A stretch of DNA of 64,000 nt, taken from the NCBI RefSeq assembly GCF_963678975.1, contig NC_089274.1:7656143-7720142 (forward strand), given 5' to 3'. Shown here one piece after another: positions 1-64,000 of the stretch; the stretch's first letter is position 1, and every line of letters begins with the position of its first letter. This stretch comes from Dysidea avara (lineage: Eukaryota; Porifera; Demospongiae; Dictyoceratida; Dysideidae). Both the position numbers and the translations under genes were made by a program. The notes under the pieces were generated by a model. The model was not told the DNA's origin, made no database searches, and was given only the letters and a program-made list of their open reading frames with translations.

Positions 1-130
1 GGACATGGCCCCGGAAAAATAGATTCCACAATTGCTTATAAACATTTTATATACTGTCCTTTAGATTCTGCAGCATTTAGGACACCAGTATAGGCAGTGG
101 CAATCTGCAGGCCATGGCCAACCAAGCTTG
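1..130. repeat. Dispersed repeat fragment
   Basis: The first ~85 bases closely resemble a stretch near 12020-12135: both carry a run like 'caattgcttataaa', then 'tattgtcctt' or 'tactgtcctt', then 'agattctgcagcatt'. The second copy lies beside 'gcatgccccc'-type sequence that also occurs near 2360. It is therefore one copy of an interspersed repeat cut by the window edge. No coding capacity is seen. The remaining bases up to ~548 look unstructured. Confidence 0.5.
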
Positions 131-548
131 GTGGTCGAACCAGGGAGGCCACCTAACTAAGAATGGAACTGATGGAAGTTAGTACACACCTTGTCGATAG
201 TACACACCTTGTCAAACTTGTAATGGAGCCAAACCACACATATCTACTCTTGGAACTTTTAGCTACTGTCACCTTTGATCAGCATGGCTGAAATGTTTGA
301 GAAAAAATCCACCTTCAATTTTAGTTGTTCAGCTCAACTTGTATATATACATATACTATAGTGTCAATCAAATGTAGCAATTGTAGGTCAACAAAATGTA
401 TCATACTTTCATATTACCTGACATAATATGGCAGCTCTAAAACTGAAAGTATGCAACTACATGCAGCTAAAATATCTGCACCAGAGCAGCTGAGTTCAGT
501 TATGAAACAGCAACCCTGAAGTAAACAGCTATATCCAGTAATAAACAG

Positions 549-1021
549 CTATAGGGGATTCCAGGAATTTACAAGAAGCTGTACACTAACATGCATACTC
601 TTCATATTCGTAAAACACCTTGGTTATGTTGGGTGTATATATGAAATATGGGGAGTTGTTATCATCTGGAAAGTGAGCAATGCATAATGTGCCAAAGCAC
701 ACACATATATGTATACATTGTTAACAGGTTCATAGAGGTACTATGTAAGGACTCTCCAGACTGTATACTACAACTTGTAGAACAAATAATGGAATTTGAC
801 CCAAATTTCTTACAATTTTAAACATACTTTCTTATCCACTTTCGTATCATTTACACTAGTAAAAAAAGCCCAACTTTCAATTTTTCTTAAAACCTTCTGT
901 AACAACTGCTTCTAAAATGTCCACAGAAATTTTAGATGGCCATTCTCTTCATGTGGGAAAATGCCTTTTGTATATGTAGGTTAGTGTGCAGCTTCTCATA
1001 AATTCCTGAAATCCCCTATAG
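549..1021. mobile_element. MITE with ~42-bp terminal inverted repeats, TA-type ends
   Basis: Bases 549-590 are an imperfect inverted repeat of 980-1021, running from 'ctataggggatt' on the left to 'aatcccctatag' on the right. Both ends carry TATA at the junction, so a TA target duplication as in Tc1/mariner elements is possible. The ~390-bp interior has no coding potential. It lies just downstream of the CPVL stop codon, so it may be part of that gene's 3' flank. Confidence 0.7.
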
Positions 1022-1071
1022 TTGATTACAATGATATTAAGAATAATTAGAGACATGTGGCATCTAATAAT

Positions 1072-13684
<12,613 letters not shown>

Positions 13685-13866
13685 CTTCGGTGTTTGAATG
13701 ATCATAGATACTACAAGTATCTATGGAATGATGAAGTAGGGGTCTTGCGCAATCTTACAAAAGATCACTCACGTGATCTCATTTGATTTTGTGCTGTGCG
13801 TTAAATAAATTATATTGACAATTTTGTATGATCATTTGGCGAAGGTTGTTTTCAGAGTTCACAAGG
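13685..13866. promoter_or_regulatory. Shared divergent promoter region of CPVL and TATDN1
   Basis: Only 182 bp separate the two start codons, which face away from each other, so core promoter elements of both genes and their 5' UTRs must lie here. The palindrome TCACGTGA at 13769-13776 contains the CACGTG E-box and resembles the CLEAR element bound by TFEB/MITF-family factors at lysosomal genes. That would suit CPVL. No TATA box is obvious. The regulatory reading is inference. Confidence 0.6.
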
Positions 13867-15847
13867 ATGAGTGATATAAGACTGACTGGTAAGTTGCCAT
13901 CCCTAGCTATAGTGTGAGGTGCGTGAATGGTATATTACAATGTATACTGTCCCTAGACATTGGAGCTAATTTAACAGGTACAAGAGGTTTGTTACCTGAC
14001 TAATTCACACGTGAACATTTGACTAGACCCGATGTTCAATGGAGTCTACCATGGGAAGCAGGTTCACCCTGGTAAGTAGTGCTGTTTGCAGTACATGTTT
14101 TATGCTGTCATAAAGGATCTGTGAAGTAGAATGTGGTTATGTGTCTAATGTCTTACCCCAGCTGTAGTGATGCCAGAGAATTATGTATAATAAATAATTG
14201 CTGGGGATCAAGTCAACATTGAGTCTGGGACATTTTCTAAATTCCACGCAATTTGTGACCATCTCAGCAAAAACCTGTCTATTTCGCACAACTTCTGAAT
14301 TTCTTTTTATTTTCTTAGCATTATCTGCATTGTTCAAGGAATGGTTTACCAAAGTTTTAGTTGAGTAGTTTTGGAATTGCAGTGCTAGACAGTAGGAAGA
14401 GCAAGGAAATTGATTTGTACTAAAAATAAACTGTAGGTGCTTACATTCGCAGCCATAACTTCCGTCTGGATTAGTCTACAGACTTGGGGTTTGGCTTACA
14501 ATGTTCACCATGGATTGGCAGATCAACCAAGGTTACAGTTGCTTGCGCATAGGGGTATGAAGGCAGTTTTATTGAAGAAACAGCAACAATTTTGTTTACG
14601 TCTACCGCATCGTAAACAAACACACGTGACATGCAAATCATTGGAGCTACAGAAATTAAACAAAGGTTTTCGAACTCCCCATGAGTAGGCGAATAAGATA
14701 GTGTATAGGTTTAATTGATTTGAGTCTTCCTTCTCTGAACAATGGCTCAATTTAAACTTGCGAAAAAGTTTCTTTTTCACATGCATAATTTCACCATTTT
14801 TAAAAAAATTCATTTTTTTCAAAACGCATGCTTGTGCAAACTAGATGGGTTTTTGCTGAGACAGCCACATTTTAGTTTTAACGTTCTCAATACATTTACA
14901 AAAAAAATAAATTTTGTTATTTGTTAAAGTTTGTGTGAACACTGCCATTCCTCTAGGAGTAAATTCGTTGAGGCGATCATACACTTTATTAAATTAGTTC
15001 TCAAAATAGCAATGCAAGTGAGTGGATTATTATTAATTAGATGCCTAGGTACCATGACGTAACTTTCTTAGTTTGTTCTAGTTACTGCATAGCAGAAATG
15101 CTGTGAGGAAGGAAAGTTTAGGGAATTTGGTAAGTGAGCCGTGTTTCGTCTGCCAAATCGTTTGTCCAATACAAATCTGTATTAATTACATAAAAATCTG
15201 TATTACATAGCTACCAGCAAACTTTAAATCCTATCATGCCAAATTTGGCAAAGTTTTCTCCTACCAAACTAACCTTGTGATGTTGCTTACATTCAGCCAC
15301 CAATAATAGTCATTGATGCAGTAAGGAAATAGTGATGCATGTGGAGACGAGAATTTAATTTGTATAAAATTAAAGGCTACTTATATCTGCGCTTTTGTAC
15401 ACATATCAATGTAGTATATATTTTTTTTGTTTGCCCAGAACAGCATTGCTGTTACAGTTGTAATTTAGAATCATTCTGTCACAGAGCTAAGCTATTATGT
15501 CTCATGTATATTTGTAGCATTCACTTCCATCATGCATCATCAATGTGCTTGTTTTTAGGTGATTTAGATGCTGTTCTACAAAGAGCATTTGATACTGGAG
15601 TTGACAAGGTTGTTGTTAGTTATACTGTATAGTAGGATTTTTAAATTTTGCAGTTTGTAATATGTTTCTAATCTCACTGTATTACTACGCCAATTTAGTA
15701 AGTCGATATTTTTGAGTTGCACCTCAAAATTAGCTTTGTGCTTGCCATATTAACAAAATTAACATGCTCATGCTAATGCTCATAATATAATCAAGAGTTT
15801 ATGAACTCTTGATATAGTGTTACTGTGAAGAAGACTTAAATTACAAA

Positions 15848-15902
<55 letters not shown>

Positions 15903-18900
15903 TAATGCTCATGCTCATAATATTAACATGCTGATATTGTCATTATGAACATGTACAAGAAATGCAAATACATTTTACTATTTCTACTGCTATACATGTG
16001 CACGTCCCCTACTCCTGCGCTAATACTCTTTTATTGTGTAATGATCTCCATTACTGTAGATAATAGTGACAGGTGGGAACCTTACTGATTGTCAAGAGGC
16101 TCTGAAGTTAGCTAAAACCAACGGTTAGTTACCCTGTGACATATTCTTCCAGTCATTTATGCATTGCTGTTTGCAGATAGACTGTACTCCACAGTTGGTT
16201 GTCACCCTACCAGGTGTCTAGAGTTTGAGCAGACTGAAGGGACAACAGCTGAGGAATACTTCCAAAACTTGTTGTCAGTCTGTCAGGCTCATGCGAGGAG
16301 TAAAGTGATAGCTATTGGAGAATGTGGCCTGGGTAAGTAGGAGAAGAGAATATTATGAACTCTTTGTAGTACACATGAACATTTCATGTGGTATTTGAGA
16401 GCTGTATATTTTGAGGAATGGCATTAGTCTCGTCATCAGCTGCCCACGTGTCTGATCACGTGAAGGTCGTCTGGTGACTTTGGTCCACTGTACAAATGTG
16501 CTTTGTGTTCATTCATGCTTACATTCAAATGAATAAATTTTCCAGCTGCTTAAAAGAGTGTTCCTTTATAAAAATTGCAACTAATAAATGCTGATTAAAA
16601 CTACAAAAACCTTCTTAACATTCCACTTAGAACAATAATCAACAGCAAAGAAGACCTTTAAACATTAATTTTTCAGGTATATTAATGCGCATTTCCTAGT
16701 TGGACTGATATCACCAGACAACCATCGCATGATCAGGTGCGTGGGAGGCTGGGGACGAAACTAAAAGATTCCAGCCACATCATGCTTTAATAAATAAATA
16801 TTTTCAAATCGCTTATGATCTTTCCCTAGATTATGATCGTCTCCACTTCTGTCCTAAGGAAATTCAGAAAAAGTAAGAATTTTTCTCTTAGCTGCTATCT
16901 TATTGTTGGTGTGCATTAGATATTTTGAAAAACAGTTAGAGCTCTCTGCTATAACTGGGTTACCATTATTCCTACATTGTAGAGCAGCTTTTGGTGACTT
17001 CATAGGTAACTCATTGTGTCACTGTACAACTAGTACTATTAGTATGGTGAACCTGTAGATATTCTGAAAAGAAACAAGGACAAGATCAACGGAGGTGTGG
17101 TAAGCAAGTGTACACACATTGGAACCAGAGAGTGTTCAGCTACATATATCATGAACTCTTGGTGAAGCATCTGGTCACCATTGGGCCAACATTTTTGTCT
17201 CTATCCATGTTAACAGAGATGAGTAATAGCACCCATTTGCAGTTCTACATATGTATTTAATGCTAACCTTTTACTCAAGGGATAGCATAAAGAACTTAAA
17301 TTTAAATTTTCTAGGTACACTCATTTGATGGTAGTAAAGATGAAGCAATGGCAGCCATTGAGTTTGGCCTATACATTGGCCTGAATGGATGGTACTGTAC
17401 TTGTCATTGTTCATTGCATCATTTTATTCTATTAATAGCTCACTGAAGACTGAGAACAACTTGGAAGTGGTAAAGGCAATTCCAGCTGACAAGATACTTC
17501 TTGAAACAGGTATAGATGTAATTATTTTTTTGCTAATGTACAGCATTTCCTCATATAAAAGCCACATTTACCTGTCTCAACTATAGGCTGGAGGGGGTTT
17601 CAGGGTCTCAGAGGAAAGAACACCGGGTCTTAAATATAGGCCTGTGCTATTGTTTGAATCTCACCCTTGGTGTTGTATTCTTGCTGTTCTCCTTTATACT
17701 GAACTTTGATGTATCAGTATAATGTGACATCCCCCTCTGCACTGGTACTATTGTGTAGTATGACTGTTACATTAAAAAATGATGCATTCAGACAGTGCTT
17801 GAAATAAGCAGACAAAAATGATAGGACATAGCACTAACTAAACTATTTTTGATCAGACACGTAAAACTTAGACATTGAATACTTTTACCATCAAAAATTA
17901 TTATATTCAGTCTGATATGAATTTGTCTGAGTAAATTTTGTACCAATTTTGGTTGGACATGATGTCCGATCAAAATAGAACGTGTTCAGACAAACACCAA
18001 TTTTGGTCGGAAAATGTCAGATGTCCGACCATTATTTCAAGCACTGTACAGATCTCACAGAAGGAATTATACATGTCAGGCAGAAACTACAGTATAACAG
18101 AAACCTTTGGCAGAGGAATTGTTTAGTAGTGAATTTGGTGAGATTTTCTAACTTAAAATCCAACTTGATAAGGAGACCTATTGTGAAGTTACTCACTAAA
18201 CTAATGGTACCATAAGCAAATTTGCCACCAAACATATTCTGGTATAAAGAATTCATAAAATCCTCTACTGATAATGGATTCTTGACAGTATTTGAACGTT
18301 GTTATCACAACTACATTGATATAATGCATCAAATCTTGTGCTCAACAAAGAAATGGAAAAGAGATGTTGGCTGCAACCATAGAAGCCCATTTGCTTGGCT
18401 CGAGTGAAGAAGACACCAGTGAAGTCCATATTGAAGATGAGGATGGTAGTGATTTATACAACTCTTGAGTGACAGATTGTTGAACTTTATTGTCCTCTGA
18501 CAACACTATTGTAGCACACGCTACATCAAAAATCCTATAAAAGCCTGTATGTTAGTTTCTTTCCCAGAAATTTAGACCCGGCTTTTAAACAAATGGGACT
18601 TTTATTGTTCAAGACAGGTAATACATGTATATTGTTACAGATGCTCCGTGGTGTGAGATAAGACCAACTCATGCTAGTTCAAAGTTTGTAACTACTCAGT
18701 TCCCTCCTGCCAAGAAGAAAGAAAAATGGGAGTCTGGCTGTAGTGTGAAGAGTAGAAATGAACCAAGAAATTTATTGTTAGTACAATTATGGTTCAATTA
18801 TTGGTTTTTTGACTTCTTGCACACATGTACAGGCATGTTCTGGAGGTGGTTGCTGGTGTAAAAGGAATGGACGTGCTTCAACTAGCACAGCAAGTCTTTG

Positions 18901-18929
18901 TCAATACTTGTAATTTATTTAAATTGTAA
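13867..18929 (+). CDS. TATDN1: TatD-type deoxyribonuclease TATDN1, complete, 13 exons
   Basis: Predicted metal-dependent nuclease of the amidohydrolase-type TatD fold; family members act as 3' exonucleases or DNases in apoptosis and DNA repair. Exons: 13867-13888, 13957-13977, 14027-14071, 15559-15608, 16060-16123, 16177-16332, 16830-16872, 16920-17005, 17059-17099, 17315-17391, 17439-17509, 18641-18776, 18833-18929. Sum 909 nt, 302 residues (human protein about 297). Visible: 'DIGANLTDPMF' in place of the bacterial HxH motif, as is normal for this eukaryotic subgroup; TGGN; '[10 protein letters not shown]'; Glu116 in IGECGLDYDR; His153 in FLHCR; His178 in VHSFDG; Asp226 in ETDAPW; and WESG...RNEP near the end. 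Two donors are weak (15609 GTTGTT, 18777 GTTAGT), but homology and phase support them. The first three exons are very short. Confidence 0.94.
14254..14870 (+). mobile_element. MITE family member A (TIR 'ctcagcaaaaac')
   Basis: Starts 'tgtgaccatctcagcaaaaa' and ends 'ttttgctgagacagccacat', an inverted pair. Interior words ('gttcaaggaatggtttacc', 'tttcttttt') recur in copies at 29759-30153 and, reversed, 32049-32556. It lies in a TATDN1 intron (14072-15558). The rest of that intron shows no structure. Confidence 0.7.
15851..15901. repeat. (AT)n microsatellite
   Basis: About 25 pure AT units in a TATDN1 intron. It can form a self-complementary hairpin. Confidence 0.97.
17550..18600. mobile_element. 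Probable decayed DNA transposon in TATDN1 intron 11, with a MITE inside
   Basis: Left sequence 'cctcatataaaagccac' and right sequence 'gacccggcttttaaac' look like the kind of inverted, AAAGCC-bearing ends seen in pogo-type elements. Near 18380-18465 one plus frame reads an acidic tail ending in a stop (about '[17 protein letters not shown]'), which resembles pogo transposase C-termini. The remainder is not readable as a protein. The call is inference and could be wrong. Confidence 0.35.
17792..18047. mobile_element. Short MITE with perfect 16-bp TIR
   Basis: Bases 17792-17807 'acagtgcttgaaataa' are exactly inverted at 18032-18047. The CAGTGCTTGAAAT end type is hAT-like, but no clean 8-bp duplication is seen. 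The interior repeats 'gtccgatcaaaat' and 'gtcggaaaatgtc' words. Confidence 0.75.
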
Positions 18930-20280
18930 AATAATAATTGCAAGTTACACAGTTGTCACAATGCATTAGCTTGATGCGCATCCTTAAGAATAGGCAAATG
19001 CATAAATAATATATGTTGCCCCTAGCAACCTGAATTTTACTTTATTTGTAGGTATGAATGAAGTTTTAAAGGATAGTTTACAAAATGTGATTTTTTAAAT
19101 CGGTTTTTTTTCCGTACATTGTTTATGTGACAGACAACAATTGCTCCTTCTGCAGCAACACTGGGAAATTACCACAAATTCAAAATGTCAATTGAAGCTT
19201 GAAGAGTTTACTTTACGTTTTCACACACATAAACAAGGGGGTGGCACTCCAGTCTGTTCTCCGATCTTCATCTCCTGTCAAACTGAATAAACCTTGTACC
19301 TTGACACGCTTGTTTCTTGATCAAATTCTACTATAATTTCTTAGCTACAGGAGGCATGGCAGGCAAAGCAACTGTACATGTGTTTTATAAGTGCCTTGCC
19401 TCTTTTTTTTTATTTATCTGATTTGTCAAAAGACAAGGTGGCACCAAAAGGCAAAGCCTGTACAAGGGTGCCTCTGTCCTTTCCAACAACATTATGCTGC
19501 CGTAATTGGATGAGTGAGGTGCTGTATATCTTATTCCCTTCTGTGTTCTGCCATCAGATGTTTACAAGGATTTAAAGGATGCTTTGGTCAATCTCTAACA
19601 TCACTGCCAATTGACCTAATCTGAAACCAGACTCTCTTCCGGTAGCTTTTTTGTATATTTCTTTGTATCTTCTCTTTAAAATATTTCATACTAGGCCAGA
19701 ACGTGATAAAGTATAGAGTAGCTAGTGAGGCCAGGCAACATTTATTACTTGTTTCTCATCCACAAGAGTTTGGATTTCCATGTGGGCTGGAGGTCATTAT
19801 TCATTGTTAAATAAAATACTCCAAATCAAGCTGTATGTTACTCTAAAGAGCTAGTACTTACGTTATACTACTGTTTCTGTGGTGCAAATGATACTTGCTG
19901 TGTTGTAAAATGATAGCCAGCCTTCTTAGCATTAGAATACGTGCGCCGGCATGTGATTGATAACAACAATAACAAACTGCAGAGTGGCAGTGGGGTAAAA
20001 AGGGATGTGGGTGGGATGAAAATTAATCAAGTTTGCCTGGCCTGTGAGACAGTAAACTTCAAGACATTGCTATAAATGCTATTACTGCAACCCACTACTA
20101 TTATTATTATTATCAATTTTATCTAAAGAAAGGGTACACAAAAGGCTTATAGCCTGTACAAGGTGGTCCCCAAAACACATACACAGTACAAAAAGCAATG
20201 CAGAAACATTGACTAAAAAATTGACTATCTACAAGCAAACAGGACGTCTCTCACTTAGTATTACTATACAAAAAGTAATA
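18930..20280. other. Spacer between TATDN1 and the zinc-finger gene
   Basis: The 3' flank of TATDN1. A candidate polyadenylation signal (aataaa) lies near 19284 and another near 19808. The segment around 19430-19560 ('gcaaagcctgtacaagggtg') shares wording with 20140-20170 and resembles old retroelement 3' sequence. No gene found. Confidence 0.4.
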
Positions 20281-20296
20281 CTAAGTGAGAGACGTC
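20243..20296. repeat. Perfect 23-bp stem, 8-nt loop hairpin
   Basis: 20243-20265 begins 'gacgtctctcacttag' and is exactly complementary to 20274-20296, with loop 'atacaaaa'. The stem has no mismatch. It sits at or just beyond the C-terminal end of the LINE relic on the minus strand. Confidence 0.9.
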
Positions 20297-20690
20297 AGTT
20301 ATACAAGTAACATTGGAGCCGTGATCTAATAAGCGTGATGGTAAGGACAAAATTTCATATGGGATTGAGTTCCAAACAAATGGTGTGTTCACGTAGAAGG
20401 AATATCTAAATGCATTGATGGAAGAAGATCGAGTCTGCAAAGTCAGTGGATGAGGTTGTGTAGAGTTAGTGTAAGATTAAAGTGGTGACAGGAGTTTGTT
20501 TATGCATAATGGAGTGCACCATAATGACACTCTGGTATTGTCGTCGTGATGCCAGCGTAGGCCACTTCAGTTCCTTCTAGCAGTCATCAGTGTTCTTACT
20601 CCACCTGTACAAAGTGGAGTCATATCTACTCTTAATCCATCGAGCAGCTCTATGCTGAACAGACTCTTAACAAGTTGATATTCTTGGTGG
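20290..20690 (-). pseudogene. C-terminal relic of a non-LTR retrotransposon reverse transcriptase
   Basis: Read on the minus strand with frameshifts, it shows the familiar tail of LINE reverse transcriptases: a 'VQHRAARWI' block, then 'LKWPTLASRRQ' followed by a hydrophobic helix, then 'NTPFVWNSIP'. Stops and frame changes interrupt it at least three times. Family (jockey/CR1/L2-like) cannot be fixed by eye. No start or catalytic YADD region is present, so it is a 5'-truncated copy. Confidence 0.75.
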
Positions 20691-21343
20691 TATAGGGGGA
20701 CCACTAATAGAGATAGAGAAAAATGTAACTACCAATAAATTAGCTACACTATCCATCTGTTGCTGGTCTGTTCTGGAACACTGTAGGTATGTGTATTATG
20801 AGACATGAGGGTATTATGAGACACTGTTTCACAGTGTAACTGAGTTGACTATTTCGGATTATGAAGTATGGAAAGGCAGGTACACTATATTATCCCCCTA
20901 GCTAGCTAATCAGATTTGTGGTTAGTATTAAATTATGGACATGTATACAAAACAGGCAAAAACAAATTGTTAGTAGGCCAGAGGCTTTTTAGTCTGTCCA
21001 TTCCTGTTGTTCAGTGACCAGAGAAATGGTCTAAATTTTTCTTAAAGTTGTTGAGATTAATCGGTAGACTATAATCAGTATATCTATGATGATTTGAAAA
21101 CGTTTATCGCTTAATCCTGCTAGATTCAACGCACTAAACCTGGCGACCCCTATTACCCCCTGTCCCGTAATCTGCTCTATTTTTCATCCTAAAAGTATTG
21201 ATCGCGGTAGACTAAGAAATTTTTTAAAGGGAGTCGTGTAAAAATTTTTGCTCACGAGACATCTGAAGTACCTCGCGTGTTGTCAGGTATGAACGTAGAA
21301 GCGATATTAGACGGTTTGTTAATGACATTTGTTATTTTCAAGG

Positions 21344-24300
21344 ATGTACAGGCCTCCTCAGCAAATGGTGCTCCTTCCCGGCTTCACTCCGATGCAAGCT
21401 GCTGGTCGAGGTCGGGGTAAAGCCAGAGGCGGAAAAAACCGTGGTGGTAGAAATAGAAAGAAGAACAAAAATACCGCGGTAGTTCCAGTAGCTGCTGCGC
21501 AACCGACTACTGCCACTACTAATGTAGCGCCTACCCACTTAATACCGCCCCCTGAAAGAAACGCGCCACCTGAGCAAGCTCAACCCATAGATGCTCAGCC
21601 TGATGAAGCACCGGTTGAAGAATCGTTCATGTCTAGTACTGAATTGATTGAGGACGCCATTGATGTTTCAGTTAATGAAGACTTTGCAGCTGATACGTGG
21701 CAGATTATTTCAGAAGAAACGGAGTCTCCAGAAATGAAAGCAGATGATTCAGAGTTTGCAAATGACACCTTATTGTCTGGTGATCTATTCTCACAAGAGT
21801 CAGTTGATGATGATTTGTTACTAGATGAACCAGACTTAGCTGGGGACAACACACAGCTTAATAATGATTATCAAGAGGATATTATCGATGTTAAAGTTGA
21901 GGGACCGCTTTCAACAAATGAGGAAGAATTTACTGCTGTTGAAGAGACTGTGCCTAAAAGTGAAGAGCAGGCATTATCTTCTGTAGAACACCCTCTGCCA
22001 GATGAAGCTGAAAAGACAGTTGAGGAAACATCCAGTGCTCCTAAACGTATTGCTATTTCACCGCCTAAAGATACCAGCAAAGAAGCAAATCGTAAATCTC
22101 TGCCACTAAAATGCGAGGTGAGCAATAAAAATTTGTACTAAATGTTGTAGTTAAAGCACTGCTGCAGCATGTGCACGAAAAATACAGCATCTGGGGGGGG
22201 GGGTGTATTTTCTGTACACACGCGCGGTGGTACTTAACTATGACATAAGTGTGTGTATGTGGTTGTTTCAAGAAAATTAATAAGTATCATAGTGTAAAAT
22301 CCTTCTAGTGATCATACAGTATAGTAGGGATCATGGAGGTCCAATATTGACCAGAAACTAGTCTCACAATACCTTCATGGCACCATGGCAGTATTGGTTA
22401 GGTACTTGTGACCTCCTTACTGAGACCACCTTACTGAGACCACCTCCAGAGGAAGTTAAAAGTATAAGTGCTGCAGAAATTTTTTTAATGTTAGTTGCAG
22501 TTTTGAGATTGGAAGAGGATTGAATGGTGGGGCAGCAACATTGAATGATGGGCGTGATACTTATTTCTCTAACTTTCTTCGTGGTAGCCAACTGTCACTA
22601 TCATTCATCTGGAGGCTTTCTTCATCTTTCTAATCTCCTATGATCCTGACTAGTGCACATGCCACTACAGTCTTTGTGAAGTATGTTGCATAGGATGACT
22701 TCTTGGATGTTTATTCATACCATTTTCTCCTCTCTTGTGTCTTTCTAGTTCATCACAAAGACATTTACTGCATCCATGGCCTTGCACAAGATCTCGTGTG
22801 ATTTATATGTACAAAATACTAACTTATTCAGTGGGGCTTAATGGTGCTTTGTGCCATTGCCATATACTCGTCGTGTTTCATCAATCGTGAGGGATTTCAG
22901 TGCCCAAGAAGGTCAGGTATGCTTTTAAATATAAAACCATTGGGATTAGGTGTGCACTGTCATTACAATGATCATCCATAGTAGGGACTACAAAGGTGCA
23001 GGTGTGGCGCATGAAAAACATCACCCAAAAATCAGCCTCACTTTTCCCTGACAATGATGAAGCAGTATTGGTTAGGTAAAACTAAGCCCAAACATGCCTT
23101 CAGGTCGACCCAAAATGCTTTCAACAAGTTGCTATGAAATTTTTAATGAACGAAATTTTTTAATGGCTGAGTAACTGACTGATGCCTTCAGACAAGCATA
23201 ACACAATAATGACTAAGGCTATGGGCTTAATTTTTTCACTGTTCAACTTGACTTTGGCCCAAGAGGTGCCTTTTGGCATATCGCAGTACGTACAATGCAT
23301 TCTTCATGGACTTACCGGTGTCCTCCTTTGTGTCCCATTCATCTTTGCTGACAGCAAAAAGTGTCAATTTGGTAGTTAGCATGTGATAGTTTCCCTTCGT
23401 ATCGGAAATTGTCTATATTTTTCATAGTGGCTACTTTGATTTTTCAAACAGTTCTTGATTCGTAATGCTGTGTAATGGGTTGAACATAACTGACAAAGAA
23501 GCGTAATGGATACTTAATTTTTCAGGCGACAATTGATAGCTGGGGCACACGGTGCCATTTCTTTCTTTTGATGTGGTATGGGTTCACCAGTCATAATAAT
23601 TTTATTTTACAAAAAAAGTTAACAAACAAGTATACAATGTATAATGCTTCTTATTGTTTTACTGTGATTTAATATTGTACACTACTCCAACTTGTTTCAG
23701 TACTTTTTATCGATGTGCTATGGTCCCTACTCTAGTTGAAAATTCAAAATTTTTGTGTACTTATGTAGTACTGTTTGGCGATTTAACTCGATATAGAATT
23801 TGGCAGATAATATTTTGGCAAATGCTTGTGTCATACTGCATTCTCTCTATTTAGTTGGCTAAAAATTGGATATTTAAAGTCGTTTCGCCAAACTCGCCAA
23901 AATTTTGTGTCATATCTTAAGTAAAAGTGTTATTTTAGAGGACTGCTCTGCTGTAAACACCTACTGTCACTAATGTGTTAATGCTTTGAAGTAGGACATT
24001 AAGGCAAGAGGTCCAAAAAACCTATTAAGTGATTATTTAAAGCAACATCCTAAATTACATTTAAATGATTACTTTGCAAGTAGGCAGAAAAGTTGCAAGC
24101 AATGCATGGGTCAGGGTCCAATATAGTGTGAGGTTTTGTATTGACAACCGTGGCAAGAAAATTTTGTCAAGATAATTATAAAGTATAAAGATGCTACGTT
24201 ATAGTTATATCCCGGTACGAGGGTGATATCATTGGTATTACACGAGTCTGAGGCAGAGCCGAGGACGAGTGTAATAACAATGATATCATCCGAGTATACG

Positions 24301-25795
24301 GGATATAACTATTTTATATCCCAGTGCGTGGGAGTGCGCAGAAGCTTACGGATAGTAAATTAAGTTCTGGTTTGAGTTCCTGTCACTGTGCTCAAGATTT
24401 CGTCCGAATTGTGTGGAGATTCTACTTCGTAGCTACAAGAGAGACCTTACATACTGCCTACAAACTGTAGCGAAGGGCGGTGTTATGAAGCAGCGGTTCC
24501 AGGTACGATTCGCCTTCGTCAGAAGTTGGTATAGTGGTATCGCGTGGTGTGCAAGAGAAAAATACAGACCAACAAGTGGCTACCTTAGTCCCGAGATAGA
24601 ACGATGAAGCTAGAGGAAGTTAGTTCTTCACCATAGTGACCGTTGGGAGTGATTGCTGGAGCGAAAATCGTCACGGACTATTCTTGACATTTGTTAAACT
24701 ATCGTATTGGTAACTTGTAGTGTTATTGTGTAAAGGATTAACAGTTTTCTTGTAAGATTTAGCTAGTTTTAAGTGCTGTATTGGTGTGTTTTGTATCAAT
24801 ATTTCTTTATTTGACTTTTTGTTCCATTGGTAAACAATACCATTCGCGGTTATTATGATGTCACGAAAGAGACTGAGTGGCTCCGCAACAGGGTGATAAG
24901 TTAGTTATCACTGGGTGATAACTAATATATCGTACAGTAGCAGCGCCGCTCTGTCTAGCTGTATGGTAGTTATAACCCAGCGCGGCGCTTTGATACTCCC
25001 ACGCACTGGGATGTAACTAGAGATATTGTATGTGCCTAGGGTAAACGTCGATTTATAAGAAATGAATGTGTGGACTTCTGTAATAATAAATACAGTTTCT
25101 ATGTTGTGGATAAGGCCTATTACACAGACTGTTATTACCAGTGTCAGTACTCTAATTTCAACTCCAAAGGATTTGCTTGTCTGAAGTTAGCTCTGCCATA
25201 TGGCATTTGTTGCTCAACAGCCATGATAGTGTTTAATTTATCGATGGCACAATTTAGAATAACTATTGAATGTCTCCATATACTATTATACTGTTCAACA
25301 AAATTAGATCCTTAGTGCAACTGACCTGTAGGAACACTTTTTTGTAATTATATCTTGTACTATGGGTATCCATTGATAATGCTGTCACTATTGTAGATAT
25401 GCAGAGTGTTTGTCTACCAAGAGCAGCATATGAGGCAACATCTTTCTGGAAGAAAGCATAAAATGGTATGTTTTCCCTATGCTGATTCCAGTCAATACTT
25501 GAAGTAACTTTTTTATTTGCTTATGGCTTAAACTGTGTGTATTGTATGTGGCAAAATGTTTGAGGGATTGAATTGGTTATTTCATTCCTTAAGGCAACGG
25601 CAATTCAACTGACTAGTCTACTACAAAATCTTGTGGCACTTTACCAGTATTTTTCCCACCAATATTTTGCCACAGACTGTATTATTAAAATAATTTTTAT
25701 TTTCTCTTTTGTTTGCCCTGTAGAACGCGGAGGCTAAAGGTATGTACACTTCACACACACACATGCACGCACATACACACACATGCATGCGCGCG

Positions 25796-25848
<53 letters not shown>

Positions 25849-28800
25849 ATATGTTCATTGCATAGATTTGATTTGTCACGTTTGAATATGTGAAGTACAA
25901 TAATCCGTACTGCTTTGAGGTTCAAACCTTTGCTTAAGTGTTAGCTAAGATTAATAGTACATAAAATGGAAATGCAATAAGGTGATGTCACAATGCATAC
26001 ATTTCTATTGGAATTCTGTGTATTACGGTACAAGCATCCTTGTTACGCTTGCTGTGCCAATATCAAAGAGAAACAAATTGTGTAACAACAAAATTTCTTT
26101 ACCAATGATTGTGAAACTTTAACTCCATAACTTCCTCTGCAAGTATAGTCCATACCAGCCTAGTGCGTACTTTTAACTGTGAACTACAGGGAATATCAGG
26201 AACAGTAGCTCAAAGAAACAGCAAAGTGTCTTGGTTTAAGCCTCCTAGCAATGCAACTTAAGTAAAAGCTGTGATGGTGACATACCTAGCTTCCCACAAA
26301 TCTCAGAAGTGGAATCGACTATACAAGAAGCATACGGAGGTACTGTAAGCAAATGTACAATGACGTGTAACAGTTAAGGTGGCAGTCACCTGGATTTCCA
26401 GTCTGAAGTGCACCTAAACATTTATACCAAAAGACTCAATACCAGGTGATACACCAATTCTTATACCAATTCTTATACCATTCCTATGCTAATTTGTACA
26501 GTGATGTCTTGTTGAGAGTTGCAGCGTCACTTTGCATGAAACTCTTGGCCTATGAAGGCAAGAAATCTATTTCCCATTAGTATATGTAATGTGCACCAAG
26601 TAGAAACAATACTAGTAATTTTTTAAAAGGAGCCGAAATCCATTAACGTCAACAGGCAGTACAAAAGTCTGACATGCCACCCTGTGTCTACTACTAATCA
26701 TTTATATTACGCAACAACAGAGGTCTCTTTCATTAGCGTACAAGAATAAACTGATGCATAAAGTATTTTAAACTCTCTAGCATACCATCTTAAACCACAG
26801 ATGATTATATTGCCAAAGTTTTGTGCAAGCGACTCAATTCATCTCTGCTACTCTACTTGCTTTTAAGGGTGTCTTCCTTGATAAGTTTCACAGAACAACA
26901 AACTCCTTGTTGCAAAGTTCTGGTCAGAGTGGCAATTTAATATTACGTAAAACTAATCACATGATGCAACTGATGAATTCTTGTGGCGAGACGTATGGCT
27001 TTGCTTTTCAAAGGCTCAAAAACCACTACTTCCCACATTAAATTAATACGTTTAAATTCTGTCACAAAAATCTCTGACAAAGACCTAAACCCTCTCTGTA
27101 GTCTGTTAGATTACTGTTAGATTACTGTTTATGCTACTTAGAGCACTAATTTCCGTACTAGAGTACAAAACTGTCTTGTCCTTTGAAGTCATGCATTATG
27201 CAACTGAAAATTAATTTTTTTTCCTATCCCTTTTATATATGTGATGTTAGTAAGACGATATGGTGGTACGTTATGTAATGACATATTTGGGAACAACTGT
27301 ACTTATTAGTGTTTCAGAATGATCTTGCTGAGTTGCACAATTCGTTTAGGACCAAAAGAAGTACTATTCCAGAATTAAATATGTTATAGTGATCATCGAA
27401 TTTCTGGCTAATGTATTCTCCAGTCTTGTGAAACATGGAGTTGCATACATGCGCTTGTATGTGGATTTCCAAAGTCTAGCCTTGATATTTTAGTGGCGTG
27501 ATTAATATATTTTCTAATTTCCTGTTGATTTTATATCTTGAACTTTCATCATTTCATGGTAAATATGTAGTGTGACTTAAAATGACATCATCATGGGTGT
27601 AGCTAAGTGACATGCTTCCACACTCACATCATAGTTCTTGTGTCATCTGAGAACATGTGCTATACATTATATTAAAGTAGTACATTGTCTAAGCTTACAA
27701 ATCTAAGATATTAATTTATCACAGTAGGACACCTTGTATAGGTCATACTATATAGAATTTTTTTGTCTGTTTCATCCCAGTTGTATTGTTAACTGCACAC
27801 ACTAATCAATGCAGGTATGAAGGTGGACAAGTTAGCCAAGGCGTACTTTGGAGAAACTGAGCAAAGCAATGAGAAAGAGAAGACGAATGAGAAGATGAGT
27901 GATCAGAAAAGGAAATATATTGCTTACTCAAAATCTGCTGTCACTGTCCCGGGCATCTCAGATGCCATGCAAGAGTTCTTAAGACACCATGAGCCTCTCA
28001 TAGGTAAGAAACGTCACCTTCAGTTGGTTTCCCACTGTTAGTTAAAGCGGCAGTAATAGTGGGTGAATTGCATGCGTCTTGAGTACCAGTAATGCCTTTG
28101 TCAAAGGCAACCATGGCGGATGAAAGTTCTATAAGAGAACTTGGTTAAAAGCATATCATGCTTTTTAGTGGGTCAATGCTGCTGTGCATACAGAGAGCGC
28201 TATTTGTGATACACCTATAGAAAAATGCATGGTTTGTCTCACCATATACTGTTTTTAGTTGAGCAGCCCACTTGCTTAAGGCTAGTGTAGCCTACGAGCA
28301 TACATGTACAATAGCTTGTTAAATTAACAGTTGGTCACTTTTAATGTGCTAAATAGAAACTTGCAAGTGTTAATATTTGCATTTGAACAGTTTCAACAGT
28401 GCATTGTTAGTTTGTTGGATAAGAAATGGAGCGTATTGTAGTTTCCTTTGTAACTATTACCAGTTAGCATGCTAATAGTACTGCTAGTCATTTAATATAA
28501 TAGTGTTTGCACCACCACCACCAGCAGTAGTTAAATGCATGAGGCTATTATGGTAGCCATGTTCGTATCAAGTCAGAGCATTAGTACTTGACTCTGTGAC
28601 GTTTTACACCCAGTCACGTGTTTGCTTATCCTTTGTGTTCCAGTTTATTCAATTGTGGTTCAGTGGTGATGAGATAATGACCTTGTCACAACAATGGTGT
28701 GGTCTAGGCCACGTCTCAGCCGCCTGTGGTAGAAAACAGTCAGAGAATTTCTGACATGTAAACAACAAACATTCTTGTTTTTGCATACTGACTTAATACC

Positions 28801-31800
28801 CCAGCCATTTGATGTGTTAGCCATATGTCTAATGTGATAACATTTGTGTGTGTAAAGATTACTAAATCATGTGGCCTTAGGGCTTTTGCTGCAAAGTGCT
28901 AATTGCTGTGTTGAGTGCTTATTGTATTGTTTGCCCTGATACAAGTAGATGCTTGCATGTGCTGTTTTAGCACACAACATGACATGTTTAGAAATGAGGG
29001 CTACTGTTGCCACTGGGTTTGACAATGTAGGGCTGCGCCCCTTAGTCACTGTAGCACAGGCTGCTTAAGTACGATAACTAAGGTGCCTATTTTACTAGTA
29101 GTTGGATAATAGCATTCGGCTTAGCTGATTATTATCCATCTATCCTGGGGCACTGACAGCCCTTAGTGTTAATCATGCTATCTCCAATGGCAGGGTTGAA
29201 GTATGCTATTGAGGTTGGGAAGACAGTTGATGACCCCAACCCAGTGTACCACTGCTCTATTTGTGATGATCACTTTAACTCTGTCATCAAGGTCAAGCAT
29301 TTCACCAATATGCGGCACAGAAAAGCTGTCCTGGTAAGGATGCACATGCGTGACGTATCAAACACTCGTTGCTCTTGCAATATCTTGGCTATACTTTAGT
29401 GATCCACCAATAAGGCAACCAGCATAGTCTGCTACTATTGCTGCACTTAAGTTGTAGTATAGCTAATGTGTGAATGTCACCTTGAGGTGGTAATTCTAGT
29501 GGTCTGCTAATCGGTGGATCACTATATGGTACAAATGACTGTAATATATACTTTTTACCAGTTAAAGGGTGCGACTTTACATGCGACTGCTTCTGAATGC
29601 AACAAGCCAATATAGGCTTGTGTAGCAGTAACCCTGCAGTATTTATGACTGTCAGATGACTGTCTTTTTCTCCAACCAAATTTCTGTAGGTTTATATACT
29701 CTAAACGTATGTTATTTCAATATGTCAATGGCCTAATACTCCTTTTCCTATTTCACATATGTGACCATCCCAGCAAAAGCCTACATAATTCATTCAATTT
29801 CCAAATTTCTTTTTATTGTCTCTCTCGGTGTTATCTACAGTGTCCAAGGAATGGGTTACCAAAGGTTCAGTCTGTTATGGCAGGTAGTTTAGAATTTAGC
29901 TATGAGAATAGGAATAACAAAGAAATAGATTTGTACAGTGACTATATAGAAATTAGCATTTAGATTTGCAGCCGTAACTTTGGGCTACAGGATTGAGATT
30001 TGGCTTAAAATGTTTACCAAGAATTCGTTAATAGTTTTAGGCCTGTATTCGCGTTGCATATATACGTATGAAGGAATTTCAAATGAAGAAAAGATGATCT
30101 TTAAATTTTTAGTTCAACAGATTAACTATGCGTTTTTGCTGAGGTGGTCACATATCTGCATTGTATGCTCAACTACAAGCTGTAGTGTTGTACTAGATAA
30201 AACTGTATGGCTAATTAGCCTTATTTAGGCGGGCTACAGTGTTTATGTTACAGCTTTTAACTGGTAAATTACAATGAGTCTATTGTATCCTTGTACAGAA
30301 TCTAACCTTTTATAATTTATTGCTGCTGAGGCATCGTCGTTAGGTCATGCCTTATCACCTTGCTGATTGGGTTCCAGCTATGTTTTGCTGAAAAGCTATG
30401 CACATATTGTGTGCTATAGGATGCCATAATTGAGGCACTGTATAAAGCCAAATACTGAAGGCATTTAGCCCTATTTGCAAAGCCATAGACAGCTGCACAA
30501 GTGCAGAAAGGCATGCATGTGATTTATGAACTTGCAATCCTCAACCTTTTGTTGTTGATAGGCTGACAAGTAATGCATACACTAATACAATACAATACTA
30601 CTGTCTTCAAAAATTTCTATTGATATCACAGAAAGCAGAGTTTCCTGAGAAGTGGGCAGAGATACAAAGGAGGTTGGGAGACAGGGAAGATGCAGCAGCT
30701 TATCGAAATGCTGCTAAGGAAATTGAGAATGAGTGTGGACGTCAAGTCCACCTCATCCATCGTAAAGTTGTCACATCAGGGCCACTGACTGGGGATAGAG
30801 AATTGCTGAGTAGGAGGGAAAGGAGGGTTAGAGCTCTGCTCAACCCTCCACTGACAACACAAAAGGATTACTTGCTTGACAATCCCAACCTTGGACCAGG
30901 CAGAGGTCCTGCCCCAGTAGAGTCAGTCCATGACAGGGTAGTGAGGGTTGTACCTGGCTCTATGAAGAGAGGAAGGGAGCCTGGTACCTGGAGCCCTCCA
31001 CCTGCAGCTAAAAGGCTTGGTCTAGACCCACGTGATTATCGTGCAATGGATGATCTCCGTTATGTTGCTGGGCATGATGCACGAGAGCCATTACGATCGC
31101 CTTTGCAACGTCTGGGAGCAATGCAAGATGGCAGGCAGCCACCAAGGCAACCTCTGTTGCCTCCCAGAGAAGATCCAGCAAATTCCAGAGTATTTGCACC
31201 GCCACCACCTAAACCTCTCCTGTCCATGGACCTACCGGTATGCTACTGTGAAAGTGATTATGACTCATTATGCACACACAATTACTATGCTGACAACTTT
31301 GCCACTATGTAATAACTCAAAGGTCACCAAGTATTAATGATGGGTACAGTATAGAAACACTTTAGTGATTTTTTTTGTTTGTTTTAATACTACTAGGGTA
31401 ACCAATGTTTCTTAGGAATGCCTTTAAAATGAATAGTCTAGCTCAACGCATTTGAAATTCCAATAAGCTCTACAATAGTGGGAGCTGTTTGCTTTATGAA
31501 CTCTTGGCATTAGTAATGTCCATTACCATATTATAGGTTACACCGATGTTAGAGCTCTAAGCATCTTGTTATGATGTTAAGCTCATATTTAATAATTTCT
31601 CAATAAAATTGTGTAGCCCCTTCGACCAGAAGTTGTTGGTGGACCTATTCATGGTGGACCTATTCATGGTGGACCTATTCATGGTGGACCTCTTCATGCT
31701 GGCCCCCCCAGACAAATGCCAATCAAGGAACAACTGAGGAGAATGTTGGACACTATGGACTCCCAGCCAGTTAGTTCTGTGTGTGTAGTGTTTTGTATAT

Positions 31801-33445
31801 TTACATGTTCCATATCCATGTGAAATAAGAAATTTCTAGTATTAAGATCAGTTTCTAAATTGTGATACAGTGAGTTAAGTGAATTTTTCACCTCCACAGC
31901 TTGATGTATTGATCAGGAATGAAGAAGATGCGTCGATGGCTCTACATGTTTCTAATAACCTCACTAAGGCATTGCTACACTTCAGGATGCATACTACACC
32001 ACATGTAAGTTGTGACCAGTCATTGACTTGACTGTAGTACTTCTATAACTGTCTCAGCAAAAACCCACCTAGTTTACACAAGCATGCATTTCAAGAAAAC
32101 AAAATAATGCATTGGTGAAATTATGCATGCTACAAAGAAAAAGTATGCAAGTTTTAATTGAGCTCAGGGAAGCAAGTCTCAAATCAATTAAGCTATGTAC
32201 CATCTTATTTGCCTACTCATAGAGAGTTTGAATATCTTTGATTCGTTTCGGTAGTATGTGTGTCACATGCATTTGATTATGATGCAGTAGATTTTTGTCA
32301 TTTCTTCATGTGTTACAGCTTCGTGTGTGTATGTGCAAGTAATTACAGAGATAAAGCTATATCTTGATTGATTTGCCAATTCATGGTAAACCTTTCTTTA
32401 AGTCAATTCTAACTCAATGCAGATGAAAGTTATGGCTGTAATTTTAGTGTAGTATGGTTGCTGTACTAATCTCCATCATAATAGGATGAAATTTGATAAC
32501 CCATTCCTTGAACAATGCTGCTTACTAGACAAGATTTTTGCAGAGATGGTCACGTGTTTTACTTTGTATGCACAAATTTGTTAACAGCAAAACCTGTCTT
32601 TAGTGGCCACCCCCCACTGGCTAAACACAGCCACTATAGTACCATAAGCGTATTAAATTTTGTGGGCAAAAGTTTCGTGGTTTAATCTTGACAAGCCAGT
32701 TTATTTTCTCGAGGAGCCACGGGAAGCAAAAGTTGTGCTTTAAGGTCAATTTAAGGTCACGTTTAAGGTTTGCAGCTTGATAACAGTTTACTATTGTTTG
32801 CATATGGCTACTCCATTTACGCTGGCGTACTTATCTGGGACTAAGCAAACCATTTTGTGGGGTTGACTAACAGGTGCACATGTCCATGTCGTCGTCAGGT
32901 GGTACGTAGAATTAATATAGCTATTATGCACGTTAATAGTATGGAAAATGCATAGATTATTTTGTCAAAAGACGTGGGTACACAGAAGGCTATAGCATAG
33001 GTGGCAACCGTGATGGTTAATAGGTCTGCTCAAGCTGAGACGTGAGTTTTTAAATGGATTAATTTTCATGGATCAGCTTTATGTGGATTGATTTTTGTGG
33101 ATCAGCCGCAAACCATGAAATCCACGAAAATTTATACACCACAAAAATTTATACGCTTATGGTACAAATTTTATTTCAGTTGGTATTCAGTAGTTAGACA
33201 CCAAATTGCTGAAAAATTGGTTACAATGTTCATTGTGTGCTTGACATGAGCTTGTGTTAGATGCAACACTGTAAACAAGAGTCAACTACAACCCAGTTGA
33301 TAACAAACTGGCTAATGTGGTTCATCGTGTGACCACTGATGAAGTGTTATTTATCTCAACTTATTTACATGTTATTCTTTTTTAATTTCTGTAGGGTGAT
33401 CGTGGTGAACTGGGATCTGTCTACTCAATGTTTAATAGACGCTAG
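21344..33445 (+). CDS. Two-finger U1/matrin-type zinc-finger protein, complete, 9 exons
   Basis: I do not recognise an orthologue. Exons: 21344-22117, 25397-25465, 25724-25739 (16-nt microexon), 27815-28003, 29194-29333, 30632-31237, 31617-31769, 31900-32004, 33395-33445. Sum 2103 nt, 700 residues. Residues 10-50 are Gly/Arg/Lys-rich (GRGRGKARGGKNRGGRNRKK), an RGG-like nucleic-acid binding and nuclear localisation region, followed by a long acidic, disordered stretch. Finger 1 is C257-x2-C-x12-H-x5-H279, split by a 3.3-kb intron between its two cysteines' loop; finger 2 is C370-x2-C-x11-H-x5-H391. This spacing is that of U1C/matrin fingers, which usually bind double-stranded RNA or RNA-protein complexes. 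Beyond residue 396 are a 'RRERRVRALLNPP' block, Pro-rich segments and a GGPIH tandem repeat. The start is the first in-frame ATG; an upstream 5' UTR exon is possible. Role: probably nuclear RNA metabolism (inference). Confidence 0.8.
22118..24200. other. First part of zinc-finger gene intron 1
   Basis: Holds a G9 run at 22194-22203, a doubled 'ttactgagaccacc' near 22418-22445, and a long stretch (22340-23400) of repeat-like sequence with no readable ORF. Because codons either side of the intron join to complete finger 1, no coding exon is expected here. Confidence 0.5.
24202..24312. repeat. Foldback hairpin ~110 bp
   Basis: 'tagttatatcccggta' at the left is answered by 'tacgggatataacta' at the right, and inside it 'tgatatcattg...ttacac' by 'gtgtaataacaatgatatca'. 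The centre reads 'gaggcagagccgag'. It abuts the next element. Confidence 0.75.
24314..25016. mobile_element. Non-coding element with inverted ends, ~700 bp
   Basis: 24319-24335 'tcccagtgcgtgggagt' is exactly inverted at 24995-25011, and the match continues with one mismatch towards 24314 and 25016. GC-rich internal words 'cagcgcggcgc' near the right end contrast with the AT-rich surroundings. No complete ORF. Confidence 0.7.
25750..25846. repeat. Mixed (CA)n-(GC)n-(AC)n microsatellite
   Basis: About seven GC units are flanked by CA/AC units in alternating purine-pyrimidine register for nearly 100 bp. The tract follows the 16-nt microexon by only ten bases. Such a register favours left-handed Z-DNA (established for GC/AC alternation); effect on splicing is unknown. 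Confidence 0.95.
25847..27814. other. Zinc-finger gene intron 3
   Basis: No recognisable repeat boundary or exon. Minor local duplications occur, such as 'tataccaattctta' near 26456-26475 and 'ctgttagattactgttagatta' near 27105. Confidence 0.4.
28004..29193. other. Zinc-finger gene intron 4
   Basis: Nothing structured seen beyond a short (CAC)n-like run near 28512-28526. Confidence 0.4.
29759..30153 (+). mobile_element. MITE family member B
   Basis: Starts 'atgtgaccatcccagcaaaa' and ends 'ttttgctgaggtggtcacat', matching members A (14254-14870) and C (32049-32556). Shorter than A. It lies in zinc-finger gene intron 5 (29334-30631), which also has the 12-bp inverted pair 'tagtgatccacc' (29397) and 'ggtggatcacta' (29513). 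Confidence 0.7.
31644..31703 (+). repeat. In-frame 15-bp tandem repeat coding GGPIH
   Basis: Unit 'ggtggacctattcat' is repeated three times and then once with a single change (ctt for att), within exon 7 of the zinc-finger gene. The near-identity of the units at the nucleotide level points to recent slippage, so copy number may vary between individuals. Confidence 0.9.
32049..32556 (-). mobile_element. MITE family member C, opposite orientation
   Basis: Left end 'tgtctcagcaaaaaccca', right end 'atttttgcagagatggtcac'. The interior shares reversed words with member A (for example 'cccattccttgaacaatg' against 'cattgttcaaggaatgg'). It lies in the last intron of the zinc-finger gene. Confidence 0.65.
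32638..33166. mobile_element. MITE with 'gtaccataagcgta' ends
   Basis: 'gtaccataagcgta' at 32639 is inverted as 'tacgcttatggtac' at 33152-33165, with further inverted similarity inside ('aaattttgtgg' / 'ccacaaaaattt'). About 530 bp, non-coding, in the last intron of the zinc-finger gene. Confidence 0.7.
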
Positions 33446-33589
33446 ACAACAACATGATTAAGATTTAGAATGTACAGTTTTAGTGCTTTGTACACAAGGT
33501 GTAGTATTAGTAGTAGTATTGGTAACCTTAGCACATACAGTTTAGTAGAGGGTTGTAGCAGTATTTTGTATGCACATTTACCCATCTTT

Positions 33590-36209
33590 TTAATATTTTT
33601 TGTGCTTTTGAATGCTACACACTACAAGTCTCTTGTCCTTTGTATCACTTTCTTTTTCATTGTTTTTGCCTGCTCGGCTTTGTATGCGTGTTGGTGCAGC
33701 TGCTCGTAGGGGCGGTAGCATTGGTGTCGTGGAGACATCCAGTTCAATATTTGCTGTGCGTATTGTAATTGACTGTGGACGAGGGTAGAGTCCCTTCAGT
33801 TGCATATCTTTCAACCACAACTCGATCCTCTGGGTCGTATCCATTTTCCTGATATAGCAAGATCATTCGTTAAGTAATTTGCTTCCGATTGGCAATAAAA
33901 TGTACCCATTAGTAAAGTTTATTATTGTATGCATTTAAAATAACACAATATTGAATTGGGTAATGTTTCCATGTACACAAGTCCCATTGGTCTCAGTATG
34001 TCATAGGATAAAGCCATATTGGTAAGGATTGTGTACTGATTGTTGTTGTGGCTATGTGAAGCAGTTTCATTACCACCACTCAATCCTCCATACTTAACTA
34101 TGTAATAAAATCATAGCTAACATTTGTGTACAAAAAAAAGATACATTAAAATTTTGTAATGATAAAGTCCAGAATACTAGTTGGGTATGTGTAGGAATTT
34201 ACAATATTGCACACTAGCAAGCCCAATAGATAGATCCTTACACAAATTGTATCTACACTACCCCAGCTATGTAGTAAGGAGCATAACTCACTGTAGATGA
34301 TTCTTTGTAGCTTTCGTCAACACTGGTAGTGTTAGACTTGACTTCATCAAGTGCAGGCAAGACATGATGTTGTATTTGATGGCTAGTTCTTGTGCACTGT
34401 AGCCATCGGCTGATTTGAGGGTGCAGTCCGCTCCGTTATCAAGTAGAAGACCAACCACCTTATAACTATAATGTAACATGTATATAGTTGTGTGTGTGAT
34501 TGTTATAGAGTAACTTACTGGCCTTCCAATACTGCCAAGTGTAGTGGGGTCCTCATGTACATGTCAAATAGATTAGGGTTGGCCTTATATGCCAACAATA
34601 TTGTACTAGTTGGTAGATGTCCAAGCCATGCAGAGTAATGGAGTGCCTGGATCGGTGTGCATGTAACATGCCAAATAATACAGCAAAAAAGACCTCTTGA
34701 AATACAATTGGAATAATTACTTTCATAGAACTGCATTATTAAAGACCTAAGACAAGGACAATGTTAGATTAACATCTTTCTGACCTTGGTCTCTTTGTAC
34801 AACATAAAGAGCTATGTTGCCATTACATTTATTTTATCCTTTGTCAACTCACTGTTGTTTTATCTTGAGGATTTACTGCATTGACGTTAATTCCCTTATC
34901 TAACAAGTGATGTATAAGACGCATGTTTCCATCTGATACAGCCCTCGTAAGGTTGTTCTGGAACTTTGGTGGTATAAGTCTAATACAATGAGATAAGTAC
35001 AGATATAGGAAGAACGTAACTAGCTAATTTAATATAGGGACCTTGTACATTAGAGAGCCCTTTGAAACTATACAGTGCTCAGTGTCTCCATCTGTGTAGG
35101 TAGATAAATTGATTGCTAAATAAAATTATAATGTTCATATTATTGTTAAGCTATCTGCTTCTCCAGACTTGGATGTAATCAAATTGCATACTTTTGAGTG
35201 CACACAGGCTTAGTTATTGTAGCAGTACATATGCAGTAGGCACTAGCCTATTATGCTGGCCTAATTTTGAGCATAATAGGTACCTGAAAGCATCAAGCAT
35301 AATGCTAGCATAATAGGCAAAATACTTATGTCATACTGTAAACAAAAATGCATGTCACTGAAAAAGGTGGACAGAACAGTTGATGCCGCAGTGGAGAATA
35401 GTTATTTGACACAATCATTATTATAGTTTACAATGCAGCCAAATTCTTAATGCACAACGAACGTTAACTTTTACATTTAACCAGTTGTTCCTGAAGCTAA
35501 TGCTTTTAATTTTGCCTATTATGCTATGCTGCAGTGCTCAAAATTTTTGCCTATTATGCTTAAAGTTTTCTGCAGTTCCCATGTTTTGTTACTTTCCAAT
35601 GGATAATGATAAACTTTTGCTTCAGGAACAACTGGTTAAATGTAAAAGTTAACATAGGCTGGTGCCTAATATGCAGTACCAGTATATCTGTGTTCTTGGT
35701 ATCCTGTATAGCCTTTGTGCCCTTACTGGAAATATTATTGGACCTTTTTAAACCTTTTGTCATCTTTCACACGTGCAGTATGTAACACCACTCATGTAAC
35801 TATACCACCTCCCCATTACAATCTAGCACATGGGCTGGAATTTAGAACTGTTGATAAAAGCACAGTAATTATTTAATATTTGGTGCCTATATATAATATA
35901 GCTACAGAGCTATAGATGTGGTGCCACATCTGCAAAGCTGCATACTTCATTAAGCTGTTAGCAACTGTTTCTGAGTAGTAGCTAGCTGGCTAAAATTTTG
36001 AAGCTGAGTTAGCAGAAACACAGCTGTAAGCGCATAAGATAATAGGACTTGTCACAACAAGACAGCTGCTGCTGCTGCTGATACACGCGGGACTGAGTTC
36101 TCTGTATATACCTGCATGGCGGTAGCGTCTTTGTAGTCTTCTCTTTCTCTGCATACGCCACGTCAGGAAGCAAACGTTCTGGCTTGCTTTTCTCCTTTTT
36201 AGGCTCCAT
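33590..36209 (-). CDS. Ankyrin-repeat protein, complete, 5 exons
   Basis: Family recognised, orthologue not. Exons in transcript order: 36209-36112, 34979-34853, 34646-34519, 34465-34292, 33848-33590. Sum 786 nt, 261 residues, with all phases consistent. Residues 1-33 are charged (MEPKKEKSKPERLLPDVAYA). About 40-175 form four ankyrin repeats: 'LTRAVSDGNMRLIHHLLDKG', 'TALHYSAWLGH', 'RTPLHLAVLEGHYKVVGLLL' and 'GYSAQELAIKYN'. Ankyrin repeats mediate protein binding; no enzyme domain is present. The C-terminal ~85 residues are basic and low in complexity. An in-frame ATG at 36278 would extend the N-terminus by 23 residues; the shorter start is preferred because the extension has no repeat-like or charged pattern. 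Convergent with the zinc-finger gene (144 bp between stop codons) and divergent from the IGF2BP gene. Confidence 0.85.
35200..35660. repeat. Inverted-repeat segment with scattered GCATAATAGG words
   Basis: 35463-35496 (starts 'gttaacttttacattt', ends 'gttcctgaag') is exactly inverted at 35620-35653. Between and to the left are at least five copies of 'gcataatagg' or its complement 'cctattatgc' (about 35240, 35269, 35308, 35513, 35549). It lies in intron 1 of the ankyrin gene (34980-36111). No ORF of note. Confidence 0.75.
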
Positions 36210-36834
36210 GGAGCAGTAGCTAGTTATAAAGTTGCACCAGACCAGCGATTTGGGAAATGTGCGAATAGGTCTACCCATAATTTTGTCACATTTGGTGCAT
36301 GAAGCTCGTTACTATAACGAGTGGAGTTGGTGCAAAATGTGGGAAAGAAGATGAAAAAGAATCTACCACTTTTCACTATTTCCTTTCTATCAAGAATTAC
36401 GTCACCATTTCCTGTGGTAAAAGTGATGACACGCCCACTTGGTTAAGCTTTTTCTCTACCTTTGTGGCTTCGCCGCAACATTACACACTTTGTAGACGCG
36501 TAGTAATTCCCTACAGCCAACGTGACTTGGTGGGTTCCGTGGACAAGTCAGATCGGGACAGTTGCAACTACTAAAGGTGAGAAGAAACACTCTGGGCCAC
36601 GTGAATGGTTACGGCGACAAGAAGGGACGAGAAACTGAACCAATCGATTGCTATAATTGATCTGTTTGTAATCGATCTGCATTTGTACTGGTGCGGGTGT
36701 ACTTATGTCACTACGATACACACACGGAGCTACAAGTTTGTAGCTATATCTGATTACTGTGATGGATGTGTGTGTGTAGTTGATCGATAGGATAGATTGC
36801 GAGTCAAACCATTCTGTGTTCGCTACAGGAAAGG
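36210..36834. promoter_or_regulatory. Divergent promoter region between the ankyrin gene and IGF2BP gene
   Basis: The two start codons face away from each other, 625 bp apart. The segment must hold both transcription starts and 5' UTRs. A GC-richer core lies around 36460-36620 and includes 'gccacgtgaatgg', an E-box (CACGTG) at 36599-36604. The 91-codon plus-strand open frame at 36299-36574 has no recognisable similarity and is not called. Confidence 0.5.
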
Positions 36835-40379
<3,545 letters not shown>

Positions 40380-41491
40380 AGATACTTCATCTCTCATATT
40401 TTCCATCATCTCACATCATATCATCAACTTATAATAATTATTAGCTACTTAGTCATTATTCTCTCTCAGTTAACAACTTTTCGGATTTATTCAGCATCCT
40501 GGAGATCACTTATATGCAATTTATTATTAACTCAGCATTGTATTTAAGAAGAAGTCACGTAGATAGAAAGTTTTTACAATCACTCAAGACTCATTCCACT
40601 TTTTATTGCTGCTAGCCACTTTAACCCCACATTAATTCCCTACCGTATTTCATTTTATACATTCAGTACTGACAGGTATATCATTTTATAATAGAACAAT
40701 ATTATGACATTATTTCCACACATCTGGTGTTTAATGCATGACTGTAAGTTTTCTTCAATTATTCATCATTGTAACAGCATATCTTTCAGAAGTGCATTGT
40801 TCTTATATATTTATTTAAATCTGCTGTTATATTTGTAATTACATTATTATATTAAACATACAAGTATATTGGGAACTCCATAACTGATAGAGTTATAAAT
40901 ACTAAAGTTTTGATTGTATGTGATGAGCTCAAGGTTTCTATTATAGACAACAAGCTAGTGATGCATGCCATAGAGATATGCGATAAAAGTTCAATTTGGT
41001 AAACTTAAGTGCCAGCATACAACCAATGTGACTACAGTAACAACTTCCCAAACTTTGTGCACAATTTACACACATTTGAAGTTTGTTTAATATGGGCGCT
41101 GAGTGATAATATCGACCATGAAGTTTATCTAGTAAAGGTCTAAATAAACCTTGCTTTGCTGTAAGATATATTCAGCTTCTAAGGGTTTAGAGGCCTTGCT
41201 TTGCTTTTTGTATTACCTTAAGTGACCTATCATCTTTTAAGGGTTTTAAGAAAAGTCATGAAGGACTATATTCAGTCCAGTTCTGATTTACCACCCAAGA
41301 TACCTCCTAGAATTTGACCTCTGGAGTTACTTGTAAAAAGCATTTAAGCTCCTCCAAATTGTATATACAAGGTTACATATGTTTGCTAGTAAGATCAAAG
41401 AGATCTGAGGCCACTTATCCTCTACACAACAGATATGATTTTATATCATGAGTTGACCATTACAATTAAAAAATCATTTTAGAAAAAAAAA
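40380..41491. other. Convergent spacer between IGF2BP and USP40-like genes
   Basis: 3' flanks of two genes that point at each other. AT-rich, with no inverted repeat or ORF that I can support. Presumed to contain both polyadenylation sites. Confidence 0.4.
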
Positions 41492-44400
41492 CTACAAATG
41501 GTCTGTTGCTTTCTTATAGTCCGGAACGTGGATCCTGATTCCAACTTCTGGTCGTCGTCTGGTTTTTGATTCATCTACAACATCTCCAGGTTTGTTCTTC
41601 CGACTGGAAAATAATAAAACTCAATTACTTCACGTTTACATAAAAAACACATTAGATAAAAATTCAGAAATCATACAGGTACTATGAGAAACAGCATTCT
41701 GGGAAGCACTGAAAATTTGCCTATCAGTCTAATATGGCTAAGGCAGTCGTAGGATGAAGGTGTAGTGGTAAGGATGTGGCCAATTACCTTCTTCTCTTCT
41801 CTTCCTGTATGGCTTCTAAAATAGACTGTCCAATGAAATCGCTCTCAGCACAAAAGTCACCATCAGGGTCGTACAACAAGTCCTGCATAAGCATACAAGT
41901 GATATTATGTATATCTCTGTGTGATAAAATGTGCCCTTGTGAGTGTAAATTTGCTGCACAAGAAGGACCACCTTAACTCCGATGGTGTCTCCATCTCTCA
42001 AAGATATTGGTGCATTCTTGACATTGCTTTTTGGTGGTTTGCTGTTCTTCTTTTTGCCTCCCTTCTTTGTCCCATACTATATAAGAACATATACCACTTA
42101 ACAACATATATGGAAGAAGCTATTGACGTGCACAGTCATGTAGTCTTGCTATAGTTGCAAAGCTGTCAAATCCCAGGACCACAAAATACTATATAGTCCA
42201 CTGGTCATACGACAGTAACATGATTAGCTAACAATGCACGAACTTGCAGTCCCCCACACACCAACTGCACATGAATACAATTTGCTATACACAAGAGAAG
42301 ATCTCTTTGTACGGCTTTGATGATTCACCTGTTCATTTGCTATAGTTATCCACTGAAACAACTCTGGTCTATATTTTGCCATCTGAAGTCTCTCCAATGG
42401 CATGTCCAATAAGTTGCTAACATACTTTCTCAAATCATTAGGGGAAGTCCCTAATTGTGTAGTATCATAAACAACCTACAAATTAATCGGTTAAATATTG
42501 CCTCTACCGATGGGACTCTTTCTTACTTCTCTAGGGGGTCCGTACTGCTTAACCCCTGGTAGTTTTATTCTCATATAAAATGTCACAGAAGTAGTCGGTA
42601 AGTTTTCATCAGCTGTCAACACTTCACAACATATACTAGAATAGCCAGTAATTTTGTGTCGTCTACATACAAAAACAGTTTAATTCGGAATCAATTTCAG
42701 ACACAACACCTGAGGCTTTGATTGAGTTGTTTATAAATCTTGCCAGGTCTGTTGTTGCTCAGCTCCCTCAATCTCAAGAACTGAATAGTTGGTATGGTAT
42801 ATAGTTGGAGCTATTAACACAAAAACAAAAACAAAGTACACACACAAACAACCAAAAGGTTAAAACTATATACACAATGTAAAAAAACAGGTATAGCCTG
42901 CCATTCTTTGCTAGCCTATGGATTACATAATGCTCTTCTCATAATATTGCAGTACAGCTTAGTCAGTACAGTGTAGGAGTACTAATGGGACTATTACAAT
43001 TTCATTACAGCAAAACCAAGTATAGCACATAACTCTATATTCATGCAGTACCACAGGTAACGTCAGTAGTTGACTTTTAAGGTCTTCAAGCGTCGACTCT
43101 TGACTGATCTCCAGCGTTCCTACATCATGCATCTCACCGTGTAAAGGAAGAGTGCACTTCTTCAGCTCTTCTTTGAGCACAGAGACATCTGAAGCATGAT
43201 AAAATACAGCTTTGATGAATCATTTTGTTTTTCATCACCTTTAGTAGTTTCAGGTTGATTCTCCTGGGAAGGTATTGGTTGAGCAGATTCATTTACACCA
43301 TGATTGGAATTATTTGATGTTGGCTTTTCTTCAGAGGTGGATGGTGAAACCCATTCTAATGTATTTAGTATTTACTAGTTATTAGCTGTTCATATTTACA
43401 TAAATACATTGAATTACAAGTTGACAATAATTATGTTACTGATACAAAACAAACTATCACGATATCAATATCATTATTGTTTATTTTATCACTGGATATC
43501 TTAACACACTAATTTGATACATTAGCAATACCAAAACATCCAATTTGCAGATTAATTTTCATCAACGTGTCAAATATCAAATCCTACTCTAATATGTGTA
43601 ACATCTTGGAGCCCACGTAGTGTAATTACTGGATAGACACAAACACAACACAGCAAACTATTACGTTAGTCCTAGCACAATCGGATATAGTTAACATGTT
43701 TGTGCATATACGCTGCAAAACATAACAAATTCTTGTGATATTGATACAAGCTTAATAAGGCAACACGTATGCTGTCATCACTAATATCACAAGTAGGCTG
43801 AAATGGTTTTCTCACTTTGTACCGCAGAGGAGAGCCACGATAATATTCCAGAGTCTGTGCTGCTATTGCCACCAGCAATGTTGTCATCATCTTGATCAGT
43901 AAATGGTTTGAATAGGTGTACCATCACCCTCACAAATCCCTACACAAAGTGATCCGTGTGGAGCCAAACGACTTTAAATACCTTTGGTGGCAGTCTTCCT
44001 GCTTCTACTAACAAGAGATCACCAGACTTCACCCCTTCATTGTCTAAAGTAGCATCCTATGAAAGTAACAAGACAAGAAGGGCTTCTATACCAAGACCTG
44101 TCTGTCTATAACAATCGCCTACATAAAATGACCAGTGTTTAATACTAGCTACCTACAGAAATCTGGTTACCATGTACAAAAAGGTCACTTGTGGCCATTG
44201 TTAAAAACTTACATAGTGACCAGCCACCTGTTTAACAAAGTTAGAGAAAAAATTGGCTCAAAGGTGACCAGAATAGATAGGTTTATCAAATACAATTGAA
44301 ACTACTCCAATTAATCATCTCAGTTTTGCCAATAGAAGCTGTTATAAAGTAACAGATGAAACCTGATAGCCCACTAAGATATTAAACACACACTCAATTG

Positions 44401-46015
44401 ATCCCAATAGTGTTCTATGAATACCTCATCATTTAGGTTGTCAGCTGCCTCGCCACACCAGTTGGTTTTCTTTAAGTGCCAAGCATTTCCTTTATAACAT
44501 TCCGTGAAAATTATGTGAATTTACATAATTACGAATTACCTTCTAATTTAGCTTGTCCTACCATTAACATGCAACACTGTGGGAATAAAATATATAGCAA
44601 TGTGATGAGCAAGTATTAAGTACTCTACCTCTTGAATAGTGGCCTTGCGATCAATTATCACTTCTTGTTGGTCGGCATCACCAGTAAACGGGTAGAGAGC
44701 AAAGTAGAGCAAAATCTAAATTTTCATATAAAAGGTCAACATTTTGTTCCAAATACAATAACTTAAGTATCAAACCAAATAGCTGTTTATTGCAAACTCT
44801 GCCATATGTTAATTGATATATAAACGTAAACATTTATGTAATTACAGATTGTCAGGTACTATATTTTATCAAATACAAGGGAAAAATGAGCAAGGAAGTT
44901 TAAAGGAAAAATTTTGTAGCTAGACAATTTCATAGCTCAGTTGTATAATGGTAAAGTTGCTTGGAGAAAAAATTTTTTTAAGCTGACCTGCGAAACCTAT
45001 GATACCTATCTGCTTCCAAGCTTTTAATATATGTTAGCGCAATTCTGAGAATTCTGAGAATACAGTATTATTGAAGACAATAAAATTTCAAAGCTCTTTG
45101 AATGTTTCCAAGAAGAGCAAAATTACAATTTTCTTACTATTCATATACCCCAAAATGGTATTCATGTTTCTTGGCCACTGTGTGTGTTAGTGTACTACAA
45201 GTCCTACCTGCCACACTACACACATTATGAGACCAGAACGAAATGAATACAATTAATTCACATTCTATGGACCTAACATCAACCATTATCTCTGCTATAT
45301 TTAGCAGTAAAGGCATTGTGTTGTAGATTACAATTTACTTATTACACTGTCTCACAGCAGACTATGGCTAACCAGAAAACTTCAGATATTCAATATGTGG
45401 GAATTGTTCAGTGAGTCAGTCAATGGCTAAACTTTTCTTACTATAAAATTGTCAAAGTAGCGTTAATAACTAGATGAAAGAGTTAATTTCGTTAACTTCA
45501 AAGAGAAAATTTCATTTCATGATTTCATGATACTTTTATACTAAAATATTTTCATGAAGAGCTCTAGTGGTTGGTCACCTCGCCATATGTGTTCCATATG
45601 TGTTCGTGCAAAATGTGACACTTGAAATTGGTATCATTATCTTTGAAATCATTTAGCCACATTCATGACCAGTATACATAATGTGGCCTATGAACCGTAA
45701 ATTTAGCCATTTGCAATTCGTTCATTACTTTTACTGAAGAGTCAGAGTCGGGGTTGAACTTTTCTTTGAGGTCACATGAGACGTTTGATGATACATTACC
45801 TGGAGAGTGACAGCACAGCAGTGACTTAGTATACACCATGCAGGTATCCAACATGGAATGGCAAACTTGCATATACCCTCCTTTCCCGAGTAATGTTTTC
45901 TTGCTCAAGGAAACAACAACACAAAATTGGCATAACCAGGCATTGAACCTGGAACCTTTTCATTACCAAGCTGATGCTCTAGCCACTGGCTATGCTGCCT
46001 CACACATGCATGCAT

Positions 46016-46097
<82 letters not shown>

Positions 46098-49000
46098 ACG
46101 CATGCACTCACACACACTATAGATTACATGCACACATTACACTACACACACAAACACAAGTAAAGTAAAGCCTTCAGCTACACCTGCCCAGTGAACCAGC
46201 ACTGGGACAGTAAGGACACCTGTGCACTACTCAAGTACTCTTAAGTCAATGGAGGCAAATTCTCCTGGGGCAGGATTAATACCCCGAAGGAGGCTGTATC
46301 ATGTCTCACAGGTGAATTGTGGACACCCGAAATTCTAACTGAACCTTCAGTTCACCCACTATATATGCGACACACACACACACACGCACACGCACACGCA
46401 CGTACACACACACACACAAACACCAGTACTCCCATACATTATATTATTACACACATTCACCCACATAGTGGGTGAGAATAACAACACACAGATGGCACAC
46501 CATTTTTCACTCTAGTTGGTCTCTGTCATGCTTTGCATGTATGGTACAAATTTCAACATTTCAAAGTATAAGTGACGAAAACTAAATCATCACTGATAAG
46601 ATCCCCTGTGTGTTGTTGAAAATTCTATAAAGTATAGCAAAGTACAAGATGCAATATGAAATGGTAAGAACTAGACTGGTAGTGTAAAATACATATACTT
46701 GATGAAGTGTGTGACAATGTAAAGCACTGTAGAGTGGTCAAGAAGTTAACATGAGACACCAACACCAATTCACACTAAGTAGTTAGAAACAGGAGCTTAT
46801 GAGCTGCTGAAGGTGGCGAGGTGGCGAAGGAGCATGAAACTACTGAGTTCCATGACAATCCAAATTACGTCACTGTGTTTATTTAACGTCACGGATAAAT
46901 GGCACTCCAGCCACACTAATAGTCGAAGAAGAGACGAGTTCACCACCATCAAAGAAGAGAAAGACCTCGAGAAAGACTCAGCCAACTTCACCACCACCAT
47001 GTGTCACTGGTCTTGCACAATTTCGTACACAGCTTCAAATAACGAGATTATACTTTCCTTATATGGAGCGATTGATTTGAATGTGATGGCACCTGGCCAA
47101 ATTTTCCTTATCAGGCAGGCCAAGCACATAGTACTGTGGCATATAACATAGCACAGTTAATTTCATAAAACTAGAAATGATGTAACACACACAGACACAC
47201 ACACATAGGATGTTGGTACTAATCCCCACACAGAAATCCAAAAAGGAAGCACTTAAAATTATAGTTGGAAAGTATAACATCATCACTTAACTTATTAGGC
47301 TTCAGACTACAGATGTACCCAACACATTAAACACACTTGACCATCATATCAAAACACATCACTATAATAACCATGGATGCACCCTATACACACTAAGTTG
47401 TTCTTCAAAAACATCAAACGATAGACCACAACAGTCTTTATTAACAAATGACCAGTTTAATTTCATGCTCATACTGCACCTGTGATTTCTAAAGTTAATC
47501 ATTATTCACAAAAAGTTTTCATTTCATAGAGACAACCATAAGTTTGTTACTCTTATAAGTGTTTAGTAAGATCAGTAATTTAGTATGGCAAATTCTGATG
47601 GCAATACTCTCTAGGGGCCACACTATGTTCTTGATCAACAATGTATTGAAAAGGTCCACCAAAGAGCTACCAGGACACTTGTTGGTTTACAGATATTGGA
47701 CTTACCTACATTATAATGTTGTCGACTAAAATATCATATTATATCATTGTACCGTTTTGTCAACAATGGTATTAATATCAATTTTGCTGACTTTTAAATA
47801 ATTTCCTCGTCACCTCTACTAGAAGGCACATGTTTACACTATTCAAACCTCATACTACCACTAGCCCAATTTTCTTCCTCAGTGAACATTAAATGATTTT
47901 TTAAAAACAACATTGAACTTTGATTTATTAGAAATTTAAATTCAAGTAGGGATCATAGAAATAGAGAGATCACCTATACCTGGGGCTATGGTCAAAGTAA
48001 AGTGGTTTCAGCCAGAATTACAAATCACTATGGGGAGTGCCTCTGCAGTCAATTCACCCACTACAGAAAATGGGAGTGTATAAACAGTGGAATGGAATAC
48101 TGGAATGGTGGAATACTGGAATGGTGGAATGGATTTTTTTAAAGTTCAATATCATTTTTACATCCAAATAAGTACAACTCCTCCCCTTATGAGCAAATTA
48201 ATAGGATTCCCCTTGAAGTCAACATACTTTTCCTCACCACAACACTTGTATGACTTATAACTCAATACTTTATTACTTGTGTGAAACTAACTGTGGTTCA
48301 GTTCAGTGTGCAACATGGCACTGCCATGATGAGCTTTGGCTTAAATTTTGTTTTCTGACATAATTGTGGAAAAGGCTCATTGTAAATGCTTACAAGATAG
48401 TCGCATTTCACTTTTCCCAATGATTTTCGTTTAGGCTCCTAGGTTAGTGGTAAACACCTCGTACAGGCTCTGCCTTCTGTATTCGCCCTCCAGTGCCTAA
48501 CTGGTAAAGTTGATAATAAAATGAACACTTTATTGTACAGTGAATGTGCTTTTACAATGCATTCATGTAATCAGCTAGCTACCTAACTTTTTATCATTTG
48601 GGGGAACAAGGGTTAAGTCTGGAGTCTTCTTGGTATTCCCAATAAACTGTTATTGTGCATGTTCATAACTGACTTTACAGTACATTACATTAGTAAATTT
48701 TGTCTATGGTGAGGTGAATTATGCTAAATAAGCTGACTTCAAGGGAAATTCTATTTATTTGCTTACATAAGGGGAGGAGTTGTACTTATTTGGATGTAAA
48801 AAATGATATTGAACTTTAAAAAATTCCATTCCACCATTCCAGTATTCCACCATTCCAGTATTCCATTCCACTGTTTATACACTCCCATAAATACAGACAA
48901 TACTGTAATGGTACAAGCCTGAAGCCAGATATATGTGGAGATGCGCTACCTGCGAATCAACATTTATGGTGCAGTGGAGAAAGAAATGGGACACAAAGGA

Positions 49001-52000
49001 GTAAATCCACGATGCATGCATTACAGTGATAGGCAAAACGCATGTCTCGGGCCTAAGTAGTGTTGAACAGTGAAGATATCAAGTCTATAGTGTTAACTGT
49101 AGTCAAGCTATCCTTGACTGAAAGCATTAGTTAGTCAGTAGAAAATTTTTAAATTCATAAAAACTTGTTGAAAGTGTTTAGGGTCACCCTGAAGCCATGT
49201 TGTACGTAATACCAAGAGTACATGTACTCTTGCTAATATCAACAAGCTGTCATGAAGAAAAAGTGAGAATGGTTTTAGGTGGTAATCTGGAAAACCCCAA
49301 ACTTCATTACCCCTTACTATACTGTATTTGTATTTGATAAGGATTTGCAGGCTTTGCCTCCTCTCCAATACTAACACAGTTTCACAAGTTACATAGACCT
49401 GTGTACCTGGTTGCTGGTTGGAGCTGGTCCAGGTTCAACCACTATCCGACAGTCAGATGTGATGGCAGTAGCTACGATTGTTTGGTTCTCATATAATGGG
49501 GGACCAAGACCTTCATTACTATCATCTGCTCTCATTCTGCCGCCACCTATGTATTTAAAAAAAAATCTAATTGAAAATATTTACTATTTAAATACAGATT
49601 CCCTACTAATATGATCAGTTAAACGTTTCATGTTTTAACAGAAAACAAAGACAAGAGTCTTTACTGATAAGGATTCTTTACTGATAAGGATTCTTTACTG
49701 ATAAGGATTCTTTACAATACCCTTGTAAGTGGCATCTACTCAAACACATCTCATCTTACAATTAACCAATGTTTAATAACACAACTGACCACTCCAGACA
49801 CTCCACATGGTCCATTCTAATCATAAACATTACTTGACTTGACTTCAGCAAAGATGTTACGACACGCATACTAGTTACAGCTAGCTTGGTAAACCTGTCA
49901 CCATAAAATTATATTCGCACTTGTAGATACAAATCGGTTTGATGTTTCAGGCTGAAATTAGCTGAAATTAGTATAAAAATGGTAGACAGTTGCATGTATT
50001 AGTTTTGCTTAAGAGAACTACAGCAATGAGGTAATGTATTGAGTACAACCAATATGTACACAGTAACTCTTCCCATATGTGATAGAAAAATATTATATCA
50101 TTAAACAATTCCCGTCACATGAAGTCCGTCTACTTTATCTAAACACACGTAGTTCAGATATATTGTAAGTGTTGCTATATTTCGTTCCATGCACTACTGA
50201 TTGAATTATTATGTCCAAACAAATAAAAAAATCATCTTGTCAATTATCATGCACAAGGTCAAAGATAGTCTAATCCAATTAGTGTCCCTGTCACTCAGTT
50301 GGTTAGTGAAAATTCCAAGAAACATATCAAAATTTCCCTCACAGTCTTGGTGTACACATTTATGGCTTACAATAATGAGCTAGAGGCCACTGGACAATGT
50401 TTAGAGTATGCCTGTAGTGATTTGATAAGGGAATGGTTGCCTACCAAATTTCAACCCCTGATCATGGGATAGTCACTGGTTCCTAACCATGACATGAATA
50501 CATCTGCTCTATCCTACAAGATTATCTGGATGCCTCCTGCATTTGATGGGTATAATATACATGTTGTTGTTTTTTTAAATGTATTTATTAAGGTTTTACA
50601 GCACAAGTGCTGAAGGTCTGTAGGACACCTGGTCCTATAGCCTGTTTAGAGTACACACCTTAATACCTTATGTGTCAATGTGTTAGAAAATTTATGAATA
50701 GTTTTCCTTTGATGTCTGGAAACTCAATGAGGTTACTATCTTAGCCAAAAACTTGTAGTGGGATTACTAACTTGTGGTTGTCTACTAGAGTTTAATGGTT
50801 TACTACATATGTGGCTTACTTTCTGGTACAAGATAGACATCAGTAGGTGGATAGGAAAGCTGAAACTATGTCTATTAACAATATTGAGTATAACTAATTA
50901 ACTATCATCGGGGGTGAGAGGGCAAAAAGCTCAAGGGGTTGATGTTAGTGGATACAGCTTTTCCATTTTCCTCAGCGCGTTTCTAACCAAAAATGGAATA
51001 CGCTGACTGATAGTTTTTCAATGAAATTTAAAATGCCTCTCAGGTGCTGTGGGTTAGGGCTACCCACAAATAAATTTCCTTGGCCTGTGGCCATGGCAAT
51101 GAATAAATTGGTAGCCTTGAATTCTTTAGTTACCTTAGTACTTATCATTAAACATAAGGAACCCAGAAGAACACTTTACTACTGGACAACTTTAATATAA
51201 TGCATGAACGAGAGTTCATAATATTAAGTGAGATTAAAAACTTTTGTGTACTCCTAAAAATTATAGATTATTCCTCATGCATGCAATACTATCTACACCA
51301 CACAAATGTTGTTGCCCATATTGTCCTCGAGTCACTAAAGCAGTGCTCAGGAAGAATTTGGTATAACTCATGTCTTAAACACAACTAGTCACATTAGGGG
51401 ATTATTTTATTTTCTCTCACCTTATGAACTATGAGGATTATTACATTGTGGGAATTAAAAAATTTAAACAGTCACTTTAGCCAATAGTATGGTGTGCACT
51501 CTATTAGAGTTGTAACATGCAATAGCCTTGGCTGGTTGGTTGGTTGGCATGTGTACACATCAGTTCCAATTCAACACTGCATGGGACTAATGTGTATACA
51601 CTTGAACCATTCTATCAGTACTACTTACTGAATACACAACTGATACACAGTATCCAGCAAATCAACAACTTTGTATATACATTTGTGATCGGCTGAGCAA
51701 AAACCAGCCGCTTTGGCAAAATTAACGAAATTAATGAAATAACCCCGGTAAAATATACATGTGCCACATACTCTTTGGTACACAGTGATCAGTTCAGTAA
51801 AATCTATACACCACTGTTAAGAAATTTTTGTTTCATGCTTGTATAGCAATGAGCACATGGGCTTTGGGTGCTTATTTACAATGTGGTAGAAATAAAGTTC
51901 CAAGATACGTAAACTCCCAAGATTATTCAACATACGTACAAAAGGCTAAAACTTTGACTGCCCACTCCTTTGTTACTACAGACAACAGAGAAGGGAATAT

Positions 52001-53408
52001 AAGGAATGTGCAAAAATGGCTCTTTTTGTGCTCAACCGGTCACATATATGTAAATGCACATTCATTAATCTTTAACAAGCTATGAAACAGGTAAACCAGT
52101 TTCAATCACATTAATATATTGTACAAACTAGGCCATTACACTGATGTTGAAGGTAGAAAAATATCAAATGGTGGTTTCATCCCCAGCAACCTAGGGCAAG
52201 TGTCCAAGGTTCCACACAGCTCAAAGATACTTTCTGACACACACTGACAATGTGACATGTTTATTGGACCATAATACCACCACTAGTGTCACCATTGACA
52301 TGAAATGATAATTTATTTATTCACTATTTCTCTTGTTAGCTATTCTTTTCCTTGATTAATGAAATTAAGGAATAATAGTGACAGATGGTAGCATGTGTAT
52401 CACCATGGTAACCAACAGAACAGCTGCACAGGCAGACACAACAGGGACTTGTCATGTTACAATCATGTTCATTGATCATGGGAAGAACAATAGTAACTAA
52501 TTTATCCTATTATAACATTCATCTCAACAATTAAAAAAGTTTAAAATATATTTATCCTATTACAGCAGCCACTAATCTACACAAGCACTACAGTGGACCT
52601 CAATTGAGAAAGGATGTCACCATGATAATCACGACATCATACATATGTGGTCCCATTTGTATATTGAAGCACACAGATATTTATTTTGTTAGAACTCTAA
52701 AATATCATAACACCTCACTAATAAGGATGCTCCAAGGTGTCTGGAATGGACGGGCTCAATTGTGCACATTGTTTTTTATTTAGTAATGACATTATAAAAT
52801 GGAACGCTCAATTGCAGCCTTACAATATTATGTAGTAGTGTGTTGAGACATCTGAAAATCTCTGCCACTATACATTGTAGTCTTGCAATTATTGTAAACG
52901 TTTGAGGCTTTTTTGGGAGCTTAATTTTAACTGTTAAAGTAACTCGCCTATGCACAAGAACTCCACAAAAAGGACATTCTTGAATACCTTGATAGTAACA
53001 TTTCAGTGTTCTCATTTGTATAAGCAAACATACACGTAGCCCATGAAATCAAGTCATCACTTTAATATGGATACCTTGATCAGAAAGTGTCTAAATATAC
53101 AGTGATAATAAAATTGTCAAAACATGCATAAGATGTGTATAAATAATAATCAACCACACCTTGGGGTTGAACCATATGTAATGTGTGCAGTTGATAAGTT
53201 ACTAGTAACAATATGATCATTATTGTGACATTTCACGTTACCTTCAACATCTGTTAAGTTGAACTTTGTAAATATCAATTTCTTCAGTGAGGACAATTTC
53301 TATATAACACACAGTGGCATAAGCTAGCAGTAGTGACACATTACACAATACCTCATCTTTGTTGATCTCCACTGTCGTTGTAGGCCATGGCACATTGAGT
53401 GGAGTAGT
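41492..53408 (-). CDS. USP40: USP40-type deubiquitinase, C-terminal ubiquitin-like region (16 exons seen; 5' end incomplete)
   Basis: USP40 family proteins are cysteine peptidases acting on ubiquitin conjugates. Exons in transcript order: 53408-53352, 53299-53242, 49546-49407, 44715-44629, 44576-44540, 44489-44425, 44056-43982, 43939-43816, 43355-43239, 43188-43034, 42780-42710, 42662-42527, 42475-42329, 42076-41972, 41882-41788, 41603-41492. Sum 1581 nt, 526 residues plus stop, phases consistent. Matches to human USP40 C-terminus: 'NAWHLKKTNW', 'SGDLLLVEAGRLPP', 'STLEDLKSQLLTLP', 'LPLERLQ'-type 'MPLERLQMAKYRPELFQW', 'LRDGDTIGVKDLL' and a basic tail. These are tandem ubiquitin-like modules. 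The catalytic Cys and His boxes are not in this part. Weak donors: beside 43034 (GTTATG) and 41972 (GTGGTC). The last exon's tail differs from vertebrates. Confidence 0.87.
44716..45830. other. USP40-like intron, left part
   Basis: No repeat boundary or exon recognised. A minus-strand open frame at 45663-45908 has no similarity to USP40 and does not join in phase. Confidence 0.4.
45835..46360 (-). mobile_element. tRNA-derived SINE with (CA)n and a shared repeat block
   Basis: On the minus strand, 45992-45920 reads like a tRNA: A-box-like 'tagccagtggctagagca', then B-box 'ggttcaatgcc' inside a perfect 5-bp T-stem (CCAGG/CCTGG) with a 7-base loop. The acceptor stem closes only partly and no sound anticodon arm is seen, so it is a SINE head. 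A (CA)n tract follows at 46016-46095, then a block at 46145-46350 with 'ctcctggggcaggatta'. The same block and SINE tail sit beside another (CA)n tract at 61325-61770. Confidence 0.65.
46800..47600. other. USP40-like intron, unassigned segment
   Basis: The plus strand at 46813-47151 is open for 112 codons but no family is recognised and the composition (Ser/Thr, repeats of 'accacc') is not convincing. A short (CA)n run lies at 47187-47205. Confidence 0.3.
47610..47790 (+). pseudogene. LINE reverse-transcriptase tail fragment
   Basis: A plus frame reads 'IEKVHQRATRTLVGLQ' and then 'LDLPTL' before a stop, the same layout as the 'VQRRAARW...LNLPTL' tail of non-LTR retrotransposons. Only about 60 codons remain. 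Confidence 0.6.
48071..48887. mobile_element. Foldback transposon, ~817 bp, with >150-bp inverted ends
   Basis: 48071 begins 'tgggagtgtataaacagtgg' and 48887 ends with its complement. The inverted similarity runs inward for over 150 bp, through a 'ggaatactggaatggt' tandem repeat, 'aagtacaactcctcccctta' and 'cttgaagtcaa'. The ~480-bp centre has no ORF. It lies in the 4.7-kb USP40-like intron 44716-49406. Confidence 0.88.
49658..49715. repeat. 17-bp tandem repeat, 3.4 units
   Basis: Unit 'tctttactgataaggat' repeats without change. It starts 110 bases upstream (in gene sense) of a USP40-like exon, so it lies close to the polypyrimidine tract region of that intron. Confidence 0.95.
49716..53241. 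other. USP40-like intron 49547-53241
   Basis: Contains one motif copy at 51493-51516 ('gcactctattagagttg') and an old retroelement-like tail near 50580-50650 ('cctggtcctatagcctg'). No exon is required here, because the phases and homology of the flanking exons join directly. Confidence 0.5.
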
Positions 53409-53716
53409 CTAGTTAAACAGGTAAATCATTTCTCAATATCATATGTGTGTCAGTGTGTGTGTACATGATTATAGGAGTCATAATCTAACATTTGTAAAGG
53501 GACACCTGATCTCAACTTTAGAGTATACTTTATCTAAAGGGCATCCCGACAACTTCTTTATAAAGGACATCTGTAGGTCCAAATCAACAGTAATTCTTTA
53601 ACAAAGGAAAATAAATTCACATCACATCATTTTATATTTGCAGTCCCATGAACCAGTCTATGATCAGCTTTGGGGATTGTTTATATTTTGAAACTATGAT
53701 TACATTTGATGAAGGT

Positions 53717-53743
53717 GACTGCGCTATTAGAGTATCTCGATCA
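53717..53743 (+). repeat. Copy of the dispersed CTCTATTAGAG motif
   Basis: Matches 6019-6045 at 26 of 27 positions (CGCTATTAGAG in the centre). It lies just upstream, in plus-strand terms, of the HIRAN/pogo element. Confidence 0.8.
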
Positions 53744-53914
53744 CACTTGTTACACATGTTTGATTCTTACACTATGATCTTTCTAAAATTCTTTAAAAGC
53801 ACTAAAAGGTTCCTTTACGACGATTAATCTACAATTTTCAGCTAATTCTGTAAAGTAGTTTACCTGGTAAACATAACATCCCATGTGCAAAAAAACACAA
53901 AAAAAAACAACTAC

Positions 53915-54060
53915 TGTATTTACTTGGTTAAACGCTGCGGCTACTATTAGCCTAAGCTCCAAAATTGATGTGGCTACTATTCAAGGGCGGCTACTACTCA
54001 AGGGCGGCATTTATTATACTTGAGCATTTATTACATGTGGCTACTATTTAATCCAAAGCC
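53915..54060. repeat. Left end of the HIRAN/pogo element: 'ggctactatt/caagggcgg' repeats
   Basis: Starts 'tactgtatttacttggtt' and then repeats 'ggctactatt' or 'ggctactact' four times, twice followed by 'caagggcgg'. Sub-terminal repeats of this kind are typical transposase binding ends. A matching inverted right end was not found near 56.0-56.2 kb. Confidence 0.55.
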
Positions 54061-54183
54061 AAATTTGAAGTACTCTGCCATATGTTTAGCAAATTGTCTT
54101 CTGCACCTACAGTGTGATTTATGATAACCTGTGCCATACAGTTCACAAGGGTGTGCATTAAAATAATTTACGATGGTGTAACG

Positions 54184-54549
54184 ATGGGGGATGCTGTCAC
54201 TTATGAATGTTTCATTGAAGTTGTTGTTAGAAGACATCATGTTTATAAAGCTATATGGAATCCTGTTATAGGTGAAGTGTTGGTATGTGAACAAGAGACT
54301 GGCAATGACGAAGATTCATGTGCAGTAGCAGTCAAGCTGGATGATATTATTGTTGGACATGTCCCACGAGAGATTTCAAGAATATGCTTAGAAAGGTGTG
54401 GGACAATACTGTGTGAAATCACTGGGCACAGACAATACTTTAGAGACTTAGGTTTAGATGTACCATGTATTTTCCACTTTTGGCACCCAGAAAGTGGTAC
54501 AATAGACAAATTGGAAATATTACTGTACAGAGCAATAGGGAAAAATTGA
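54184..54549 (+). CDS. Intact HIRAN-like domain protein, transposon-associated
   Basis: A single-exon frame of 121 codons (142 if the upstream in-frame ATG at 54121 is used). The segment from 'HVYKAIWNPVIGEVL' through 'GNDEDSCAVAV', 'DIIVGHVPREIS' and 'CEITGHRQY' to 'IFHFWHPESG' has the pattern of the HIRAN fold: Y-x2-W-x-P at the start, an Asp-x-Ala-V strand and the 'GHVPR' turn. HIRAN domains in HLTF and Rad5-like helicases bind 3' DNA ends. Here there is no helicase. The ORF lies in a USP40-like intron, antisense to that gene, between transposon-like end repeats and a convergent pogo transposase relic (87 bp between stop codons). The frame has no stop or frameshift, unlike its neighbour. 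Function in the element is not known to me. Confidence 0.7.
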   Translation: MGDAVTYECFIEVVVRRHHVYKAIWNPVIGEVLVCEQETGNDEDSCAVAVKLDDIIVGHVPREISRICLERCGTILCEITGHRQYFRDLGLDVPCIFHFWHPESGTIDKLEILLYRAIGKN

Positions 54550-54635
54550 TTGAAATAATTGAAAATACAGAAATGATAACTTTTACAATTATTCGGTTAG
54601 GAAATGTGTGAGTTAATACAATGTTAATGTACAAG

Positions 54636-55995
54636 CTAGTCTTCGTCAGCAGAAAACTCGCTATCAGTTTCACAATTGGTGTCACCTCCATCAATTACTG
54701 CTTCGTTGTTTTCTAACTCCTCCTCATCTTCTATCAGTATATCTATTTCATCAAATGGATCATCTGTTTCTGTATTCAGTTCTAGAAGCTGCCTTGTACA
54801 GTCTTCAACCCGGGCTCTTGCAGCAGAGGCAACACCATCATCCTGCTGCAGTGTATTTGACTATCCTGTGAGCCACCTATTGGGACAGATATTCCACAAG
54901 CAAGGAATGAATTCTTAATAAGACCTTCACTCAGGCTGTCCCAGGCTTCCTTCAGCCACTGCACACAAAGAAGTTTGCTTGGAGCTCTCATGTTGCCTGG
55001 GAGTAAATGACATTTCACCAGACAAAAGCCACTCCTCAAATTATTTACTCCTGTATGCCTCCTTGAATGGTTTGTTCCAGGAAACATCAGCATGCTTTGT
55101 TAAACCACCAGGCACAACAACCACATCTGATCTTGTTTGTTTCACCTTTGCTTCCACTGAGTCAGTGAGATGACATTTATATGCATCCCACACCAGCATT
55201 CTTCTGTGAAATGACAGTGTTCCCCAAACTTTGTCTACCCAGATTTCTGTTAATTTCTTGTCCATCCAGCCATTTTTACTGTACTCTACAACAAATCCTG
55301 GAAATTTGAGCAGTTGGGGATCCCTTCTGTCCCCTTTGAACACAAGAAAAAGCTTTTATTGCTGTTTGCCATTGCTGCTAACACACCGTAAACTTGGCTT
55401 TGTCGTGACCAGTAGTGAAAATTGGAACTGATTGTGTTCCAGTTTGAGTTACAGTAGTGTTACGAGCCATGTCCATCCAACATGGTGTCTCATCTATGTT
55501 ACCAATGGCTGATAGTTCATAATTGTACTTAAAGAGGAGCTTTCTAGCCTTCATAATGAAACTTACTACCTTGTCAGTCAGCTGAGGTGGTAGCCCTTGT
55601 CCCACAGTTGAAAACCCCCAACGTTTCATAAAATTGCAGAGCCAACCTCTACTGGCCGTAAATGGCTTGTTGTTACTGTTGCCTGGTTCCCCAGGAGTGC
55701 TGCTGTTACTCAACTTGAGGAATTGCCTTAGTAGTGACACGAAGGTTTCGTGACCTCAATCCTTCAATGTATAAAGCCAGTGCTTCTTCAATATCTGGAT
55801 ACTTCACCTTACATCCTCCACCAGCCAGTCTCCTCTTCTTCAAGTTGGTATCTTTTAGACAGTCCTTCTGCAATTTCCATTCTGCACTCCTTTTGTCCAC
55901 TCCAAATTTCCTGATAGCTTGTGCCTTCTGCACTTTCAATTACCTGTAACTTAATGCTACAGTGTAATTTCTTTTCCTTTTGATAGAGCACAGAG
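54636..55995 (-). pseudogene. pogo-type (Tigger/CENP-B-like) DDE transposase, broken
   Basis: Read on the minus strand: an N-terminal helix-turn-helix ('AIRKFGVDKRSAEWKLQK', about 55920-55870), a CENP-B-type second DNA-binding segment ('WLCNFMKRWGFS'), then the DDE_1 domain with catalytic Asp in 'GNIDETPCW', Asp in 'MLVWDAYKCHLT' and a third Asp in 'ADVSWNKPFKEAY'. An acidic tail (DEDE-rich) ends in the stop at 54636. The reading frame breaks at least three times (near 55930, 55730 and 55360) and has in-frame stops near 55040 and 54915, so the protein is dead although all three catalytic positions can still be seen. The C-terminal acidic tail is typical of pogo. Confidence 0.8.
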
Positions 55996-56159
55996 CTTCT
56001 TCCCGTTAATACGCACATGTTGGCTTTTTAGGTCACATGACACTCTACCGTGTGTCTTTATATCATATCACAAGGGGAGGGCTGTGAATGGACCACTGAG
56101 AGTATGGACAAGTGAGCTACCTAAACAAAGATACATACCTGCTATCAAGAACAGCAGGT

Positions 56160-57030
56160 CCAATACTTTTGTGTATAAATGTGTGCATAAGTGCATACAT
56201 GTGGTGTGTATGTTGTTTGCTGATGATGGGTCAGGAATGGAACAGTCAGCTAGAGTACCAGTAGTGACTCTGGATTAACAGTTAGTACTGCTAAAACCAC
56301 ACACATGATTTTAGGAAGAACAGTAGTGGATAGTGACAGGGAATCGACAATGGTGATTTATGTTGTGTAGAAGAATTCCTCTACTTTAGATCCTTCTGGA
56401 CAGATAGATATTGATTTGAGAAGTAGTTTCCCAAGCTTTTGGGGCACTGAAGAAAAAATTTTTTAGAGACATAATTTTACGCTTAAGAGAAGAGTATACC
56501 AGGCTTGAGTGCTGTCTGTTTAGCTATATGGTGCTAAATTCTGGATACCTTTGAAGAAGCACACATGGAAAATGAATATTTTCAGTGCATAAGAGCAATT
56601 TTAGGAATTAAATAGACAGCAATGAATTACATCAGCTGTAGTTAGAGGGAAATAAGGGAATGAAGAATTAATTGATGATACGATCAAGAGGAGAAGACTA
56701 GAATGGCTTGGGCATATTGCACATATGCCTGATCACAAAATTTCCAAGCAAGTATTTTAGACAGTTAAACCAACCTCATCCACAGGGGGAAGATGGAAGG
56801 ATGTGACTAGACAGGACATTGGTGTTGATGAAGATCAATGGTATGATGAAGCTGTGACATCTACAGTAGACTGGAGAACATTATATAGAAGAATAGCTGA
56901 TGGAACCTCTAGTGGACAAGCAGCTGAGTTGCCACAAACTGAGATCTGTAAACACATGATTTTTCTTAGACCAAAGACAAGCATCCTGGCTAGTAACAAA
57001 AAATGTACCCTCATATACAACTCAATCTAA
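56160..57030 (+). pseudogene. LINE reverse-transcriptase 3' half, decayed
   Basis: A plus-strand reading with stops and frame changes gives 'MLFADDGSG' (the YADD-type active-site block, Y replaced by F), then 'MNIFQCIRAILGIK', 'RRRLEWLGHIAHMPDHKI' and 'GGRWKDVTRQDIG...QWYDEA', in the order found at the C-terminus of many animal LINEs. The last segment is still open for 75 codons. It abuts the pogo relic on the right and may have removed its right end. Confidence 0.75.
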
Positions 57031-58080
57031 GATCATCATATGATGCACGAATTTCTGAAAAAGATTTTTGTGCTTAGATGGTAGACAAACTCAATCATAT
57101 CTTAACCAATAGGAGTAGTGTTGTGACCTCATAACAGAAGACCTTATAATGCTCTATTATATATTCCCCATGCTATTGCAGTCACAATAATGTATCTTGT
57201 TACATAACGTATTCACTCCTACAACTTTCTATGAGAAATAACCCACAACAGATCTGCAGGTGATACAGTAGTGAATGGTTAAACAATACACATGTTAACT
57301 TTCAATACTTTCACATGGCAATAACATAATGTAATGTCAACAAGGAGATTTGTCAACAGTCTTCAATTTCTTAGCGTGAAAATGTACAATACCTACACCC
57401 ACATACATGCCTGTGCCATACTATTCACATTTTGATAGAAAAAGAATTTCTACACCCCTGCAAATGTCAATTAATCTATTGACACATTAATAGAGTACAC
57501 AGATGGTTGTACTCGGTAGCATCACATTATATGAAAAGATTTCTTTCTTTTGATGAATACAGTAAATGCAAATTTGTCAAGTTTCTCGGCTATCACTCTT
57601 ACACAACTACGTCGAGAGAGACGTTCATGAAATTGAAGAATAAAAATTTATACTATTCTGAGCTCTCTACATTTTGTCTTGAGTGTGCAGGTAGTACCCC
57701 TGAGATAAGCTTGTTAATACAGTGAAACTTCACTAATCTGACAATAAGAATTTCTTTATGAAATACCACCCTGATAATCCGACTAACTGGACACAAAATT
57801 TTGGCACCAACGAGTGTGGAATTACAAGGTTTCAGTTCATAACACACATCATATTGTAATTTACTGGTGTACAAACATACAATTAAAGTGAAATAATTTC
57901 ATTAGAAGGTAAGTCATCCCATGAAGTCCCTTGTAGCTATAATTAAGTGCATTGTAGACTTGTAAGTGGATGTAGCCATAGCAACATATACGTAGCATGT
58001 TGCACACAGTAAATCTTAGCTATCCTGGGAATTATATAAGGAGACAATAAATAATTACATAATGTATCCTAAAAATATTA
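57031..58080. other. USP40-like intron segment
   Basis: No mobile-element boundary recognised. At least one USP40-like exon may be hidden between 53409 and 58159, because the phase at 58160 (phase 1) does not match the phase-0 start at 53408. The minus strand near 57890-57930 reads 'GTSWDDLPSNE', which could belong to it, but no donor was found. Confidence 0.3.
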
Positions 58081-58159
58081 CTGTCTCTCTGGAAATATCA
58101 TCGTCCATTCCCAAGTTCTGAGAAATGATGGTTAACAAATTCACATTGTTGTAACTCAC

Positions 58160-60823
58160 CAATACCAATGGTTGAGGCTACATATTAGCACCAAATTTTT
58201 TGTTTTGTTTTATTTTACCTTTGAGGTGCCCATTGTATAACTTAAAGTTCCCAGTAAAAGCAATAGGATTGCTGTTTACAGGTCCACGCAAGGTCACCAC
58301 TACCCGTGCATAGTAGCTGTCTTTATATGATAAGTCATATCTGACAATGGGCACATTAAACTGGCAATAAATGATTTATAGGGAAACATATTTAACTTGT
58401 TCATACTCCAACTGTGCACTGCATGTGTGCTACTGCTCACAATATGAACTTTAAAAAATAAAAAGGATCTGGGTATGTTAGAATGGCTTCTATGTGTCAC
58501 ATCAAGTAAAGAGAGATGAGCTATCAGATACGTGTAGTTTGCATAGTACATCTTTTGTGCACTAAAGGCCGTACTATTTCTTCAGTTTGGTCTTTTTTAA
58601 ATCATTTTTTTGGTGTATTTGTACAGCATATATGCAAGCCTACAACAGTCCTGTGGGTGGCTTTAAGGAGTTATGTTTATTTTCTACACGTGAGTAGCAG
58701 CACTAATCAACGTTTTGCATGATGTTTTTGTGTGTAACTTCATAATATTTGCTGAATATTTTACTAGAAAAGTATATGACTGCTCTATTAGAAAAACAAG
58801 ATGATTTATTACACACATTTTGGTCTTTGTGACATAACTATTTTGTATTTCTATTTTGTATTTCCATTTTGTTAAGAAGAGTTTATACCGTTTTAGTGTA
58901 ATAAGGTCTGCTCCAGTTTCCAGTACATAGTTTGAATGATAACAAATCACACAACTGATAACTCACCATTGTGCTAGTGTTTCACAGAAATTATTATGTT
59001 AACGTGCTTGTATATACTCTCACTCAAAAGTTCAAAGGGAAATACTTAAGTTATGGTTAAAAGAAAATGAGTATTATGAAAAATATAAAGAAATGATTTA
59101 AAGGTGCATATCTTGGTGACGACTGAATCACTTTTGGTATGAAAGGTGGTCCACCGTGAGGGGAGTTTCCACTGCAAAAATGTCAGTTGTCACGTAGGGT
59201 ATGACCAAATTACAGATGGATGAAAATAGCATTCTCTTGGTCCTGTATAACTGCCTGTCACATGCCCATACCACACTACTGTATGTCAGTGTGTGTGTAA
59301 CATAGTAAGTCAACTGAAAAGGTCATGCAGACATCACTAATGTAGTAACCACCATGTATTTTAATGTAACCATTAAGACATGGGTCAATTGAATGGTAAT
59401 GACGAATACTTGTGGTTAACAAAAAATGATTTTGCTCCACATTCTTGTATTTCAACGTGTTGTAGATGATTAACAACTACTAAAAACCGTACTTAAAAAT
59501 GACATATAGTCACAAATGAAAGTACTCCAATACCTGCAGTAAATAATAACTGACATCAAAGAAACGAGTGGGTTTTCAGCTTCATGCACGGTAATGATGA
59601 TAAACAAATTGTAGGATGGATGATATCACAGGTACATTCAAAGGGTCAGCCAGTATGTATTCCTATCTCACTTACTGATATCCTATCCTCCACACAAACA
59701 GTGACCATTCTCTGTTGTCTATCTGCTACCTCATGAGCTAACGTCTTCAGTCTATCATAGAATGAGACCAATTGTATTACTACTATTATTTAAAACATAA
59801 AACCTAAAAGAAAAATGTTAAAAGCAAAATGCCGAATGCTTTATCTAATCAGGTAACCACACAAGAAAGTGATCTGCTTTAAACTGTTATGTTAAAATTT
59901 CCCAAATACACACCATTAATGACCTTCCTAACCAGGTTAGTAAAGCTTGAAATGCTTGGCCTAAAAAAAGTGACTGGATTAAGAAAATATTTCTAATAGA
60001 ACACACATAAACAACTGACCCTTTCTTAACTTGTCTTTCTGCTGTAAGTTTCTCACCATCTGAAAACTTCAGTTCAGCCAGAGAACAGTGCAGCTATAGA
60101 AAAACATGCTAATAATATTGTAACACTAGAATAAAATAAACACCTATACTGGCTGTCTATGGTAAATTACATCCAGTAAACTGTTTGTAAAAAATTAAGT
60201 AATGGAGTGTGTTATCACATCAAGATTTTTGTTGTTATACCATTTGAGGTGGGCACTAGTTAGGAAATGAAACTGCATATTAAGAGTTTCAAATGTTTAT
60301 GCTTCAGTGTTTAATCTTCAACCAACTAAATAGAACTGAAGAGGTGTATGTAGTGTGCATGTGTGTGTGTGTCTTACTAAATGGGTAAGGTCTGGGTAAA
60401 ACTTGGATACCTACATTATTGATAACAGTGATTTACTTGGAGATGACTAAATACCTTCTACAGATTTGGCATAACTATGAACATCAGCTTATAAGGCATT
60501 TAAATGATCACTGTGTTAGTTCACTCACATGCCTGTATGCATGGTGATGGAGGATGTTCCAAACATTATGCACTATTGACAATGCATACTGTCACAGGAT
60601 AGAGTTATGTATACACAATTACACAAAGCTAATAGTGCATGTAACACATGAATACAATTACCTTACTGGCTGGCAGCATTGTTACTACGGGCTGTCGGTT
60701 CTTACCAGCTATGGAAGACAAACACATACACTAGGGGATTATATATGGTGATCTCTTACAGTGTGTAAAATAACTCAATAACAAATCAGCTGCAGGTATA
60801 CCAGTAATGCCTGACAGGATGTC
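58160..60823 (-). CDS. Provisional upstream exons of the USP40-like gene
   Basis: Six further minus-strand exons fit splice sites and phase: 60823-60760 ('DILSGITGIPAADLLLSY'), 60708-60662 ('SGKNRQPVVTMLPAS'), 60093-60020 ('ELKFSDGEKLTAERQVKK'), 59751-59676 ('LKTLAHEVADRQQRMVTV'), 58360-58219 ('YARVVVTLRGPVNSNPIA') and a short 58177-58160. Position and the 'sDGEkLtaer' ubiquitin-like flavour suggest the ubiquitin-like modules that lie between the peptidase domain and the C-terminus of USP40, but direct similarity is weak. An alternative is that 58177-58082 is a 32-codon exon read in another frame ('NNVNLLTIISQNLGMDDD'), which joins 53408 in phase 0 but not 58219. I cannot decide between the two. 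The first exon of the gene and its catalytic Cys/His boxes were not found up to 64000. Confidence 0.45.
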
Positions 60824-60899
60824 CTGTGAGGAAGTCAATGGAAGATATGTTAAATCATCCGGGTAATTTGTGTGAAGTTAGCGTGTAAGTATGTGTCTG

Positions 60900-60902
<3 letters not shown>

Positions 60903-60956
<54 letters not shown>

Positions 60957-60966
60957 GTGTGTGTGT
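60903..60966. repeat. (GT)n microsatellite
   Basis: About 32 units with one GC interruption near 60950. The flanking plus-strand frame (60872-61189) is not supported as a gene. Confidence 0.96.
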
Positions 60967-61323
60967 TCTTGTAAAGGATGATCTGAAATCTGTGGAGGTT
61001 GTTGATACTGTAGGGAAAGGTGGAGGTTTGTTTGAGGTCAAAGTGTGGAGATGCCCAGTCAGTCAGCAAAGGACGTCTAGTAGGAGATACAGAAGAGAAA
61101 GTGAAAAAGCATATCACAAATGTAGTAGCTCTAATATCAACTCCACCTGGCCTATTAGTAGCATCTCTATAAGCCAGCAAATCATGTAATATGGTCCATT
61201 CACCAATGGGCCAGATGTCATACCAAAACCTAGTGATGGAAATGTTGAGTTTCAGTAACGATTTACTTTTCTCTCCACAGTAGAACTACACCGAGATTTA
61301 CCACACCTGGCAATGTCCACACA

Positions 61324-61470
<147 letters not shown>

Positions 61471-61499
61471 AAGCAACAAAACACAACTATTGCTGTTCT

Positions 61500-61775
61500 C
61501 TGTGCCAGCACTGGAATGCTTGTGCACCACCAAGGAACCCAAGTCTGTGCACTCCTGGGGCAGGACTAGTAACCCGTAGGAGGATTGTCCAGGTCTCATG
61601 GAGAGCTAGGTTGACACTTGTGGAACCAGAAGTCCCACAACCTTCAGGTTCCACAACCAACTCCAACACCGCTAAGTGAGACAAGGACAGCTAGGCATTT
61701 GCTTCCATAATACAGCTGGGTAGAGTGGAGCAATGTGAGTAAGGTTTCTAATGAAACAACAACACTCCACTAACT
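61500..61775. mobile_element. Second copy of the (CA)n-linked repeat block and SINE tail
   Basis: 'ctcctggggcaggactagta' near 61552 matches 46267 ('ctcctggggcaggattaata'), and 'gagtaaggtttctaatgaaa' near 61737 matches 'gagtaatgttttcttgctca' near 45890, followed in both by 'caacaacac'. In this copy the tRNA-like head is missing. Confidence 0.6.
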
Positions 61776-61849
61776 ATTGGCACCTGCAGGTTGACTGCTA
61801 GTCTATCTACTGCAGGCTCATCTTATCAGCATCTGTGCACCATCAAACC

Positions 61850-62930
61850 TCCCCTATCCAACTATCAAATCACAAAGTTGACACTGCACTGTGCCGGCCT
61901 GCTCCTGGAGTGCTTTAGATCTTAGCTGTGTCTCCTTGTATTGTGTCCGCCATACTAAAGCTGGAATCTGTTAGCCTATGTCTGGCTGGTGGTCTGACAT
62001 GAAACATTTTTTGTGTCAGTTACATTCCAACTGTCCATGCTCCTGTTAACATGATAAAGTATTTTTTGATGATCTCCAAAGGGAATCCCGGCCAATCACT
62101 CATCGCTGATGTTAGGTGACATAAATGCTCATCTTGAGGTGTGGGATAAATCCTCAGTGTTGAGGTCAGATGTGTTGGGCTACTTTGGATTTGATGTAAT
62201 CAAGCTGGTGAATATTTGTTCAACTTTTGTGATTTGAATCAACTGTCGCTGATGAACACCTGGTTTCAGAAATGATCTTTTTATTTTGAGACATGGACTC
62301 ATCCTGCAATAAAATAATGCACTATTATTTGGATATGTGTGCAGGTGATGCGTTATGCTATTTGCTGGATAGACCATAAATTGGTGACAGCAAAGTTAAG
62401 GCTCGACTTGTATTGTTCTCGTTGCCAGTGTGATGGGGGTGCCTCTGATGGCTGTGTAGAAGTTAGCAGATTTCTCCAGAGAATTTAATGTTTGGTGGCC
62501 CATTCCTCTTCCAGGTATTGTTGGGTCTGTTTAGGAAGGTTGCAGAGAAGGTTGTGAATGGAAAGATGCCAGTACCTAAGAGGGGTAATCTGAATGTGTG
62601 TGACAATTGGAATTAGTCTGCTGCATATTATTGGTCAGCTGCTTGGTAGAATTCTCCAGTAGATACTACAGCTTGTTGCTGCTGGCTAATTACCAGTGTA
62701 GAGCATACCTGTGATTGTCGCTGCACCAGTAACACACCAGCTCCATCAGAGGTCCTATTGTGGTTACCAGTTGGAGGACTTAACTGTGCCTGCAGCTGTG
62801 GGAGGACTTGTAATCGTGCTGGGAATTTAACTTGTCATCAAGTTTTGTGCTTGTGAACCTGCTCCACCAAATGCAGACCAAATTCTACTGTGGGTGTAGC
62901 AGATTTCCATCCCAAACGTGAAACCAGTGA
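61850..62930 (+). pseudogene. LINE 5' half: AP-endonuclease domain and start of reverse transcriptase, decayed
   Basis: Plus-strand reading with many stops: 'NQLSLMNTWFQK', 'FETWTHPAIK' and 'DHKLVTAKLRLDL' occur in the order and spacing of the AP-endonuclease C-terminal half of animal LINEs (…NTWF…TW.HP…DH.LV…). Further on, 'MPVPKRGNLNVCDNW' matches the beginning of the reverse transcriptase (K..D...C.NWR). With the piece at 56160-57030 this covers most of one LINE type, but they are separate copies as ordered here. Confidence 0.6.
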
Positions 62931-63159
62931 TACTTGTGCCAGGTCCAGTTGTTCTTCAGATCCAGGGCCCAGCCATCGTTTTTCGACAGGCCAATAAGGT
63001 GTGCATTAATATGGCATATATGATTTTTCACAACAAAACATCATACAAAGTACAGCAGTTGGATACATTGAGTGGAAAATTACTGATTTTGCTAAAATTC
63101 AAGTGTAAAAAGTTTACATATATACCGACTGCCTATGTTGAATAGAGGACTTGCACGCG

Positions 63160-63570
63160 TGAAGTAATGGTTGCTAGGCGGACATGTTTCGAGACAACTT
63201 TCTATGGTGCATATTGGGTCAGAATGAAGGTAACAAAATTTATTCACTAAACGCTGGGCATAGTGGCACTGGGAAGTGGGACTGATTTCGAAATAGAAGA
63301 TCTTATCATTGGCTTTGTGAAATACAGTGTAGGTGGCTAATTAAATTTTGATACATTATTCACCAATTCTAACTTCTTCGCCTTTTTTAATGAGCTGGGT
63401 GGTATTTACAACAAAACTCAACACTGATTCGCTTCATTACAGCTTGTACCAAATCCTGAGAAAGTGCTTTTCAGCCACAACACTGTCCCGAAACATGGCC
63501 GACAGCTACGGTTGCTTAGCAATTACGATGATTTACGTCATGCTGCAAGTCGTCTATAGATAAGCAGTTA
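63160..63570. promoter_or_regulatory. Possible promoter-like segment with X-box-like palindromes
   Basis: 'ggttgctaggcggac' at 63167 and 'ggttgcttagcaatt' at 63510 resemble the RFX X-box (GTNRCC-RGYAAC). The plus-strand reading from ATG 63495 (MADSYGCLAITMIYVMLQVV, stop at 63563) is short and unsupported. The segment is less AT-rich than its surroundings. Promoter activity is inference. Confidence 0.3.
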
Positions 63571-63659
63571 ATTCCTAGCAATTCACAAGTAAAGTTTTTG
63601 TGAACCAAATGTCAGTCCTGAAAACTGAAAATTTCCACCCACTTGATGGTAGTTAGCAA

Positions 63660-63880
63660 ACAGCTTCATCACATCTATATATAGCTATTCACATCTATAT
63701 ATAGCTATTCATGGGAACACCTGTTGTGGGGGAACTTGTAATACTTATGGTAGATTGCATGAATGGTTTCAACCATATAAACATAATACAAATATTGTAG
63801 GAAATCTGACTATAGTGGTTACCTTTTTAATGATGTGATTTTACCAAATATGTTTTATCAACCAAATATGTTTTATCAAC
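63660..63880. repeat. Two short direct duplications
   Basis: A 21-base unit 'cacatctatatatagctatt' is doubled at 63670-63710, and 'accaaatatgttttatca' is doubled at 63843-63878. The rest of 63570-64000 shows nothing recognisable. Confidence 0.85.
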
Positions 63881-64000
63881 AGCCAATAGTTCTATTCCTA
63901 GTATTATGATCTATGTAACTTCCCACAGTCCTTCTCTACAGTACATCTTTATAGGGATACAAACTATATGCTACCTTATGGTAGCTAATCATGTTATATT

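What the first reader, a model, noticed from the sequence alone, without database searches (positions are those of the whole stretch)
53915..55995. Two-gene pogo-type element: intact HIRAN-like ORF convergent with a dead DDE transposase
An uninterrupted HIRAN-like ORF (54184-54549) lies between transposon-like sub-terminal repeats (53915-54060) and a broken pogo transposase on the other strand, 87 bp apart tail to tail. HIRAN domains normally bind DNA 3' ends within helicases. A free-standing HIRAN protein carried by a pogo element could be a DNA-end binding accessory factor. The ORF staying open while the transposase has decayed suggests later insertion, selection or chance. That pogo elements carry HIRAN partners is, to my knowledge, not generally described.
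Basis: partly seen in the sequence, partly recalled or inferred. Interest (0 to 1): 0.72.

Follow-up and report, generated by a model that had tools for sequence, protein, structure and literature searches.

The report
Pogo jumping gene carrying HIRAN partner
The stretch is a worn-out copy of a jumping gene that carries, beside the enzyme that moves it, a second gene for a small protein resembling a domain that grips broken DNA ends, and the same pairing recurs in several distinct families elsewhere in this genome.

Summary
Window 53912-55989 is a decayed copy of a two-gene pogo-type DNA transposon, 87% identical to a 2304-bp copy (L013) that keeps both genes open (472-aa transposase, 128-aa HIRAN-like protein, tail to tail) between 27-bp terminal inverted repeats at a TA site. 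The window copy lacks the last 155 bp with the right repeat.

The pairing is not local chance. Of 32 full HIRAN places read, 31 have a transposase tail to tail (not independent; short deletion copies left out), including 6 of 6 drawn at random. From the other side, 35 of 79 transposase places have a listed HIRAN within 5 kb, 35 of 35 tail to tail, against 1 of 474 after shifting. HIRAN and transposase distances agree. In all 6 random places an Ulp1-like SUMO protease follows or is joined to HIRAN.

Function is inferred: a 3'-DNA-end-binding accessory factor. Eight paper searches listed no description. At least one pogo-like transposase shows no partner near by. New variant of a known kind.

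The parts
53912..55989 (.). decayed copy of a two-gene pogo-type transposon (el1), right end truncated by 155 bp relative to L013
   Evidence: blastn to L013 element positions 1-2149 of 2304, 87.4%
53912..53938 (+). left terminal inverted repeat, first two bases TA = target duplication
   Evidence: 25 of 27 bases as in the L013 repeat
53937..54048 (+). four sub-terminal GCGGCTACTATT-like repeats (53937, 53970, 53987, 54037), possibly transposase binding sites (inference)
   Evidence: similar motifs at both ends of L013 and L012
54184..54549 (+). HIRAN-like ORF, 121 aa, with two in-frame 9-bp losses and a 1-bp insertion near the end relative to L013
   Evidence: Pfam HIRAN E 0.023 here, 3.4e-4 for L013
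54184..54276 (+). first 93 bp of the HIRAN ORF, kept in whole or part in internally deleted short copies elsewhere in the genome
54550..54635 (.). gap between the two convergent stop codons, 86 nt
54636..55996 (-). broken pogo (Passer-like) transposase, DDE_1 and HTH_Tnp_Tc5, seven frameshifting indels inside the aligned part

Best explanation
Shown: the stretch is a dead copy of a two-gene cut-and-paste transposon of the pogo type. The transposase gene and a HIRAN gene lie tail to tail between terminal inverted repeats that begin TACCGTA on the left in all six families whose repeats I read (TACTGTA in the window copy), at TA sites. The pair is old: branches whose transposases are on average only about 23% identical keep the partner in the same place and orientation, and the distances of the two proteins go together. 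In one branch an Ulp1-type SUMO protease is joined to the HIRAN gene or follows it. Inferred: the HIRAN protein works in trans for the element. The transposase leaves free 3' ends on the excised transposon and at the donor gap; HIRAN binds such 3' ends (as HLTF HIRAN does) and thereby protects them, helps to clear the transposase after cutting, or steers gap repair. The Ulp1 part would remove SUMO from transposase or repair factors at the same ends.
For: One unit: shared ends at TA with differing flanks for el1, el2, el3 and el4 (copies 98.7-99.8% identical); L063 has 24-bp perfect repeats with both genes open, from one copy. Association: 6 of 6 random and 8 of 8 hand-picked HIRAN places; 35 of 79 transposase places, all 35 tail to tail, shifted control 1 of 474. 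Co-inheritance: Mantel r 0.58, 0 of 5000 permutations; the HIRAN-only group is together in both trees, support 0.975 and 1.000. Constraint: window against L013, substitutions 5.1% HIRAN, 7.0% transposase, 16.9% non-coding; dN/dS 0.39-0.68 for HIRAN and 0.35-0.54 for transposase between the four young copies and window, L014, L015; HIRAN is better conserved across families (mean identity 52%) than the transposase (35%). HIRAN identity: above the Pfam cut-off in L048, L050, L055; the five best PDB matches of the family profile are all HLTF HIRAN. Trp, Asn, Asp and the VGH His are invariant in 10 of 10; Asn, Asp and His are shared with HLTF. Ulp1 His, Asp, Gln and Cys (triad and Gln recalled) conserved in 5 of 5 aligned.
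Against: No function was tested. el1 HIRAN scores 20.8 bits, under the Pfam cut-off of 24.7. The HLTF matches are only E 0.029-0.047, and an unrelated TetR regulator follows at 0.092. The two HLTF tyrosines that border the DNA pocket (Y72, Y93; passage of PMC4666394) are not conserved, by my counting on the alignment. The single-sequence AlphaFold model was useless (mean pLDDT 36.7). One pogo-like transposase (C9:12027303) has no HIRAN or Ulp1 match within about 1.6 kb of its 3' end, so not every pogo element here seems to have the partner. L047 sits in different places in the two trees with fair support (0.864 and 0.962). dN/dS rests on few changes and on copies that have decayed.
Confidence: 0.6

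Rival explanations
1. The HIRAN (and HIRAN-Ulp1) protein is a regulator or counter-defence factor rather than a helper in the cutting reaction: it tunes transposase level or SUMO-dependent silencing of the element by the host.
For: A SUMO-protease-like ORF is found in 11 of 16 families or copies compared and in 6 of 6 random places. SUMO-linked silencing of transposons is recalled knowledge. HLTF pocket tyrosines not conserved.
Against: The HIRAN-only branch does without the protease (el1 and L063, both genes open); the N, D, H pattern of HIRAN is kept.
Confidence: 0.25
2. HIRAN is a protein-protein or chromatin-targeting module that brings the element or its protease to damaged or replicating DNA; DNA-end binding is lost.
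For: Pocket residues of HLTF differ; low scores to HLTF.
Against: N, D and H, and a Trp aligned next to the first pocket tyrosine, are invariant in 10 of 10.
Confidence: 0.13
3. The two genes are chance neighbours, or HIRAN came in by a later insertion into a dead pogo copy.
For: In the window alone the right terminal repeat is missing and the HIRAN ORF is open while the transposase is broken.
Against: Copies with both genes inside one pair of repeats, five families, 35 of 35 tail to tail.
Confidence: 0.01
4. HIRAN is a host gene fragment captured by the transposon as a passenger without use.
For: Transposons do capture host fragments (recalled); the short copies keep only up to 93 bp of the ORF.
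Against: Lower substitution in HIRAN than in non-coding DNA, correlated distances, no stops inside most of the 150 listed matches.
Confidence: 0.03

Closest known systems
Passer family of the pogo superfamily (PMC7386202: section 8 and passages read; PMC9976928: passages read)
   Same: el1 transposase has BrkDBD, HTH_Tnp_Tc5 and DDE_1, 35 residues between second and third catalytic D, 472 aa, TA duplication, short terminal repeats
   Different: Passer is described as having a single ORF; here a HIRAN gene lies tail to tail, in many copies with an Ulp1-like protease. PMC7386202 allows pogo elements one or two ORFs, but as encoding transposases. el2 has 36 residues; el3 and el4 have longer repeats
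HIRAN domain of HLTF/Rad5 helicases (PF08797)
   Same: domain pattern over most of the length, best PDB matches
   Different: free-standing or joined to a protease instead of a helicase, and carried by a transposon; pocket tyrosines not conserved
DNA transposons that carry Ulp1-like proteases, such as Ginger (PMC2836005, search listing only; the association itself and the plant Mutator-like cases are recalled)
   Same: a DNA transposon with an Ulp1-type protease
   Different: another transposase superfamily; no HIRAN in that paper by the term counts of the listing
Tec and TBE elements of ciliates (PMC7325037, passages read)
   Same: relatives in the Tc1/mariner group with extra ORFs beside the transposase

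Membership tests
pogo superfamily | DDE_1 catalytic domain with D, D, D | tested here: met
   DDE_1 E 5.3e-23 in the L013 transposase; also el2, L045, L051, L055; the last two D located in el1 and el2
pogo superfamily | TA target-site duplication and terminal inverted repeats | tested here: met
   beyond TA the flanks show no shared duplication by eye
Passer (pogo) | BrkDBD plus HTH_Tnp_Tc5, or HTH_Tnp_Tc5 alone | tested here: met
   el1: both above cut-off; el2: HTH_Tnp_Tc5; not found in the L051, L055 and L045 frames scanned, the last two partial
Passer (pogo) | 35 residues between second and third catalytic D | tested here: met
   el1 35; el2 36, so not met there
Passer (pogo) | single ORF | tested here: not met
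   two genes inside the repeats
Passer (pogo) | groups with Passer in a transposase tree | not tested
   no reference transposases were at hand
HIRAN (PF08797) | score above the curated cut-off of 24.7 bits | tested here: inconclusive
   above: L050 30.4, L048 26.3, L055 25.9; below: L051 21.2, L013 20.8, L031 20.7, L032 20.5, L010 20.2, window 15, L015 13.6, L049 13.5
HIRAN (PF08797) | beta-barrel fold as in HLTF | tested here: inconclusive
   single-sequence model pLDDT 36.7; profile to HLTF E 0.029-0.047 over profile positions 13-120 of 126
HIRAN (PF08797) | binding of 3'-OH DNA ends | not testable with these tools
   needs biochemistry
Ulp1/C48 protease | Peptidase_C48 above the cut-off of 20.7 bits, with His, Asp, Gln, Cys | tested here: met
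   above in L051 25.6, L048 24.5, L055 21.8; below in L050 15.1; none for L049 or L030; residues conserved in 5 of 5 aligned

The most novel reading that the evidence does not exclude
A large, old and recently active branch of pogo transposons, with at least 150 and perhaps over a thousand HIRAN copies in one genome, has made a 3'-DNA-end-binding domain and a SUMO protease into standing parts of its transposition machinery, so that the element itself controls what happens to the DNA ends its transposase creates.
Probability: 0.4. Interest if true: 0.85.

Novelty: new variant of a known kind. Interest (0 to 1): 0.66.

Why it matters
Pogo and Tc1/mariner elements are usually described with a transposase as their only gene. 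A conserved second gene related to the 3'-end-binding domain of the fork-remodelling enzyme HLTF, often coupled to a SUMO protease, would mean that a large pogo branch manages the DNA ends, the repair or the silencing of its own moves. It would also account for a great number of HIRAN ORFs in one genome, and it can be tested at the bench with copies whose genes are open.

Tried and rejected
Rejected matches: L001 (Ruminococcus) is a longer ORF that looks like a radical-SAM protein by eye, with a chance match of 23 residues. The phage helicase L028 shows no HIRAN in Pfam over the stretch matched and I take it as chance. PDB searches with one HIRAN sequence or with the narrow alignment A1 found nothing, nor did the transposase. 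Structure prediction of the window ORF alone was useless, so no fold search was run. NCBIfam: no family for L013 or window HIRAN. Viral contigs: 15 candidate stretches, 0 relatives. Rfam: 0 matches in the window at gathering scores.

Considered and rejected: later insertion of HIRAN into a dead pogo copy; selection on the window ORF after insertion (makes chance sufficient).

Converse test: 44 of 79 transposase places had no HIRAN of the list near by. Two of those 44 were read: L063 does carry an open HIRAN (the list holds only the best 150 of 1161 candidates), L064 shows none within about 1.6 kb; in listed pairs HIRAN lies up to 1.8 kb from the transposase match, so a HIRAN further off in L064 is not excluded. 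The other 42 were not read.

Left out of the count 31 of 32: the 20 short-copy loci (L018-L027, L034-L043), which hold at most the start of the ORF and no transposase match, and L063, L064, which were found from the transposase side.

Full report
Setting. I could not name the species.

Observation. The HIRAN-like ORF is 54184-54549, plus strand; the broken transposase is on the minus strand at 54636-55996 in three pieces; 86 nt separate the stop codons. The stretch 53912-55989 aligns at 87.4%, with indels, to positions 1-2149 of a 2304-bp element in locus L013. The left terminal repeat is there; the last 155 bp with the right repeat are not.

The element (el1). DNA search with the ORF gave 37 matches. 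I fetched the best with flanks. L010, L011, L012 and L013 (L003-L006) are 96.8-98.8% identical in their main aligned pieces, lie at four places on three contigs and share ends: a 27-bp inverted repeat TACCGTATTTACTTGG..., with no duplication seen beyond TA. L013 keeps both genes open: 128-aa HIRAN and 472-aa transposase, stop codons 82 nt apart. Among L010-L015, HIRAN is open in L010-L013 and L015 and broken in L014; the transposase is open over its full length only in L013. L014 and L015 share flanks and so descend from one insertion. L016 and L017, about 75% identical, are decayed and also hold both genes. In 20 of 20 short-match loci fetched (L018-L027, L034-L043) a left part ending near position 366 is followed by a right part starting near 2171: non-autonomous copies, most with about the first 93 bp of the HIRAN ORF. 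Three of the first ten (L021, L022, L025) showed no left repeat in my scan. The L013 transposase has BrkDBD, HTH_Tnp_Tc5 and DDE_1 above their cut-offs and 35 residues between the last two D. Both ends carry GCGGCNACTATT-like sub-terminal repeats.

Constraint. Against L013 the window copy differs at 19 of 369 HIRAN sites, 94 of 1348 transposase sites and 57 of 337 non-coding sites; L014 and L015 show the same order. Between the four young copies and window, L014, L015, dN/dS is 0.39-0.68 for HIRAN and 0.35-0.54 for the transposase. Among the four young copies changes are too few to use (transposase ratios 0.43 to 2.57). I read this as constraint on both genes while the lineages were active. 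For the window copy itself chance explains the open frame.

Other families. Weak HIRAN matches led to L031 and L032: an element of 2256 bp (L031) with a 28-bp repeat TACCGTAGAGTCTGG..., perfect in L032. Its HIRAN is 48-62% identical to el1 copies and its transposase 26-27% to that of L013, again tail to tail. The protein search then showed 1161 HIRAN candidates; the best 150 were scored and all were significant, the weakest at E 1.8e-21; the other 1011 were not scored. Open frames around these 150 were up to 170 aa in 53, 171-300 in 38 and over 300 in 59. Eight hand-picked places (L044-L051) all had a transposase on the other strand downstream (L047 confirmed). Controls at the same cut-off: no transposase or Ulp1 match in 84,220 bases of the 20 short-copy loci, and none in the window outside the element. 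L030 and L033 hold decayed HIRAN, Ulp1-like and transposase remnants in the same order; L029 has HIRAN only. Altogether 31 of 32 full HIRAN-seeded places have the transposase tail to tail: window, L010-L017, L029-L033, L044-L053, L055-L062 (L054 is only a flank piece of L051). These are not independent: several are copies of one family, and L052, L053, L055 and L056 were chosen as such.

Recent activity. el3 (L051, L052, L053) is 3084 bp with 44-bp repeats and copies 99.7-99.8% identical in different flanks; el4 (L055, L056) is 3121 bp with about 42-bp repeats, 98.7%. In both, the HIRAN frame runs on into an Ulp1-like protease (381 and 428 aa from the first ATG). The el3 transposase frame is 498 aa in L051 and shorter in L052.

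From the transposase side. The el1 transposase gave 726 candidates, 91 scored, 94 matches, 79 places after merging. 35 of 79 have a HIRAN of the list within 5 kb, 35 of 35 tail to tail; after six shifts of position, 1 of 474 (Fisher p 3e-32, the shifted test using a window of 6 kb either way and any orientation). The list holds the best 150 of 1161 candidates plus two, so 35 is a lower bound. A set of transposases at 42-44% identity had no listed HIRAN; the one read, L063, has an open HIRAN frame (133 aa) and an open transposase frame (467 aa) inside perfect 24-bp repeats. Another place, C9:12027303, shows neither HIRAN nor Ulp1 within about 1.6 kb of the transposase end. So the partner is common but probably not universal among pogo-like transposases here.

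Co-inheritance. For 16 families or copies, HIRAN and transposase distances correlate (Mantel r 0.579, 0 of 5000 permutations). The group without Ulp1 (L013, L044, L032, L045, L046) is together in both unrooted trees (support 0.975 and 1.000) with the same inner branching, though the inner node with L032 is weak in both (0.494 and 0.378). L051+L057, L049+L060 and L048+L062 are sisters in both. Against this, L047 lies beside the HIRAN-only group in the HIRAN tree (0.864) but with L050 in the transposase tree (0.962), L059 joins L048+L062 only in the transposase tree (0.960), and L055 moves with weak support. Mean identity is 52% for HIRAN and 35% for the transposase; between the two groups the transposase mean is 23%. 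Ulp1 was found in 11 of the 16, in none of the five of the first group, nor in L063.

Is it HIRAN? The Pfam score is below the cut-off for el1 and el2 and above it for L048, L050 and L055. The profile of ten family members puts HLTF HIRAN in the first five places of 177,635 PDB sequences, each only at E 0.029-0.047, with unrelated proteins at 0.092 and 0.56 behind. W, N, D and the VGH histidine are invariant in 10 of 10; N, D and H coincide with HLTF in the printed alignment, whereas the pocket tyrosines Y72 and Y93 named in PMC4666394 (one passage read) do not, by my counting. I call it a HIRAN domain with good confidence; 3'-end binding is plausible, not shown.

How it may work. Tc1/mariner-type transposases free the 3' ends of the element and leave a gap with overhangs (recalled). 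A partner that binds 3' ends could protect them, help to remove the transposase, or steer gap repair. The title of PMC11237066 (search listing only), on HLTF disrupting Cas9-DNA complexes after cutting, is a suggestive parallel. The protease would act on SUMO at the same place. All of this is inference.

Literature. Eight searches were answered: 'HIRAN, transposon' (14 papers, listing read), 'HIRAN domain, pogo' (1 paper, a cyanobacterial study), 'pogo, Tigger, transposon, second ORF' (20 of 66 listed), 'HIRAN, sponge' (12), 'HIRAN domain, invertebrate' (5), 'HIRAN domain, HLTF, crystal structure, ssDNA' (12 of 18 listed), 'HIRAN, Ulp1, transposon', any two (12 of 146 listed), 'pogo, Ulp1, transposase' (2). 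No listing described a transposon with a HIRAN gene; most listed papers were not opened. HIRAN does not occur in the main text of PMC7325037, PMC7386202 or PMC9976928, which survey pogo elements. PMC9976928 describes Passer as having a single ORF; PMC7386202 gives pogo elements one or two ORFs encoding transposases. Only open-licence papers were searched, and Repbase was not available.

Noticed in passing
window 56200-56910: Read by eye, the DNA resembles the C-terminal end of a decayed LINE-type reverse transcriptase ORF beside the truncated right end of the pogo copy.
   Followed up: no
window 48093-48132 and 48826-48865: Short TGGAATGG arrays in opposite orientation about 700 bp apart; may be the ends of another short mobile element.
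   Followed up: no
L018-L027 and L034-L043: A family of short copies of el1, about 0.5 kb, with nearly the same internal deletion; where readable, most spell Tyr-Lys-Ala in the HIRAN start like the window copy, not Tyr-Lys-Thr like the young copies.
   Followed up: partly
L033 4631 onward: ORF that looks by eye like the start of a THAP zinc-finger protein beside a pogo-HIRAN-Ulp1 remnant; much of what follows is masked.
   Followed up: no
L014 and L015: The two copies on contig C8, about 89 kb apart, share the sequence next to both ends and so descend from one insertion by duplication.
   Followed up: no
L064 (G000:C9:12025400-12027350): End of a pogo-like transposase with no HIRAN or Ulp1 match within about 1.6 kb, so partner-free pogo elements may live in the same genome.
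   Followed up: partly
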